Part shown: positions 1 through 64,000 of the stretch, one piece after another
How the letters are laid out: every line of letters starts with the position of its first letter
Position numbering within the stretch: the first letter of the stretch is position 1
Origin: Ruminococcus sp.
GTDB lineage: Bacteria > Bacillota > Clostridia > Oscillospirales > Ruminococcaceae
DNA: 64,000 bases
NCBI GenBank assembly: GCA_021200415.1
Contig: JAJQGO010000041.1
Coordinates: 1-64,000, forward strand
Reading direction: 5' to 3'
Translations under genes and position numbers: made by a program
The notes under the pieces: generated by a model
Seen by the model: the letters and a program-made list of their open reading frames with translations, nothing else
Told to the model about the DNA's origin: nothing
Databases searched by the model: none

Positions 1-61
1 ACAAAAAAATATTTTAAAAATAATATTATTATCTTGTTTCTCAGAGATACTAAAACTATTT

Positions 62-116
<55 letters not shown>

Positions 117-407
117 TACCTTTTTAGTTCTTACCACATTTATTATAACACTCCATGTGCCGAAAGTCAAGTTAATTTTGCTAATTTGTCAATATCTACA
201 AAATTTATTTTCAGCTCGCCCATTTTTCTTTCATGCAATTTTCATCTTTTGTGCATTTTCAACAACATTCATTGACAAGTGCCATTTTCTTTCGTTTTTT
301 CGGATAGTCAATGTGTGGATTTATAAAAATCATGTTAAGAAATATGGAAAAATCAAGGAAAAATCTTTTGTTAAAAAATGATTTTTTATTATTTCACACA
401 AAATTGC

Positions 408-436
408 TTTGCAAAATCCAAATTTCGTGCTATAAT
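408..436 (+). promoter_or_regulatory. Sigma-A promoter for the phosphosugar mutase gene
   Basis: A -35 box TTTGCA (408-413) and a perfect -10 TATAAT (431-436) are separated by 17 bases. Transcription would start near 443, about 30 bases before the ATG. Confidence 0.65.
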
Positions 437-472
437 AGTTCTGATGGTAATTTTCCTTTAGGAGGTTTCTTT

Positions 473-2188
473 ATGACTGAATTAGAATTATACGAGCAGT
501 GGTGCAAATGTGCCATTGACGATGAGGATTTACAAACAGAACTTAAAAGCATCAAGGATGACAAGGACGCAATCAGCGATAGATTTTACCGTGACCTCGA
601 ATTCGGCACGGGCGGTCTGAGGGGCGTTATCGGCGCAGGCACAAACCGCATGAACATTTATACAATCAGACGCGCAACTCAGGGCTTCGCTGACTATCTC
701 AATCAGGAATACACGAATCCCAGTGTTGCTGTTTCCTACGACAGCCGTATTAAATCGGACGTTTTCGCAAAGGCTGCCGCTGAGGTTCTTGCCGCAAACG
801 GCATCAAGGTACACATTTACACTGAGCTTATGCCTACGCCTATGCTCTCCTTTGCCGTTCGTCAGCTGAAGTGTCAGGGCGGCATCATGGTTACGGCAAG
901 CCACAATCCCGCTAAGTATAACGGATACAAGGTTTACGGCGATGACGGCTGCCAGATTACACTCCGCGGCGCGGAAATAATACTCGAAAAAATCAATTCA
1001 CTCGATATTTTCAGCGATGTCAAGTCGTCCTCCTTCGGCGAGGAGCTTGCAAAGGGAAATATTTCCTTTATCGGTGATGATGTCATTGAAGCATATTATC
1101 AGAGAGTCCTTGCCGAGGGCATTAACACCTCTCTCTGCGCAGACAGCGGTCTGAAGGTTGTTTATACTCCCCTTAACGGCACGGGCAACAAGCCCGTCCG
1201 CACTATCCTTTCAAGAATTGGTATCTCCGATGTTACCGTAGTTCCCGAACAGGAGCTGCCCGACGGCAACTTTACGACCTGCCCGTACCCGAATCCCGAA
1301 ATCCGTGAGGCTCTCGAGCTTGGTCTGAAAAAGTGCGAGGAGGTAAAGCCTGATCTTCTTCTTGCAACCGATCCGGACTGTGACAGAGTCGGCATTGCCG
1401 TTCCCGCTGAGGACAGAAGCTACGTTCTCTTCTCCGGAAATGAGGTCGGAGCTATGCTGCTTGAATATATTTGCAGCCAGCGTATTGCCAAGGGTACTAT
1501 GCCGAAAAATCCGATTGCCGTTAAGACTATTGTTACAACGGATATTGTTTATTCAATTGCCAAGGAATACGGCGTAGAGGTCGTTGATGTTCTCACAGGA
1601 TTCAAATTCATCGGCGAACAGATTGCGTTCCTTGAGGAAAAGGGCGAGGAGGAGCGCTATATCTTCGGATTCGAGGAAAGCTACGGCTATCTTTCGGGCG
1701 GCTATGTTCGTGATAAGGACGCCGTTGACGCTTCAATGCTCATCTGCGAAATGGCAGCCTACTACAGAACACAGGGAATTACGCTTCTTCAGGCTCGTGA
1801 GAATATGTACAAAAAGTACGGTATGTTCCTCCACACCCTCCACAGCTTTACCTTCGAGGGCGAAAGCGGCATGAACAAGATGAACGATATAATGAACAAT
1901 CTCCGCAGCAATCCGCCTATGGAAATTGCAGGTCTTAAGGTCGTTAAATTTGAGGACTACAAGGCAAGCGTTTCAAAGGATATTGCCGCAGGTACGGAAA
2001 CGGAAATCACGCTTCCCAAGTCAAATGTTCTGGCATTCTATCTTGAGGGCGGCGCAAAGGCTATTGTTCGTCCCTCGGGCACAGAACCGAAAATCAAAAC
2101 GTACTTCACAGCAAAAGCTCCCACACATGATGAGGCTGCTGCTCTTGAAGCTAAAATTGCAGGGGATTTTACAAAATTCTTTGAATAA
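473..2188 (+). CDS. pgcA: Phosphoglucomutase/phosphomannomutase family protein
   Basis: Alpha-D-phosphohexomutase, 571 aa, predicted to interconvert glucose 1-phosphate and glucose 6-phosphate in the cytoplasm, feeding glycogen, UDP-glucose and cell-wall precursor synthesis. The phosphoserine loop TASHNP is present (Ser143). The metal-binding loop DPDCDRVG, the sugar-binding motif GFEESYGY and the C-terminal phosphate-binding motif RPSGTEPKIK are all intact and in family order. Length and the NGYKVYGDDGCQ stretch resemble B. subtilis PgcA, hence the symbol. The ORF track begins at 311, but the ATG at 473 sits 7 bases after a strong AGGAGG and just downstream of a good promoter, so I chose it. 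It appears to be monocistronic, since rpmE has its own promoter. Confidence 0.93.
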   Translation: MTELELYEQWCKCAIDDEDLQTELKSIKDDKDAISDRFYRDLEFGTGGLRGVIGAGTNRMNIYTIRRATQGFADYLNQEYTNPSVAVSYDSRIKSDVFAKAAAEVLAANGIKVHIYTELMPTPMLSFAVRQLKCQGGIMVTASHNPAKYNGYKVYGDDGCQITLRGAEIILEKINSLDIFSDVKSSSFGEELAKGNISFIGDDVIEAYYQRVLAEGINTSLCADSGLKVVYTPLNGTGNKPVRTILSRIGISDVTVVPEQELPDGNFTTCPYPNPEIREALELGLKKCEEVKPDLLLATDPDCDRVGIAVPAEDRSYVLFSGNEVGAMLLEYICSQRIAKGTMPKNPIAVKTIVTTDIVYSIAKEYGVEVVDVLTGFKFIGEQIAFLEEKGEEERYIFGFEESYGYLSGGYVRDKDAVDASMLICEMAAYYRTQGITLLQARENMYKKYGMFLHTLHSFTFEGESGMNKMNDIMNNLRSNPPMEIAGLKVVKFEDYKASVSKDIAAGTETEITLPKSNVLAFYLEGGAKAIVRPSGTEPKIKTYFTAKAPTHDEAAALEAKIAGDFTKFFE

Positions 2189-2227
2189 GCCTGATTTAGT
2201 TATATGAAAAAAATATATGCAGGGCTA

Positions 2228-2256
2228 TTGACAAGAATCTGATTCTGCGGTATAAT
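2228..2256 (+). promoter_or_regulatory. Consensus sigma-A promoter for rpmE
   Basis: Perfect TTGACA (2228-2233), 17-base spacer, perfect TATAAT (2251-2256). A match to consensus at all twelve positions fits a highly expressed ribosomal protein gene. The leader to the ATG at 2351 is about 88 bases. Confidence 0.9.
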
Positions 2257-2350
2257 TATAAAATGTAATGTACAACGGAAGTACTACTGTCTAACGGAAA
2301 TGATGGGCTACTATGGTTTACAAATCGTAAATTTGAAAGAGGTGACAATC

Positions 2351-2554
2351 ATGAAGGAAGGTATCCATCCTAATTTTGTTAAAACTACAATCACTTGCCA
2401 CTGCGGTAATGTTATTGAAACAATGTCCACTAAGGAGAATATCAAGGTTGAAATCTGTTCTAAGTGCCATCCGTTCTATACCGGCAAACAGAAGCTCGTT
2501 GATACGGGCGGACGTGTTGACAGATTCAAGAAGCGTTTCAATTTGGACAAGTAA
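2351..2554 (+). CDS. rpmE: 50S ribosomal protein L31
   Basis: Large-subunit protein L31, 67 aa, which helps bridge the two ribosomal subunits. It is the zinc-binding (C+) form: cysteines 16 and 18 (CHC) and 36 and 39 (CSKC) are the four ligands. In many bacteria this form also serves as a zinc store and is swapped for a Cys-less paralog under zinc limitation; no paralog is in this window. The ORF track starts at 2300, but the ATG at 2351 follows a GAAAGAGGTG Shine-Dalgarno and gives the canonical MKEGIHP start. It stands alone between a consensus promoter and a strong terminator. Confidence 0.97.
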
Positions 2555-2561
2555 TTATTAC

Positions 2562-2586
2562 AGGCGGTCGTTGACCGCCTTTTTTC
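2562..2586 (+). terminator. Rho-independent terminator after rpmE
   Basis: Perfect 8-bp stem AGGCGGTC / GACCGCCT with a 3-base loop followed by a run of six or seven T residues, 7 bases after the rpmE stop codon. Confidence 0.95.
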
Positions 2587-2623
2587 TACTAAGGTAACAT
2601 TCTTTCTTTATAAGGGCAACAAT

Positions 2624-3268
2624 ATGAACTATTTAACAATTTCCGAGGTTTCCAAAGCCTCTTTTATAGAAAAACGCTCCGAATTTATCGGCTGTATCGC
2701 TCCGGTAAAAACAAATGACGAAGCCGTGGCTTTTATAAATTCGGTCAAGGCTCAGCACCGCAAGGCAAAGCACAATGTTTACGCCTATATCCTCCGTCAG
2801 GATAATATTTCCCGATATTCCGACGACGGCGAACCTCAGGGAACTGCGGGGATTCCTGTCCTCGATGTGCTGAAAAAGCGCGGTCTGACCGATGTCTGCA
2901 TTGTGGTTACACGCTATTTCGGCGGAATTCTCCTTGGCGGCGGAGGTCTTGTGCGCGCCTACTCCCATGCGGCATCATTGGCGTGCGATTCTGCGCATAT
3001 TATGAATATGTGCCGATGCAGACGGCTTAAAATTAAAACAGATTACGGTATGTATGGGAAAATTGCATATCTGCTGCCCAATTATGATACAATAACCCTA
3101 AGCTCCGATTTCGGAAGCGATGTTGTTCTGGAAATTCTCTCCCTCGCGGAAACAACCGACACACTCCTGAAGGAACTGACGGAAATAACAAACGGAGCCG
3201 TTTCCGCTGATGACTGCGGCGAGCTGTTCTACGATTTCTCGTCGGTGAAAAATATTTCCGAAAATTAA
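2624..3268 (+). CDS. YigZ family protein (UPF0029/IMPACT-like)
   Basis: Member of the YigZ/IMPACT family, 214 aa, the usual length. The hallmark stretch DGEPQGTAG (around residues 67-75) and VTRYFGGILLGGGGLVRAY are intact. The N-terminal two thirds form the UPF0029/Impact fold and the C-terminal third an EF-G domain-V-like ferredoxin fold. The cellular role in bacteria is not established; the eukaryotic homolog Impact regulates the eIF2-alpha kinase GCN2, so a link to translation or nucleic acids is likely but inferred. The start ATG follows a modest AAGGGC ribosome-binding sequence. It lies between rpmE's terminator and the dGTPase-like gene, with no clear promoter seen. Confidence 0.9.
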   Translation: MNYLTISEVSKASFIEKRSEFIGCIAPVKTNDEAVAFINSVKAQHRKAKHNVYAYILRQDNISRYSDDGEPQGTAGIPVLDVLKKRGLTDVCIVVTRYFGGILLGGGGLVRAYSHAASLACDSAHIMNMCRCRRLKIKTDYGMYGKIAYLLPNYDTITLSSDFGSDVVLEILSLAETTDTLLKELTEITNGAVSADDCGELFYDFSSVKNISEN

Positions 3269-3333
3269 AGGGTTTTTCCGACTTAAAAAGTATAAGTATA
3301 TATAGGCACATATTTTTCGAAAGAGGTGATCTT

Positions 3334-4329
3334 ATGACAGTACGTGAACAATACGAAATAATTGAAATGGGTGTTCTCAGCAAATATGCCTGCACCAGCA
3401 CGGACGAAAAGGGTACTCGCAGAGAGCGCTATGAGGAAAAATGCCCCTACCGCACCGAATTTCAGCGTGACAGGGACAGAATCCTCCACTGCAATTCCTT
3501 CAGACGTCTGAAAAGAAAAACTCAGGTCTTTTTGTCACCTGTCGGCGATCACTACAGAACACGCCTCACCCATACGCTGGAAGTATCACAGATTGCCCGA
3601 ACTATCGCCAGAGGTATGCGTCTGAATGAGGATCTCACCGAGGCTATCGCTCTCGGGCACGATCTCGGGCACTCCCCCTTCGGACACTGCGGAGAGGCTG
3701 TTCTCAATGAAATCTGCCCACACGGCTTCAGGCATTATATGCAAAGCGTACGTGTTGTGGAATCTCTCGAGAAAAAGGGTCAGGGGCTTAACCTGACTCA
3801 TGCCGTCCGCAACGGCATCGAGTGCCATACAAACGCCGTTGCCGACACCAAGGAGGGAAATGTCGTCCGCCTTGCCGATACAATCGCTTACATAAACCAC
3901 GATATTGAGGACTCCATACGTGCAGGTGTCCTGACAGCGGACGATCTCCCGCGGGACTGCACGGCTGTTCTCGGAAACACCAAAACAAAGCGCATAACAA
4001 CATTGGTCGCTTCGGTAATCGGGCATGGAGCGTATGATATTGACTTTTCGCCGGAAATCCGCAAGGCACATGACGATCTGAAGGACTTTATGTTTGAAAG
4101 GGTTTACACGAATCCCAACGCAAAGCAGGAGGAAACAAAGGCTGTCGCTCTCGTTGAAAAGCTCTATCGCTATTTTATCGAGCATCCGGAGAAAATGCCC
4201 GACGAATACCGCAGCATTATCAGGGAATATGACATTGACCGAGCTGTGTGCGACTATATTTCCGGCATGAGCGATTCCTACGCCGTAGACCTCTACACCG
4301 AGCTTTTCGTTCCGAAATCATGGAAATAA
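3334..4329 (+). CDS. Deoxyguanosinetriphosphate triphosphohydrolase-like protein (HD domain)
   Basis: HD-superfamily metal-dependent phosphohydrolase of the dGTPase-like group, 331 aa. Family members cleave dNTPs to deoxynucleoside and triphosphate, often with allosteric activation by another dNTP. The metal-binding pieces are visible: a His in RLTHTLEV (around residue 78) and the HD motif in GHDLGHSPFGH (around 108-118). The N-terminal motif RTEFQRDRDRI with NSFRRLKRKTQV is typical of the family. The start has a strong GAAAGAGGTGAT ribosome-binding site. The gene sits 12 bases upstream of dnaG, so nucleotide-pool control and replication priming are likely co-transcribed with rpoD; this order is common in clostridia. 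Actual substrate preference cannot be read from the sequence. Confidence 0.92.
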   Translation: MTVREQYEIIEMGVLSKYACTSTDEKGTRRERYEEKCPYRTEFQRDRDRILHCNSFRRLKRKTQVFLSPVGDHYRTRLTHTLEVSQIARTIARGMRLNEDLTEAIALGHDLGHSPFGHCGEAVLNEICPHGFRHYMQSVRVVESLEKKGQGLNLTHAVRNGIECHTNAVADTKEGNVVRLADTIAYINHDIEDSIRAGVLTADDLPRDCTAVLGNTKTKRITTLVASVIGHGAYDIDFSPEIRKAHDDLKDFMFERVYTNPNAKQEETKAVALVEKLYRYFIEHPEKMPDEYRSIIREYDIDRAVCDYISGMSDSYAVDLYTELFVPKSWK

Positions 4330-4341
4330 CGGAGGTAAAAT

Positions 4342-6090
4342 ATGCCCCGATATGATGAGTTTCTATACAGTCTGCGAGCCGCAAATCCCATCGAAACGGT
4401 TATAGGCTCTTATGTGCAGCTCAAAAGGCGCGGCAGAAATTATGTCTGCTCATGCCCCTTTCACTCGGAAAAAACACCGTCCTGCACCGTCTTTACCGAT
4501 ACCCAGAGCTTCTACTGCTTCGGCTGCGGCGCGGGAGGCGATGTCATAACATTTGTAATGAAAATCGAAAACCTCGTTTTCTCGGAGGCAGTTAAGCTTC
4601 TCGCTCAGCGCGCAGGTCTTGAGCTGCCGCAGAATTCTCCGGAGAGCAGCCGCCTCGCTGCACTGAGAACACGAATCTACGAAATGAACCGCCTTGCTGC
4701 CAACTTTTTTTACACCAATCTCGTAAGCGGCAGGGATAAACAGGGTCTGCAATATTTTGCTCAGCGCAGACTCTCACCCCAGACAATAAAAAAATACGGA
4801 CTCGGCTATGCCTCGGATTCGTGGGACGAGCTTTGCGGCTACCTGAAAAATCACGGCTACAGCGATGATGAGATCGTCGAAGCGTGGCTTGGGGGACGTT
4901 CCAAAAAAAACGGCGGAATCTTTGATATGTTCCGCAAGCGTGTCATGTTCCCCATTGTGGACCTGCGCGGAAACATTATCGGATTCGGCGGAAGAGTTCT
5001 CGATGACTCTCAGCCGAAATACCTGAACACAGGCAAGACGCCTGTTTTCGACAAGGGCAGCAATCTTTTCTCCATGAATTTCGCAAAAAATGCCGAAACA
5101 AAACGCCTTATTCTTTGTGAAGGCTATATGGACGTAATCGCCGTCAATCAGGCAGGATTTGAAAATGTCGTGGCCACCCTCGGAACTGCCATTACTCCCG
5201 ATCAGGCTCGCCTTATGAGTCACTATGCCGAGGAAATTATTATCGCCTATGACAGCGACGGCGCAGGTCAGAAGGCAACTCAAAAAGCTATCAACCATTT
5301 CAATGACGTTGGTCTGCGCACGAAAATTATACATATGGAGGGTGCTAAGGATCCGGATGAATATATAAAAAAATTCGGAGCAAATCGCTTCCGTATGCTC
5401 CTTGACGAGTCCTTCGACGCTACGGATTTCATGCTTGACAAGTGTGAGGATGGGCTTGACCTTTCCTCCGAAGCGGGACGTGTGGAGCTTCTGAAGCGTG
5501 CCTCAAGGGTTCTTGCGGGAATCGAATCTCCTCTCGAAAGGGAGGTGTATATTTCCCGAACCTCCAAAAAATGCGACATTCCGGTTCAGGTTCTCAAAAC
5601 GCATATTGATGATATGCTGAGAAAATCCCAAAACAGCGGAAAAAAGCGTGAATGGCGCAATATTACGGCAAATGCGGCCTACGTCAGAGATGACATAAAT
5701 CCCGAAGCGCAGAAATTCAGAAAACAGGCACGCGCGGAGGAAAATATAATTTACTATCTCATGAAACGTCCGGAGGAATGTGAAAAAATAGCAGAGGAAG
5801 CTCCGCCGGAAATTTTTGTTACATCCTTCAACAAAAAAATCTATACCGCTATGCTCGAAAAAATGAAGAGCAGTACGAAATTTTCAATTTCAATGCTGGC
5901 AGACGAATTTTCGTCCGATGAAATGGGCAGAATAAGCGGAATAGAAGCAAAAAACCGAGATTTTGATATAAATCGTGAGGTCTTTGACGATTGTGTCGGC
6001 GTCCTCAAAAAAGCGTCGGCAGACTCAAGATCCGCAGACGGCGAAATAACCAACGATGATTTACTTGAACTGTTTAAAAGTAAAAAATAG
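4342..6090 (+). CDS. dnaG: DNA primase
   Basis: DnaG primase, 582 aa, which makes RNA primers for Okazaki fragments at the replication fork together with the DnaB-type helicase. The N-terminal CHC2 zinc domain is intact (CPFH at 38-41, CFGC at 59-62). The catalytic core with its TOPRIM part is recognised by [13 protein letters not shown] (around residues 254-266) and the acidic [12 protein letters not shown] that follows. The C-terminal about 130 residues form the poorly conserved helicase-interaction region. The start ATG follows an ACGGAGGTAAA Shine-Dalgarno. It is followed 11 bases later by rpoD, the classic dnaG-rpoD pair. Confidence 0.98.
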
Positions 6091-6101
6091 GAGGAATTCT
6101 T

Positions 6102-7184
6102 ATGGATAATAAGAAAAATTCAATCGATGCTCTCATGGAACAGGGTAAAACTACCGGAAAGCTTACAACTAAGGAAATTACCGATGCGCTTGAGGAGCTT
6201 GACTTCGATGTGGATCAGCTCAATTCCTTTTACGACAACTGCGAAAATCTCAATATCGAAATCGTTGAGGATATGAATGTAGATCCGGATCTGAAAATCG
6301 GTCTTGAATCCACAACGACCGACGATCTGGAAATGGCTCTGTCCACAGAGGGCATAGCTATTGACGACCCTGTTAAAATTTACCTCAAGGAAATCGGCAG
6401 AGTTCCTCTTCTTACCTCCGAGGAGGAAATTCAGCTTGCTCAGAGAATGGCGGCTGGCGATACCTACGCCAAAAAAAGACTTGCCGAGGCTAACCTCCGT
6501 CTTGTTGTAAGCATTGCGAAAAAATACGTGGGCAGAGGTATGCAGTTCCTCGACCTTATTCAGGAGGGCAACCTCGGACTTATCAAGGCTGTGGAAAAAT
6601 TCGACTACACCAAGGGCTTCAAATTCTCCACATATGCTACATGGTGGATTCGTCAGGCGATAACAAGAGCTATTGCCGATCAGGCAAGAACTATACGTAT
6701 TCCGGTTCACATGGTTGAAACGATTACCAAGGTGAAAAAAGTTTCAAGTCAGCTCCTCCACGAAAACGGTCACGACCCAAGCCCCGAGGAAATTGCCGAG
6801 AAGCTTGAAATGCCCGTGGACAAGGTTCGTGAGATTATGAGAATTGCGCAGGATCCTGTTTCCCTTGAAACGCCTATCGGTGAGGAGGAGGACAGCCACC
6901 TCGGCGATTTTATTCCCGATGACGACGCCCCCGCGCCTGCCGAAGCAGCCTCCCATACGCTCCTCAAGGAGCAGCTCAATGAGGTTCTCGCAACTCTTAC
7001 AGATCGGGAGGCAGAGGTTCTCAAGCTGAGATTCGGACTTATCGACGGCAAGGCACGTACTCTTGAGGAGGTGGGTCAGCGCTTCAACGTCACACGGGAG
7101 CGGATTCGCCAGATTGAGGCGAAGGCTCTGAGAAAGCTCCGTCACCCAAGCAGAAGCAAAAAGGTCAAGGACTTCCTTGACTGA
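6102..7184 (+). CDS. rpoD: RNA polymerase principal sigma factor (sigma-70/SigA)
   Basis: Primary sigma factor, 360 aa, the short clostridial/bacillar form without the long non-conserved insert of enterobacterial RpoD. Region 1.2/2.1 begins at [17 protein letters not shown] (around 89). Region 2.3/2.4 contains [17 protein letters not shown], which contacts and melts the -10 element. Region 3 has [11 protein letters not shown], and region 4.2 has the helix-turn-helix [20 protein letters not shown] for the -35 element. The many TTGACA-17-TATAAT promoters in this window are what this protein would recognise. The start follows an AGGAGGAATT ribosome-binding site 11 bases after dnaG. Confidence 0.98.
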
Positions 7185-7188
7185 TAAA

Positions 7189-7313
7189 GACTGATGCTCC
7201 GCCCGTCAGTCCGGGGTTCGGGAAATTACAGGCAGCGGCGATCAGAGTCCGCCTGTCGGCTTCACCTGCCGATTTCCGTAATCCTGCACAGCAGTCCCTG
7301 CGAGGCGTAACCC
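7189..7313 (+). ncRNA. Candidate structured RNA downstream of rpoD
   Basis: A non-coding, GC-rich stretch between the rpoD stop and its terminator that can fold extensively. I see GACTGA/TCAGTC near the 5' end, a long-range GGGTT (7214-7218) with AACCC (7309-7313), GGAAAT (7221-7226) with ATTTCC (7272-7277), and GGCAG (7231-7235) with CTGCC (7266-7270). It could be a 3'-UTR-derived or independent small RNA, for example a 6S-like RNA, but I could not match conserved 6S sequence blocks. No separate promoter is evident. Confidence 0.35.
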
Positions 7314-7321
7314 TTACATAT

Positions 7322-7358
7322 AACCGGTCGATTTGATTTATTGACCGGTTTTATTTTT
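7322..7358 (+). terminator. Rho-independent terminator of the dnaG-rpoD transcript
   Basis: Perfect 8-bp stem AACCGGTC (7322-7329) / GACCGGTT (7343-7350), followed by TTATTTTT. It closes the dGTPase-like/dnaG/rpoD transcript and the foldable stretch after rpoD. Confidence 0.88.
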
Positions 7359-7383
7359 GGCAAGGCTATGAATATATCATTTA

Positions 7384-7412
7384 TTGACAATATCAATTCA
7401 ATGGGTTATAAT
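7384..7412 (+). promoter_or_regulatory. Consensus sigma-A promoter for the EAL-domain gene
   Basis: Perfect TTGACA (7384-7389), 17-base spacer and perfect TATAAT (7407-7412). Initiation near 7419-7420 would give a leader of about 115 bases before the ATG at 7535. Confidence 0.88.
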
Positions 7413-7419
7413 AAAATTG

Positions 7420-7534
7420 TGATTTATTGGCAGCGGCATTTTCGGGAATCCTCTCCCACGCCGGACTGCCCGAAACCGGCTGTCTGTATGCCGTAAATGC
7501 AGAGGCTGAGCAGCAGCTCAGCTCCGGAGTAAAT
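7420..7534 (+). promoter_or_regulatory. Structured, pseudoknot-capable 5' leader of the EAL-domain gene
   Basis: The leader has a closing stem CGGCAT (7434-7439) / ATGCCG (7488-7493). Inside, TTTCGGG (7440-7446) pairs with CCCGAAA (7469-7475), and GCCGG (7460-7464) pairs with CCGGC (7476-7480). The last two helices interleave as an H-type pseudoknot. A second hairpin GCTGAG/CTCAGC (7505-7522) abuts the palindrome CTCCGGAG, which contains the Shine-Dalgarno GGAG (7526-7529). CCTCT (7450-7454) could alternatively pair with AGAGG (7501-7505). The arrangement looks like an aptamer plus a ribosome-binding-site switch. It does not match the c-di-GMP-I consensus as I know it. The alternative reading is an N-terminal coding extension from a TTG at 7427, but that codon lies only about 8 bases from the predicted transcription start. 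Confidence 0.4.
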
Positions 7535-10273
7535 ATGAGCATTTTTAATTTTGACCAGAATCCCCCCACATTGAGCCGTGATTGGCAGCTTTTCCAGCAG
7601 TTTATGGGAAATATCGGCGCTTTCACCTACATAGCAAAGGAAAAAACAGCCTATTTAGACCCTGCCGCACGTCATATGCTGTCATGCTCGGATGAGAAAA
7701 TCAATGAGTTCGAGTTTTTTAATCTGCTCGAAAAAATTTCAAAAAATCCCGTTGAGGGACAAAAGCATATCTATAAATTCACTATTAACAATTCCTCCAG
7801 ATATATTAAAATGAATATATTTGAAAGCAGCGAGGAATGGCTTGGCTTTGTTCAGGATTATACACGTCAGATTTCCGAGGTGCGTGAAAAAACACACTTC
7901 GTTGAATATGACCCCATTACAAGATTGCCCTCCTATCCGTCCTTTTCACAAAAGGTCAGAAAGCTTATGCCTGATGTCCAAAAATGCTTTCTTGCCACAA
8001 TGTACATCAACGGCGTTGATAAGCTTGGCTCCTTCCTGACTGTGGACAACACAAACAACTGCATAACCTCCGTTGCCGAGGCGCTGAAGGGCTTTTCCTG
8101 CGAAAATGTTATAATCAGCTCAAAATCGAATTACGAAATATGCGTTCTGTTTTATGACTGCGATAAAATGTACGTGTGCGACCTTCTCAACAGCATGGAT
8201 TCCGCAGTCCGAAGCTGTGTCATGACAGATGAATTCGGGGAGATTATAGATATTTCCGATAAAAGCTCCCTTAGCCTTGCCATAGGCTGCGCCTGCTATC
8301 CCGATGAAGCCTCCGATTTCAATATGCTTGTGAATTATTCCGAATTCGCGCTCTATGAGGCAAGAGCAAACAAGCGACACGTTATAAACTGGTTCTCGGA
8401 GGAAAGTTACATCAGAGAAAAGGATTCCTATAAGAACGCTCAGATTTTCTCGAGAATCATTCAGGAAAATCTCGTGAATTATTACCTCCAGCCTATCGTT
8501 GAGGCGCAGACAGGCGAAATTGTCGCTTATGAGGCTCTTATGAAGCCCTCAGCGGATGTGAAAATGTCCGCATCTCAGATGCTGAAAATTGCTCAGAGTC
8601 AGAACAGTCTTTATTCCGTGGAAAAAATGACGCTTTTCAATACAATGAAGCTTATAAGCGACAATCAGAAAATTTTCGGCAAGAGAAAGCTGTTTATAAG
8701 CTGCCTCCCCGGAAGTCTGCTGTCCGACAACGATTTCAATGAGCTTTACATAACCTATGGGGAGCTTTTGGAAAAAGCTGTTATAGAGGTTGCCGAACAA
8801 AGCTCGGCAACTCACGATAATGTCGAAAGGCTGAAAAGCAGATGCAGCTTCATGCACGCCGAGCTTGCTATCGACAACTACGGCACGGGCTACTCAAATA
8901 CGGCTAATCTCCTCAACTTCTCGCCGGATTATATTAAAATCGGACGCTCACTTATAAGCGATATTCATAATGACCTGAAAAAGCAGCAGCTTGTAACGTC
9001 TATTATCGACTTCTGTCGGGAAAATCAAATCACCTCCCTTGCTGAGGGCGTGGAAACAAAGCAGGAGCTGAAAACTGTTATAAGACTCGGCGTTGACCTT
9101 ATTCAGGGCAGCTATACATCAAAACCGAAGCCGCTGTTCCTCGATAAAATTTCCGACGATATAAAGGACGAAATTATCAGAACCAACCTCGAATCACGCC
9201 CAAGCGGAGCGAAAAAAATCTACACAGCAAAAAATGATACGGAAATTGATATTCTCAAGCTGGCTCTCGAAAAATACACGGATATTCATATTTATCAGAG
9301 CAAGCTGACCATCACGGGCGACCCCGAAAAGCCTGTCAAGATGAATATTACCGTTATGGACAACCACAGCTGCGACCTGACGCTGAAAAATGTCAATATC
9401 ATCAGCGGCAACAGCAAGCCTACCATCTCCGTGGGCGAATACGCACGCCTCGTCCTGAACGTCACGAAAAACAATAAGCTCAATTATTCCGGAATCTATG
9501 TGCCCCTCGGCTCGCAGATTGAGCTTGTGGGCGACGGCAGCCTGACAATTGACTGCTACTCCCCTGCGGGAATCGGAATCGGAACTGACTTCGAGCATAA
9601 CTACGGCGATATTACGGTTAATATGCAGGGAACGCTTGAAATAATCAGCAACTGCGAGGATACACTCTGCATCGGCGGCGGCTGCAATGACGATGACTCC
9701 GAAATCAAGCTGCTTGCGGGAATTATCAAAATTTATATGTACTCCAAAAACGGTCTTGCTATCGGCAGCTTCAACGGAGATGCCATTGTGGACATCGGCG
9801 AGGACTGCCGCCTTGACCTTACCGTTTCCGGAATTAAGGTAACAGGCATAGGCAGCTGCTCCGGAATCGCTTCTATTACCTCGTCAGCCAATATAAATCT
9901 GCTCTGCTCGGGCGCGCAGGCAGTAGGAATCGGTTCGCTCAATGACGGCGACGGAAGCATAATTATCAAAAAGGGCAAAATCAATATCAAAATGCGCTCC
10001 GCTAAGAATTCATGCATCGGCTCGCTCAACGGAAGCATAAATACAAAAATCAGGGACGCCGATATTGTAATCGACTCCGAAGGCGATGAATCCGCGGGAA
10101 TCGGCGATCTTTACGGCACGGGAAACATTGCAATTATAAATTCAAACGTGAACCTGAAAATGCTTGCCGCAACGCCTATGGATATAGGAACTAAGGACGG
10201 GGATCTGCAAATTCAAAGCTCCGCAATCAATTCTATCGTCAACGAAAAGAAGATTACCTACAGCAGCAATTGA
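7535..10273 (+). CDS. Degenerate GGDEF-EAL protein with C-terminal beta-helix-like repeats
   Basis: Large protein of 912 aa with no signal peptide or clear membrane segment. A PAS-like N-terminal region is followed by a degenerate GGDEF domain (from about residue 126, DPITRLPSYPSF; no GGDEF motif). An EAL domain follows: the EAL Glu is at about 333 in YEALMKPS, and IDNYGTGYS (about 446), PDYIKIGRS and AEGVET are present. Several expected catalytic residues are changed: the Asn of the NLS-type motif reads ISC, DDFGTG reads DNYGTG, and IKID reads IKIG. Weak or no c-di-GMP hydrolysis, or a binding role, is therefore likely. From about 560 to the end runs a repeat region with recurring GIGS, CIGGG and AGIG turns typical of a right-handed beta-helix, a fold normally seen in secreted proteins. 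I chose the ATG at 7535 (GGAG five bases upstream) over the TTG at 7427. Confidence 0.75.
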   Translation: MSIFNFDQNPPTLSRDWQLFQQFMGNIGAFTYIAKEKTAYLDPAARHMLSCSDEKINEFEFFNLLEKISKNPVEGQKHIYKFTINNSSRYIKMNIFESSEEWLGFVQDYTRQISEVREKTHFVEYDPITRLPSYPSFSQKVRKLMPDVQKCFLATMYINGVDKLGSFLTVDNTNNCITSVAEALKGFSCENVIISSKSNYEICVLFYDCDKMYVCDLLNSMDSAVRSCVMTDEFGEIIDISDKSSLSLAIGCACYPDEASDFNMLVNYSEFALYEARANKRHVINWFSEESYIREKDSYKNAQIFSRIIQENLVNYYLQPIVEAQTGEIVAYEALMKPSADVKMSASQMLKIAQSQNSLYSVEKMTLFNTMKLISDNQKIFGKRKLFISCLPGSLLSDNDFNELYITYGELLEKAVIEVAEQSSATHDNVERLKSRCSFMHAELAIDNYGTGYSNTANLLNFSPDYIKIGRSLISDIHNDLKKQQLVTSIIDFCRENQITSLAEGVETKQELKTVIRLGVDLIQGSYTSKPKPLFLDKISDDIKDEIIRTNLESRPSGAKKIYTAKNDTEIDILKLALEKYTDIHIYQSKLTITGDPEKPVKMNITVMDNHSCDLTLKNVNIISGNSKPTISVGEYARLVLNVTKNNKLNYSGIYVPLGSQIELVGDGSLTIDCYSPAGIGIGTDFEHNYGDITVNMQGTLEIISNCEDTLCIGGGCNDDDSEIKLLAGIIKIYMYSKNGLAIGSFNGDAIVDIGEDCRLDLTVSGIKVTGIGSCSGIASITSSANINLLCSGAQAVGIGSLNDGDGSIIIKKGKINIKMRSAKNSCIGSLNGSINTKIRDADIVIDSEGDESAGIGDLYGTGNIAIINSNVNLKMLAATPMDIGTKDGDLQIQSSAINSIVNEKKITYSSN

Positions 10274-10326
10274 TCTGCCGCTGAAGCACATAATCAATCT
10301 CTTAAATGAAAGGTACTGTTTAAACT

Positions 10327-11421
10327 ATGAAACTTGGTATGGTTGGTCTGCCGAATGTCGGCAAAAGCACTCTTTTTAACGCACTCACTAACGCAGGGGC
10401 GGAATCCGCAAATTATCCGTTCTGCACAATTGAAAAAAATGTCGGAATTGTTTCCGTCCCCGATGAACGCCTTGACGCTCTCGCAAAAATGTACGAGCCG
10501 GACAAATTCACGCCGGCTACGCTGGAATTCGTGGATATAGCGGGTCTGGTTAAGGGAGCTTCAAAGGGCGAGGGTCTTGGAAATAAGTTCCTTGCCGATA
10601 TAAGGGAGGTTGACGCTATCGTCCATGTGGTGCGCTGCTTCGAGGACGCGAATATTATCCACGTTGACGGAAGCATTAACCCTGTGCGTGATATTGAAAC
10701 CATCAATCTTGAGCTGATTTTCTCCGATATTGAAATGGTTGACAGACGAATCGACAGAGCTAAAAAGGCGGCAAAGGGCGATAAGAAATATCTCGCTGAG
10801 GTTGACTTCCTTGAACGCCTGAAGGCTCATCTCGAAAACGGAAAATCCGCACGAGGCTTCGATTTCACCGACGATGAAAGAGAAATGCTCAAATCAACTC
10901 CTCTGCTTTCGGCAAAGCCTGTCATATACGCCGCAAATCTGAGCGAGGAGGATTTCACAAATAATATCGATACAAACGAAAATTATAAAAAGGTCTGTGA
11001 AATCGCGGCTGAGGAAAACTCCGCCGTTCTCCCGATATGCGCACAGATAGAATCCGAAATATCCGACATGAGCGACGAGGATAAGGAAATGTTCCTTGCC
11101 GATCTGGGACTTGAGGTATCGGGTCTTAACAGAATTATCAGGGAGGGCTACTCGCTGCTCGGTCTTATTTCATACCTGACCGCAGGCAAGCCGGAGGTTC
11201 GCGCATGGACAATCAAAAAGGGAACTAAAGCTCCGCAGGCTGCCGGAAAAATTCATACCGACTTTGAAAAAGGATTTATCCGCGCAGAGGTTATTTCCTT
11301 TGACGACCTCATGGAATGCGGCTCTATGGCTGCCGCAAAGGAAAAGGGACTTGTTCGCCTTGAGGGCAAGGATTACGTTATGCAGGACGGAGATATTGTA
11401 CTGTTCAGATTCAACGTATAA
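10327..11421 (+). CDS. ychF: Redox-regulated ribosome-binding ATPase YchF
   Basis: YchF/Ola1 subfamily of Obg-like P-loop NTPases, 364 aa, the standard length. The G1 motif GLPNVGKST is at residues 7-15, and the DIAGLVKGASKGEGLGNKFL switch region follows. The G4 position reads NLSE (in YAANLSEED), the substitution that gives this family ATP rather than GTP preference. The central coiled-coil insert and the C-terminal TGS domain (from about 280, LISYLTAGKPEVRAWTI) are intact. Family members bind the ribosome and influence translation initiation and stress responses. A weak AAAGGT precedes the ATG. It follows the EAL gene by 53 bases with no terminator between, so co-transcription is possible. 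Confidence 0.97.
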   Translation: MKLGMVGLPNVGKSTLFNALTNAGAESANYPFCTIEKNVGIVSVPDERLDALAKMYEPDKFTPATLEFVDIAGLVKGASKGEGLGNKFLADIREVDAIVHVVRCFEDANIIHVDGSINPVRDIETINLELIFSDIEMVDRRIDRAKKAAKGDKKYLAEVDFLERLKAHLENGKSARGFDFTDDEREMLKSTPLLSAKPVIYAANLSEEDFTNNIDTNENYKKVCEIAAEENSAVLPICAQIESEISDMSDEDKEMFLADLGLEVSGLNRIIREGYSLLGLISYLTAGKPEVRAWTIKKGTKAPQAAGKIHTDFEKGFIRAEVISFDDLMECGSMAAAKEKGLVRLEGKDYVMQDGDIVLFRFNV

Positions 11422-11487
11422 AGGCGGCAGAGCAATGCCGCTGTGAAATTCAGGGTAATACCGCATCAGAAACGGAGGCATGGGAAC

Positions 11488-12792
11488 ATGAAAAAAAATC
11501 TTGCGGAAATTTCCGTATGCTGCTGCCTGTTTATGCTCTCAGCCTGCGGAGGCAAATCCGAAGCATCTTATACTCAGCCTGACGGTTCTCTCGATGAATG
11601 CACGCTCCGCTTCTCGTGGTGGGGCGGCGACGACAGACATGAGGCTACTCTCGAAGCAATCGAGCTTTGGAACGAGCTTCACCCTGAAATTACTATCGTG
11701 GCGGAATACGGCGGCTGGGACGGCTGGACTGAAAAGGTAAGCGCGCAGATAAGCGGAAATACAGCTCCCGATGTCATGCAGATAAATTACGACTGGCTTA
11801 TTAACTTCTCAAAGGACGGTCTGGGCTTTTACGACCTCTACACACTTGATAATCTCGACCTTTCAGGCTATGATGAGGAAACGCTCCTGTTCGGGGAGGT
11901 CAAGGGACATCTCAACGCCGTTACCGTATCCATGAGCGGAAGAGGATTGTTCTATAATTCCGAGGTATACGACAGCATAGGCGCGTCATACCCCGAAACG
12001 TGGGATGATCTCCTTGCCCTTGGCGCGACCTTTGAAAGCTATGGTCTTTATCCTCTCGACCTCGATATTCAAACGGGAGGTACGGCATGGTATCTTGCTG
12101 TGGTTTACGTTCAGCAGACTACAGGCAGAGAGTTTATCTCAATGGACGGCGATCTCGGGTTCACCGTGGAGGATATAAAAGCAGCTCTCGATTTTTATAA
12201 ATCCCTTGAAGATAACCACGTTATACGTACCGTTCAGACACGCACCGATGAGGACGGAAACGCGGCTCTTTATCAGTCGGCTGAATTTATAAGCGGTAAA
12301 ATTGCAGGCGTTCTCGAATGGGGAAGCGCTATCGGCAAGTATGAATCCGTACTCGACGAGGGTGTTCTCGAAAGCGGCCCGCTCCTGACGGACGGCAGCG
12401 GAAATTCCGGCGGCTGGATGATAAAGCCGTCGCTTCTCTACGCTATAAGCGCAGATACGGAATATCCCGACGAAGCCGCGGAGTTCATGGACTTCCTGCT
12501 GAACAATGAGCAGTGCGCTGAAATTCTCGGAACAACACGGGGAATTCCTGCCTCGTCGTACGCCTTCAATCACCTGAGCGAAACAGGTCAGCTGGACGGG
12601 CTTGCGCAGGAAAATTCAATTATGCTGAGCGAGGCTGATACTGTAAACGTCAGCCCATATATGGAGCTTACACGCATGAAGGAATTCTACAACACGGCAA
12701 TTGAGAAGGTTTCCTACAATGCCGCTGACACAGCCGATGCCGCACAGGAAATGTATGACTCCATAACCGAATATCTGGAGAGTATAAAATGA
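11488..12792 (+). CDS. Sugar ABC transporter substrate-binding lipoprotein
   Basis: Extracellular solute-binding protein family 1, 434 aa, lipid-anchored outside the membrane. The signal peptide ends in the lipobox LSAC, with the modified Cys at about residue 20, and a short polar linker follows. The mature start LRFSWWGGDDRHEATLEAIELW and the APDVMQINYDWL motif are typical of oligosaccharide binders. The ORF track starts at 11443, but the ATG at 11488 has GGAGG nine bases upstream and gives a proper signal peptide. Stop and start codons overlap with the next permease (ATGA). With the GH105 enzyme downstream, the ligand is most likely unsaturated rhamnogalacturonan oligosaccharides; this is inferred from context. 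Confidence 0.93.
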   Translation: MKKNLAEISVCCCLFMLSACGGKSEASYTQPDGSLDECTLRFSWWGGDDRHEATLEAIELWNELHPEITIVAEYGGWDGWTEKVSAQISGNTAPDVMQINYDWLINFSKDGLGFYDLYTLDNLDLSGYDEETLLFGEVKGHLNAVTVSMSGRGLFYNSEVYDSIGASYPETWDDLLALGATFESYGLYPLDLDIQTGGTAWYLAVVYVQQTTGREFISMDGDLGFTVEDIKAALDFYKSLEDNHVIRTVQTRTDEDGNAALYQSAEFISGKIAGVLEWGSAIGKYESVLDEGVLESGPLLTDGSGNSGGWMIKPSLLYAISADTEYPDEAAEFMDFLLNNEQCAEILGTTRGIPASSYAFNHLSETGQLDGLAQENSIMLSEADTVNVSPYMELTRMKEFYNTAIEKVSYNAADTADAAQEMYDSITEYLESIK

Positions 12793-13679
12793 GCATGAAA
12801 AAGAAAAGAATTTACCATAATCCCGTGGGCGTCAGGAAATCAACGGGACTTCTTCTGATTGCTCCCTTTATTGCAGGATTTCTTCTGTTCACGCTCTATC
12901 CCTTTGTCAGCTCCCTTTTCAGCGGTCTTAAAATTTCGGAGGACGGTCAGCTCGGACTTGACAACTTCATACGCATTTTTCACGACAAAACCGTCATAAG
13001 GGCGGCAGCCGTAACTCTGAAATACGCCGCTGTTCTCGTTCCGCTGAAGCTCATATTCTCCCTGCTTACGGCAATGCTCCTGAACATGGAAATAAAGGGA
13101 ATCGGCGTTTTCCGGACTATCTTCTACATACCGTCCATACTCGGTGCAAACCTGTCGGTTGTGATTATGTGGCAGTATCTTTTCACCTCGGACGGACTTG
13201 TAAATCAGCTGCTGGAGCTTATAAATCTTTCGCCTGTCAGCTGGTACGGGCAGCCCGATTCGGCGCTTGCAATCGTGGTTCTGCTGAGGCTCTGGGAATT
13301 CGGCTCAACTATGGTGATTTTCCTTGCGGCGCTGAGGGATATACCCAAGGATTACTATGATGCCGCTTCAATTGACGGCTGCGGACGTGTACGCGCCTTT
13401 TTCAGAATCACCCTTCCGCTGCTGAAAAATGTCATATTCATCAACCTCGTTTTGCAGACAATCTCCGCATTTCAGGAATTCAGCGCGCCCTATATGATTA
13501 CAGGCGGAAATCCCATGAAAAGCACCTACACTATCGGTATGCTCATATACGACGAAATGTTCAGCTACATGAACCCGAATTACGCAAACGCTGTTTCATG
13601 GCTGCTGTTTATTGCAATCGGGCTGATAATTTTTATCATGTATAAGCTTACGTCAAAATTCAGGGAGGCAAATCAATGA
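12789..13679 (+). CDS. Sugar ABC transporter permease (MalF/UgpA-like)
   Basis: Inner permease subunit of a carbohydrate ABC importer, 296 aa, with six predicted membrane helices starting with STGLLLIAPFIAGFLLFTLYPF. The EAA loop that docks the ATPase reads AASIDGCGRVRAFFRITLPLL (around residues 195-215). It overlaps the binding-protein gene at its start and the second permease at its end by four bases each, implying translational coupling. No ATPase gene is in the cluster. In Firmicutes such CUT1 importers often share a general MsmX-type ATPase encoded elsewhere, which I infer here. Confidence 0.95.
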   Translation: MSMKKKRIYHNPVGVRKSTGLLLIAPFIAGFLLFTLYPFVSSLFSGLKISEDGQLGLDNFIRIFHDKTVIRAAAVTLKYAAVLVPLKLIFSLLTAMLLNMEIKGIGVFRTIFYIPSILGANLSVVIMWQYLFTSDGLVNQLLELINLSPVSWYGQPDSALAIVVLLRLWEFGSTMVIFLAALRDIPKDYYDAASIDGCGRVRAFFRITLPLLKNVIFINLVLQTISAFQEFSAPYMITGGNPMKSTYTIGMLIYDEMFSYMNPNYANAVSWLLFIAIGLIIFIMYKLTSKFREANQ

Positions 13680-14512
13680 AAAAGCTCCCTGTTTATCTGC
13701 TGCTTACGGCAATTTCCATAGTCATGCTCTATCCCCTTTTGTGGCTCATCGGAGCTTCATTCAAAACAAACAGTGAGATTTTCAGTTCAGTGTGGTTTAT
13801 GCCTGAGCATATCAGCTTTGACGCCTATATAAAGGGGTGGCAGACCGTAACTCCCCACACAATGGGATATTACTTCCTCAACACGTTCAAAATTGTCATT
13901 CCAAAGACGGTTTTTGCCGTATGCTCATCGGTTGTTGTGGCGTATGGCTTCGCAAGATTTGATTTTCCGCTGAAAAAATTCTTTTTCGCACTGCTGATCG
14001 GAAGTATGCTTATGCCCCAGATTGCTGTTCTCATGCCGTCATACATGATGTGGAGCGACTTTTTTGGATTTAATTTTCTCGACACATATGTTCCTCTTAT
14101 AATGCCGTCACTGTTTGCCTGCGAGGGAATGTTTGTGTTTATTCTTGTTCAGTTTTTTTCAGGCGTACCCAAGGAATTTGACGAGGCTGCCAGAATTGAC
14201 GGCTGCGGAACACTCAGAACTCTCGTTCTTGTGCTTGCGCCCTGCATACGTCCTGCAATCATTTCAATTGCGGTTTTCTCGTTCCTCTGGACAATGAACG
14301 ACTTTCTTTCTCCGCTGATTTATATTCAGTCAGTTGAAAAATACACCCTTTCCCTTGCGCTTCGCCTTTCCGTGGACAGCACAGGTCAGGGCTACGAGCA
14401 GAACAAAATTATCGCCATGTCGGTAATTGGTCTTATACCGTCAATTGCTGTTTTTGCTCTTGCACAGAAAAAATTTATAAACGGAATTACCGCGGGAGGA
14501 TTGTCCGGATGA
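13676..14512 (+). CDS. Sugar ABC transporter permease (MalG/UgpE-like)
   Basis: Second permease of the same importer, 278 aa, six predicted membrane segments. The EAA loop reads EAARIDGCGTLRTLVLVLAPCI (around residues 170-191), the MalG-type sequence. It begins inside the last codons of the first permease (ATGA overlap) and its own stop overlaps the start of the GH105 gene. Transporter and hydrolase are therefore made from one translationally coupled message. Confidence 0.95.
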   Translation: MKKLPVYLLLTAISIVMLYPLLWLIGASFKTNSEIFSSVWFMPEHISFDAYIKGWQTVTPHTMGYYFLNTFKIVIPKTVFAVCSSVVVAYGFARFDFPLKKFFFALLIGSMLMPQIAVLMPSYMMWSDFFGFNFLDTYVPLIMPSLFACEGMFVFILVQFFSGVPKEFDEAARIDGCGTLRTLVLVLAPCIRPAIISIAVFSFLWTMNDFLSPLIYIQSVEKYTLSLALRLSVDSTGQGYEQNKIIAMSVIGLIPSIAVFALAQKKFINGITAGGLSG

Positions 14513-15726
14513 TAAATCTACAGAAAACCGAAAAAACAGTCAGGCTGTATGTCGAAAAGCTTATTCTGCCCTCCGAGCCGCTCTATCCCCTGTGGAACAA
14601 CGAGAACCGCATCTTCTCCAAGGGCGGCAAATGGAACTATATAGATGCCTGCATGATTAAATCCACAGGTATGCTGTATGAGCTTTACGGCGACGAGCGG
14701 CTGCTCAATTACGCTGTACGCTTCACTGATTCCTATGTTCGGGAGGACGGCACGATTCCCTCAATGAATCCCCTTGACTACAATCTCGACAACATAAACG
14801 GCGCGAAAAATCTCATGTACCTCTTCAAAAAAACAGGCAGAGAAAAATATCGTCGGGCATTTGAGCTGATATACAGCAGTCAGCTTCTCAGTCAGCCGAG
14901 GCTTAGCTGCGGAAGCTTCTTTCACAAGGCAATTTATCCATATCAGATCTGGCTTGACGGAACATACATGGTGCTGCCTTTTCTTGCGGAATATGCGGAC
15001 TTTTCGGGCGATACCCGTATTTATGCGGATATTGAAAATCAAATTGAAAATATAGTCCGCATTATGCGTGATGAAAAGTCGGGGCTGTACAAGCATGGCT
15101 ATGACGAATCCCGAACAATGCACTGGGCGGACAGTCAGACAGGTCTTTCCGGAGAATTCTGGCTGCGCGCTATGGGATGGTTCTGCGCGGCGCTTGCTGA
15201 TTTATGCGGGCTTGCCGAAAACGTGCCGACTCTTTACGCCACCTGCCGCCGCACCTTAGATGAGCTGCTTCATGCCCTTTCCAAATGCATATATACGGAC
15301 AATATGCTGTATCAGCTCCCCTCAAAGCCTGAAATCAGGGGGAATTATCCCGAAACAAGCGGAACTCTCCTCTTTTCCTATGCCGCCCTTAAAGCGTACA
15401 GACTGGGAATATGCGATGAAAAAATAAAAGCCGACGGTGTAAGAACATTGTCGGCTGTGACCGAAAGCTTCATTGAACTAAGGGACAATGAAATTCCGAT
15501 TATGAAAAATATTTGTCTTGTTGCGGGTCTGGGCGGAAAAACAAGGCGCAGCGGAACTGCCGGATACTATTTGGGCGAACCGACTGTTGAAAATGACGCA
15601 AAGGGAATTGCCCCGTATCTTATGGCCTTTACGGAGCTGAAAAGATTATCGCTCAATGAGGGTAACGGCTCGTCCAAGCTTTCTCCCGAAGCTGCCGCCT
15701 ATGAGCAGCAAAAAAATCACGTTTGA
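14509..15726 (+). CDS. Glycoside hydrolase family 105 unsaturated rhamnogalacturonyl hydrolase
   Basis: GH105 (YteR/RhiN-like) enzyme, 405 aa, no signal peptide, so cytoplasmic. It would remove the unsaturated galacturonic acid left at the non-reducing end of rhamnogalacturonan fragments by a lyase. The (alpha/alpha)6-barrel motifs are clear: YPYQIWLDGTYMVLPFLAEYA, with the Asp of WLDG as the likely catalytic residue, GLYKHGYDESR, and WADSQTGLSGEFWLRAMGWF. It matches the upstream importer and the PL11 lyase at 40.4-43.1 kb: lyase outside, importer, then hydrolase inside. The start overlaps the permease stop. The last 81 bases overlap the end of the convergent S-component gene, and no terminator is seen between them. 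Confidence 0.92.
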   Translation: MINLQKTEKTVRLYVEKLILPSEPLYPLWNNENRIFSKGGKWNYIDACMIKSTGMLYELYGDERLLNYAVRFTDSYVREDGTIPSMNPLDYNLDNINGAKNLMYLFKKTGREKYRRAFELIYSSQLLSQPRLSCGSFFHKAIYPYQIWLDGTYMVLPFLAEYADFSGDTRIYADIENQIENIVRIMRDEKSGLYKHGYDESRTMHWADSQTGLSGEFWLRAMGWFCAALADLCGLAENVPTLYATCRRTLDELLHALSKCIYTDNMLYQLPSKPEIRGNYPETSGTLLFSYAALKAYRLGICDEKIKADGVRTLSAVTESFIELRDNEIPIMKNICLVAGLGGKTRRSGTAGYYLGEPTVENDAKGIAPYLMAFTELKRLSLNEGNGSSKLSPEAAAYEQQKNHV

Positions 15727-16320
15727 AACGGCATACGTCACCGTAAACGGAATTGCCGTAATCAGGGCGGCTTTGTAAAGTCCTAAGTCAAAGCCCTCGT
15801 TGTACCAGAGAACCGTCCATATATCCATAACCCATGAATAAAAGACTCCTGTCAGCGCACCGAAAGCAAGCAGCAGGAGTCTGCTTTTTTTCAGCTGATT
15901 TGCGAAAACACCTGCCATAAGCCCTATCATTCCCCATGCAAGCATCTGAAAGGGCGTCCATACGCCATGACCGAAATACATATTCGAGATAAGCGCCGTC
16001 AGCGCCCCTGTCAGGAATCCCCCTTCAGCCGTCAGGTACATTCCGCTGAGTATGACTATTGCGGTAATCGGCTTGAACGCAGGCAGCGGTGCGAAAATAA
16101 ATCTCCCAACTATGGAAAGGGCAGTCATAACCGCCACAAGGACAGCGTATCGTGAGGTCAGCTCACGCCGCTCAAAGGCAAATGCAAATCCTACGCAGGC
16201 GGCTGCGGCAACAAGCAGTGAAATTATGGTGTAGTGGCTTTCCCTGAACATATATGCTCCCGCCAGAACAAGAAGAACTGCCGCAGTCGGAGCGGCGGCT
16301 CTTTTAAGCGTTGCTTTCAT
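15646..16320 (-). CDS. ECF transporter S component, probably cobalamin-specific
   Basis: Integral membrane substrate-binding subunit of an energy-coupling-factor importer, 224 aa, with about six hydrophobic helices. The family is supported by its size, its topology and its place directly after EcfA-A' and EcfT. Motifs such as LSGMYLTAEGGFLTGALTALISNMYFGHGVWTPFQMLAWG resemble S components that are followed by dedicated ATPases. Cobalamin specificity is inferred from the riboswitch upstream of the operon and from the two transcobalamin-like proteins encoded first. The start overlaps the end of the ATPase gene by 17 bases. Its 3' end overlaps the GH105 gene on the other strand. A cobalt or another tetrapyrrole-related substrate is a weaker alternative. 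Confidence 0.82.
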   Translation of the reverse strand: MKATLKRAAAPTAAVLLVLAGAYMFRESHYTIISLLVAAAACVGFAFAFERRELTSRYAVLVAVMTALSIVGRFIFAPLPAFKPITAIVILSGMYLTAEGGFLTGALTALISNMYFGHGVWTPFQMLAWGMIGLMAGVFANQLKKSRLLLLAFGALTGVFYSWVMDIWTVLWYNEGFDLGLYKAALITAIPFTVTYAVSNVIFLLLIGGSFGRKLGRAVTLIER

Positions 16321-17950
16321 GGAACTCCTCCTTCAAGCCATTTCTGTAGCAGATTTCCAAAAGCTGCTCCGCCGTGCAGATGCCGCTGTAGATTCCCCGT
16401 GAAGCCTTAACCGCACCTGTCGTATAGAACATACTGCCGCAAAACAGCTCCTCGGGACTGCCGCAGGCGGAAATAACGCCATCAAAGAAAATTCCGCACC
16501 TGTCGGAAATCATTGCGGCAAGCTCCGTGTCGTGAGTTACGGTGAAAACGGTGATTTTTCTGCTCAGGAGGGATTTTATAACATCTGCGATTACATTGCG
16601 CCAGCTCCCGTCAAGTCCCTTTGTAGGCTCGTCCAGAAGGATAATTCTCGGATTCGTCATAAGCAGCTTTTTTATGCCGAGAAGCTGCTGCTGACCGCCG
16701 CTCAGGTCATATGGGTGCATATCGTAAAGGGGCTTGAAATCGTAAATCTCGCTGTCCTCGGCAAAGCCAAGCTCCTCCCCTACGCTGTCCCGAAGAAAGC
16801 TGCTCTGAACGTCCTGCGGAAGATAAGCAAGCAGACCGTTGTACAGCTCCGTGTCGCTGTATTTTTTTATAGGTCTTCCCTCGATCTCAATTTTCCCCCT
16901 GTAGGGCTTTTCGATTCCCGCTGTCAGGGAAAGAAGAGTGCTTTTGCCGCTGCCGTTGCTGCCGAGAAGCGTAAACGCCTCGCCGCTTTTCACCTCAATT
17001 GAAGCTCCGCATACAACATCGGGCTTGGCACGATCGTAGGTGAAATATACATTTTTCAGCCGTATTGCCGTTTCGCCGAAGGATTTTTCCTGCTTCGGCT
17101 CAAGGGCGGCAGCGCTTCTCCCGAAACTGCCCTCAAGCATATTCCTGCTCTCGCCGAGAGTCAGCGGCGGACGTTTTTCCGCAAGCTCGTCAAAGGCGCT
17201 CCAAATGCGCAGTCCCATCGGAAGAGACGGACTTATATCCGCGCAGGACGCAAGGATTTCCGCCGCATTTTCAGGTGTATCGAAAACAGAAGTCCTCCCC
17301 TTTTCCAGCAGCAGAACCTTATCCGCCAAGGGCAGAAGCTCATCGAAACGATGCTCCGCAATTATGACAGTCACCGCAAGCTCCCGTGTTATGCGGTAAA
17401 GCGTCCTGATGAAGCTGCCTGCGGCTATCGGGTCAAGCTGAGCTGTAGGCTCGTCAAGAATTATAAGGCGCGGTCCCACCGCCATAACGGACGCAAGATT
17501 CAGAAGCTGCCTCTGACCTCCCGAAAGCAGAGCTGTTTTTTGGTCAAGAAGCTGCTCCAGTCCGAAATACGCGGCCGCTTCGGCGACCTGACGGCAAATG
17601 GTATTCTGCGGAAGTCCAAGACTTTCCCCGCCAAAGGCAAGCTCCCCGCGAACGCTGTCGGTAACGGTCTGATTTTCAGGACGCTGCATGACATAGCCTA
17701 TCTGCGCTGCCGAAACCGATTCCGGTACATTTTCCAGCAGCTCGCCGCAGAAGCTTATACTGCCGCTTTTTTCACCGTAGGGCGCAAGCTCCGGCTTCAG
17801 GCTCTTCAGAAGCGTCGTCTTTCCGCACGCCGTAGCTCCGCAGACAAGCACCAGTTCCCCCTCCGAAGCCTCAAATGAAACGCTGCGGAGAGTTTCATCG
17901 CTGCTGTTTTTATATCTGAACGAAAAATTATCTGCCTCAATTATTTTCAT
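16304..17950 (-). CDS. ECF transporter double ATPase (EcfA-A' fusion)
   Basis: Two ABC ATPase domains in one 548-aa chain, powering the ECF transporter. The first half has Walker A GATACGKTT, signature LLSGGQRQ and Walker B LIILDEPTAQLD. The second half has GSNGSGKSTLL, DLSGGQQQ and IILLDEPTKGLD. All motifs needed for hydrolysis are present in both halves. In many Firmicutes EcfA and EcfA' are separate genes shared by several S components. A fused pair encoded next to its own S component marks a dedicated (group I) system. The ORF track begins at 17974, but the ATG at 17950 follows AGGAGAGG and yields the usual MKIIEADNFSFRY start. It overlaps ecfT by 14 bases. Confidence 0.92.
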   Translation of the reverse strand: MKIIEADNFSFRYKNSSDETLRSVSFEASEGELVLVCGATACGKTTLLKSLKPELAPYGEKSGSISFCGELLENVPESVSAAQIGYVMQRPENQTVTDSVRGELAFGGESLGLPQNTICRQVAEAAAYFGLEQLLDQKTALLSGGQRQLLNLASVMAVGPRLIILDEPTAQLDPIAAGSFIRTLYRITRELAVTVIIAEHRFDELLPLADKVLLLEKGRTSVFDTPENAAEILASCADISPSLPMGLRIWSAFDELAEKRPPLTLGESRNMLEGSFGRSAAALEPKQEKSFGETAIRLKNVYFTYDRAKPDVVCGASIEVKSGEAFTLLGSNGSGKSTLLSLTAGIEKPYRGKIEIEGRPIKKYSDTELYNGLLAYLPQDVQSSFLRDSVGEELGFAEDSEIYDFKPLYDMHPYDLSGGQQQLLGIKKLLMTNPRIILLDEPTKGLDGSWRNVIADVIKSLLSRKITVFTVTHDTELAAMISDRCGIFFDGVISACGSPEELFCGSMFYTTGAVKASRGIYSGICTAEQLLEICYRNGLKEEFHESNA

Positions 17951-18803
17951 TTCGTCTGCCTCTCCTGCTTTCAATTATCAAGGTAAAAATTATCGGGAAG
18001 AGAAATGCCGCCGCAGCCGCAGCCGAAGCCGCAATTAAAGCTGCCGTTCCCGATGCGGGGCGATTCAGGGACGGATAGAACTGCAAATTGAATCTGCCGC
18101 TTAAAAGAACCGCGGCGGCGCATGAAGCTCCGCTGAGCGCAATAAGGACAAAATCCTCCGCCGACCAGACAAACCGTGAATAAGCAGTTCTGCCTCTCAA
18201 TTCAAATCCGCGCGCCTTCATTGAATCGGCAGTCATAACAGCGCTTTCTATCGACCATGTCACAAGAGCTGAAAATACGCTCAGCGCTCTCCTTAGCCTG
18301 TCGTAGGCTGAATCGCCGAATTTGCCGGATGTGCGGCTGTAGGAGCTGATTTTCCTCCCCTGAGCTATCATATCGGGAATGAACCGCACTGTCATTGTCA
18401 GCACGGCGGAAATTTTCGGCGAAAGCTTTCCCGTCAGACAGAAAATTCTGTCGCTTGTCATGATGATAGAAAAGCTTCTGCACCAGATAACAGCCGTCAC
18501 AAGCCGCATTGCGCTGCATATTCCGTATAGGGTGGCTTCAAGGGTTACAGCCTTCCCATTGATGAAAAGCAGCGGTGTGCTGCCCCTGTGAACAAAAATC
18601 GGATTGAGCAGCGACATTGCAGCGAAGATTACAAAATATCCCGCAAGCTCCCGAGCTATGCCCGACCTGCTGCGGTTCAGAAGCAGCATCATAACTGCCC
18701 CGATGAGTGAAACGGCTGTATAGACAGGGTTGTTGGCTATCATTGACGGAATAGTCATTGCGGCAAAGAAAACGAGTATTGCCGCAGGATGAAAGCTCCT
18801 CAT
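17937..18803 (-). CDS. ECF transporter transmembrane component EcfT
   Basis: EcfT scaffold subunit, 288 aa, which links the S component to the ATPases. Hydrophobic helices occupy the N-terminal about 100 residues. The long cytoplasmic coupling helices carry the conserved Ala-Arg-Gly motif in ADSMKARGFELRGR, where the ATPases dock. Two further helices lie at the C-terminus. The start overlaps the stop of the intrinsic-factor-like gene (ATGA) and the stop overlaps the ATPase gene, so the operon is tightly coupled. It lies within the riboswitch-controlled transcript. Confidence 0.9.
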   Translation of the reverse strand: MRSFHPAAILVFFAAMTIPSMIANNPVYTAVSLIGAVMMLLLNRSRSGIARELAGYFVIFAAMSLLNPIFVHRGSTPLLFINGKAVTLEATLYGICSAMRLVTAVIWCRSFSIIMTSDRIFCLTGKLSPKISAVLTMTVRFIPDMIAQGRKISSYSRTSGKFGDSAYDRLRRALSVFSALVTWSIESAVMTADSMKARGFELRGRTAYSRFVWSAEDFVLIALSGASCAAAVLLSGRFNLQFYPSLNRPASGTAALIAASAAAAAAFLFPIIFTLIIESRRGRRNENN

Positions 18804-20773
18804 TCGCTGTATTCCTCCATTCCGATGTCTCTTCCTATATTTTGCGTATAGAGGAACTCAATATCGTCCCCATCCGTCAGAGTATACGCTCCGCAGCCGA
18901 CATTCGGAAATTCGCCGTTCACCCGATACATCCAGCCTGACATTTCTCCGTAATCCATTTCATATATATTGTTTATTCCCCTGACGTAATAATCCGTGCG
19001 TGTGTTTCCCGAATAGTCAAAGGGAATTTCATAATACGCCAGAACACGTTCAAGAACGTCAAAAGCCGTATCGTCCTCAAGGAGAACGACCTCCGTTTCG
19101 GGAATTATCATATACTCTCCGTCAATCTCGTCCTTTATGGTTTCGCAGCTGACGGAAATCGTCACCGTAAGGCTGTCGGACTGTATATCGCCAAGCTCTC
19201 CGCCGTAATAATCCTCGGGAGACTGAATCTTAATAAAGAAAACTGCCGCTCCTGCCGCAAGACATACTGCCCCTGCCGAAGCAAGCCTTTTCCATGAAAA
19301 CTGCTTTCGGGCAAGAAGATATATCTGCAATGCGGCAAAAAGTCCGAAGATAACGGCATACGCAATTATTTTCCAGCCGATTGCCGAACCTGTACCGCCG
19401 CTGTCCGCATTTCCCGAAGAAAGAACAACCGCAGCTGCTGTGGTGCTTTCCGTTACGCTTTCCTCACCTGTGGATTCTGTGCTGCCGGCGGAGGATAAAG
19501 CTGCCGACGAAGCAGATGTGACAGCTTCGCTTGAAGCAGACTCCGTGGCTGACGCCGCTTCGGTTACGGAGGTGATTTTTGATTCTGTGCCGGCTGAGCT
19601 GCTATTGTCCACATTTTCAGTCTGATTTTCCGATTCAGCCGTGTGTGTGGAATTTTCTGATTCCGTGACAGACGATGTATTGGAATTATTACTGCTTTTC
19701 TCATTACTGCCGCTGCCTGATCCACTTCCCGATGAGGAGGATGACGTGCCTCCGCCGCCTGACGCGGACGAAGCCGTCTGATTCTGATTTGCTTCGGAAA
19801 TATCGTTTTCGTCGGAGACTTCGGATTCGTTCAGCTCAATGGTTTTTTCATTCAACAAATAAAATCCCGAATATGTGACAGCTGTCATTGCTTCATAAGC
19901 CTGATATGTTGCGATTCCGTTTTCGCCGCCGCCCGATATATGAGAAAATCCGCCTGATTCGCATTGATACGTCATGAGGGCGTCTAAAATTGAATTGCCG
20001 TTTTTTATAAAATCTGTATCACCCTGAGGATCTATTCCCAGCTGGCAAAGAGCTATTATAACCTGAGCGCAGCTTTCGGAATTTGAAGTACCATAGCTTT
20101 TGAAGCCGCCGTCAGACTGCTGCATGGAGGACAAAAGCTTCAGCGCCGTATCTATGCTGCTTTGAACAGTCGGATTGCTGCGGTATGCCGAAAGAGCCTG
20201 AATTGCCATTGAGGTTACATCAGGGTCGGAAACACTTCCGCTCAGCGCCCAGCCGCCCTGTTCATTCTGCCTTGCAAGAAGAGCCTCAACAATTTCGCTC
20301 TCGTCAGCCGAGCAGCTGAAATCACCTGAATTAAGCAGAATCAGTCCGTATATCTCGCTCATTATGCCAAGCTCATTGTAGGTGCTGTCAATCACCGCTC
20401 CTATATCTATATCAGCTCCGCCAACGGCATTGTAGGCAATCGCCATGCGCTGATAGTCCGTTGCCCGCAGCCCCTCCTCAGTAATGCATGATTCAATGGC
20501 AGCCTCATATGACGAGAAATCCCAGCTGCCTTCACGGGCAAGGCACAGGGCATACCATTCGGCGGAGCCTGTTCCCGCGTTTTCCGTAAGCCAGCCGTCA
20601 ATAAACGCCTGTTTATCCGAATATCCCTCAGAATTCATCTTATATTCAATAATATTCTGTCCGATTTCCGAGGTGTCATATTCCGCTGTGTATGCAGTAA
20701 CGGCAATCCCCGATACAAAGACAAGGATTGCCGTCATTATTGCGCATACAAATCTCATGGATTTGCATTTCAT
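18800..20773 (-). CDS. Intrinsic-factor-like membrane protein (alpha/alpha repeat domain plus DUF4430)
   Basis: 657-aa secreted, membrane-anchored protein. A signal peptide (ILVFVSGIAVTAYTA) is followed by an alpha/alpha-toroid of the prenyltransferase/terpenoid-cyclase type (about 35-310) with repeats such as LLARQNEQGGWAL, LSSMQQSDGGFKSYG and LMTYQCESGGFSH. Then come a Ser/Thr/Gly/Glu-rich linker (about 330-475), two membrane helices (around 480-530) and a C-terminal DUF4430 domain ending GEMSGWMYRVNGEFPNVGCG. Human intrinsic factor and transcobalamin have the same two modules, an alpha6/alpha6 barrel and a small beta domain, that close around B12. Surface cobalamin capture for the ECF transporter is therefore inferred. 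Two membrane spans between the modules would leave both outside the cell. The gene follows the dockerin protein by 15 bases. Confidence 0.82.
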   Translation of the reverse strand: MKCKSMRFVCAIMTAILVFVSGIAVTAYTAEYDTSEIGQNIIEYKMNSEGYSDKQAFIDGWLTENAGTGSAEWYALCLAREGSWDFSSYEAAIESCITEEGLRATDYQRMAIAYNAVGGADIDIGAVIDSTYNELGIMSEIYGLILLNSGDFSCSADESEIVEALLARQNEQGGWALSGSVSDPDVTSMAIQALSAYRSNPTVQSSIDTALKLLSSMQQSDGGFKSYGTSNSESCAQVIIALCQLGIDPQGDTDFIKNGNSILDALMTYQCESGGFSHISGGGENGIATYQAYEAMTAVTYSGFYLLNEKTIELNESEVSDENDISEANQNQTASSASGGGGTSSSSSGSGSGSGSNEKSSNNSNTSSVTESENSTHTAESENQTENVDNSSSAGTESKITSVTEAASATESASSEAVTSASSAALSSAGSTESTGEESVTESTTAAAVVLSSGNADSGGTGSAIGWKIIAYAVIFGLFAALQIYLLARKQFSWKRLASAGAVCLAAGAAVFFIKIQSPEDYYGGELGDIQSDSLTVTISVSCETIKDEIDGEYMIIPETEVVLLEDDTAFDVLERVLAYYEIPFDYSGNTRTDYYVRGINNIYEMDYGEMSGWMYRVNGEFPNVGCGAYTLTDGDDIEFLYTQNIGRDIGMEEYSE

Positions 20774-20788
20774 AAAATTTTATCTCCG

Positions 20789-21772
20789 TTATTCTGAAAG
20801 ATACTCTTCAAACGAAGCCTCTCCGCCTGTCTGCGAATAAGCAAAGTAAGCGAGAGTCAGGGACGCGTCAACAGCGTCTACCGCTGCGTCATAATTTACA
20901 TTTGCAGCTCCTTTTTCTATTGCTGAAGCAGTATAATCCCCTACAGCCGTTTTTGCGTAAATTGAAAGAATCAATGAAGCGTCAACGGCATCAACGACGT
21001 TATCGCCGTTAAGATCGCCAATGCTGTAAGCGTATTCAACATCAAATGTGAGATCCGGTTCCGGACGGAGAACAAGCGGTGCGCCGTCCTCAGTAGCTTT
21101 GCTGTAGGACAGATAATATTCCTCCGCATCTATACCTGCATCTGAAAGATTAACAGCTCCGTTTTCATCTGTAACAAGCTCATATGTGCAGTCAGCGTTT
21201 GACAGTGTAACAGTCATGCCCTCAACTGCCTGTCTTTCGGTAATGGCATTCCAGCTGTCGTCATATCCAACAGTATCCATGCTTGTGAATGTAAGGATAC
21301 CCGTTGATGAATCGTAGTCGTATTCAGGATACTGAGGAGTTACATCGCTGCTCTGATAAATATAGTAAAGCACGATTTCATCGCCGTCTGCTATGGTATA
21401 GCTTCCCACGCCAACGCTGGGAGAAACTCCGTTCACACAATACATCCAGCCGTCCCATGCACCGAAGCAGCCTGCCGTTTCGCCGTTTACAGCGGATATA
21501 TAATCGCCGTAATCGGAGATAGTCCATGTAATCTCAAGATCATCGTACTGAGCGTCAAGCTCCCTGAGAATGTCCGCAGCGGTAAGCTCGGTTTCTGATT
21601 CAATTTTCACAGTATCATAGCAGAAGCATTCGCTTATGCCCTCCACACGCACACTGACACTGTACTGGTTATCGGTATCATCCGCATCGGCGTATGCGCA
21701 CAGTGGCAGTGCCGACACGATAACTGAAGCTCCGAGAACCGAAATAAGCGCGTTTTTCATTGTTTTCCTCAT
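20789..21772 (-). CDS. Secreted DUF4430 (transcobalamin-like) protein with C-terminal dockerin
   Basis: 327-aa secreted protein, first gene behind the cobalamin riboswitch. The signal peptide ends near LCAYADA. A DUF4430/transcobalamin C-terminal-like domain (about 30-130) contains ADILRELDAQYDD and GAWDGWMYCVNGVSPSVGVGSY. A small beta domain (about 140-250) follows. The last about 75 residues are a type-I dockerin with two calcium-binding repeats, GDLNGDNVVDAVDASL and ANVNYDAAVDAVDASL. The dockerin would attach the protein to a cohesin on a scaffoldin or the cell surface. A B12-binding role is inferred from the fold and the operon. The ORF track starts at 21793, but the ATG at 21772 follows AAAGGAAG and gives a clean signal peptide. 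Confidence 0.85.
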   Translation of the reverse strand: MRKTMKNALISVLGASVIVSALPLCAYADADDTDNQYSVSVRVEGISECFCYDTVKIESETELTAADILRELDAQYDDLEITWTISDYGDYISAVNGETAGCFGAWDGWMYCVNGVSPSVGVGSYTIADGDEIVLYYIYQSSDVTPQYPEYDYDSSTGILTFTSMDTVGYDDSWNAITERQAVEGMTVTLSNADCTYELVTDENGAVNLSDAGIDAEEYYLSYSKATEDGAPLVLRPEPDLTFDVEYAYSIGDLNGDNVVDAVDASLILSIYAKTAVGDYTASAIEKGAANVNYDAAVDAVDASLTLAYFAYSQTGGEASFEEYLSE

Positions 21773-21849
21773 TGTAAAAACTTCCTTTCGCATAATTTCG
21801 GATACAATAAATCAGAGCTATAACTTTGGAAAAAATGTAAAGCGGTTAC

Positions 21850-22015
21850 ACTCTTCTGATGCCCAAAAGTGTTATAGCAAGGTTTACTATAAACCGATTC
21901 CGCCGCATAGATAAATTTACGGCGGGAGCGTTCAGGCATTCCGACTTATGTGACACGCACAAATACGATAATGGCTGTTGCGGCAGATTCTCACTGCACT
22001 TCCCCTGTAGCGCTC
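21850..22015 (-). promoter_or_regulatory. Cobalamin riboswitch
   Basis: Read on the minus strand, the leader contains the B12-aptamer blocks in order: a P1 strand GAGCG, then CAGGGGAAGTGCAGTGAGAAT, the CTGCCGCAACAGCCATTATCG core, and the downstream box AAGTCGGAATGCCTG followed by the P1 partner CGCTC. The aptamer spans about 21926-22015. A strong CCGCCG/CGGCGG hairpin and GGTTTATAGTAAACC lie between it and the start codon and may form the L13 or expression-platform part. High cobalamin is expected to turn the downstream uptake operon off. The match is to remembered consensus features, not to a covariance search. Confidence 0.88.
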
Positions 22016-22021
22016 ATTATA

Positions 22022-22050
22022 ATTTTAACACACAACCCTGTTTATGTCAA
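22022..22050 (-). promoter_or_regulatory. Sigma-A promoter of the cobalamin-uptake operon
   Basis: On the minus strand, TTGACA (22045-22050), 17-base spacer, TAAAAT (22022-22027). Initiation near 22015 would place the riboswitch aptamer at the very 5' end of the RNA. It is divergent from the NfeD promoter. Confidence 0.8.
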
Positions 22051-22097
22051 TGGAAGTTAAATTTCTGTAATCAAAAAAGAATTTCCACAAATTACTC

Positions 22098-22126
22098 TTG
22101 AAATTATAGAGTATTTATGATAGAAT
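22098..22126 (+). promoter_or_regulatory. Sigma-A promoter of the nfeD-SPFH operon
   Basis: TTGAAA (22098-22103), 17-base spacer, TAGAAT (22121-22126). Transcription would start near 22133. This rules out the ATG at 22117 given by the ORF track as a start codon. Confidence 0.75.
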
Positions 22127-22176
22127 ATACACATAGGGATTCTTATCTCCTATTATCAATGAAAGGGGGACTTTTT

Positions 22177-22629
22177 TTGGAAATAATTATCTGGGCTGTT
22201 CTTTTTGTAATTCTGGTTGCAGTTGAGTTTGCCTCGGTGCAGCTGATTTCCATCTGGTTTGCCTTGGGAGCGCTTATAACGATGCTCTGCGCCTATTTCC
22301 TTGATCTGTCTTTTTTGCAGCAGCTGGGAATCTTCGTTGTCACGTCGGCAATTTTGCTTGCCGTGTCATTTCCCATTGCAAGAAAAAAGCTTAACGGCAA
22401 AAAAATCGCAACAAACTCCGAGCTTGACGTGGGGCAGAGCGCAGCCGTCATTGAGGAGATAAACAGCGATCTCGGCACAGGCAGAGTTACCCTTAACGGA
22501 GTTGACTGGAGCGCTGTTCCGGAGGACATAGGCACTGTCATTCCAAAGGGAAGCATTGTAACCGTCAGGGAGGTTCACGGAGCAAAGCTCGTTGTTGCCC
22601 TGAAAGACGAAAAGTCCGTTCACGCCTGA
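22177..22629 (+). CDS. NfeD family membrane protein
   Basis: Short NfeD protein (NfeD1b type), 150 aa with this start. Two or three N-terminal membrane helices (EIIIWAVLFVILVAVEFASV, ISIWFALGALITMLCAYFL, IFVVTSAILLAVSF) precede a C-terminal OB-fold beta-barrel (about 85-145, VGQSAAVIEEINSDLGTGRVTLNGVDWSA). NfeD partners with SPFH/stomatin proteins in membrane microdomains, and its gene sits 44 bases upstream of one here. The start is probably TTG at 22177: AAAGGGGGA lies six bases before it, whereas the ATG at 22117 is inside the promoter. ATG at 22159 is possible but has no ribosome-binding site. Confidence 0.88.
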   Translation: MEIIIWAVLFVILVAVEFASVQLISIWFALGALITMLCAYFLDLSFLQQLGIFVVTSAILLAVSFPIARKKLNGKKIATNSELDVGQSAAVIEEINSDLGTGRVTLNGVDWSAVPEDIGTVIPKGSIVTVREVHGAKLVVALKDEKSVHA

Positions 22630-22673
22630 CTCATTTACATTATCAACATTATTACATTTTACGGAGGTTTTTT

Positions 22674-23663
22674 ATGGAATACGTAGTTCTCATTATTCTG
22701 GTCGTTTTGCTTATAATTATCATTCGCTGCATTAAAATTGTTCCGCAGGCGCACGTTTTCGTAATTGAACGTCTTGGCTCATTCCACGCTGAATGGCAGA
22801 CGGGCATACATTTTATGATTCCGTTTATTTACCGTGTGGCAGGAAAGGTTTCCCTCAAGGAAAAGGTTGTGGATTTCAAGCCACAGCCCGTTATCACAAA
22901 GGATAACGTAACTATGCAGATTGATACTGTCGTATTTTATCAGGTCACAAATGCCAAGCAGTATATTTACGGCGTTGAAAGACCTCTTGCGGCAATTGAA
23001 AATCTTTCCGCAACAACGCTGCGTAATATCATCGGCGAGATGGAGCTTGACTCAACGCTCACCTCGAGAGATGTTATAAACACAAAAATAACGGCTATCC
23101 TCGATCAGGCTACCGACCGCTGGGGAATCAAGGTAAACCGTGTGGAGCTGAAAAATATCCTCCCGCCGCGTGAAATTCAGGACGCTATGGAAAAGCAGAT
23201 GAAGGCTGAGCGTGAGCGCCGTGAAAAGATTCTTCAGGCAGAGGGCGATAAGAAATCGCAGGTACTCGTTGCCGAGGGTGAAAAGGAATCTCAGATTCTC
23301 CGTGCGGAGGCTAAAAAGCAGGCACAGATTCTTGAGGCTGAGGCTGAAAAGCAGGCAATGATTCTCCGCGCGGACGCCGTAAGAGAGCAGAAAATTCTCG
23401 AGGCAACCGGTGAGGCTCAGGCAATTGAGCTTGTTCAGCAGGCACTTGCCGACAGCCTTGTGAAGCTCAACAAGGCAGCTCCAAGCGAAAAGGTAATTCA
23501 GCTCAAGGCACTTGAATCCTTCTCAAAGGCTGCTGACGGAAAGGCTACGAAAATCATTATTCCGAGTGAAATTCAGGGACTTGCAGGTCTTGCGGCAGGT
23601 CTGAAGGGCGTTGTCGATGACAGTGGCACGGCAGAACCGGAATATGAACCGGTCGATGATTGA
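22674..23663 (+). CDS. SPFH/band 7 (stomatin-like) protein
   Basis: Stomatin/prohibitin-family membrane scaffold, 329 aa (QmcA-like). One N-terminal membrane helix (VVLIILVVLLIIIIRCI) precedes the SPFH domain, beginning VPQAHVFVIERLGSFHAEWQTGIHF. The KQMKAERERREKILQAEGDKKSQ stretch opens a long heptad-rich coiled coil (about 170-250) of repeated QILRAEAKKQAQILEAEAEKQA units that drives ring or cage assembly. Such proteins organise membrane microdomains and often restrain proteases or transporters. The gene follows nfeD in one operon with a CGGAGG ribosome-binding site. Confidence 0.94.
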   Translation: MEYVVLIILVVLLIIIIRCIKIVPQAHVFVIERLGSFHAEWQTGIHFMIPFIYRVAGKVSLKEKVVDFKPQPVITKDNVTMQIDTVVFYQVTNAKQYIYGVERPLAAIENLSATTLRNIIGEMELDSTLTSRDVINTKITAILDQATDRWGIKVNRVELKNILPPREIQDAMEKQMKAERERREKILQAEGDKKSQVLVAEGEKESQILRAEAKKQAQILEAEAEKQAMILRADAVREQKILEATGEAQAIELVQQALADSLVKLNKAAPSEKVIQLKALESFSKAADGKATKIIIPSEIQGLAGLAAGLKGVVDDSGTAEPEYEPVDD

Positions 23664-23686
23664 TTTGTCGAGCGAGAAAATATTGC

Positions 23687-23719
23687 ACAAAACGGGCGGA
23701 AAAAATCTGCTCGTTTTGT
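23687..23719 (+). terminator. Strong hairpin after the SPFH gene
   Basis: ACAAAACG (23687-23694) pairs perfectly with CGTTTTGT (23712-23719), with an inner GCGGA/TCTGC helix. The following TCTTTGTG is T-rich but not a clean T-run, so termination is likely but not certain. Confidence 0.6.
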
Positions 23720-23777
23720 TCTTTGTGACGAATTTTGTCAAAAGGGCGAAAAAACCGCAAAACTTGATTTTTTCCTA

Positions 23778-23806
23778 TTGCATTTAAAATTTCGTTGGTG
23801 TATAAT
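23778..23806 (+). promoter_or_regulatory. Sigma-A promoter of the surface-acylation operon
   Basis: TTGCAT (23778-23783), 17-base spacer, perfect TATAAT (23801-23806). It implies a long leader of about 285 bases before the MBOAT gene at 24098. Confidence 0.75.
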
Positions 23807-23913
23807 AATATTGTAATGCGACATAGTTTTTACAATGTATTTAAAACATAATGTTTTTTCAATTTCATTTATGTTGATTTGCTACAATTCGCATTAACCT
23901 ATAAGATAATTTT

Positions 23914-23972
23914 TGTGGAAACTGACATCTGTCATTTCAAAATTTCCGCCTTGTTTTTTTGCGGCTTCCACA
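23914..23972 (+). promoter_or_regulatory. Three-way-junction-like RNA structure in the MBOAT leader
   Basis: An outer stem TGTGGAA (23914-23920) / TTCCACA (23966-23972) encloses two hairpins: TGACA-TC-TGTCA (23923-23934) and CCGC / GCGG (23946-23964, with a T-rich loop). It sits within the long leader of the acylation operon. I do not recognise a known riboswitch. The remainder of 23973-24097 is A-rich and holds nothing I can name. Confidence 0.4.
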
Positions 23973-24097
23973 TTCTCAAATTGCAGAATCACCTGCGTTT
24001 TCGGTTTTGACAAAGGCAAATTCACAAATATAAACAAAGAGATAATAGATAAACAAAAATAACAAAAGTGCAGAACAAAATTTAAGGCGGTATTTTC

Positions 24098-25498
24098 ATG
24101 GTTTTTTCAAGACTCTTCTTTTTGTACCTTTTTTTCCCCATTTGCATAGTTGTATATGCGGCTGTGGGCAATATTAAAAATAAAAATACGGTGTTGGTGA
24201 TTTTTTCACTGATATTTTACGCATGGGGCGAGCCGGTTTATGTTTTACTGATGCTTTTGAGCGCAGTTATCAACTATTCCGCCGGCTTGCTTATTGACAG
24301 ATTCAGGGGCAGGAAGCTCGACGGCTTTACTACTTTCGCTGCGGTGTTCTATAACCTCCTTATGCTCGTGATCTTCAAATACAGCGGATTTATCGTGGAA
24401 AACATCAATGCCGTTTTTTCTGCCGATTTCCACGTGCCGGAGCTTCAGCTCCCTATCGGAATCAGCTTCTACACGTTCCAGACAATCTCGTATATCATCG
24501 ACTGCCACTGGGAAACGGTTAAGCCTCAGAAAAAATTCAAGAACTTCCTGCTCTATCTCTCCCTCTTTCCGCAGCTCATCGCAGGTCCTATCGTCCGCTA
24601 CAGCACAATTGAGGGGGAAATCGAAAACAGAAAAACTACCTCCGCCGACCTCGCATATGGCTTGAACCGCCTGATTCTCGGTCTTTCCAAAAAGGTTCTC
24701 CTCGCAAATCAGCTCAGCATTATCGTTGACGATATTCTCGGGGGAATCGAAAACGCCTCCTTCGTGGGAGCATGGTACGGTGCGGCAGTTTACGCGCTTC
24801 AGATTTATTTTGACTTTTCCGGCTACTCCGATATGGCTATCGGAATGGGCAGAATTTTCGGATTCCATTTTGACGAAAACTTCAACCACCCCTTCATCTG
24901 CAAGGATATTACCGAATTCTGGCAGAGATGGCATATCTCCCTCAGCACCTTTTTCCGCGACTATCTCCTATATATCCCGATTTTCGGAAAAAGACGCAAA
25001 TACGGCGGACTTTTCCTCGTATGGCTCTGCACGGGCATTTGGCACGGAGCAAGCTGGAATTTCATAATCTGGGGACTCTATTACGGACTTTTCGTATTCC
25101 TTGAAATGAAAATCGGCAAGAAGAGAATGAAGAAAATTCCTGTTGTCATTCGTCAGATCTACAGCAAAATCGTCATCGTTATCGGCTTCGGCATCTTCTA
25201 CTTCGAGGATCTCGGTCAGCTGGGAACCTTCTTTAAAACAATCTTCGGCTTCGGCGGGAACGGCTTTATCAGGCTTACGGAAAAAATATCTGTCGTCAAC
25301 AATATGTATCTCCTGATTATCGCTGTAATCTGCTGTTTCCCGATACTTGCGGGAATCAAAAAAATCACGGAAAAAAGCTTCCCCGCAAAAACCGTTGTTT
25401 CCTTTGCAACAACCTTTGCCTCCGCAGCTCTGCTCATTCTGAGCAGTATTATGCTCGTTGACGCTACAACAAATCCGTTCCTTTATTTCCGATTCTGA
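24098..25498 (+). CDS. MBOAT family O-acyltransferase (AlgI/DltB-like)
   Basis: Membrane-bound O-acyltransferase, 466 aa, with about ten or more membrane helices. It moves an acyl group from an intracellular carrier across the membrane toward an extracellular acceptor. The signature stretch EFWQRWHISLSTFFRDYLLYIPIFG (around 275-300) and the catalytic His in CTGIWHGASWNFIIWG (around 315-330) are present. FSGYSDMAIG is another family motif. It heads an operon with a DHHW protein, an FkbH-like enzyme and an ACP. That points to an ACP-linked acyl donor and a surface glycan or teichoic-acid-like acceptor, comparable in logic to DltB/DltC/DltD. The acyl group and acceptor are not known. Confidence 0.93.
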   Translation: MVFSRLFFLYLFFPICIVVYAAVGNIKNKNTVLVIFSLIFYAWGEPVYVLLMLLSAVINYSAGLLIDRFRGRKLDGFTTFAAVFYNLLMLVIFKYSGFIVENINAVFSADFHVPELQLPIGISFYTFQTISYIIDCHWETVKPQKKFKNFLLYLSLFPQLIAGPIVRYSTIEGEIENRKTTSADLAYGLNRLILGLSKKVLLANQLSIIVDDILGGIENASFVGAWYGAAVYALQIYFDFSGYSDMAIGMGRIFGFHFDENFNHPFICKDITEFWQRWHISLSTFFRDYLLYIPIFGKRRKYGGLFLVWLCTGIWHGASWNFIIWGLYYGLFVFLEMKIGKKRMKKIPVVIRQIYSKIVIVIGFGIFYFEDLGQLGTFFKTIFGFGGNGFIRLTEKISVVNNMYLLIIAVICCFPILAGIKKITEKSFPAKTVVSFATTFASAALLILSSIMLVDATTNPFLYFRF

Positions 25499-25518
25499 GC
25501 AAGGAGGAGCTTACTGCC

Positions 25519-26973
25519 ATGACGGATAACAATAACGAAAATAGCATTGATATAAAAATTGAAAGCAAGCGAAAATTATCATCACGCCGCAAACGTGTTC
25601 TTGTAAATCATTACATGAGAATCATCAACATCTTTGTGATTTCCTTGGTTTTCATCGCAGGCTTCGTCTACCTCCTCGTATTTGAACGTGAAACTGTATC
25701 CAACGAGGAAAACAGAAATCTCGCGAAATTTCCGGAATTTTCCATTGCAAGCTACCTGAGCGGCGACTACACAGAGGGTATTGCGGAGTATTATGACGAT
25801 ACTGTCCACAACAGAAGCAAAATCAAGGAGTTTATCTCATCGAAGCTTCTTCCTCTGAAGGGTAAAAAATACGGCGAGGATGAAATTACTCTTTACGGCT
25901 CGGGCTTTGAAAATCAGGAGGAGGACGAAACCGAACCCACAACCGAGCCTGTTACAACCGAACCCCCGACAACTGAACCTGTGGAAACAAGCACTGACGC
26001 ATCGGCTGTAACCGCTGCATCCACAACCACTGCCGAAACAACAACCACTACAACTACAACTACTGTTCCGGACAACAACAATCCTGCTGCCGACGGCGAA
26101 ATCGCAAACAATATCGTTGTGGCAAACAACCGCGGTCTTATGCTGTACGGCGGAAGCTTCAAAAACGGATTGGAATATGCCTCCTACGTCAATGCGTACA
26201 AGGAGCAGCTTGGCGACAGCGTGAATGTTTATTCTATGGTCTGCCCGACTGCCGTTTCCTACTATATGCCCGAAAATTATCTCGACCTGACCGCAAGCGA
26301 AAAGGATAACATCGACAATATAAATTCGGGACTCGTAAACGTAACTCCCATTGATGTGTACAACACACTTCTGCTGCACAAGAGCGAGGATATATACTCA
26401 CGCACCGATCATCACTGGCAGCCCCTTGGAGCTTATTACGCGGCACAGGCTTTTGCGGAGGCGGCAGGAGTTCCCTTTGCCGACCTTTCAGAATACGAAA
26501 CCATAACTCTCACAGGCTACGTGGGAACGCTCTACGGCTACACAAAGAGCGACGCTCTTTTAAATAATCCTGAGGATTTCGTTTACTACAAGCCTCTCAC
26601 GAATACCATAACAACTCGCTACACCACTGCCTTTACCGACCCTTATGAGGACTCGCTTCTCCTTGATCCCCAGTATATGTCAAACTCCAGCTACTATATG
26701 GTTTTCGGCGGCGATGGTCAGATTACTCATGTTGCAACGGAATGCACTAACGGCAGAACGCTTGTTATCTTCAAGGACAGCTATGGAAATGCTCTGCTGC
26801 CTGTTCTGACAAGCTCTTTTGAAAATATCTACCTCTGCGATGTCAGATACTTTGACATAAACGCAATATCCTTCATACAAGAGGTGGGCGCAACCGATTT
26901 GCTCTTTGCTATGAACACATTCTCGGCAACAGGAGATAATTACAAGTATATAGAAGAAAACAGAACAAAATAA
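25519..26973 (+). CDS. DHHW family protein (AlgX/DltD-like acylation partner)
   Basis: 484-aa membrane-anchored extracellular protein. A basic N-terminus with one membrane helix (INIFVISLVFIAGFVYLLVF, about 35-54) is followed by a SGNH-like region, a T/E/P-rich linker (about 140-190, TTEPVTTEPPTTEPVETS) and the main domain. The family hallmark Asp-His-His-Trp is in SRTDHHWQPLGAYYA (around 295). A candidate nucleophilic Ser is in VIFKDSYGNALLPVL near 425, matching the KDSY of DHHW/AlgX proteins. Such proteins accept the acyl group from the MBOAT and pass it to the polymer. It lies 20 bases after the MBOAT gene with an AAGGAGGAG ribosome-binding site. Confidence 0.85.
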   Translation: MTDNNNENSIDIKIESKRKLSSRRKRVLVNHYMRIINIFVISLVFIAGFVYLLVFERETVSNEENRNLAKFPEFSIASYLSGDYTEGIAEYYDDTVHNRSKIKEFISSKLLPLKGKKYGEDEITLYGSGFENQEEDETEPTTEPVTTEPPTTEPVETSTDASAVTAASTTTAETTTTTTTTTVPDNNNPAADGEIANNIVVANNRGLMLYGGSFKNGLEYASYVNAYKEQLGDSVNVYSMVCPTAVSYYMPENYLDLTASEKDNIDNINSGLVNVTPIDVYNTLLLHKSEDIYSRTDHHWQPLGAYYAAQAFAEAAGVPFADLSEYETITLTGYVGTLYGYTKSDALLNNPEDFVYYKPLTNTITTRYTTAFTDPYEDSLLLDPQYMSNSSYYMVFGGDGQITHVATECTNGRTLVIFKDSYGNALLPVLTSSFENIYLCDVRYFDINAISFIQEVGATDLLFAMNTFSATGDNYKYIEENRTK

Positions 26974-26990
26974 TTCCGAAAGGCACTAAA

Positions 26991-28793
26991 ATGAAAGAAC
27001 TCTGCTACCCCTTTGACGGAAAATATATCCGCAAGAACAGAAAAAAATTAAAGAAGCAGCTGCTTTCAGACGGCAGTCAGCGCATCAAAAAGAAAATCGC
27101 TGTACTCGGCGGCTCAACTGCCGATGACGTTGTGTTCATGCTTGAGCTGTTCCTCCTGAATTTCGGAATCGAGCCTGAATTCTACCTTTCCGAGTACAAT
27201 AAATTCTATGAGGACGCTATGTTCGGCACGCCGGATTTGGACAGCTTTAACCCTGATATTATCTACATTCACACAACCTCACGCAATATCACAATGCTGC
27301 CCGATAATACCTCCGATTCCCCCGAGCAGATTGAGGAGCGCCTGAACGCGCAGTTCGATTACTTCAAGCAGATCTGGATAAATCTCGCTAAGAAATTCGC
27401 CTGCCCCATTATTCAGAACAATTTCGAGCTGCCTCTCTGCCGCCATTCCGGAAGCTATGACGGCTGGGGATATTACGGTAAATCTGCCTTCATCAGCCGC
27501 CTGAACGTGAAAATGTCCGACTACGCACGCCGCATCAACGGCTTCTACATAAACGATATTAACTACCTCTCCGCCGCCTGCGGACTGGAAAAATGGCATG
27601 ACCCTCAGGCGTGGTATCTCTACAAATACGCCATGAGCCTTGAGGTGATTCCCGACCTCGCCTACAGCATCGCCTGCATTATCAAATCAATTTACGGCAA
27701 AAATAAAAAGGTCATCGACCTCGACCTTGACAACACCCTTTGGGGCGGAGTTATCGGCGACGACGGTCAGGAGGGAATTGAAATCGGACAGGAAACTGCT
27801 GTCGCGCAGTCCTTCAGCGAATTCCAGAGCTTCATCAGGGAATACAAGAGCTATGGAGTTCTCCTTGCCGTATGCTCAAAAAATGACAGGGAAAACGCAC
27901 TTCTTGGGCTTAATCATCCGGAAACAGTTCTGAAGCCCGATGATTTCGTCAGCATTAAAGCCAACTGGGAAAGCAAGGACCGCAATATCGAGGAGGCTGC
28001 CTCGGAGCTTAATCTTCTGCCGGAAAGCTTCATCTTTGTGGATGATAATCCTGCCGAATGCGCTATTGTGGAATCCCAGCTAAATGGCGTTTCCGTTGTG
28101 AATCTGACCTCTGTCGGCAGCGCCATGTATAACCTCAGCCGAAGCGGTTTTTTTGAAATCACTTCAATTTCCGCGGACGATATTAAGCGAACTGAAATGT
28201 ACGCCGCCAACGCACAGCGAGCTGCTCAGCAGAAAAGCTTCGCCAGCTACAGCGACTACCTGCTTAGTCTTGATATGCACGCTGTTATCGAGGATTTCCA
28301 ACCGGTTTATTTGCAGCGTATAACTCAGCTGACAAACAAAAGCAACCAGTTTAACCTCACAACGAAGCGCTATTCGGATAAGGATATGGAGGCGGTATGC
28401 GCAAGCCGTGAGCATATCAGGCTATACGGCAGACTTACGGATAAGTTCGGCGACAACGGCATTGTTTCGGTTGTCATAGGACGCTGCAAGGGAGATGCTC
28501 TCCATGTGGAGCTTTGGCTTATGAGCTGCCGTGTACTCAAGCGTGACATGGAGCTTGCCATGCTGGACGAGCTTGTTTCACAGTGCAAAAAGCGCGGTAT
28601 ATCAAAAATCGTGGGATATTATTACAAGACGGCAAAGAACAGTATGGTTTCCGAGCTGTACGGCTCATTCGGCTTTGAGCTTATGGAAAAAGCGGAAAAC
28701 GGAGATTCTGTCTGGAGCCTTGATTTATCCTGCTACGAAAATAAAAATCATGTAATAAAAAAAGAAAGCGAGAAAGACCATGATCACGAATAA
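26991..28793 (+). CDS. FkbH-like HAD-IIIC family protein
   Basis: 600-aa FkbH-type enzyme. The N-terminal about 230 residues form the SGNH-like region of the longer FkbH proteins (KIAVLGGSTADD). The HAD-IIIC domain carries VIDLDLDNTLWGGVIGDDG (about 239-257), with the Asp nucleophile pair, and FIFVDDNPAE further on. The C-terminal part resembles a GNAT acyltransferase (LTNKSNQFNLTTKRY, LMSCRVLKRDMELAML). Characterised FkbH enzymes take 1,3-bisphosphoglycerate, dephosphorylate it and load a D-glyceryl unit onto an ACP. With an ACP gene overlapping its 3' end, a glyceryl-ACP (or lactyl-type) donor for the MBOAT is the natural inference. Confidence 0.9.
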   Translation: MKELCYPFDGKYIRKNRKKLKKQLLSDGSQRIKKKIAVLGGSTADDVVFMLELFLLNFGIEPEFYLSEYNKFYEDAMFGTPDLDSFNPDIIYIHTTSRNITMLPDNTSDSPEQIEERLNAQFDYFKQIWINLAKKFACPIIQNNFELPLCRHSGSYDGWGYYGKSAFISRLNVKMSDYARRINGFYINDINYLSAACGLEKWHDPQAWYLYKYAMSLEVIPDLAYSIACIIKSIYGKNKKVIDLDLDNTLWGGVIGDDGQEGIEIGQETAVAQSFSEFQSFIREYKSYGVLLAVCSKNDRENALLGLNHPETVLKPDDFVSIKANWESKDRNIEEAASELNLLPESFIFVDDNPAECAIVESQLNGVSVVNLTSVGSAMYNLSRSGFFEITSISADDIKRTEMYAANAQRAAQQKSFASYSDYLLSLDMHAVIEDFQPVYLQRITQLTNKSNQFNLTTKRYSDKDMEAVCASREHIRLYGRLTDKFGDNGIVSVVIGRCKGDALHVELWLMSCRVLKRDMELAMLDELVSQCKKRGISKIVGYYYKTAKNSMVSELYGSFGFELMEKAENGDSVWSLDLSCYENKNHVIKKESEKDHDHE

Positions 28794-29031
28794 AAATGAT
28801 GTTGTAAAAAGACTGACAAATGTTTTCAGAGATGTTTTTGACGATGATTCCATAGTTATCAGCGAATCCACAACCTCCGCTGATATTGAGGACTGGGACA
28901 GCATTGAGCATATTAACCTTGTGGGAGCTGTTGAGGACGAATTCGGACTGCGTTTTAAAATGAAAGAGGTTTCGGGAATGAAAAACGTCGGCGAAATGAT
29001 CAATATAATCTGCGAAAGAGGCAGAAAATAA
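28780..29031 (+). CDS. Acyl carrier protein
   Basis: Stand-alone ACP, 83 aa. The 4'-phosphopantetheine attachment site is Ser41 in the motif WDSIEHINLV (DSI in place of the more usual DSL). The acidic helix after it (VGAVEDEFGLRFKMKEV) is typical. Its start overlaps the FkbH-like gene by 14 bases and its stop overlaps the next start, so translation is coupled. It is most likely the dedicated carrier for the unit made by FkbH, not the fatty-acid ACP. Confidence 0.92.
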   Translation: MITNKNDVVKRLTNVFRDVFDDDSIVISESTTSADIEDWDSIEHINLVGAVEDEFGLRFKMKEVSGMKNVGEMINIICERGRK

Positions 29032-29834
29032 TGTCCAAAAGGGCAAAGCTGCTCACAATCTCATCAATTTTATTAGTTATTATAATTGCGCTGTATATCT
29101 GGGGATACGCCATGCAAACCGTCAGCTATACTGTGGATTCAGACAAAATCACCGAAAAATTCAAAATCGTTTTCATATCCGATCTGCATAACTGCTCCTA
29201 CGGCGGTTCAGATCAGTCGCAGCTCATGGACGCCATAGATGAAGCATCTCCTGATATTGTCATTTTCGGCGGAGATGTTATCGACCAATACGGCGGAACA
29301 GACAATGCTCTGACTCTCATGTCAGAAGCATCTGAGAATTATAATTGCTGCTACTGCCCCGGGAATCACGAGCTGAAGCGCGGCGACCTTGATGAATTTG
29401 AAGAGGACGTGGCTGAGCTGGGAGTTCATGTGCTTGACAGCGATTACTGCCAGTTCACGATAAACGGGCAGGAGGTTCGGGTGTACGGCGTTCTGTATGC
29501 CTCACGCCTGAAGGCAATCGAGCAGCCCATAGACGACAGCTGCTACAATATTCTTCTCGCTCATCGTCCCGAGGAAATCGACAGCTACCTTAACAAGGGC
29601 TTCGACCTCATTTTATCGGGTCACGCACATGGCGGTCAGTGGAGAATCCCCCATATTCTCGAACAGGGCATCTACGCTCCGGATCAGGGACTTTTTCCGG
29701 ATTACACGAATGGTATGTTCACCTACGGAGATACTGTTCATATCATCAGCAAGGGGCTTGCAAGACCGCTCAGAATGATACTGATTCCACGTATATTCAA
29801 CCGTCCCGAATTCACAATCATTGAAATTCAGTAG
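29031..29834 (+). CDS. Membrane-anchored metallophosphoesterase
   Basis: Calcineurin-like phosphoesterase of the YkuE/YaeI type, 267 aa, with one N-terminal membrane helix (LLTISSILLVIIIALYIWGYA). The two-metal motifs are complete and in order: SDLHN (about 49), GGDVID (about 82), PGNHE (about 110), and GHAHGGQWR (about 200). The active site would face outside after a single uncleaved anchor. Relatives hydrolyse UDP-2,3-diacylglucosamine-like lipids or phosphodiesters; the substrate here is unknown. Its start codon overlaps the ACP stop (TAATG), so it belongs to the acylation operon and may act on the same surface polymer. Confidence 0.88.
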   Translation: MSKRAKLLTISSILLVIIIALYIWGYAMQTVSYTVDSDKITEKFKIVFISDLHNCSYGGSDQSQLMDAIDEASPDIVIFGGDVIDQYGGTDNALTLMSEASENYNCCYCPGNHELKRGDLDEFEEDVAELGVHVLDSDYCQFTINGQEVRVYGVLYASRLKAIEQPIDDSCYNILLAHRPEEIDSYLNKGFDLILSGHAHGGQWRIPHILEQGIYAPDQGLFPDYTNGMFTYGDTVHIISKGLARPLRMILIPRIFNRPEFTIIEIQ

Positions 29835-29853
29835 ATATATCAATATTTGGGAC

Positions 29854-29882
29854 TTGTAATTTTTCTGTAACCATGCTATAAT
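29854..29882 (+). promoter_or_regulatory. Sigma-A promoter for rlmB
   Basis: TTGTAA (29854-29859), 17-base spacer, TATAAT (29877-29882). It gives a leader of about 85 bases. Confidence 0.75.
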
Positions 29883-29944
29883 AAACAAAGGCACTCCGCA
29901 TCAAAGTCATGCGGCTCTGCCTATATAAGAAACAAAAGAACAAA

Positions 29945-29973
29945 AGGAGAAGAGGCTCAGCCTCGCAAAAAAA
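29945..29973 (+). promoter_or_regulatory. Hairpin-spaced Shine-Dalgarno of rlmB
   Basis: AGGAGA (29945-29950) lies 23 bases before the ATG, too far for normal use. The gap holds a 5-bp hairpin GAGGC-TCA-GCCTC (29952-29964). If it forms, it shortens the effective spacing to about ten bases. No other start codon or ribosome-binding site fits better. Confidence 0.5.
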
Positions 29974-30738
29974 ATGGAAAATAAAAAACACAGCGATTTC
30001 GTTCCCGATGATATTATCGCGGGACGCAATCCCGTTATCGAAGCCCTGAAATCAGGCGCGCAGCTCGATACAATCTACATAGACGGCAGCGGAGGAAGTC
30101 TTAATCTGATACGCAGCCTTGCCAGGGAAAAAGGCATTGTCGTCAAGGATGCACAGGATAAAAAGCTTTCACAGCTCTCCGGAGGAGCTTCTCATCAGGG
30201 AGTTGTGGCTGTGGGAGCCTGCGGCGAATATGTCACGGTGGAGGATATTCTCGCTGTTTCGGCAGAGAAAAATTCCAAGCCGTTCATTATCATCTGTGAT
30301 GAAATCGAAGACCCCCACAATCTCGGCGCAATTATACGTACCGCTGAAACTGCCGGAGCTGACGGCATAATTATCCCCAAGCGCAGAAGCGCCTCCCTGA
30401 ACGCTACCGTATTCAAGACCTCCGCAGGAGCTGCAAGCTATGTGCCCGTCGCACGAGTTTCAAATCTTGCCGCCTGCATTGATTTTCTTAAGGAAAACGG
30501 CGTCTGGATTTACGGAACCGACGCTTCAGGCACCGATTACTGCGATACCGACCTTACAGGCAGCATGGCTCTTGTCATCGGCTCTGAGGGCTTCGGAATC
30601 AGCAGACTCATTCAAAAAAAATGCGATTTCATGATCAAACTGCCTATGATGGGAAAAATCACCTCGCTTAACGCTTCCGTTGCAGCAGGTATTTTTATGT
30701 ATGAAGCCCTTCGGCAGCGCAGATCATCTTCTAAATAA
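29974..30738 (+). CDS. rlmB: TrmH family rRNA 2'-O-methyltransferase (RlmB-type)
   Basis: SPOUT-class methyltransferase, 254 aa, predicted to methylate the 2'-O of G2251 in 23S rRNA using S-adenosylmethionine. An N-terminal L30e-like RNA-binding domain starts with IIAGRNPVIEAL. The knotted SPOUT catalytic domain carries motif 1 DEIEDPHNLGAIIRTAE (around 110), motif 2 LVIGSEGFGISRL (around 200) and motif 3 LPMMGKITSLNASVAAGIFMYEA. All three are intact. The GRNPV start and overall length fit RlmB better than other TrmH paralogs, though a different rRNA or tRNA target cannot be ruled out. It is followed after 12 bases by the large membrane protein gene. Confidence 0.9.
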   Translation: MENKKHSDFVPDDIIAGRNPVIEALKSGAQLDTIYIDGSGGSLNLIRSLAREKGIVVKDAQDKKLSQLSGGASHQGVVAVGACGEYVTVEDILAVSAEKNSKPFIIICDEIEDPHNLGAIIRTAETAGADGIIIPKRRSASLNATVFKTSAGAASYVPVARVSNLAACIDFLKENGVWIYGTDASGTDYCDTDLTGSMALVIGSEGFGISRLIQKKCDFMIKLPMMGKITSLNASVAAGIFMYEALRQRRSSSK

Positions 30739-30750
30739 GGAGCTGTACAT

Positions 30751-33297
30751 ATGTCGGATCAGAAATATTCTCTCGAAGATATTCTGGACGAATATTCTTC
30801 GGAGCAGTCCAATACAACATCTGTCGGTGACAGCCGCCTTGAAACTGAAAAGCTTCTCAATTCCGCGGAAAAGCTAAGCGGCAAATCTGCCAATGAGGCA
30901 GCAGCTGTAAAAACCGACAACACAAAAAAGGTAAGAAAGCATTCACGTACCGGCGGAGGCGGCGGCATGACAAGACGTCCGAATCCTGCCGATGATTTCA
31001 AGCCTGCCGACCTTTCCAGAAATAAGGTGTCCTTTGTCAATTCGGAGGCGATGAATGAGATTCACTCCTCACAAACCGGCAGCCGCCAACGCTATGACGA
31101 CGCTGCCGTTACAAATCAGGTGAATTCCGACAGCTCGCCGAAAATAAGACGTATGTCCGATTCCACACGGGCAAAGGAAATCGAAAGCATCAAAAAAAGC
31201 AAAAAGCGCCGCAGGGACAGCCTGAGCTTTACCTACGAAAGGGAAAAGCCTGACGGAGAGTATATGTACACTCCGCCAAAGGTTAAAAAGAAAAAGCGCC
31301 GCCGTTCCGTTGAAGAGGAGGCGGCAAGTGCGGAAAATAAAAAGCTTATTACCGATATTGTTCCATCTCCGGCTGCGGTGGAGGCGTCAAAGCCTGTTAC
31401 TCCTGCGCCGAGAGCCGAAAAAACAAGCATAAATCTTAGCGAATCGCCCGATTATGACGCAAGTTCCCTCGATGTGCATATCACACAGGGTACGGAGGAA
31501 TACCTCTCCGCAAAATCAAAAAACAAGCGTACGAAGCGTATGGTTGATTTCAATTATTACGGCGATGTCGAGGATGTCGGACGCGATATATATGAGCTGA
31601 AAAGCACTATATCCGTGCGTGTTTTCATTCTCGTCATGACATCATTCCTCAGCCTGTATATCACATTCGCAAATCAGTTCGGGCTGCCGATTATCGATAT
31701 TCTGAGTCAGTCAAATACACGGCTCTATCTCCTGACGCATCTCCTGATCGGTCTGATATCCATATTCGCGTCCTTTGCCGTAATCACCAACGGATTCAAA
31801 AAGCTGTTTCTCATGAAGGCGGACAGCGACTCCGTAACGGCAATAACAGCCGTTTCCTGCATTATAGCTATAATTCCTGCCTTTTTCGCTCCGGAAATGG
31901 TAGCTTCAAATACCATTCACGTTTATATGCCAATCGGCGTTCTCGCCCTTCTGACGAATTCAATAGGAAAGCTGCTTATAATCAACCGAGCCGCCCGAAA
32001 TTTCAAATTCGTTTCAAAGGATTTCGACCGCCACGGAATTACATACGTCCACAACGAAGAACGCGCGGAGGTTCTCACAAGGGGAACTCTCGGTGATTTC
32101 CCGATTCTGGCTTCTATGCGGAAAACCGATTTTCTTACGGATTTTCTCAGATATTCCTACTCCTCAGACATGACTGACAGCTATTGCAGCAGAAGCGCGC
32201 CCATTTGCCTGATTTTTTCAATCATCGTTTCAATTTTCATCACCTTTATCAAAATGGGCAGTCTTATGACGGCGGAAGCCGCTTCGTTCGGATTCTCCAT
32301 ATTCACAATGCTCCTGTGCGCGTCCTCCTGCATTGCCATGCCACTCGTTACAAATATTCCTCTGAAAAACGTATCTCGCAGAACAATAAAAGATTCGGGC
32401 ATTATGCTTGGCTATCAGAGCGTTGACGACTTCTACGACACGAACTCTATTCTCGTGGACGCCGAAAAGCTTTTCCCTCACGATTCAGTTAAGCTGGAGG
32501 GAATCAAGGTCTTCTCCAACACTAAAATTGACGAGGCTCTTCTTGAAGCCGCAAGCCTTACCCATCATGCGGGAAGCATTATGCAGCAGCTTTTCAGCGA
32601 CGTCACTGACGGCAAGGAGGAAATACTCTACCCTATCGAGAATTTCTCCTACGAGGAATCTATGGGGCTTTGCGGCTGGATAAACAACAGACGTGTCCTT
32701 TTCGGCAACCGTGAGCTTATGACAAGTCACAACATTGAGGGTATTCCCACAAAAACAAAGGAAGGCGAATACTGCTCTGCTTCTCAGGAGGCAATGTATC
32801 TCTCCATTTCGGGAAATCTTGCTGCAATGTTTATCGTAAATGTTTCCGCGGACAAGGAAGTAAAATACTGGGTCAAGCAGCTTGATAAGAGAAAGATCTG
32901 CCTTATAATCAAAAGCGTTGATTCCTGCCTGTCCCTGAAAAAGCTCTCATCGCTTTTCGGAATTCCGGAGGAAATGATGCGCATTATTCCAAAGAAGCTT
33001 CACGAGGAATTTGATGCCGAAACGGGACGTACAGTACGTCTGAGCGCGTCAATGGCTTGTTCGGGCAAATTCACGTCACTTGCCCAGCTCATAATAGGCA
33101 CAAAGGTTGTACATTCCGCATCAATAATCGGTCTGATTTTCCAGACAGTGTCTATACTTTTGGGATTCGGACTCAGCCTGATGCTCATTATGTCAAAGGC
33201 ATTCGACTACGACTATATGTCCGCGTCCTCGCTGATAATATATAACCTTGCCTGCACTTTATTCACCTGCATAGCAGTAAGCTTGAAAAAATTATAA
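30751..33297 (+). CDS. P-type-ATPase-like membrane protein with lost catalytic motifs
   Basis: 848-aa protein with a long, charged, probably disordered N-terminus (about 1-285, with basic clusters such as KKKKRRRS). A membrane region (about 290-540) and a soluble insert follow, then two C-terminal helices (around 790-845). Order and local sequence follow a P1B-type ATPase: the segment after the membrane helices (SGIMLGYQSVDDFYDTNSILVDAEKLF, about 550-575) sits where DKTGT should be. NRRVLFGNRELMTSHNI (about 646-662) resembles the nucleotide-domain motif of metal ATPases. ICLIIKSVDSC (about 718) stands where the TGDN region should be, and the GDGxND hinge is missing. Every motif for phosphorylation is lost, so this looks like a pseudo-ATPase. 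The family call is by eye; a plain unknown membrane protein is the alternative. Confidence 0.6.
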   Translation: MSDQKYSLEDILDEYSSEQSNTTSVGDSRLETEKLLNSAEKLSGKSANEAAAVKTDNTKKVRKHSRTGGGGGMTRRPNPADDFKPADLSRNKVSFVNSEAMNEIHSSQTGSRQRYDDAAVTNQVNSDSSPKIRRMSDSTRAKEIESIKKSKKRRRDSLSFTYEREKPDGEYMYTPPKVKKKKRRRSVEEEAASAENKKLITDIVPSPAAVEASKPVTPAPRAEKTSINLSESPDYDASSLDVHITQGTEEYLSAKSKNKRTKRMVDFNYYGDVEDVGRDIYELKSTISVRVFILVMTSFLSLYITFANQFGLPIIDILSQSNTRLYLLTHLLIGLISIFASFAVITNGFKKLFLMKADSDSVTAITAVSCIIAIIPAFFAPEMVASNTIHVYMPIGVLALLTNSIGKLLIINRAARNFKFVSKDFDRHGITYVHNEERAEVLTRGTLGDFPILASMRKTDFLTDFLRYSYSSDMTDSYCSRSAPICLIFSIIVSIFITFIKMGSLMTAEAASFGFSIFTMLLCASSCIAMPLVTNIPLKNVSRRTIKDSGIMLGYQSVDDFYDTNSILVDAEKLFPHDSVKLEGIKVFSNTKIDEALLEAASLTHHAGSIMQQLFSDVTDGKEEILYPIENFSYEESMGLCGWINNRRVLFGNRELMTSHNIEGIPTKTKEGEYCSASQEAMYLSISGNLAAMFIVNVSADKEVKYWVKQLDKRKICLIIKSVDSCLSLKKLSSLFGIPEEMMRIIPKKLHEEFDAETGRTVRLSASMACSGKFTSLAQLIIGTKVVHSASIIGLIFQTVSILLGFGLSLMLIMSKAFDYDYMSASSLIIYNLACTLFTCIAVSLKKL

Positions 33298-33303
33298 AAT
33301 AAC

Positions 33304-33325
33304 GGGTGCGGATTTCTCTGCACCC
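33304..33325 (+). terminator. Probable terminator after the P-type-ATPase-like gene
   Basis: GGGTGC (33304-33309) pairs with GCACCC (33320-33325), just after the stop codon and followed by TTATGTATTTT, a weak T-rich tail. Confidence 0.55.
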
Positions 33326-33339
33326 TTATGTATTTTCGT

Positions 33340-33397
33340 CAAACAGGAATTTTCTGTAAGCTCTCCGCAGCCGCTTCGGAGAATTTCTTCCTGTTTG
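33340..33397 (+). promoter_or_regulatory. Long two-tier hairpin upstream of the LCP gene
   Basis: CAAACAGGAA (33340-33349) pairs perfectly with TTCCTGTTTG (33388-33397). An inner TCTCCG (33362-33367) pairs with CGGAGA (33377-33382). It is followed by TTTCC and lies 35 bases before the LCP start. It could be a second terminator or a leader element. I see no clear promoter between it and the gene. Confidence 0.5.
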
Positions 33398-33431
33398 TTT
33401 CCATAACTCAAGTGGCAGAACGGAGATTATA

Positions 33432-34886
33432 ATGTCTAACAGATACAATGATTCCGATGAATATTCAAATCGCAATAAGCATATAAAAAACACCGATAAT
33501 GAAAGTACGCAATATATTTCTCCAAATTCCGACAACGAAGACACAGCCGAAATAAGGCGAGTTACAAGCTCTTATCAGAATCCGCAGAACAGGCAGTATT
33601 CCAACGGCTACAATGGTCAGCAGAATCCGCAGAACAGACAATATCCCAACGGCTACAATGGTCAACAGAATCCACAGAACAGGCAGTATCCCAATGGCTA
33701 CAGCGGTCAGCAGAATCCGCAAAACAGGCAGTATTCCCCTAACCGTCAGCAATACTACAATTCGGGACAGCAGGGCAATTATCAGCGTTCCCGAAGCAGC
33801 TCTGATGCCGGATATAACGGAAATCCACAGCGAGGCCGCAATCAGAACGGTCAGAGATACGGAAATGCCGCTGCGCCCAATAGCAATCCACAGCAAAGAC
33901 GCCGTCAGCCTGAACCGCCGAAGCGTAAAAAAAGGCACCCAATCCGCAAGCTATTTTTCAGAATCTTTATGATTCTCCTTGTAATATTGCTGATCATTTT
34001 CGGAGTTTACTCATGTACGGCAATTTCTCTCATAAAAAAGCTGAACTATTCCGAAAGCGGCAGCCGAAGCCATACTGCCGGCGCACTCAGCGAAAGCTAT
34101 GTGACAAGCATACTCCTGATAGGCACGGACGGCAGAACTACTGATGACAGCGGCAGATCTGATACTATGATGCTGCTGTCGGTCAACTCATCCTCCCATA
34201 CTATAACTCTCACATCGTTTCTGCGTGATTCCTACGTCAGCATTCCCGGATACGGCGAGGACAAGCTCAATCACGCGTATGCCTACGGCGGCGCTGATTT
34301 GCTCATGGACACAATCGAACAGAATTTCGGAGTTCGGATTGATGATTACGTAATGGTTAATTTTACCTCCTTTGCCGCGATAATTGATTCCGTTGGCGGT
34401 ATAGATATTGAAATATCCGATTCTGAAGCGGAGGAAATCAACACAATTCTTATGGCTGAGGTCAATGAGCTGATGGGAGATGATGTGGATTCCGATTTGC
34501 TTGACAGCGGCGGATCAGTTCATCTCAACGGCAAACAGGCTCTTTCCTACGCAAGAATAAGATATGTCGGCAATGCCGATTTCGAGCGTACAGAGCGTCA
34601 GCGAGAGGTAATTACAGAGGTTCTGAGCAAGCTCGAAACCCTTAATCCGTCATACATCAGCAGTATCGCCGAGAATGCTATTCCGGATGTTACAACGAAT
34701 ATGGAAACTATGCCGCTCTATCTGCTTTCGCTTAAGCTGCCGTTCTGCCTTGGATATGATATTGAACAGGTGCAGATTCCTGCCGACGGCACATACTGGA
34801 GTACAACAACCTCCATCGGCGGCGATGCCCTTGCATTTGATTTTGATGCCAATTACGCTATACTTGAAGAAATATATGAGGATTAA
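33432..34886 (+). CDS. LytR-CpsA-Psr (LCP) family cell-wall polymer ligase
   Basis: 484-aa LCP protein that transfers undecaprenyl-linked glycopolymers to peptidoglycan outside the membrane. The N-terminal about 175 residues are cytoplasmic, low-complexity and Asn/Gln/Tyr/Arg-rich, with repeated NPQNRQYPNGYNGQQ units. A basic patch (PKRKKRHPIRK) and one membrane helix (FFRIFMILLVILLIIFGVYSC, about 176-196) follow. The LCP domain has SILLIGTDGR, the Arg/Asp set in SGRSDTMMLLSVN, and FLRDSYVSIPGYGEDKLNHAYAYGG. ALSYARIRYVGNADFERTERQREV is the second hallmark. With the MBOAT operon nearby it may serve attachment of the modified polymer; that link is inference. Confidence 0.94.
   Translation: MSNRYNDSDEYSNRNKHIKNTDNESTQYISPNSDNEDTAEIRRVTSSYQNPQNRQYSNGYNGQQNPQNRQYPNGYNGQQNPQNRQYPNGYSGQQNPQNRQYSPNRQQYYNSGQQGNYQRSRSSSDAGYNGNPQRGRNQNGQRYGNAAAPNSNPQQRRRQPEPPKRKKRHPIRKLFFRIFMILLVILLIIFGVYSCTAISLIKKLNYSESGSRSHTAGALSESYVTSILLIGTDGRTTDDSGRSDTMMLLSVNSSSHTITLTSFLRDSYVSIPGYGEDKLNHAYAYGGADLLMDTIEQNFGVRIDDYVMVNFTSFAAIIDSVGGIDIEISDSEAEEINTILMAEVNELMGDDVDSDLLDSGGSVHLNGKQALSYARIRYVGNADFERTERQREVITEVLSKLETLNPSYISSIAENAIPDVTTNMETMPLYLLSLKLPFCLGYDIEQVQIPADGTYWSTTTSIGGDALAFDFDANYAILEEIYED
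33588..33740 (+). repeat. 45-bp in-frame tandem repeats in the LCP gene
   Basis: Three full 45-bp units (33588-33632, 33633-33677, 33678-33722) and a partial fourth encode NRQYxNGYNGQQNPQ. Units differ by a few bases, mostly silent. Copy-number change would lengthen or shorten the cytoplasmic tail in 15-residue steps without a frameshift. Confidence 0.92.
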
Positions 34887-34903
34887 AAAATAATACATCA
34901 AAA

Positions 34904-34930
34904 AGGACGGCTAATATGCCGTCCTGATTT
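34904..34930. terminator. Bidirectional terminator between the LCP gene and asnB
   Basis: Perfect 8-bp stem AGGACGGC (34904-34911) / GCCGTCCT (34918-34925) with A residues before and GATTTTTATT after. It can end both the LCP transcript and the convergent asnB transcript. Confidence 0.88.
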
Positions 34931-34938
34931 TTATTGCC

Positions 34939-36768
34939 CTATTTCAGCTCAAGCTTATACCTTTTCAGCCAGAAATCCAGCTGAATAAAGAATGCTATTG
35001 TCTGCGGAAGATTCATAAGCTGCCCATACCACTGAACATGGTCCTCATGACGAATCAGCCTTTCAAGCTCCTCACGCTTTACAAGCTCAGTCAGCGTGCC
35101 GCCGCCCTCATCGAGTATCTGTGAAAGCCTTGCCGTAACAGCATCGAGAAAATTCGGGTTGTGGGTTTTCGGATAGGGGCTTTTCTTTCTGTGCAGAACC
35201 TTTTCGGGCAACCAGTCCTTCATCGCTTCACGAAGAAGCCCCTTTTCCCGCCCCTCATAATCCTTATACTCCCACCTGACATTGTACAGGTATTCCGCTA
35301 TCCTGTAATCGCAAAACGGCACACGAACCTCAAGTCCGCTGTACATACTCATTCTGTCCTTGCGGTCAAGAAGCGTCTGCATAAACCAGTGGAAATTCAG
35401 CTGCGTCATTTCACGCATACGATACTCCGTTTCATTGTCCGTCGGAAGCTTCATGGCGTAATCGGCAGTTCTGCGGTATGCGCTGTATACATAGTCCTCC
35501 GCGTCAATCTGCGACGCATATTCATCGCAGAGAAATCTTTTGCGGTAGCTCGTGCTTTGCGCCCAAGGGAATCCGTCCGTCATGCGTATATCCTTATCCC
35601 TGTACCAGGGATAGCCGCCGAAAAGCTCATCTGCGCACTCTCCCGACAGGGCAACTGTGCCGTGCTTTTTTATTTCACGGCAGAGAATCAGCAGTGACGC
35701 GTCTACATCCGCCATACCCGGCAGACCTCTTGCCTCTACGGCATCATATAACGCCTCCACAAGCTCAGGCGTATCAACGACAGTCCGGTGATGATTCGTG
35801 CCGAGATAGTCAACCATGCAGTTTATAAATTCCGGATCACTGTTCGGCTGAAAATGGCTTTTCTGAAAATACTTGTCATTATCACGATAATCAACGGAAA
35901 ACGTATCAAGAATTTTTCCCTGCTTTTTCAGCTCGCTGCACGCAACCGAGGAAATCAGGCTTGAATCAAGCCCTCCCGAAAGGAACGTGCATACAGGAAC
36001 ATCTGACACAAGCTGACGCTTTATGGAATCCAGAACAAGCTCTCTTACGTGCTCGGCTGTCTGCTCAAAGGTTTCGTTCAGCTCATACGCTTTAAGCCGC
36101 CAGTATTCGTGAAGCGTCAGACTCTCCTGCGAATAGAATCCGCACCAGCCCGGCTTCACCTCCTCGATTCCCCTTATAACTCCGCAGCCGGGAGTTCTTC
36201 CGGGAGCCATTAAAATCAATTCCGCAGCCGAGCCTGCGTCAATTTCTCGGGGAACATCGGGATGCTCCAGAAGGGCAGGTATTTCGGATGCGAAAATCAG
36301 CGAATCCCTGCTCCGGTAATAGAAAAGCGGCTTTACGCCAATCCTGTCACGGGCAAGAAAAACTCTCCGCTCCCGCTCATCGTAAACTGCAAACGCAAAG
36401 ATACCGTTAAATTTATCAACGCATCTGCCTCCCCATTTGACATAGCTTTTCAGCACGACCTCCGTATCCGAGTGAGTGTCAAATTCAAAATCATCCTCAA
36501 GCTCCCGACGCACCTCGTCCGTGTTGTACAGCTCACCGTTGTATACGATTGTGTATTCATAGCTGCCGTCGGTGAAGGTCATAGGCTGTCTGCCGCCTGA
36601 TATGTCAATTACGGCAAGTCTTGTATGGATCAACGCTGCCTCACGTTTAAGTACAATTCCTCTCTGGTCAGGGCCTCTCCTGAGCATAGATTTCTGCATC
36701 AGCTCATACGCCTTCATATCCTCGCGCATATCATTGACGAAGCTGACAGCACCAGCAATTCCGCACAT
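34939..36768 (-). CDS. asnB: Asparagine synthase (glutamine-hydrolysing)
   Basis: AsnB, 609 aa with this start, makes asparagine from aspartate, ATP and glutamine in the cytoplasm. The N-terminal class-II amidotransferase domain starts MCGIAGAVS, so Cys2 becomes the N-terminal nucleophile; RGPDQRG and YNGELYNTDEVR are present. The synthetase domain holds the pyrophosphatase loop in TFLSGGLDSSLISS (around 255) and SGECADELFGGYPW (around 375). The ORF track starts at 36801, but only the ATG at 36768 puts Cys at position 2 and has a GGAG ribosome-binding site. Some AsnB homologs amidate cell-wall peptides instead; the typical length and motifs make free asparagine synthesis more likely. Confidence 0.94.
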   Translation of the reverse strand: MCGIAGAVSFVNDMREDMKAYELMQKSMLRRGPDQRGIVLKREAALIHTRLAVIDISGGRQPMTFTDGSYEYTIVYNGELYNTDEVRRELEDDFEFDTHSDTEVVLKSYVKWGGRCVDKFNGIFAFAVYDERERRVFLARDRIGVKPLFYYRSRDSLIFASEIPALLEHPDVPREIDAGSAAELILMAPGRTPGCGVIRGIEEVKPGWCGFYSQESLTLHEYWRLKAYELNETFEQTAEHVRELVLDSIKRQLVSDVPVCTFLSGGLDSSLISSVACSELKKQGKILDTFSVDYRDNDKYFQKSHFQPNSDPEFINCMVDYLGTNHHRTVVDTPELVEALYDAVEARGLPGMADVDASLLILCREIKKHGTVALSGECADELFGGYPWYRDKDIRMTDGFPWAQSTSYRKRFLCDEYASQIDAEDYVYSAYRRTADYAMKLPTDNETEYRMREMTQLNFHWFMQTLLDRKDRMSMYSGLEVRVPFCDYRIAEYLYNVRWEYKDYEGREKGLLREAMKDWLPEKVLHRKKSPYPKTHNPNFLDAVTARLSQILDEGGGTLTELVKREELERLIRHEDHVQWYGQLMNLPQTIAFFIQLDFWLKRYKLELK

Positions 36769-36792
36769 ATAAATTCTCCACCGCTTCACGGC

Positions 36793-36850
36793 ATACGGCA
36801 CGCCGTATTGTCATGGCAACATTTCGTTTGATGTTGCCTTATTCATTATA
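36793..36850 (-). promoter_or_regulatory. Promoter -10 and two hairpins in the asnB leader
   Basis: On the minus strand a TATAAT (36845-36850) has no convincing -35 at 17 bases. Two perfect inverted repeats follow: GGCAACAT / ATGTTGCC (36815-36838) and ATACGGC / GCCGTAT (36793-36808). The second ends about 25 bases before the start codon. They may be operator sites or RNA hairpins; neither is followed by a T-run in the asnB direction. Confidence 0.45.
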
Positions 36851-36869
36851 TGCGGAAAAAAGCCTGATG

Positions 36870-36897
36870 ATACAAAAACGGCCGCAAATGCGGTCGT
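36870..36897 (-). terminator. Terminator after the CAP-dockerin gene
   Basis: On the minus strand ACGACCGCA pairs with TGCGGCCGT (one mismatch), with a very short loop and a following TTTTTG. It lies 34 bases after the stop codon at 36931. Confidence 0.75.
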
Positions 36898-36930
36898 TTC
36901 GTTCGTTTTAGAATTGCATAATTTCAAATA

Positions 36931-37698
36931 CTATGGATACCTCGGCAGAGAATCATATATATGCAGCAAATATTTTCTCAGCACAACAGCGTCCGCAATT
37001 GTAACTGCTCCGTCATACATACAGTCCGCAGCCTCAACCTGAAGATCGTTCAGAATTACCTTATCCTGCAAAAGCTTGATAAGCAAAATAAAATCAAATG
37101 ATGTAACATAGCCGTCGCCGTCAAGATCTCCGCAGCAGCCGGGAACTACCTCTTCACGTTCGGGGATGTACTGATCCTCCAGCTCCTCGTCCGTTGCAAT
37201 AAAAAGCTGCTCCCAATACCAGCCGTATACAGTGCCTTCCTGATAGCAAACGCCAACTCCCATGTGGGTATAATTCTCATTCATAATATTTGCCCAGTGA
37301 CCGGAGGAATTTTTCCACTGCTCAAAGGTTGCCTCAACAGTTGTATTTCCGGCAGCTATATTTTCAGCTGCTCCCATGCAGGATATTTGATATTCCTCGA
37401 GAACCGTGTAAAATCCTGTACCGTCAGGGCGTGTGTGGCTGAAATAATCCACGCACTCAAGTGTTCTGACAAGGGAGGCGTTATTCAGCACGGGGACAGC
37501 GTAAACCGGCTTCAATCCGGCTTCTGTACGAGCTTCATTTACAAGGATTACCATTTCCTCCACGATGTTGAAGTAATCCGGAACTATCTCCTCAGCATAG
37601 GCAGGTCTGCGGCAAAATTCCACGCAAACGCTTGTAACTGCAATAAAAAACGACAGAAACATTCCACATAGCCTATTCAATAATGACCTTAATTTCAT
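36931..37698 (-). CDS. Secreted CAP-domain protein with C-terminal dockerin
   Basis: 255-aa secreted protein. Signal peptide about 1-30 (MFLSFFIAVTSVCV, cleavage near AYAEE). A CAP/SCP domain (about 45-170) has VNEARTEAGLKPVYAVPVLNNASLVR, YFSHTRPDGTGFYTVLEEY, MGAAENIAAGNTTVEATFEQWKNSSGHWANIMNENYTHMGVGV, with the His and Glu residues of the CAP cavity. The last about 65 residues are a type-I dockerin: DLDGDGYVTSFDFILLIKLL and DCMYDGAVTIADAVVLRKYLL. CAP-domain function in bacteria is poorly known. The dockerin implies display on a cohesin scaffold. The ORF track starts at 37713, but that ATG lies within the ribosome-binding site GGAGGTG of the start at 37698. Confidence 0.88.
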   Translation of the reverse strand: MKLRSLLNRLCGMFLSFFIAVTSVCVEFCRRPAYAEEIVPDYFNIVEEMVILVNEARTEAGLKPVYAVPVLNNASLVRTLECVDYFSHTRPDGTGFYTVLEEYQISCMGAAENIAAGNTTVEATFEQWKNSSGHWANIMNENYTHMGVGVCYQEGTVYGWYWEQLFIATDEELEDQYIPEREEVVPGCCGDLDGDGYVTSFDFILLIKLLQDKVILNDLQVEAADCMYDGAVTIADAVVLRKYLLHIYDSLPRYP

Positions 37699-37728
37699 AC
37701 CGCACACCTCCAATCAAATTTCGACTTA

Positions 37729-37757
37729 ATTATATCACAACAAGAATAAACTTTAAA
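37729..37757 (-). promoter_or_regulatory. Probable sigma-A promoter for the CAP-dockerin gene
   Basis: On the minus strand TATAAT (37729-37734) with TTTAAA (37752-37757) 17 bases upstream. The -35 is a weak match. Confidence 0.55.
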
Positions 37758-37810
37758 GCTTTCATCGAAATTTTTGGTGAATCTGCACAATGAAATTCTA
37801 CAGTTTCACC

Positions 37811-37856
37811 AAATAAAAAAAGCCGCAAAATGGCTAAACTTTGCCTATTTTGCGAC
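37811..37856 (-). terminator. Terminator after the acyl-CoA synthetase fusion gene
   Basis: On the minus strand GTCGCAAAATAGGC pairs with GCCATTTTGCGGC, followed by TTTTTTTATTT. It lies 57 bases after the stop at 37913. Confidence 0.85.
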
Positions 37857-37912
37857 GTTTTTAATACATTTAAATTGTTTATAAAAATGCAATTTGTTCG
37901 GTACTGCCTTTA

Positions 37913-40216
37913 TTAGCTCTCCTTCAGCTCGACTCTGCGAATCTTTCCGCTGATAGTTTTCGGAAGCTCGTCCCTGAACTCCACGATTCTGGGGTACTTA
38001 TAAGGAGCTGTGTGCTTCTTGACGTAATTCTGAATTTCCTTTTTAAGCTCGTCCGTGCCGACTGTTCCCTTGGTGAGAACTATCGTTGCCTTTACAACCT
38101 GACCTCTGATTTCATCGGGAGCAGCTGTAACAGCGCATTCCAGCACGTATGGCAGCTCCATAATTACGCTTTCAATCTCAAAAGGTCCGATTCGGTAGCC
38201 GGAGGATTTAATGAGATCGTCCACACGTCCAACGTACCATAAATAGCCGTCCTCATCACGCCATGCGGTATCGCCTGTATGGTAAACGTTGTCATGCCAT
38301 GCTTCCTTGGTTTTCTCCTCATCACGGTAATAGCCCATGAAGAGTCCGCATGGTGAGCCTTTATCCGTGCGTATAACGATTTCGCCTGTTTCGCCGTCCT
38401 TTGCGCTTGTGCCGTCGGGGAGAACAATATCAACGTCATAGAGAACGCTCGGGATTCCCATAGAGCCGGGCTTTGCCGTCATTCCTACGAAGTTTCCCAC
38501 GGAAAGAGTTGTTTCGGTCTGTCCGAAGCCCTCCATCAGCTTAATTCCCGTTGCCTTGAGGAACTGATTATACACCTCGGGATTGAGCGCCTCGCCTGCA
38601 ACTGTAGCATACTTGACTGAGCTGAGGTCAAATTTCGAAAGATCCTCTTTGATGAAGAAGCGATACATTGTCGGCGGTGCGCAGAATGTGGTGATGTTGT
38701 ATTTTGCGAACATGGGGAGAATCTTGTTGGCATCGAATTTTTCAAAATCATACACAAAGACAGCCGTTTCGCTCATCCACTGACCATAGAGCTTGCCCCA
38801 GAGAGCCTTGCCCCAGCCTGTATCGGAAATGGTGAAGTGAATTCCGTTGGGGTCAACATTATGCCAGTAGCGTGCAGTAATGAAATGTCCGAGAGGATAC
38901 TTATGATTGTGTGTCGCGATTTTCGGATAGCCTGTCGTTCCCGAAGTAAAGAACATGAGCATCGGGTCGGAGCCGCAGGATTCCTCGCTCCTTGCGGGAC
39001 GTTCAAAAACATCGCTGAATTTATACATTTCCTTGTCAAAGGATTTCCAGCCGTCACGCTCGCCATGAGCAATTATTTTGAGTATGGGATAATCGCAGGC
39101 TGCTGCCGCAAGCTCAGCCTGATGGGCAACATCGCCGTCACCGGTGCAGACGATTGCGGAAACTCCTGCTGCGTCGAAGCGGTATTTGAAATCCTTTTCA
39201 ACAAGAAGATTTGTTGCGGGAATAACAATTGCCCCCATTTTGTGAAGCGCGATAATAGAGAACCAGAACTGATAATGCCTCTTGAGGACAAGCATAACTC
39301 TGTCGCCCTTTTTGATTCCGAGGGACTTGAAATAATTTGCCGTCATGTTGGAATATTTCTTTATATCGGCATAGGTAAAGCGGTTTTCCTCAAATTCATT
39401 TGATACATGAAGCAGTGCCAGCTTATCCGGACATTTTTCCGCAAGACCGTCAACTATATCGAAGCCGAAGTTAAAGTCCTCCTCGTTAAAGAACTCAACG
39501 CCTGTCATCATGCCCTTGCTGTCGGTTGAAACCTTTACAAACCTGTCGGAAATCGGGTCCTTAATGCCTGCAAGCTCAAAATTCGTAACTGCCGGAAGCT
39601 CCACAGATTCAACCTCCTGCGCCTTACGGGGATTTTCGTCAAGCACGACCGCATAAATACTGCATCCCCTGGCATCACCTGCCCAGACATCATGCTCCTC
39701 GCCGCTGTTGTAGTAAATCACGTCGCCCTCGTGAAGCTCCTCAACGTTATCGCCAATCTGCACCATAAGAGTTCCGCTGATAACAATATCAAACTCCTGT
39801 CCCTTATGGCGGCTCATATGCGGCTCACGGGAGGCCTCGTCAACGTAGGGAATCGTTACAAGGAACGGTTCGGCAATTTTATTTCTGAACTGGGGTGCAA
39901 GACGTTCATAATTGAATCCCGCACGGCGGGCAATCGGAACTCCCTCCCCTTTTCGCGTAATATTGTAGCTGCTCAGGCTCGGGCTGACACCCTCCATAAG
40001 GTCGGTGATTTCAACGCCGCAGGCATTTGCGAATTTATAGATAAATGTGAAGCTGAAATCTGTATTTCCTTCCTCATAGGCAAGATAATCCTCAAGGGAA
40101 ACATCGGATTTGACAGCCATTTCCTCCGGAGTGCAGCCAACAGATTCACGTACAGCCTTAATTCGTTCTGCAACCTCCTTTATTTTCAATTCCGGATCTT
40201 TTAACATTTCGCTCAT
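37913..40216 (-). CDS. XRE-cupin-acyl-CoA synthetase fusion protein
   Basis: 767-aa cytoplasmic protein with three parts. An XRE-type helix-turn-helix (about 10-70: IKAVRESVGCTPEEMAVKSDVSLEDYLAYEEG) and a cupin domain (about 100-200: EPHMSRHKGQEFDIVISGTLMVQIG, EGDVIYYNSGEEHDVWA) make up the first 200 residues. An AMP-forming acyl-CoA synthetase (about 230-765) follows, with the P-loop MLMFFTSGTTGYPK, GFGQTE, YHTGDTAWRDEDGYLWYVGR and the catalytic Lys in KTISGKIRR. The synthetase half resembles acetyl- or medium-chain acyl-CoA ligases. The XRE-cupin half is the architecture of small-molecule-sensing regulators, so DNA binding and enzymatic activity may be linked, or the domain may only sense a ligand. 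Start at 40216 chosen for its AAAGGAAAG site; the track extends to 40279. Confidence 0.85.
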   Translation of the reverse strand: MSEMLKDPELKIKEVAERIKAVRESVGCTPEEMAVKSDVSLEDYLAYEEGNTDFSFTFIYKFANACGVEITDLMEGVSPSLSSYNITRKGEGVPIARRAGFNYERLAPQFRNKIAEPFLVTIPYVDEASREPHMSRHKGQEFDIVISGTLMVQIGDNVEELHEGDVIYYNSGEEHDVWAGDARGCSIYAVVLDENPRKAQEVESVELPAVTNFELAGIKDPISDRFVKVSTDSKGMMTGVEFFNEEDFNFGFDIVDGLAEKCPDKLALLHVSNEFEENRFTYADIKKYSNMTANYFKSLGIKKGDRVMLVLKRHYQFWFSIIALHKMGAIVIPATNLLVEKDFKYRFDAAGVSAIVCTGDGDVAHQAELAAAACDYPILKIIAHGERDGWKSFDKEMYKFSDVFERPARSEESCGSDPMLMFFTSGTTGYPKIATHNHKYPLGHFITARYWHNVDPNGIHFTISDTGWGKALWGKLYGQWMSETAVFVYDFEKFDANKILPMFAKYNITTFCAPPTMYRFFIKEDLSKFDLSSVKYATVAGEALNPEVYNQFLKATGIKLMEGFGQTETTLSVGNFVGMTAKPGSMGIPSVLYDVDIVLPDGTSAKDGETGEIVIRTDKGSPCGLFMGYYRDEEKTKEAWHDNVYHTGDTAWRDEDGYLWYVGRVDDLIKSSGYRIGPFEIESVIMELPYVLECAVTAAPDEIRGQVVKATIVLTKGTVGTDELKKEIQNYVKKHTAPYKYPRIVEFRDELPKTISGKIRRVELKES

Positions 40217-40302
40217 AGCAAGCTTTCCTTTCTGAAATTTTAGGCATTGTCTCAAACGGTCTGTATTACACGTTCTCAAATCATACAGACTATATCATAA
40301 TA

Positions 40303-40331
40303 ATTATACCATTGCAGCCGATATTTGTCAA
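40303..40331 (-). promoter_or_regulatory. Consensus sigma-A promoter for the synthetase fusion gene
   Basis: On the minus strand TTGACA (40326-40331), 17-base spacer, TATAAT (40303-40308); all twelve positions match. The leader is about 80 bases. Confidence 0.9.
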
Positions 40332-40341
40332 CGTCATATCA

Positions 40342-40376
40342 CAAAAAGACGCTCATCCGCACAAGGCAGATGAGCG
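40342..40376 (-). terminator. Terminator after the PL11 gene
   Basis: On the minus strand CGCTCATC (40369-40376) pairs perfectly with GATGAGCG (40350-40357), followed by TCTTTTTG. Confidence 0.88.
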
Positions 40377-40431
40377 AAGGCAAAACATTTCAATTGAAGT
40401 AAAAAGGGAATAATATGAAAAGCTGATTAGC

Positions 40432-43134
40432 TTATTCGGCTGCAGCTGCGTACACATCGGGGAACTCCGGAAGAGGAGAGCCTGTTTCCAGGAAGTAATC
40501 CGTATGCGGCGGCTGGTTATATGCTACGTTCTGTCCGGCAACCTGTTCACGGTACTGAACATTGTGCATAAGCGTATAGATAGCGTATTCCGTTGTATAT
40601 GTTGTTCCGAAAACTCTGAGAGCCGTACCGTCTGACGTTGCAAATACCATTTCCTCACGCCAGTCGCCAAAGAGGTCGCAGGTAATGCAGGCATTCGACT
40701 TCGAGCTGTTGTTGTATGTTACGCCGTCACCTGTAAATACTCTTCCATAGCCGTACTGGTCAACTATTGCTCTGTCGAGGACGCATCTTTCAAGCGTACC
40801 CGTCCAGTATACAACTGAATTCTGCCCCCATTTTGTAATATCGTCCCAAGTGCATATCTGTGTACCTGTGGAGTCGTAAATAATTTCGTTGTGACTTCCT
40901 GAAAATTCCGCGCTGTTGTTTGAAGGAATGAGGTTATCGGCAATACATCTTCCTGTATCGCTGCTTGCTGTTTCTCTGAACAGTATCTCGCCTGTTGCGG
41001 CGTCACGGAGAGAAATTCCATAGCCTGATTCGCCTTCCTCATGGCACATGAATATTTCAAGTCCGGGATTATCGGGTATGAAATCGCCGACATGGAGAGC
41101 GTCGCCGTGACCAAGACCTGTTGTATAGAGGAGTGATCCGTCATCGTCAATTACAGCCGAACCCATTACAAGCTCATCCTTGCCGTCCTCATCAACATCC
41201 GCTGCCATGCAGTTATGATTTCCGTCGCCATATCCGGCAGCAGCTGAATTGTTTCCTGTGTCGAATGCCCAGCGTTCAACAAGCTTCTTGTCAACAACGT
41301 CATATGCGGTAGCTGTCATTCTTGTATAATAGCCTCTGCACATGATAACGCTTGGAGTTGTTCCGTCAAGATAAGCTGTTGCGGCAGTAAATCTGTCCAC
41401 ACGGTTTCCGTAGCTGTCGCCCCATGCGCTGACATCGCCTCTGCCCGGCTTATAATCAATAGTATCAAGTGCCTTTCCTGTTGCTCCCTCAAAGAGAGTG
41501 AGGTATTCAGGGCCGCTGAGGATTCTTCCTGCCGATGAACGATAATCAGCTGAAGCATCTCCTATAACCGTGCCTGTACCGTCAACAGTTCCGTCAGCGG
41601 TCTTGCAGACAATCTCCGCATATCCGTCGCCGTCATAGTCATATACCATGAACTGAGTATAATGAGCGCCCGCACGTATATTTATTCCGAGATCTATGCG
41701 CCAGAGCTTAGTTCCGTCCATTTCGTAGCAGTCAAGATATACATTTCCCGTATATCCGTCCTTTGAGTTATCCTGCGAATTTGAAGGATCCCATTTAAGT
41801 ATGATTTCATAATCTCCGTCACCGTCAACATCGCCTACGGACGCATCGTTCGGAGAGTACGAACAGGTTGTGCCGTCCGGCATTGTCAGATCGTCAGGCA
41901 CATCAAGAGGTATATCAAAATAAGCTCCGCTCTGACCGCTGTTTGCATTGGAAAGACTAATCGCAAGCTGAGCAAATTCCGTCATGGTATCTCCCACATA
42001 TGTATCAATTGTGTACCAGTCGGAAGCCGTACCCGATGAATCAAAGTAGCATGAAGCCTCATCTATAGTGCCTTCATATATTGCAGGAGTCTGTCCGTTT
42101 TTGTAGAGCTTGAATGTTGTATCCTCGCTGTCTGTTGCAAGGATTCGCCAGCTGACCATAACTCCGCTGCCGTTATAAGCTGCTGAAACTCCGCGGCTGA
42201 GTGCCTCAACCTGCTGCGCGCTTTCAGATATAGTCGTAGTTGTGGTGGTTGTCGTTGTTTCAGCTGTGGTTACAGTTGTTTCCGCAGCAGTTGTTGCAGT
42301 TTCGGTTACAACCGGAGTCTGAGCGTCAATAACCTCAGACGGCATTTCAACACGGCTGTCAGCAACTCCGCAGTAGCGGCACTCTGTGAAGTAATCAATG
42401 TTAGGACCGCCGTTTTCCGTAGCTGAAATAAATTTGATTTCATTTTCGCCCTCGGGGAGTGAAACGACTATAACAGCCTCCGACCAATCAGTCCATGAGC
42501 CTGTGCCTTCAAAATTCGCAAGGACAGCCTGTGTGCTGCCGTTTACGGAAATATACATCTGGCGGTTCTGGGTTGTTCCGTTGGCATATTTAATACGCAG
42601 CTTGTAATTCCCCGACATATCTACATTCACGGTAAATGCTGCCGAGCTGCCGATTTCATTGTCAAAGTTCACGTATGACGAGCCGCTGAAGCCCTCGTTT
42701 ACGGTTTCCGTCACCGAATTATAAAGCTCCGAATATTCTGCGAAATACTCATCATAGGGCGACATATCAAGCTTCACGTAATCGCCCACATACATATACC
42801 TGCTGGCTGTGGAAATCCATGTCATAACGTCTACAACGTCAGCAATATTCACATTTCCATCAGCATTTGCGTCAGCGCTGAGCATTGACGTATCGTCAAG
42901 CTCTCTGATTGTTGCGAGATAATACTGAATCTCAAGGGCATCCATGTTGCTGAGGCTGTAATCCGTCAGAGCGTCCCCGCGGACAAAATACTCCACGGAC
43001 GCATCGTAATCATCTGCGGAGCCTTCCGCAGAAGCCGAAACCGAAGCCGATGCAGGAAGTATAGTTCCCGAAGATGAAGCAGTAATCACTGCGCAGGTCA
43101 GGAACGCTGCGATTTGCCTGAATTTTCTGCTCAT
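40432..43134 (-). CDS. Rhamnogalacturonan lyase, PL11 family, with dockerin and carbohydrate-binding domain
   Basis: 900-aa secreted enzyme predicted to cut the rhamnogalacturonan-I backbone by beta-elimination. Signal peptide about 1-35; a dockerin near the N-terminus (about 50-105, with SLSNMDALEIQYYLATI and ADANADGNVNIADVVDVMTWI); a CBM6/35-like beta domain (about 120-245); a Thr-rich linker (about 260-290); a fibronectin-III-like segment; and the PL11 eight-bladed propeller. The propeller shows calcium-loop motifs such as VGDVDGDGDYEI, VYDYDGDGYAEIVCKTADGT and MAADVDEDGKDELVMG. It ends QYREQVAGQNVAYNQPPHTDYFL, typical of YesW/YesX. Its products would suit the importer and GH105 enzyme at 11.5-15.7 kb. 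The start is the ATG at 43134 (AAGGAGGAA site), not 43308. Confidence 0.93.
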   Translation of the reverse strand: MSRKFRQIAAFLTCAVITASSSGTILPASASVSASAEGSADDYDASVEYFVRGDALTDYSLSNMDALEIQYYLATIRELDDTSMLSADANADGNVNIADVVDVMTWISTASRYMYVGDYVKLDMSPYDEYFAEYSELYNSVTETVNEGFSGSSYVNFDNEIGSSAAFTVNVDMSGNYKLRIKYANGTTQNRQMYISVNGSTQAVLANFEGTGSWTDWSEAVIVVSLPEGENEIKFISATENGGPNIDYFTECRYCGVADSRVEMPSEVIDAQTPVVTETATTAAETTVTTAETTTTTTTTTISESAQQVEALSRGVSAAYNGSGVMVSWRILATDSEDTTFKLYKNGQTPAIYEGTIDEASCYFDSSGTASDWYTIDTYVGDTMTEFAQLAISLSNANSGQSGAYFDIPLDVPDDLTMPDGTTCSYSPNDASVGDVDGDGDYEIILKWDPSNSQDNSKDGYTGNVYLDCYEMDGTKLWRIDLGINIRAGAHYTQFMVYDYDGDGYAEIVCKTADGTVDGTGTVIGDASADYRSSAGRILSGPEYLTLFEGATGKALDTIDYKPGRGDVSAWGDSYGNRVDRFTAATAYLDGTTPSVIMCRGYYTRMTATAYDVVDKKLVERWAFDTGNNSAAAGYGDGNHNCMAADVDEDGKDELVMGSAVIDDDGSLLYTTGLGHGDALHVGDFIPDNPGLEIFMCHEEGESGYGISLRDAATGEILFRETASSDTGRCIADNLIPSNNSAEFSGSHNEIIYDSTGTQICTWDDITKWGQNSVVYWTGTLERCVLDRAIVDQYGYGRVFTGDGVTYNNSSKSNACITCDLFGDWREEMVFATSDGTALRVFGTTYTTEYAIYTLMHNVQYREQVAGQNVAYNQPPHTDYFLETGSPLPEFPDVYAAAAE

Positions 43135-43204
43135 TGTAAATTCCTCCTTAAAAATGAAGTTAAATATAATTTGTATATAAAAATCCACTTTCTTAATTAC
43201 GTTT

Positions 43205-43233
43205 AGTTTATCATGCCTTCCCCAAAAAGTCAA
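43205..43233 (-). promoter_or_regulatory. Sigma-A promoter for the PL11 gene
   Basis: On the minus strand TTGACT (43228-43233), 17-base spacer, TAAACT (43205-43210). The leader is about 64 bases. Bases 43234-43347 between this and the divergent nadB promoter hold nothing I can name. Confidence 0.7.
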
Positions 43234-43347
43234 CACGAAACCATCACAAAGACTAAATTCATCAGTTTTTAAGCATAATTTATCAGGCGTTTGCGAAAAT
43301 TCACGCATTATCCTGTATTTTAACCCTATTTTTTGTCATTTTTTATA

Positions 43348-43376
43348 GTGACATACTTCACGAAATATGTTATAAT
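43348..43376 (+). promoter_or_regulatory. Sigma-A promoter of nadB-nadC
   Basis: GTGACA (43348-43353), 17-base spacer, TATAAT (43371-43376); 11 of 12 consensus positions match. Confidence 0.85.
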
Positions 43377-43404
43377 GATAATGTATAAATAAAATCGATG
43401 TTAA

Positions 43405-43446
43405 GGCAGACAGCCGTATTCGGTATTTTACGTGTACACCTCTGCC
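43405..43446 (+). promoter_or_regulatory. Stem and GTGTACAC palindrome in the nadB leader
   Basis: GGCAGA (43405-43410) can pair with TCTGCC (43441-43446), and just inside the 3' arm is the palindrome GTGTACAC (43432-43439). This is a possible site for NAD-dependent control, either a repressor operator such as NiaR/NrtR type or an RNA element. I cannot match a specific consensus. Confidence 0.3.
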
Positions 43447-43478
43447 CTGACTTCGTAATATAAAAGGACGTGCTGAAA

Positions 43479-44930
43479 ATGTCAAATTATGATGTAATTA
43501 TTGCAGGCTGCGGGGCTGCCGGTCTTTACGCAGCCATAAATCTGCCCTCTGACTTAAAAGTGCTTATTATCTGCAAGCGCGAACTGAGTCTGTGCAACTC
43601 CTCTCTCGCACAGGGCGGTATCGCAGGCGTTTACGACTGCCCCGCAGACAACATTCAGTATCACGAAAACGATACTCTCGTTGCAGGCGGATTCAAAAAC
43701 AATCCCGACGCTGTTCATACCCTCGTCAGCGAAGCCGCACAGGATATTCAGCGGATTATAAGTCTTGGCGTTGATTTCGACAAAAACCCTGACGGCACTT
43801 ATCACCGCACTCTTGAGGGCGGTCACAGTCACCACCGTATTTTCCACCATGCCGACGCTACGGGAGCTGAAATCACCTCTAAGCTTCTGGCTAAGGTTCA
43901 GACTCTCGAAAATGTCGATATTCTCGAAAATGCACTCCTTTGCAGCGTCAAAAAAACATCTGTGGGATATTCTGCTTTTGTTATGAAGGACGGCGAATAC
44001 AGCACACATAACTGCCACTTCATGATTCTTGCCACAGGCGGAATCGGCAGAGTTTACGAATTTACCACAAACTCCGCAATTGCTACAGGTGACGGCATTT
44101 GCTTCGCTTACGAAATGGGAGCGAAAATCAAGAATCTCAGCTATGTACAGTTCCACCCAACTGCCTTCAACAACAAAAATACACGTGAGTGCTTTCTTAT
44201 TTCCGAGGCTGTCCGCGGCGAGGGAGCTTATCTGCTGAACTGCCACGGCGAACGCTTTATGCAGAATTACGACAAGCGCCTTGAGCTTGCCCCGAGAGAT
44301 GTCGTTTCCCATGCGATTATTCTTGAATCGAGAAAGCAGAATTCCACGGAATTTTACCTTGATATAAGCTACAAGGACAGCGATTTCCTCAAAAAGCGTT
44401 TTCCTATGATTTACGAAAAGCTTCTTGAACAGGGCTTCGACCTGACAAAGGACAGAATCCCGATTTTCCCATGTCAGCATTATCTCATGGGCGGAATCGA
44501 TGTTGACAACAACGCCGAAACCTCACTTCCCAATCTCTATGCCTGCGGCGAATGCTCTCACACGGGAGTCCACGGCAGCAACCGTCTTGCAAGCAACTCT
44601 CTTCTGGAGGCACTTGTGTTCTCACGCCATGCGGCTCAGAGTATCGCGGGCAAAATAAGCTCATGCCCCAAAACCTTTGAGGAGGCTGATTTCAGCGCAA
44701 ATCTCGAAAACGAGCATATTCCGAAGGGATTCCGCACGGAAACACGCAAAATCATGCAGAACAGCCATTTTGTAATTCCCGATCAAAAGGCTGCCGCAGA
44801 GGGCTTCAGGCGTGTTAAGGAAATACGTGATAATCTGCTCAACAGCGGCTACTGTGTTGATACGGACTACGTTGAAGCAAAATCTCTCGTCACAGTCGCA
44901 TATATCATTCTTAAAGATGTAATTCAGTAA
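43479..44930 (+). CDS. nadB: L-aspartate oxidase
   Basis: FAD-dependent L-aspartate oxidase, 483 aa, oxidises aspartate to iminoaspartate, the first step of de novo NAD synthesis. The Rossmann dinucleotide motif is GCGAAGLYAA near the start. The succinate-dehydrogenase-like flavoprotein motifs SLAQGGIAGVYD, GGHSHHRIFHHADATG and HPTAF follow. HYLMGGIDVD and GECSHTGVHGSNRLASNSLLEALVF are typical of NadB. I prefer the ATG at 43479, ten bases after AAAGGAC, over the GTG at 43470. It is followed 44 bases later by nadC; quinolinate synthase nadA is not adjacent, unlike in many bacteria. Confidence 0.96.
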   Translation: MSNYDVIIAGCGAAGLYAAINLPSDLKVLIICKRELSLCNSSLAQGGIAGVYDCPADNIQYHENDTLVAGGFKNNPDAVHTLVSEAAQDIQRIISLGVDFDKNPDGTYHRTLEGGHSHHRIFHHADATGAEITSKLLAKVQTLENVDILENALLCSVKKTSVGYSAFVMKDGEYSTHNCHFMILATGGIGRVYEFTTNSAIATGDGICFAYEMGAKIKNLSYVQFHPTAFNNKNTRECFLISEAVRGEGAYLLNCHGERFMQNYDKRLELAPRDVVSHAIILESRKQNSTEFYLDISYKDSDFLKKRFPMIYEKLLEQGFDLTKDRIPIFPCQHYLMGGIDVDNNAETSLPNLYACGECSHTGVHGSNRLASNSLLEALVFSRHAAQSIAGKISSCPKTFEEADFSANLENEHIPKGFRTETRKIMQNSHFVIPDQKAAAEGFRRVKEIRDNLLNSGYCVDTDYVEAKSLVTVAYIILKDVIQ

Positions 44931-44974
44931 GGGCAGCTCCATACAGGATTCTGCCAAAGGAAAGGATATGAATT

Positions 44975-45820
44975 ATGAAGCTTCTTCAGTGCTACATAGA
45001 TAACATAATTAACACTGCTCTCATGGAGGACATAAACTACATGGACGCAGCTGCGGATAATCTTATTCCGCCGGAGCATAAAAGCTCCGCATACTACGTT
45101 GCCAAGGACGACGGCGTGCTTTGCGGAATCGAAGTCGCAAAGCGTGTTTTTGAGCTTGTAGGCGGCGATGTGGAATTTAAAATTCTCATGAATGACGGTG
45201 CAAAGGTGAAAAAGGACGATATTATTGCCGAAATGGAGGGCAGCACTCTGACTCTCCTCAAGGGCGAACGAACTGCTCTCAACCTCCTTCAGCATATGTC
45301 GGGAATCGCCACAGCAACAAATAAATGCGTACAGCTTATTGACGGCACAAACGCCCATGTCACCGACACAAGAAAAACTCTTCCGGGACTCCGCGCATTA
45401 CAGAAATATGCCGTTACAGTCGGCGGCGGAAAGAATCACCGTTTCAATCTTTCGGACGCTGCTATGCTCAAGGATAATCATATTGACGCATACGGCAGCA
45501 TTACAGCCGCTGTAGCTGCCCTCCGTGAAAGGATAGGTCATACCGTCAAGGTGGAGGTTGAGGTGCGCACACTTGATGAGCTGAAGGAAGCGCTTGATGT
45601 GAACTGTGAGATAATCATGCTTGACAATATGAACTGCGACGAAATGCGTGAGGCTGTTGAAATTACCGCAGGGCGCGCGCTTCTTGAGGCTTCGGGAAAT
45701 ATCACCTCAGAGAATATACGTCAGGTTGCCGAAACGGGAGTTAATATTATTTCTCTCGGAGCGTTGACGCATTCGGTTAAGTGCTTTGATATTTCAATGA
45801 AAATCAACAAGGCTAAATAA
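44975..45820 (+). CDS. nadC: Nicotinate-nucleotide diphosphorylase (carboxylating)
   Basis: Quinolinate phosphoribosyltransferase, 281 aa, makes nicotinate mononucleotide from quinolinate and PRPP with loss of CO2. Typical motifs: LTLLKGERTALNLLQHMSGIAT (about 91-112), the PRPP/quinolinate site TDTRKTLPGLRALQKYAVTVGGGKNHRFNLSDAAMLKDNH (about 130-170), and VEVEVRTLDEL plus IMLDNM of the barrel. The C-terminal GNITSENIRQVAETGVNIISLGALTHSVKCFDISM is intact. It is the second gene of the nadBC operon. Confidence 0.97.
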   Translation: MKLLQCYIDNIINTALMEDINYMDAAADNLIPPEHKSSAYYVAKDDGVLCGIEVAKRVFELVGGDVEFKILMNDGAKVKKDDIIAEMEGSTLTLLKGERTALNLLQHMSGIATATNKCVQLIDGTNAHVTDTRKTLPGLRALQKYAVTVGGGKNHRFNLSDAAMLKDNHIDAYGSITAAVAALRERIGHTVKVEVEVRTLDELKEALDVNCEIIMLDNMNCDEMREAVEITAGRALLEASGNITSENIRQVAETGVNIISLGALTHSVKCFDISMKINKAK

Positions 45821-45838
45821 AAACATTACGACAGACAA

Positions 45839-45878
45839 AAACATCCCTCGGCAAATTTCGGGGGATGTTTATTTTTTG
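45839..45878. terminator. Bidirectional terminator between nadC and uvrC
   Basis: AAACATCCC (45839-45847) pairs with GGGATGTTT (45862-45870), followed by ATTTTTTG. On the other strand the stem is followed by TTTTTGTC, so it also suits the convergent uvrC. Confidence 0.88.
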
Positions 45879-45887
45879 ATTTGTAAT

Positions 45888-47708
45888 CTACATATTCCGG
45901 ATAATCTCCCACAGCTGACGTGCCGTTTCGATATTCACTCCTGCTGCCGAGGCAAGCTCTTCGGGAGTCGCTTTTTTCAGATTCTCCTTCGTTTTATAAG
46001 TCAGCATAAGCTTTGCCGCCTTTTTCTCGCCGATTCCCTTGACGTTTGTAAGCTCCGATTTATAGACCTTTTTCTTGTGCTTTGAATGCATGAAGCTGAC
46101 CGAATAGCGGTGAACCTCGTCCTGAATCCGTGTAACAAGCATAAACGCCGATTTGAGATTATTTATCTGTATCTCACGTCCGCCTGCGGCAATTGCACGT
46201 GTGCGGTGCTTGCTGTCCTTTACCATGCCGAAAACGGGAATATCAAGTCCAAGCTCCCGAACAATCGGCTGTACGGCGTTCACATGGCCCTTGCCGCCGT
46301 CAAGCAGTATCAGATCGGGAGTACGCCTGAAATATTCGTCCTCGTCCGTACCGATTCGTAAAAGCCGCCTGCGAAGAACCTCCTGCATACTTCCATAGTC
46401 GTTTTGGAATGACTGTTCCTTGATATTGAACCGTTTGTACGCTTTTTTCAGTGGTCGCCCGTCCTCAAAAACTATCATTCCCGCAACCATTGATTCCGAC
46501 GACAGATTCGAAATATCATACGCCTCAATATATTTCGGCGGCTTTTCAAGTCCAAGAAGCTGTCCAAGCTCCTCAAGAGCAATAACCTCCTTTCCGGTTC
46601 GGTTATTTTTCAGCGCGGCATATTCCGCACTGTTATTTTTCGCAAGCCGCAGAAGCTCATACAGCCTGCCTCTCTGCGGCTGCCAGAGCTTTACGCTTCT
46701 CCCTGCCTGACTGCTCAGAAGCTCCTCTATGAGCGCAGAATCCTCAGGTATATGGTCAACAACCACAACCTTCGGTATATCGGCTTTTCCGTGATAAAAC
46801 TGCGCCATAAACGCACTCAGAATATCCTCCCCCGCATCAGGCTTTTCGACCTCAAAAACAGCCTTGTCCCAGAGGCGGTTTTCCCTGTACATAAGCACGG
46901 AAATGTATATTCCGTCATAAAACTCCGCCACACCCACAACATCAGCTGAGCGCACTCCGTTGTTGATGATTTTCTGCTTCTCGGCAGCCTTTTTTACTGC
47001 CGCAATCCTATCACGAAGCATCGCCGCACGCTCGAATTCCAGATTTTCCGCAGCGGCGTTCATTTCAGATTCCATACGCTCAACCGAATCCGTACTGCCG
47101 TTTTTGATGTACTCAACTGCCTGCGAAACAACCTTTTTATAGCTCCCACTATCTATTTTGCCGCGGCATACGCCCATACACATTTTTATATGGAAGTTCA
47201 GACAAGGACGCCCTTTTCTGAAATCCTCGGGAAAGCTTTTTTTGCAGGTGGGCAGCATGAACACACGGTTCGCCTCATTTACGGCTTCCCTTGTGACGGA
47301 GCCGCTTGTGTAGGGGCCGAGATATTCCCCCGATTCGGAGGTGTTTTTTTCAGCGGTAATTCTCGGATAATCCCCCGCGGAAATTCTTATATAATGATAC
47401 CCCTTATCATCCTTCAGGAGGATATTATATTTCGGCTTATGCTGCTTGATAAGGCTGCATTCAAGCAAAAGGGCTTCATATTCGCTGTCGGTTACGATAA
47501 AATCGTAATCGTACACATTCGACACCATCGCAGCCACCTTCGGCGTATGGTCGGGATTTTCACGGAAATAGCTTGTCACACGCTTTTTCAGATTCTTTGC
47601 CTTGCCGATGTATATTATAGCTCCGTCCCTGTTTTTCATAAGATATACTCCCGGCGAAGCGGTCAGCTTTGACGTTTTTTCCCGAAGATAGGGCAGTCTT
47701 GGATTCAT
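45888..47708 (-). CDS. uvrC: Excinuclease ABC subunit C
   Basis: UvrC, 606 aa, makes the two incisions flanking a DNA lesion in nucleotide excision repair with UvrA and UvrB. The N-terminal GIY-YIG nuclease reads GVYLMKNRDGAIIYIGKAKNLKKRV. The UVR motif that binds UvrB is around 200-235 (VERMESEMNAAAENLEFERAAMLRDRI). The C-terminal RNase-H-like nuclease (YIEAYDISNLS, PDLILLDGGKGHVNA) and the tandem helix-hairpin-helix (LTNVKGIGEKKAAKLMLTYKTKENLKKA) complete the protein. A GAAGGAAG ribosome-binding site precedes the ATG. It lies downstream of the TPR gene on the same strand, with a terminator between. Confidence 0.97.
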   Translation of the reverse strand: MNPRLPYLREKTSKLTASPGVYLMKNRDGAIIYIGKAKNLKKRVTSYFRENPDHTPKVAAMVSNVYDYDFIVTDSEYEALLLECSLIKQHKPKYNILLKDDKGYHYIRISAGDYPRITAEKNTSESGEYLGPYTSGSVTREAVNEANRVFMLPTCKKSFPEDFRKGRPCLNFHIKMCMGVCRGKIDSGSYKKVVSQAVEYIKNGSTDSVERMESEMNAAAENLEFERAAMLRDRIAAVKKAAEKQKIINNGVRSADVVGVAEFYDGIYISVLMYRENRLWDKAVFEVEKPDAGEDILSAFMAQFYHGKADIPKVVVVDHIPEDSALIEELLSSQAGRSVKLWQPQRGRLYELLRLAKNNSAEYAALKNNRTGKEVIALEELGQLLGLEKPPKYIEAYDISNLSSESMVAGMIVFEDGRPLKKAYKRFNIKEQSFQNDYGSMQEVLRRRLLRIGTDEDEYFRRTPDLILLDGGKGHVNAVQPIVRELGLDIPVFGMVKDSKHRTRAIAAGGREIQINNLKSAFMLVTRIQDEVHRYSVSFMHSKHKKKVYKSELTNVKGIGEKKAAKLMLTYKTKENLKKATPEELASAAGVNIETARQLWEIIRNM

Positions 47709-47749
47709 ATTATCACTTCCTTCAGGCGATTTCTTAAACGGCTTAAATA

Positions 47750-47771
47750 AAAAAGGCGGAAATGCTCCGCC
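47750..47771 (-). terminator. Terminator after the TPR-protein gene
   Basis: On the minus strand GGCGGA (47766-47771) pairs with TCCGCC (47755-47760) with a five-base loop, followed by TTTTTTATT, just after the TPR gene's stop. Confidence 0.85.
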
Positions 47772-47777
47772 CCGTTA

Positions 47778-48869
47778 TTATTCCTCCGGATTATTATTAA
47801 CTGTTCTGGTAATATTAGGCTTGCCTGAAACAGGTGTTCCGTCAGGCATTACCTGACGTGCATCCGGTTCATATTTGAGAATGATTTTCTTTATCTCCTC
47901 GTCACGTGTCAGATTATACACGATTTTCAGTGCCTTGAGAGCATTGGGGATGTCCTTCTTGTTCAGGTAGTAGCTGCCGAGATATGCGGCAACGGAGATA
48001 ACCTCCTTGTCAGGGCCGAACTCTAAACCGTATTTTTCAAAAGCCTCATTGATTTCATCAGCAGTGGGCTGCTTTATCTCCTTGCCCTTCATCTGGGCAA
48101 TTCCACGCAGCTCGTGGGGAATTGCAGGATTGGGAGCCATCATTACGCTTGCGGTATAAAAAGCTACAGCGTCATCAAGCTCGCCGAAATCAACGCACAT
48201 ATATCCCATATTCGCATAGCAGCGTGCAATCGCAATAGGCGACGAGGCAACATGAAGAGTTTCCTTGGTTAATTTAATAAGCTGAGCCTTGTTCTTCAGG
48301 ACTTTATAAACCTCCGCAAGCTCAAACTTCGGGCCGCAGTCAACGGGATTATATTCAATTGCCTTTTCAAGAACCGGAATCGCGTCAAGGGGAGATCCCG
48401 AATCCACAAGAAGATAGCCGTAAGCCGTTATATATGTCGCAAAATCAAAGGGCGCTCTGTTCAGTGTTTTTGTGTTCTCGAAAAGGTGCTGATAGAGATT
48501 ATCCTCAAAGGGATTTCTCAATGAAACAAATTTAGCTGTTTCGCCCTCTCTGTACTCCTCGGTTATTTTGCGGTAAAGCTTTTCGGCAAGAGGCTTTGCC
48601 TCGATTGTATTCTTTTCGTTTATGAGTTTAACTATATTCTTGTAATACTCGTCAAGGCGGATTCCGTCCAGATGAGTAAGGCGCTTGATTTCCTCCTTCT
48701 CGCTTTCGGGCATAAGCTCAAGCATAAGCTCCCCTACAGCCTTTACGCCGTCGTAGTCCCCTACCTTTCCGTATTTCAAGCCCTCTTCACGAAGAATAGC
48801 GGCATTTTCCTCATATGTTTCGCCTGTGAGCTTTGCTCTGAGCGAATCAAGAATTTCATTGTATTCCAT
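47778..48869 (-). CDS. Tetratricopeptide-repeat protein of unknown function
   Basis: 363-aa soluble, acidic protein with no signal peptide or membrane segment. From about residue 150 it has helical repeats of TPR type, for example PLDAIPVLEKAIEYNPVDCGPKFELAEVYKVL, CYANMGYMCVDFGELDDAVAFYTASVMMAPNPAIPHELRGIA and YLGSYYLNKKDIPNALKALKIVYNL. The N-terminal half is helical and charged. The C-terminus is Pro/Asn-rich and probably flexible. TPRs mediate protein-protein contacts; I cannot name a partner or pathway. The gene is transcribed alone, with its own promoter and terminator. Confidence 0.85.
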   Translation of the reverse strand: MEYNEILDSLRAKLTGETYEENAAILREEGLKYGKVGDYDGVKAVGELMLELMPESEKEEIKRLTHLDGIRLDEYYKNIVKLINEKNTIEAKPLAEKLYRKITEEYREGETAKFVSLRNPFEDNLYQHLFENTKTLNRAPFDFATYITAYGYLLVDSGSPLDAIPVLEKAIEYNPVDCGPKFELAEVYKVLKNKAQLIKLTKETLHVASSPIAIARCYANMGYMCVDFGELDDAVAFYTASVMMAPNPAIPHELRGIAQMKGKEIKQPTADEINEAFEKYGLEFGPDKEVISVAAYLGSYYLNKKDIPNALKALKIVYNLTRDEEIKKIILKYEPDARQVMPDGTPVSGKPNITRTVNNNPEE

Positions 48870-48974
48870 TAAAACTAATCCTCATTTCTTGAGGCAGCTT
48901 TTGCACGTGCTGCCTTAGCATGGCGAACCGGCTTTGCATAAATGCATAAAAACCGATTCTACATTATCATGATT

Positions 48975-49003
48975 ATTATACATGATGCCGTACAAAAAAT
49001 CAA
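48975..49003 (-). promoter_or_regulatory. Sigma-A promoter for the TPR gene, with a structured leader
   Basis: On the minus strand TTGATT (48998-49003), 17-base spacer, TATAAT (48975-48980). The leader of about 100 bases contains two hairpins, an imperfect AATCGG/CCGGTT stem and GGCAGC/GCTGCC (48893-48914). Confidence 0.75.
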
Positions 49004-49078
49004 CACCTTTTTGAAAAATTGGTACATAGGCTATACCCGTCATATATTTTTTGGTGAAAATCACAAATAAATCACAAA

Positions 49079-49243
49079 TGGGCGCATCTAAAAACCGATG
49101 TTGCGCAGATGTGGTGAAGATTAGTGCCAGATTACCGTTTCGGAAAGTGCAGGAATACTCTATGTATTTCAAGCTTTTCGGAGCGGGAAGATGGTGCGAA
49201 GATTTGCCGCAGATGCGTGACGAGAGGTTTTTAGAGGTGCCCA
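49079..49243. mobile_element. MITE-like element A (165 bp)
   Basis: A 165-bp non-coding unit bounded by 18-bp terminal inverted repeats with two mismatches: TGGGCGCATCTAAAAACC at the left and the reverse complement of TGGGCACCTCTAAAAACC at the right. It carries no transposase. Its interior (GCAGATGTGGTGAAGATTAGTGCCAG, then GCAGGAATACTCTATGTATTTCAAG) can be aligned by eye with the reverse complement of element B at 61106-61286. The track ORFs at 49051-49329 and 48915-49244 run through it and are not credible genes. Bases 49244-49348 hold nothing I can name. Confidence 0.6.
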
Positions 49244-49348
49244 AATACTTATTGATTCATTTTCATCTGAAAAATGCCGCAGATTGCGCGGGTCTGCCGC
49301 CCCGAATGGCACGGGAATTTAAAAATTGAAAAAATCCTCATTTTTCTC

Positions 49349-49377
49349 TTGCATTATTTCAAAATTTGTTGTATCAT
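49349..49377 (+). promoter_or_regulatory. Sigma-A promoter for the glycosyltransferase gene
   Basis: TTGCAT (49349-49354), 17-base spacer, TATCAT (49372-49377). The -35 box and spacer resemble the MBOAT-operon promoter at 23778. Confidence 0.65.
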
Positions 49378-49436
49378 TAGTAGTGTGTTATCAGCCGCAG
49401 CGACGGTAATGTAATATATTTATTAGGAGGATTTAC

Positions 49437-50447
49437 GTGAAGCTTGTTTCAATTGTTGTGCCATGCTATAACGAGGAAGAGGTTCTGCCCATGTTCTATG
49501 ATGAAATCATCAAGGTAACGGACGGCATGAAGGTTCAGTACCCTGAGCTTGAATTCGAGTTCCTTTTTGTTAATGATGGCTCAAAAGACAAAACGCTTGA
49601 AATTTTCCGTTCTCTCGCAGACAGGGACAAGCGTGTCAGATATATATCCTTTTCCAGAAATTTCGGCAAGGAATCCGGTATGTATGCCGGTCTTAAAAAT
49701 TCAAAGGGTGACTTTGTTGTCGTTATGGACGCCGATTTGCAGCATCCGCCCTCGTTCCTCCCCGAAATGTACAGCTATGTCCGCAGCGGCGAGTACGACT
49801 GCGCTACTACACGCCGTGTAAGCCGTAAAGGCGAATCAAAAATACGTTCATGGTTCGCGCGGAAATTCTACAGCATTATGAATAAAATCTCACAGACGGA
49901 AATCGTTGACGGAGCGCAGGATTTCCGCTTCATGACAAGACAAATGGTTGACGCCATACTGTCCATGTCTGAGTATAACCGCTTTTCCAAGGGAATTTTC
50001 AGCTGGGTGGGATTTAATGTAAAATACATAGAATACGAGAACGTGGAGCGTGCCGCAGGCTCAACCGCATGGTCGTTCTGGGGATTGTTCAAATATTCTC
50101 TGGAGGGCATTATGGCTTTCTCCACAGCTCCCCTTGCGATTTCATCACTGCTGGGTATTATCAGCTGCGTTATCGCCTTCATTCTCATGATAGTTACCAT
50201 AATCAAAACAATCGCTTTCGGCGAGGCTGTGGCAGGCTATCCGACAACAATTTGCATTATCTTCCTGCTGAGCGGCTTACAGCTGTTCTGCACGGGCATT
50301 CTCGGTCAGTACCTCTCAAAGACATATCTTGAGACGAAAAACCGTCCGATTTATATTGCAAAGGAAACTGACGAAATATACAGAAGCAGTAAAAAATCCA
50401 ATACGGAAAAATCCGATGAGGAAGAATCCCATACGGATAAAAATTAA
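49437..50447 (+). CDS. GT2 family glycosyltransferase (GtrB/DPM1-like)
   Basis: 336-aa membrane-linked family-2 glycosyltransferase. It probably transfers a sugar from a nucleotide sugar to undecaprenyl phosphate on the inner face of the membrane. The catalytic domain starts VSIVVPCYNEEEVLPMFYDEI. It has the metal-binding DADLQHPP (around 98-105) and the GAQDFRFMTRQMVDAI acceptor-site motif. Two C-terminal membrane helices (PLAISSLLGIISCVIAFILMIVTII and TTICIIFLLSGLQLFCTGILGQYL) are followed by a charged tail. It starts with GTG six bases after AGGAGG. The products of this family feed flippases for teichoic-acid or polysaccharide decoration; the sugar is unknown. Confidence 0.93.
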   Translation: MKLVSIVVPCYNEEEVLPMFYDEIIKVTDGMKVQYPELEFEFLFVNDGSKDKTLEIFRSLADRDKRVRYISFSRNFGKESGMYAGLKNSKGDFVVVMDADLQHPPSFLPEMYSYVRSGEYDCATTRRVSRKGESKIRSWFARKFYSIMNKISQTEIVDGAQDFRFMTRQMVDAILSMSEYNRFSKGIFSWVGFNVKYIEYENVERAAGSTAWSFWGLFKYSLEGIMAFSTAPLAISSLLGIISCVIAFILMIVTIIKTIAFGEAVAGYPTTICIIFLLSGLQLFCTGILGQYLSKTYLETKNRPIYIAKETDEIYRSSKKSNTEKSDEEESHTDKN

Positions 50448-50468
50448 AATTCGGAGGTGCGGAAATCA

Positions 50469-51554
50469 TTGAATAAGCATACAAGACTTTTGGTTTCCGT
50501 ACTTTTTGCCGTAATTATAGTTCTTGCTGTCGGAATTACCCGATTTTATATGAACGTATCCAACGATACGGGAAGCAGCGGAAATACTGCGGACGTTGCG
50601 GAAATAATTGACTCCGACAGCGAAAAAAATCAGATTTTCATTGACACCAACGGCTTTTACGGTATTCTCAACGCCAGCGGATATGTTATAGTTTCTCCCG
50701 AATGGAACGAGCTTAGCTTTATCGGCGGCGAAATGTGCCTTGCCTCAAGAACGATTTCAGGAAAGCTCCTCACCGGCTGCATTGACTACGAGGGAAACGC
50801 TGTCGTTCCGTTTATCTATAAAAGCATTACCGAATATTCCTATGAGGACTGCGTTTTCTATGCTGCCGAAACCGATTCGGACGGCTCATGCGTCATCTAT
50901 GACGAAAATTTCGACCCATGCTTCATGCGCTCGTGGGACAGCTGCACCGTCAGCGAAAATAATCTGATTCTGCAAAGCGGCGAATGCAGCTACACCTATT
51001 CACTGGGAGAAAGCGGCTTTACCTGTACTCTCGCCGATATAAACGGATCTGCCGCCGATGTTTCCTTCAGCCTGAATATTTCAAGCAGACTGCTTCTCTC
51101 AAAGCTGAACAGCTTCATGCTTGAGAAGGTTGCCGAAAGCATTTCCGATTACCTTGAATTTGCCGTTTCGGGCGATCAGACATATCTTGCCGATATAACT
51201 GATCTGAACAATTACGGCAGCTTCAAAATGCTTTTCCCCGACGATGAAAAAATCGTTTCAAGAAAGCTGACGGATATAGACAATATTTTTATCTATTCGG
51301 ATAAATCCGACGACTCGGGACAAAGCTATACCGTTTCAATTACGGCGGGTGTGCAGATCAGATACATAAATGAAAACGACAGCGTGAAAATATTAAGTGG
51401 CTCATACAGAGCTGTGCTGAAATTCAACGCTTCAGGTTCCGAAATAACGGCTGTTTCAGGGGAATTTCTTTCGTCTGAGCCTGATTATCCCGAAAAGGAG
51501 GATCTGCCCGAAAAGGATAATAATGACGAAGCCGACAAGCCGGAAAACACATAA
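50469..51554 (+). CDS. Membrane-anchored protein with WG-repeat-like N-terminal part
   Basis: 361-aa protein with one N-terminal membrane helix (TRLLVSVLFAVIIVLAVGIT) and the rest predicted outside. The first part after the anchor has WG-repeat-like strands (NGFYGILNASGYVIVSPEWNEL, GCIDYEGNAVVPFIYKSITEY). The second half (about 190-335) looks like a DUF3298/RsiV-like beta-alpha domain, a weak impression. The C-terminus is Asp/Glu/Lys-rich and disordered. I do not recognise a specific family. The ORF track begins at a GTG that overlaps the GGAGGTG ribosome-binding site; the TTG at 50469, nine bases after it, is the better start. It follows the glycosyltransferase by 21 bases and likely shares its operon. 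Confidence 0.7.
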   Translation: MNKHTRLLVSVLFAVIIVLAVGITRFYMNVSNDTGSSGNTADVAEIIDSDSEKNQIFIDTNGFYGILNASGYVIVSPEWNELSFIGGEMCLASRTISGKLLTGCIDYEGNAVVPFIYKSITEYSYEDCVFYAAETDSDGSCVIYDENFDPCFMRSWDSCTVSENNLILQSGECSYTYSLGESGFTCTLADINGSAADVSFSLNISSRLLLSKLNSFMLEKVAESISDYLEFAVSGDQTYLADITDLNNYGSFKMLFPDDEKIVSRKLTDIDNIFIYSDKSDDSGQSYTVSITAGVQIRYINENDSVKILSGSYRAVLKFNASGSEITAVSGEFLSSEPDYPEKEDLPEKDNNDEADKPENT

Positions 51555-51577
51555 TATTCACAATATTCACTCAAAAT

Positions 51578-51745
51578 CTGCCGATAATTTTACCCGGAAG
51601 CTCGCAGATAAACGGATTCCGCAGGCATCGGCAGCTTACATAGAGCATTGCCGCATGGGGCGGATATATCCGCGTCCTGTACGGAAATGCCGAGAAATTC
51701 GGCTTGCCGCCTGCCGTAAAAGCGGCTGCCGCACAGAGCTGCGGT
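51578..51745 (+). promoter_or_regulatory. Multi-hairpin RNA leader upstream of purE
   Basis: About 170 bases with a chain of perfect or near-perfect helices. CTGCCGAT (51578-51585) / ATCGGCAG (51627-51634) encloses CGGAA/TTCCG. CATTGCCG / CGGAAATG encloses the palindrome GCGGATATATCCGC (51660-51673). GCCGA/TCGGC follows near 51690-51704, then GCCGC/GCGGC and CCGCA/TGCGG, the last about 15 bases before the purE start. It does not match guanine/PRPP-type or ZTP riboswitch consensus as I recall them. No promoter is evident between it and the preceding gene. Confidence 0.45.
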
Positions 51746-51759
51746 ACAGGGAGATTGAT

Positions 51760-52260
51760 ATGTCAAAAAAAGCTGCTGTTATTTTGGGAAGCGACAGTGA
51801 TTTTCCCGTTGTTAAGGCTGCTCTTACCGAGCTGAAAAAGTACGGAGTTCCCTTTGAATGCCATGTAATGAGCGCGCACAGAACTCCTGCCGAGGCTGCC
51901 GAATTTGCCGACAGCGCAAAGGAAAACGGCTTCGGAGTCATTATCTGCGCCGCAGGTATGGCTGCTCATCTCGCCGGAGTTATCGCCGGCCACACAACAC
52001 TTCCGGTTATCGGAATTCCTATGAAAAGCTCCGTTCTTGACGGCATGGACGCTCTCCTCGCAACAGTAATGATGCCTTCGGGAGTTCCCGTTGCAACCGT
52101 CGCTATAAACGGCGCTAAGAACGCTGCGGTTCTTGCCGTGCAGATTCTCGCTCTTGCCGATGAGGAGCTTTCAGCTAAGCTCGAAGCGGAAAAGAAGGCT
52201 ATGGCTGACGGCGTAAGAGCTAAGGACGCAAAGCTTCAGGAGGAAATCAATTCTCTTTGA
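51760..52260 (+). CDS. purE: 5-(carboxyamino)imidazole ribonucleotide mutase
   Basis: Class I PurE, 166 aa, which moves the carboxyl group on N5-CAIR to give CAIR in purine synthesis; the class II (AIR carboxylase) form cannot be fully excluded. The signature GSDSDFPVV is at 9-17, the SAHRTP motif at about 42-47, and the GMAAHLAGVIAGHTTLPVIGIPM stretch follows. The ORF track runs in frame from 51523, but the segment before 51760 is the structured leader and not conserved protein. AGGGAGA precedes the ATG. No purK was seen in the window. It is the first recognisable gene of the purine cluster. Confidence 0.96.
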   Translation: MSKKAAVILGSDSDFPVVKAALTELKKYGVPFECHVMSAHRTPAEAAEFADSAKENGFGVIICAAGMAAHLAGVIAGHTTLPVIGIPMKSSVLDGMDALLATVMMPSGVPVATVAINGAKNAAVLAVQILALADEELSAKLEAEKKAMADGVRAKDAKLQEEINSL

Positions 52261-52333
52261 TTTCTTTGTCCGAAATTACGCAATTTTTGTCCCTCGGGAC
52301 ATAATATAATTTTTCTCAGGAGGATTATCAAAA

Positions 52334-53053
52334 ATGGAAAATATTGTTAAAATGGAACAGCTCTATGAGGGCAAGGCTAAAAAGGTTTACGCTACAAACG
52401 ACCCGAACCTCGTTATCGTTGACTACAAGGACGACGCAACCGCTTTCAACGGCGAAAAGAAGGGCACTATCACAGGCAAGGGCGTTATCAATAACAAGAT
52501 GACTAACTATATGTTCAAAATGCTCGAAAAGGCAGGCGTCCCCACCCATCTTGTGGAGGAAATCAGCGACCGCGAAACTATCGTGAAAAAAGTTTCTATC
52601 GTTCCTCTTGAGGTTATCATCAGAAATGTCGCAGCAGGCAGCTTCTCAAAGAAGCTCGGCATCGAGGAGGGAACTCCCCTCAGGCAGCCTACTCTCGAAT
52701 TCAGCTACAAGAACGACGATCTCGGCGATCCCTTCATCAACGACTACTACGCACTCGGTCTTGGACTTGCAACTCAGGACGAAATCGATACAATCACAAA
52801 GTACGCTTTCATGGTAAACGACTATATGCTCAAGTTCTTCAAGGGACTCAACATCGACCTCATCGACTTTAAAATCGAATTCGGAAGAACCTCCGACGGA
52901 ACTATCATTCTCGCTGACGAAATTTCACCCGATACCTGCCGCTTCTGGGACAGCACAACTCATGAGAAGCTCGACAAGGATCGTTTCCGCAGAGATATGG
53001 GCGGCGTTGAAGAGGCTTATCAGGAAATCATGAAGAGACTTATGGGAGAATAA
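52334..53053 (+). CDS. purC: Phosphoribosylaminoimidazole-succinocarboxamide synthase
   Basis: SAICAR synthetase, 239 aa, joins aspartate to CAIR with ATP hydrolysis. The N-terminal [14 protein letters not shown] is the ATP-binding hallmark, and [23 protein letters not shown] and [14 protein letters not shown] are the family motifs. AGGAGG lies ten bases before the chosen ATG; a second Met six residues on is possible. The leader before it (52261-52333) has a small TGTCC/GGACA hairpin. It is followed immediately by the PurF paralog, three bases after its stop. Confidence 0.97.
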
Positions 53054-53055
53054 GC

Positions 53056-54477
53056 ATGGGTGGATTTTTCGGAGCAGCGTCCGGAAATGACTGCGTTACA
53101 GACGTATTTTTCGGAACAGATTATCATTCACATCTTGGTACAAGAAGAGGCGGCATGGCTGCATACTCGGAGGAGCTTGGCTTTCAGAGATACATACACA
53201 GCATTGAAAATTCGCCCTTCAGAACTAAATTTGAACACGACGCAACAGCAATGCGGGGCAAGCTTTGCCTCGGCTGCATAAGCGATACCGACCCTCAGCC
53301 AATTCTTGTGAGATCAAGGCTCGGCGTTTATGCCATTTGCAGCGTCGGCATTATCAACAACGCGGAGGAGCTTTCAAATGAGCTTCTCGAAAACGGCTGC
53401 GATAACTTCGAGGTCATGAGCAGCGGAAATATCAATTCCGGTTCTCTCATCGGCGCTCTTATAGCGCAAAAGCCAACCTTTGAAGAGGGTATCAGATACG
53501 CTCAGGATAGAATCTGCGGCACAATGTCCCTCGTCATACTCACTAAGGACTGCCTTATCGCCGCACGTGACAAAAACGGACGTCTGCCTATAGTTGTCGG
53601 CAGACGCAGCGACAGCTTCTGCATTTCTCTGGAATCATTCGCGTTCCAGAAGCTCGGATACTCAACCTATAAGGAGCTTGAGCCTGCCGAAATCGTCCGC
53701 ATTACCGCCGACAGCTGTGAAACCCTGTCCGCGGGCGACGGCAGAAAGCATATCTGCTCGTTTATGTGGACGTATTACGGCTATCCCAACGCCGTTTACG
53801 AGGGCGTAACCGTTGAAACAATGCGCACCAGAAACGGCGAAATTATGGCGGAAAACGATATTAAATCGGGTAAGCTTCCGGATGTGGACTATGTTTGCGG
53901 CATCCCCGATTCCGGTATTCCCCACGCAATAGGATACGCCAACAGAAGCGGCATTCCCTTTGCTCGTCCATTTATCAAATATACACCTACCTGGCCGAGA
54001 AGCTTTATGCCGACTAACCAGACCATGAGAAATCAGGTTGCCAAAATGAAGCTCATTCCCGTTCACGAGCTGATTGAGGGCAAGAAGCTTCTCTTCGTGG
54101 ACGACAGCATAGTCCGTGGAACTCAGATGCGTGAAACAGTGGAGTTCCTTTACGAAAACGGCGCTAAGGAGGTTCATATGCGCTCCGCCTGTCCGCCTAT
54201 CATGTACGGCTGCAAATATCTCAATTTCTCACGCAGCACATCCGAGCTGGAGCTTATCGCCAGAAAAATCATAGATGAATTTGAGGGAGCGGAGGGTGTC
54301 AGATACATTGAGGAATACAGCAATTCCTCAACGGAGCGTGGAAAAAAGCTTCGTGATGAAATATGCCGCCGTCTCAAGCTCACATCGCTGGAATTTCAGT
54401 CCCTTGAGGGCACTGTAAAAGCCATAGGCAAGCCGGAATGTGAATTGTGTACATATTGCTGGAACGGCAAAAAATAG
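53056..54477 (+). CDS. PurF-like amidophosphoribosyltransferase paralog lacking the catalytic Cys
   Basis: 473-aa protein with the two-domain PurF plan. An N-terminal class-II glutamine amidotransferase-like domain (about 1-230) precedes a type-I phosphoribosyltransferase domain (about 255-440) with an intact PRPP loop LLFVDDSIVRGTQ. The amidotransferase start reads MGGFFGAAS where active enzymes have MCGIxG, so the N-terminal Cys nucleophile is Gly. The RGQ and related glutamine-binding motifs are also altered (LGTRRGGMAAY). It cannot release ammonia from glutamine in the usual way. It may use free ammonia, regulate or pair with the normal PurF encoded next, or bind PRPP as a sensor. A Cys-rich tail (CELCTYCWNG) resembles the Fe-S-ligand region of B. 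subtilis PurF. It is 46 bases upstream of purF. Confidence 0.82.
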   Translation: MGGFFGAASGNDCVTDVFFGTDYHSHLGTRRGGMAAYSEELGFQRYIHSIENSPFRTKFEHDATAMRGKLCLGCISDTDPQPILVRSRLGVYAICSVGIINNAEELSNELLENGCDNFEVMSSGNINSGSLIGALIAQKPTFEEGIRYAQDRICGTMSLVILTKDCLIAARDKNGRLPIVVGRRSDSFCISLESFAFQKLGYSTYKELEPAEIVRITADSCETLSAGDGRKHICSFMWTYYGYPNAVYEGVTVETMRTRNGEIMAENDIKSGKLPDVDYVCGIPDSGIPHAIGYANRSGIPFARPFIKYTPTWPRSFMPTNQTMRNQVAKMKLIPVHELIEGKKLLFVDDSIVRGTQMRETVEFLYENGAKEVHMRSACPPIMYGCKYLNFSRSTSELELIARKIIDEFEGAEGVRYIEEYSNSSTERGKKLRDEICRRLKLTSLEFQSLEGTVKAIGKPECELCTYCWNGKK

Positions 54478-54523
54478 ATAAAATTTGCGTGCTAACAGCA
54501 CAAACTGAAAGGAATGAATCCCG

Positions 54524-55942
54524 TTGAATAAAGGCTTGCATGAGGAATGCGGCGTTTTCGGCATCTACAGCCGTGAAACCACAGATGTGGCGTCGCTCTC
54601 GTATATGGCGCTCTATGCCCTTCAGCACAGAGGACAGGAAAGCTGCGGCATCGTTGTTAATGACAGAGGAATCTTTTCGCATCATAAGGACTTGGGGCTT
54701 GTTCCCGAGGTTTTCAATAAGCATCAGCTGGAAAAGCTCGGTCAGGGCAATATCTCCATCGGACACGTAAGATATTCTACCACCGGCAATTCCAACCGTG
54801 TCAACGCACAGCCTCTTGTTGTGCGCCATGTCAAAGGACCTCTTGCCATCGCTCATAACGGAAATCTCGTAAACGCTCACATACTGCGTGAAAAATATGA
54901 GATGATGGGAGGTATCTTTCAGTCCACAAACGACACTGAGGTTATTTCATATGCCATAACTGAGCAGCGCCTTAAACAGGGCTCAATTGAAAATGCCGTT
55001 GAACACGCATTATCCGATCTCAAGGGAGCATACTCGCTTGTTATAATGTCTCCGCAGAAGCTTATTGCCGCACGTGACCCACAGGGCTTCCGTCCGCTTG
55101 TAATGGGAAAATTTTCGGACGGCTCGGTTGTGTTCGCATCGGAAACCTGCGCTCTCGACAGCATCGGCGCTGAATTTGTAAGAGATATTGACCCCGGCGA
55201 AATAGTTGTTGTGGATAAGGAGGGCATTCGCTCAATCAGAACTCACTGCGGTGAAAAATCAGCAATGTGCGTATTTGAATTTGTCTACTTCGCACGTCCT
55301 GATTCCATAATTCAGGGGTGCAGCGTACACAGCGCAAGACTTCGTGCAGGCGAGCTTCTCTGGAATGAGCATCCCGTTGACGCGGATGTTGTTATCGGCG
55401 TCCCCGACAGCGGACTTGACGCGGCTCTCGGACTTTCCCACGCTTCGGGAATCCCCTATGGCGTTGGCTTCATAAAAAATCGCTACGTGGGCAGAACCTT
55501 TATTCAGCCGAGCCAGACTCAGCGGACAAATTCCGTTAAAATCAAGCTTAACGTGGTAAGGGAGGTCGTTCGGGGCAAAAGGGTTATCCTCGTGGACGAC
55601 AGCATCGTGCGCGGAACGACTTCCGCAAGAATCGTCAATCTTCTTCGTGAGGCAGGAGCAAGGGAGGTTCACTTCCGTGTGTCGTGCCCGCCCTTCACAA
55701 ATCCGTGCTACTTCGGAACGGACATCGACAGCAAGGAGAATCTGATTGCCTGCAAATACACCATTCCGGAAATCTGCCGTCAGATTGGCGCGGATTCTCT
55801 GGGCTATCTCAGCATTGAGGGCGTAAAGAGCATTGCTAAGGATGCGGGATGCGAGTTCTGCGTCGGCTGCTTCTCCGGCGAATATCCTATTGAGGTTCCA
55901 AAGGAAATGCCGAAGGATAAATTTGAAAGCAGAATTGTTTAA
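54524..55942 (+). CDS. purF: Amidophosphoribosyltransferase
   Basis: PurF, 472 aa, catalyses the committed step of purine synthesis: PRPP plus glutamine to phosphoribosylamine. It begins with TTG after AAAGGA. A short propeptide (MNKGLHEE) precedes Cys9, which becomes the N-terminal nucleophile after cleavage, as in B. subtilis PurF. The glutaminase motifs YALQHRGQESCGI, GHVRYSTTG and AHNGNLVN are intact. The PRPP loop is VILVDDSIVRGTTS. Cys residues in CEFCVGCFSGEYP near the end fit the [4Fe-4S]-binding Bacillus-type enzyme. Purine nucleotides usually inhibit the enzyme allosterically. Confidence 0.97.
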   Translation: MNKGLHEECGVFGIYSRETTDVASLSYMALYALQHRGQESCGIVVNDRGIFSHHKDLGLVPEVFNKHQLEKLGQGNISIGHVRYSTTGNSNRVNAQPLVVRHVKGPLAIAHNGNLVNAHILREKYEMMGGIFQSTNDTEVISYAITEQRLKQGSIENAVEHALSDLKGAYSLVIMSPQKLIAARDPQGFRPLVMGKFSDGSVVFASETCALDSIGAEFVRDIDPGEIVVVDKEGIRSIRTHCGEKSAMCVFEFVYFARPDSIIQGCSVHSARLRAGELLWNEHPVDADVVIGVPDSGLDAALGLSHASGIPYGVGFIKNRYVGRTFIQPSQTQRTNSVKIKLNVVREVVRGKRVILVDDSIVRGTTSARIVNLLREAGAREVHFRVSCPPFTNPCYFGTDIDSKENLIACKYTIPEICRQIGADSLGYLSIEGVKSIAKDAGCEFCVGCFSGEYPIEVPKEMPKDKFESRIV

Positions 55943-55996
55943 TGCAGGATTGACTAAATATTATTCCAACTATTCCAACTAAACGGAGGTTTATAA

Positions 55997-57031
55997 ATGA
56001 AGAGTTACTCAGACAGCTACAAAAAGGCAGGCGTTGACGTTACTGCCGGATACAAGGCAGTTGAGCTTATGAAAAAACATATCGCAAAAACCATGACATC
56101 AGGCGTTCTTTCGGGAATCGGCGGATTCGGCGGTCTTTTCGAGCTTGACATGACAGGCATCAGCAAGCCCGTACTCGTTTCGGGTACGGACGGCGTCGGA
56201 ACAAAGCTCAAAATCGCTTTTCTCATGGATAAGCACAACACAGTCGGCATTGACTGCGTTGCTATGTGCGTCAACGATATTATCTGCTGCGGAGCTAAGC
56301 CACAGTTCTTCCTTGACTATATCGCTGTGGGAAAAAATTATCCCGAAAAAATTGCGGATATTGTTTCAGGCGTTGCGGAGGGCTGCGTTCAGTCCGGCTG
56401 CGCTCTTATCGGAGGTGAAACGGCTGAAATGCCCGGCTTCTACCCCGTTGACGAATATGATCTGGCAGGCTTCTCTGTCGGAGTTGTGGACAAGGATAAA
56501 ATTCTTCAGCCAGATACTCAGAAGGCAGGAGATATTCTTATCGCCATCAAGTCAAGCGGCGTTCACTCCAACGGCTTCTCACTTGTAAGAAACGTATTTA
56601 CCGTCAACGAGCAGAATCTCGCAAGACATTTTTCCGACCTCGGAACAACACTCGGCGAGTGCCTGCTGACACCTACAAAAATTTACGTCAGGGCTATTAT
56701 GAATCTGCTTGATAAGGTTAAGGTTAAATCAATTTCTCATATCACAGGCGGCGGCTTTTATGAAAATATCCCCCGTTCGCTCCCGAAAAATCTTGCCGCA
56801 AAAATTGAGCGTGACGCCGTTCAGGTTCTCCCGATTTTTGAGCTTATCGCAAGAACGGGAAATATTCCAGAGCATGATATGTTCAACACATTCAACATGG
56901 GTGTTGGAATGATAGTTTCCGTTGACAAAAATGACGCTGATAAGGCAATTGCAGCCATCAATGAAACCGGCGAGGAGGCTTATGTTCTCGGCGAGCTTGT
57001 TGAATCTGACGAAGGCGTTATTATCTGCTGA
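55997..57031 (+). CDS. purM: Phosphoribosylformylglycinamidine cyclo-ligase
   Basis: AIR synthetase, 344 aa, closes the imidazole ring using ATP. Family motifs: [12 protein letters not shown] (about 39-50), the phosphate loop [41 protein letters not shown], and [11 protein letters not shown], followed by HSNGFSLVR. An ACGGAGG site precedes the ATG. Direct ATTCCAACT repeats lie in the short gap after purF. It is separated from purN by a strong terminator-like hairpin. Confidence 0.97.
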
Positions 57032-57044
57032 TTATACAAATCCA

Positions 57045-57080
57045 CTGTAGAGATGTCTTTCGCATCTCTACAGATTTTTC
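57045..57080 (+). terminator. Internal terminator or attenuator between purM and purN
   Basis: Perfect 11-bp stem CTGTAGAGATG (57045-57055) / CATCTCTACAG (57063-57073) followed by ATTTTTC, entirely within the 66-base purM-purN gap. It should reduce read-through into the distal half of the operon. Confidence 0.85.
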
Positions 57081-57097
57081 CGTACATGGAGGAATTT

Positions 57098-57721
57098 ATG
57101 AAAAAAATTTGCGTTTTGGTTTCGGGCGGCGGAACTAATTTACAGGCGCTCATTGATGCCGAGCATTCGGGCAGTCTTCAGGGCGGCAAAATAACCTGTG
57201 TAATTTCGTCAAATCCCGATGCCTATGCCCTTGAAAGAGCTAAGAACAATAATATATCCACGCGAATCATTCCACGCAGGGATTATGCCGATGTTGCCGC
57301 ATATACAAAGGCTGTTACGGAGGCTCTTATAGCGGAACAGGCTGACCTTGTGGTTTACGCAGGCTTTATGACGATTCTCGATGAGCAGATCGTCCGTGCC
57401 TTCCCCTACAAAATGATGAACGTGCATCCCGCGCTTATTCCATCATTCTGCGGAAAGGGCTTCTATGGACTTCATGTTCATGAGGCGGCTCTTGAAAAGG
57501 GCGTAAAGCTGACGGGAGCTACTGTTCATTTTGTAACGGAAATCTGTGACGGAGGCCCTATAATTCTTCAAAAGGCAGTTCCTGTAGAAAACGGCGATAC
57601 GCCTGAAATTTTGCAGCGGCGTGTTATGGAACAGGCTGAATGGAAGATTCTCCCCGAAGCAGTTTCCCTTTTCTGTCAGGACAGAATTGAAGTCATTGAC
57701 GGAAGGGCTTATATTAAATAA
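57098..57721 (+). CDS. purN: Phosphoribosylglycinamide formyltransferase
   Basis: GAR transformylase, 207 aa, uses 10-formyl-tetrahydrofolate to formylate GAR. The N-terminal phosphate site is VSGGGTNLQALID. The catalytic triad region reads MNVHPALIPSFCGKGFYGLHVHEAAL, with the expected Asn-His pair, and GATVHFVTEICDGGPII carries the catalytic Asp. The ORF track begins at 57053 within the hairpin; the ATG at 57098 follows GGAGGA and is the true start. It is 19 bases upstream of the IMP cyclohydrolase-like gene. Confidence 0.96.
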   Translation: MKKICVLVSGGGTNLQALIDAEHSGSLQGGKITCVISSNPDAYALERAKNNNISTRIIPRRDYADVAAYTKAVTEALIAEQADLVVYAGFMTILDEQIVRAFPYKMMNVHPALIPSFCGKGFYGLHVHEAALEKGVKLTGATVHFVTEICDGGPIILQKAVPVENGDTPEILQRRVMEQAEWKILPEAVSLFCQDRIEVIDGRAYIK

Positions 57722-57740
57722 TGCGAAAGGAACAGTTAAT

Positions 57741-58454
57741 ATGATTAAAATTGATATTGCAAAGGAACTCAGCAGCAACGCTTACCCCGGCAGAGGAATC
57801 ATTATCGGCAAATCCGACGACGGCATTTCAGCTGTAACAGCCTACTTTATTATGGGCAGAAGCGAAAACAGCCGCAACCGTGTTTTCACCCGTGACGGCA
57901 GCGGTCTGCGCACTGAGGCATTCGACCCAAGCAAGCTCACCGATCCCCATCTCATAATCTATGCGCCGGTTCGTGTTCTCGACAATAAGCTTATTGTTAC
58001 AAACGGCGATCAGACGGACACTGTTTATGAGCTTATGGCAAAAGCTAAAACATTTGAACAGGCTCTCATGACTCGTGAGTTTGAGGACGACGCTCCCAAT
58101 TACACTCCGAGAATTTCGGGAATCCTGAGCTTCGAGAATGACGATTTCAATTATCAGATGTCAATCCTCAAAAGCGCAGACGGAAATCCCGATTCTTGCC
58201 GCAGATATACATTCTCCTACAGCAATCCCATTAAGGGTGAGGGTCATTTTATCCACACCTACATGGGCGATGGAAATCCCCTCCCCAGCTTTGAGGGCGA
58301 ACCCAAGCTTATAGGCATTTCCGGCAGCATTGACGAATTCACGGATATGCTTTGGACAAATCTCAATGAGGACAATAAGGTTTCCCTTTTCGTTCGCTAT
58401 GTGAACCTTGAGGACGGCAGCGAGGAAACAAGAATTGTAAATAAAAACAAGTAA
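57741..58454 (+). CDS. IMP cyclohydrolase, PurO-like
   Basis: 237-aa protein of the archaeal-type IMP cyclohydrolase family, which closes FAICAR to IMP, the last step of purine synthesis. Recognisable parts are YPGRGIIIGKSDDGISAVTAYFIMGRSENSRNRVF near the N-terminus and DPHLIIYAPVRVLDNKLIVTNGDQTD. Most bacteria carry this activity in the N-terminal half of PurH. Here the next gene encodes only the transformylase half, so the PurO-like enzyme fills the gap. The ORF track starts at 57621; the ATG at 57741 after AAAGGAAC is preferred. Confidence 0.87.
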   Translation: MIKIDIAKELSSNAYPGRGIIIGKSDDGISAVTAYFIMGRSENSRNRVFTRDGSGLRTEAFDPSKLTDPHLIIYAPVRVLDNKLIVTNGDQTDTVYELMAKAKTFEQALMTREFEDDAPNYTPRISGILSFENDDFNYQMSILKSADGNPDSCRRYTFSYSNPIKGEGHFIHTYMGDGNPLPSFEGEPKLIGISGSIDEFTDMLWTNLNEDNKVSLFVRYVNLEDGSEETRIVNKNK

Positions 58455-58503
58455 ATCGGCAGCTTAAATTGCTGAACAAATATCTATTCAGGAGGAAAAA
58501 ATT

Positions 58504-59685
58504 ATGTCAAATGAAATGCAGTTAAAATACGGCTGTAACCCCAATCAGAAGCCCTCAAGAGTCTACATGGCTGACGGCTCGGAGCTTCCTATAACTGTCC
58601 TTTGCGGCAAGCCGGGTTATATCAATCTTCTTGACGCTCTCAACGGCTGGCAGCTGGTGAAGGAGCTTAAGGCTGCTACGGGAATGTGCGCGGCAACCTC
58701 CTTCAAGCACGTTTCACCTGCCGGAGCAGCTATCGGCAGACCCCTCTCCGACGACCTCAAAAAAATCTACTGGGTTGACGATCTGGGCGAGCTTACTCCC
58801 CTTGCAAGCGCCTACGCAAGAGCAAGAGGAGCAGACAGAATGTCCTCCTACGGCGACTTCATCGCTCTCTCGGACAAGGTCGACGTCTGCACGGCAAAGA
58901 TGATTCAGCGTGAGGTTTCCGACGGAATCATTGCTCCCGACTATGACGACGAGGCACTTGAAATTCTCAAATCAAAGAGAAAGGGCACATACTGCATACT
59001 CAAAATTGACGAGAGCTACAAGCCTGCCCCCGTTGAAACAAAACAGGTCTACGGAGTTTCCTTTGAACAGGGCAGAAACGAGCTTGATATAAATAAGGAG
59101 CTTCTCTCAAATATCGTAACCGAAAATAAGGATATTCCTGCCGATAAGCTTGATGATCTCATGATTTCACTCATCACACTGAAATATACGCAGTCCAACT
59201 CCGTCTGCTACGTCAAGGACGGTCAGGCAATTGGCATCGGCGCAGGTCAGCAGTCAAGAATCCACTGCACGCGTCTTGCAGGTCAGAAGGCTGATAACTG
59301 GTGGCTCAGACAGTCACCGCAGGTTATGGGACTTCAGTTCATTGACGGTATCCGCCGTGCCGACCGCGACAACGCTATTGACGTTTACATGGGCGACGAG
59401 TACGAGGACGTTCTGCGTGACGGCGAATGGCAGAAAATTTTCAAGGTTAAGCCGGAAATTTTCACTGTCGAGGAGAAAAAAGCATGGCTTGCAAAGAATA
59501 CAGGCGTTTGCCTCGGCTCTGACGCATTCTTCCCATTCGGCGACAACATCGAACGCGCTAAGAAGTCCGGAGTTGAGTATATCGCAGAGCCGGGCGGTTC
59601 TATCCGTGACGACAATGTTATCGAGGTCTGCAACAAGTACGGCATTGCTATGGCATTTACGGGAATCCGTCTGTTCCATCATTGA
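58504..59685 (+). CDS. purH: AICAR formyltransferase (stand-alone PurH transformylase domain)
   Basis: 393-aa protein matching only the AICAR-transformylase half of bifunctional PurH. It formylates AICAR with 10-formyl-tetrahydrofolate. The catalytic Lys-His motif is in AATSFKHVSPAGAA (around 70-80), and later motifs GAGQQSRIHCTRLAG, SDAFFPFGDNIERA and EPGGSIRDDNVIEVCNKYGIAM are intact. The MGS-fold cyclohydrolase domain that normally precedes is absent, consistent with the PurO-like gene upstream. An AGGAGGAAAAA site precedes the ATG. Such stand-alone forms are known in clostridia. Confidence 0.92.
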   Translation: MSNEMQLKYGCNPNQKPSRVYMADGSELPITVLCGKPGYINLLDALNGWQLVKELKAATGMCAATSFKHVSPAGAAIGRPLSDDLKKIYWVDDLGELTPLASAYARARGADRMSSYGDFIALSDKVDVCTAKMIQREVSDGIIAPDYDDEALEILKSKRKGTYCILKIDESYKPAPVETKQVYGVSFEQGRNELDINKELLSNIVTENKDIPADKLDDLMISLITLKYTQSNSVCYVKDGQAIGIGAGQQSRIHCTRLAGQKADNWWLRQSPQVMGLQFIDGIRRADRDNAIDVYMGDEYEDVLRDGEWQKIFKVKPEIFTVEEKKAWLAKNTGVCLGSDAFFPFGDNIERAKKSGVEYIAEPGGSIRDDNVIEVCNKYGIAMAFTGIRLFHH

Positions 59686-59692
59686 TAAGGCG

Positions 59693-59741
59693 ACAGCTCA
59701 GGTGAGGGCGGCATCGAAGCTTCCCTCACCTGTAAAGCTGT
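59693..59741 (+). promoter_or_regulatory. Long intercistronic hairpin before purD
   Basis: ACAGCT (59693-59698) / AGCTGT (59736-59741) encloses a perfect 10-bp CAGGTGAGGG (59699-59708) / CCCTCACCTG (59723-59732). No T-run follows, so it is more likely an RNA-processing or stabilising structure than a terminator. It occupies most of the 77-base gap before purD. Confidence 0.65.
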
Positions 59742-59762
59742 ATTGAAAAGGAGAATATACTC

Positions 59763-61046
<1,284 letters not shown>

Positions 61047-61057
61047 TTACGCATTAT

Positions 61058-61091
61058 ACTGCCTGACCTGCCTTACGGACAGGCGGGCGGT
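61058..61091 (+). terminator. Probable terminator hairpin of the purine operon
   Basis: ACTGCCTGACCTG (61058-61070) pairs with CAGGCGGGCGGT (61080-61091) with one bulge and a few G-T pairs, followed by ATTTCTGC. The stem is strong but the T-tail is poor. Confidence 0.55.
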
Positions 61092-61105
61092 ATTTCTGCG
61101 TTCAC

Positions 61106-61286
61106 TTAAGGCAACACCGCGCAAAGCACGCCTGACGGCTTTGCCGCACATCTGCTTTTATCTTTTCCGTCATCTTGCACAAAAACTCCTTGCCATACAC
61201 AAAGTATGCCTGCGTCGCTTTTATACAATCTGACGAAAAATCTAATGGCACATCTGCACGACAATCTTTGTGCGGTATTGCCTTAA
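61106..61286. mobile_element. MITE-like element B (181 bp)
   Basis: A 181-bp non-coding unit bounded by 21-bp inverted repeats with two mismatches: TTAAGGCAACACCGCGCAAAG at the left, and CTTTGTGCGGTATTGCCTTAA at the right. It has no transposase. Subterminal GCACATCTGC copies recur on both sides. It lies between the purine operon hairpin and the Spo0A-like gene, ending 24 bases before that gene's start. The track ORF at 61175-61390 is a by-product. Confidence 0.72.
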
Positions 61287-61310
61287 ATTTCTCTATGCCG
61301 GTGACTCTTA

Positions 61311-62075
61311 ATGAAACAACATCCTCATGTACTGTTTTACGGAAGCTCGTCTACATTCGGAAATATTATTTCAAGAAATTTTATACATAATGGCTTTACA
61401 GCTTCCTTTACTAAAAGTAACAGCATACCCAGCGAATCAGAAATCGCTAAGCAGATCCCTGATATTTTTATTCTGGAAACAAGATCAAGCTCCCCCGAAT
61501 ATTTTGATTACTATAAAAACCTGAAAACAATATTTCCAAACATGAAAATTGTTGCGTTTATGTATTTTTATTCGGAGGACTTTTTTATTGCTCTTGAGCA
61601 TCATGGGGTTGACTGCTGCGTGAGTATGCCAATGAATGTAAACGATGTTTTTCTCAATATTCTCTCCACATTCGGACTATGCACCGCATATAAATTCGAC
61701 CAATATGTTACAAGATTTATGATCAGACTCGGCATTCCCGCCAACGCGCTGGGATTCAGATACCTTTGCACCTCGGTATGCCAATGTCTTTGCGAGCCTG
61801 ATCTCGTGGAAAATGAAGACGGCAGGTTATTTCTCAAGATTGCAGAGGCATACGGCGTTGACACTAAGTCTGTGGAGGAAACACTGAATCACTTTTCAGA
61901 TGACCTTTTTCGTCGGGGAATTTATGAAAATTTCTTGGGCGACAGCTCCTTCCCCGTGCGGAGACTGTCCGCACCCGAACTGGTCAGCACGGTTTCATCC
62001 GCCTTCGCATATAAGTATAAAATATATGAGGAGGAGCTTCAGGACACCGATCATAAAGAAATCCCACAAAAATGA
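61311..62075 (+). CDS. Spo0A-like regulator with degenerate receiver domain
   Basis: 254-aa protein. The N-terminal about 115 residues look like a response-regulator receiver, but the acidic pair is gone (VLFYGSSST), the phospho-acceptor position reads Glu56 in PDIFILETRS instead of Asp, and the conserved Lys reads Met (SMPMNV). The C-terminal part (about 125-245) resembles the Spo0A DNA-binding domain: FMIRLGIPANALGFRYLCTSVCQCL, IAEAYGVDTKSVEETLNHFSDDLFRRG and a final LSAPELVSTVSSAFAYKYK. A phosphorylation-independent Spo0A-type regulator is the best reading. It might be constitutively active through the Glu, or controlled otherwise. The ribosome-binding site (GGTGA) is weak. The MITE-like element directly upstream may supply or alter its promoter. 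Confidence 0.72.
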   Translation: MKQHPHVLFYGSSSTFGNIISRNFIHNGFTASFTKSNSIPSESEIAKQIPDIFILETRSSSPEYFDYYKNLKTIFPNMKIVAFMYFYSEDFFIALEHHGVDCCVSMPMNVNDVFLNILSTFGLCTAYKFDQYVTRFMIRLGIPANALGFRYLCTSVCQCLCEPDLVENEDGRLFLKIAEAYGVDTKSVEETLNHFSDDLFRRGIYENFLGDSSFPVRRLSAPELVSTVSSAFAYKYKIYEEELQDTDHKEIPQK

Positions 62076-62147
62076 TACAAAATATATTTATATAGTTTGC
62101 CATAATTGTGCAATTGCCCAAAGTTTGTGAAAATTTGAGGATTGCAC

Positions 62148-62206
62148 TTGATTTTTCCTAAAAAGCTGATAAAATATAATTAGCACTCAGGGAAAGAGAG
62201 TGCTAA
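62148..62206 (+). promoter_or_regulatory. Promoter and CIRCE operator of groES-groEL
   Basis: A perfect CIRCE element TTAGCACTC-N9-GAGTGCTAA (62180-62206) is the operator of the heat-shock repressor HrcA. It overlaps the expected transcription start of a promoter with TTGATT (62148-62153), a 16-base spacer and TAAAAT (62170-62175). HrcA bound here would block transcription until heat shock. Confidence 0.96.
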
Positions 62207-62222
62207 ACATAAATTCTTATAA

Positions 62223-62525
<303 letters not shown>

Positions 62526-62546
62526 TCAAACATATTATTACTTTAA

Positions 62547-64000
<1,454 letters not shown>

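Follow-up and report, generated by a model that had tools for sequence, protein, structure and literature searches.

What becomes of a metal pump once the parts that make it pump are gone? An 848-codon gene of Ruminococcus sp. raises this question. An earlier note on the window (the whole stretch of DNA analysed, 64,000 nucleotides) had described its product as a pseudo-P-type ATPase with a long disordered N-terminus, encoded by an intact gene between rlmB and an LCP ligase gene. The locus is as described. The frame is open over 848 residues with no internal stop, lies 12 bp behind rlmB and is preceded by a Shine-Dalgarno sequence; Pfam agrees on both flanks. The features of the locus are:

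29974–30738, plus strand: rlmB (23S rRNA 2'-O-methyltransferase, SpoU family; PF00588 E 1e-44, PF08032), immediately upstream, the order-wide partner (adjacent in 135/141 genomes)
30737–30742, plus strand: Shine-Dalgarno sequence AAGGAG, overlapping the rlmB stop codon (sequence)
30751–33297, plus strand: pseudo-P1B-ATPase gene, 848 codons (ORF call, phmmer against the PDB, fold, profile)
33432–34886, plus strand: LCP (LytR-CpsA-Psr) gene (PF03816), downstream neighbour in Ruminococcus and not in the other families read

We first considered what the protein derives from. The Pfam search returned no convincing family for the 848 residues. NCBIfam gave sub-threshold matches to heavy-metal P-type ATPase and CopA models (E about 1e-6), and none of the curated Pfam or NCBIfam cut-offs was reached. 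A phmmer search of the PDB with the single protein as query retrieved 3rfu, a copper ATPase, at E 4e-9. With a profile built on 25 family members, the PDB matches were mostly copper ATPases, CopA 3rfu reaching E 6e-31; 19 of 25 members matched the CopA model, and the profile match also covers the N-terminal transmembrane helices of true P1B ATPases. An AlphaFold2 model of residues 262-848, built on an alignment with 57 homologues from the genus, had a mean pLDDT of 84.9 and a pTM of 0.80. Foldseek ranked copper P1B-ATPases first for this model (4bbj, E 9e-20, probability 1.0, TM 0.58), with a high rmsd that we read as a different domain arrangement. The fold is thus predicted to be P-type. The isolated P/N region model retrieved CopA again. 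Its N-domain superposed on those of plant HMA6 and HMA8 with TM 0.7-0.8, normalised to those domains (HMA6: Foldseek TMt 0.81, rmsd 3.2). Searching a viral structure library gave just weak generic P-type ATPase matches.

The earlier note had taken the segment VLFGNRELM for a nucleotide-domain remnant, and it does align with the GN..LM segment of the P1B N-domain. The membrane layout, too, follows P1B pumps as had been claimed: hydropathy and model give eight hydrophobic segments or helices (MA, MB, M1-M6) in the 4+2+2 arrangement, the second of them kinked. N- and P-domains of P1B type are recognisable by both fold and profile similarity. Given the CopA profile match, the predicted fold and the 4+2+2 layout, derivation from a copper-type P1B-ATPase is well supported, and a resemblance of this strength in profile and predicted fold is not one of chance. 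From N- to C-terminus, the protein reads as follows (plus strand throughout):

30751–31533, plus strand: disordered basic, Ser-rich tail, residues 1-261 (composition; omega 0.10; no Pfam domain)
30769–30795, plus strand: N-terminal short motif SLEDILDEY (72/80 genus copies; looser in 19/34 other-lineage copies)
31534–31602, plus strand: juxtamembrane segment KRMVDFNYYGDVEDVGRDIYELK, conserved, residues 262-284 (genus alignment with many invariant columns)
31615–31983, plus strand: four transmembrane helices, the MA, MB, M1 and M2 equivalents (hydropathy, model helices, profile match)
31987–32184, plus strand: stub in place of the actuator domain, residues 413-478, beta-alpha-beta, without TGE (omega 0.009, model, census)
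32194–32349, plus strand: two transmembrane helices, M3 and M4; the CPC site reads SSC, residues 525-527 (census, hydropathy, genus alignment)
32458–32478, plus strand: DKTGTLT position, reading DAEKLFP, residues 570-576 (first Asp in 31/80 of the genus)
32512–32865, plus strand: N-domain, about residues 588-705 (Foldseek HMA6; invariant G639, G642 and G652; His-Pro lost)
32914–32925, plus strand: TGDN site, reading SVDS, residues 722-725 (D724 kept, TG lost)
33019–33051, plus strand: approximate deletion point of the GDGxND-bearing unit of ~30-40 residues (profile, census)
33133–33285, plus strand: two C-terminal transmembrane helices, M5 and M6 (hydropathy, model)

The tail of about 260 residues is, by composition, disordered and rich in Ser and Lys, with a net charge of +9, in line with the earlier description, and Pfam found no metal-binding HMA domain in it. 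The motif near its start follows the pattern SLEDILxEY in the genus; some of the 34 copies from outside the genus are fragments or have uncertain starts, which bears on their count of 19 looser matches. The pattern has only one other match in the window's own genome. A docking motif shared with other proteins was sought in that genome and 25 others, and the few scattered matches had no common theme. In the membrane part, the MB equivalent is kinked at about residue 341, near the invariant G348.

We then compared the catalytic motifs of the window protein and 34 other-lineage homologues (several from sister species) with those of true P1B ATPases. None of the 34, a few of them partial, has regained CPC, TGE, DKTGT or GDGxND. 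The DKTGT motif with its invariant phosphorylated Asp is absent, the window protein reading DAEKL. The TGE loop and the full A-domain are missing in the census, a stub of ~66 residues standing instead. M4 lacks a CPC- or SPC-type metal site and keeps one Cys of it (C527), which is invariant in the genus only. The nucleotide-binding His-Pro of SEHP is absent from the copies aligned. The earlier note had DKTGT, TGDN and GDGxND all replaced. This stands for the first two sites (DAEKL and SVDS), although residue 570 happens to be an Asp in the window protein, most relatives having N, E, S, K or G there, and D724 of TGD is retained in most members. The GDGxND hinge was deleted rather than replaced: wherever the alignment covers it, a segment of ~30-40 residues is missing. 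Because CPC, TGE, a conserved phospho-Asp, His-Pro and the GDGxND unit are lost, the protein should not go through an E1/E2 cycle or pump.

A protein so stripped is nevertheless kept almost everywhere in its order, presumably the Oscillospirales of GTDB. Profile matches with E below 1e-60, mostly spanning family-specific regions, were obtained in 142 of the 147 genomes searched in the order, normally as a single copy. Outside the order, the profile search found no member in 141 genomes of the same class. Two of these 141 had a match with E below 1e-35, both with DKTGT and at profile positions 437-725, like true ATPases. The phylum sample had no family member among the matches listed, and those resemble true ATPases. 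Judged by these searches, the family is a hallmark of a single bacterial order.

Selection was measured within the genus, whose set of 80 loci is nearly all Ruminococcus and includes R. flavefaciens isolates. Pairwise Nei-Gojobori estimates for 31 pairs with dS 0.05-1 gave a median dN/dS of 0.053; these pairs share sequences, hence are not independent, and all lie within one genus. By region, dN/dS was 0.009 in the A-stub, the most constrained part of the protein, 0.030 in the P/N region and 0.104 in TM1-4. A subset of 21 pairs, hand-picked from the 31 with one outlier excluded, gave 0.056 for the core, 0.100 for the disordered tail and 0.049 for rlmB; LCP had 0.073 in 14 pairs. The pseudo-P1B-ATPase is thus under strong purifying selection, close to the level of rlmB. 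The outlier (L193 against L167) had a dN/dS of 0.32 at dS 0.91, far above all other pairs, and possibly reflects saturation or recombination. Copies in relatives are intact bar a few isolated broken ones in metagenome-assembled genomes: a stop or frameshift occurs in MAGs G057, G437 and G046. Three copies broken by TGA or frameshift lie at L031:3165-5561, G437:C207:18813-20441 and L041:5221-7448, and are due either to assembly error or to real loss.

Since conservation is strict despite the removal of every pumping part, an ancient pump has evidently been converted to another use. We favour, at about even chances, the reading that a P1B pump no longer capable of transport has been rebuilt into a docking scaffold. 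The protein is a single-copy ancient pseudoenzyme that retains the P1B membrane layout and N-domain; it would serve as a docking platform embedded in the membrane. Its predicted binding surfaces are the rebuilt A-stub, the N-domain, the juxtamembrane segment and the N-terminal motif on its flexible tail. The A-stub is a putative surface because its constraint is the strongest, as expected of a binding surface. Any conformational change would be driven by partners, not ATP. The protein would be expressed together with RlmB, and the process it takes part in would most likely have to do with translation, or with the maturation of ribosomes, at the membrane, since rlmB is the sole order-wide neighbour. 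This last step is the weakest. A specific form of it seems to us quite doubtful: a lineage-defining membrane receptor, made from the dead pump, that couples RlmB to the membrane across Oscillospirales and, through RlmB, the 2'-O-methylation of 23S rRNA or late steps of ribosome maturation.

The pairing itself is order-wide. We found rlmB in 142/147 genomes of the order and both genes in 141. In 135 of these 141, rlmB is the immediate upstream neighbour, with the same orientation; the other six have the two genes on different contigs. Of the 80 genus loci, 78 have rlmB directly upstream. Four genomes (G387, G410, G422 and G445) lack both genes, a co-absence that is only suggestive because a gap in the assembly takes neighbouring genes away jointly; in G357 and G431 just one of the two is present, plausibly through contig breaks. 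However, conserved gene pairs can arise from chromosome inertia or shared expression. The protein may then do something unrelated in the membrane or envelope, such as helping LCP ligases, an alternative that we consider unlikely. It is an integral membrane protein, an LCP gene follows it directly in all 66 Ruminococcus loci that could be read, and a link between RlmB and the membrane is absent from the present findings. Yet the LCP neighbour is unseen in other families, where the downstream gene varies (EF-G-like, Era, Lon, YebC, GMP synthase, nitroreductase and others), and the rlmB order was kept across families while other neighbours turned over. As a consequence, the wall-polymer role hinted at in the earlier note is weak: it rested on an adjacency seen in one genus only, while the order-wide partner is rlmB.

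The downstream genes, from EF-G-like and Era to Lon, YebC and others, have no functional theme. A gene of 678-720 residues, belonging to one sequence cluster, lies directly downstream in five families (L031, L035, L045, L046 and L048), and the two members tested are EF-G-like. Two further ideas about the rlmB locus were dropped. The gene follows no rule as a replacement of yacP/rae1, many carriers still encoding YacP elsewhere and others not. Capture of a true copA beside rlmB outside the order found no trace either, as no rlmB lies near the best-scoring true ATPases in the ~1 kb of flank read. Outside the window, the YacP/Rae1 NYN domain (PF05991; G000:C34:7079-7489) sits in an open frame of 857 residues in the window's genome, and the corresponding frames across most of the genus are ~860-900 residues long, which suggests that YacP/Rae1 is fused to a larger protein.

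The scaffold reading must also be weighed against a non-pumping ligand sensor, whose N-domain would bind a nucleotide or small molecule and pass the signal on across the membrane or by way of the disordered tail. The retained fold of this domain speaks for it, as do G639, G642 and G652, invariant in 80/80 genus copies, and D724, and residual weak ligand binding may persist in the family. P1B N-domains, as established for CopA, use the first Gly of GxG and His-Pro for ATP, and both are gone in the copies aligned; nor is a signalling domain attached. We regard the sensor as improbable.

A cryptic active pump, in which a shifted Asp close to the former DKTGT position would accept the phosphate, has very little in its favour. 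Many members do have an Asp at or beside that position, and D724 is retained. But residue 570, the equivalent of the DKTGT Asp, is D in just 31 of the 80 genus sequences (N in 23, E in 12, S in 9, K in 3, G in 1 and a gap in 1), neither TGE nor the GDGxND unit is present anywhere in the order, and M4 has no CPC-type metal site; we rejected this candidate for the variation at the phosphorylation site. A decaying pseudogene, to which the loss of every catalytic motif and the few broken MAG copies might point, is refuted by the dN/dS of 0.053 and by frames intact in the great majority and spread over 142/147 genomes, as the earlier note had anticipated. That note had proposed profile search, structure prediction and dN/dS as checks, and all of them uphold its pseudo-ATPase reading; of the two outcomes it had named as refuting, an unrelated fold and frameshifted copies in close relatives, neither came about, apart from the isolated broken MAG copies.

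Among known systems, the closest are the copper P1B-ATPases (CopA; PRK10671, TIGR01525; 3rfu/4bbj), which share the 8-TM layout, the kinked MB, the N-domain fold, the P-domain up to the TGD strand and a colinear profile match. Unlike CopA, the protein lacks CPC, TGE, DKTGT, His-Pro and GDGxND, has a stub for an A-domain, no HMA domain found and a long disordered N-tail, and is tied to rlmB. No description of a bacterial family of dead P-type ATPases was found in the open-access literature, most subscription journals being outside its coverage. The nearest published cases found are two. Plasmodium guanylyl cyclase beta has a degenerate P4-ATPase domain (PMC6592433), of eukaryotic type and fused to the cyclase, whereas the present protein is free-standing, bacterial and conserved in an order. 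KdpB in the inhibited KdpFABC complex (PMC9651954) is likewise a bacterial P-type protein in a non-cycling state, but there a functional pump is switched off through phosphorylation of the Ser in TGES, whereas here the loop itself is gone. The family offers a clean natural experiment on the uses of a P-type scaffold that has no ATP to drive it. It also marks a housekeeping gene, missed by Pfam, that is close to universal in major gut commensals, and it points to a possible connection between an rRNA methyltransferase and the membrane.

Some further observations concern the surroundings of the gene. Read by eye from the translation only, the N-terminus of the LCP protein (window ~33560-33800) has tandem repeats of the type NPQNRQYPNGYNGQQ. 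Two further products are consistent with a cellulosome-forming Ruminococcus: a CAP-domain protein that bears a dockerin (36931-37713), and a large one in which CBM6 and rhamnogalacturonan lyase family 11 domains are combined (40432-43308). Between them, at 37913-40279, a single ORF, its translation again read by eye only, is an apparent fusion of an XRE/cupin-type regulator with an acyl-CoA synthetase.
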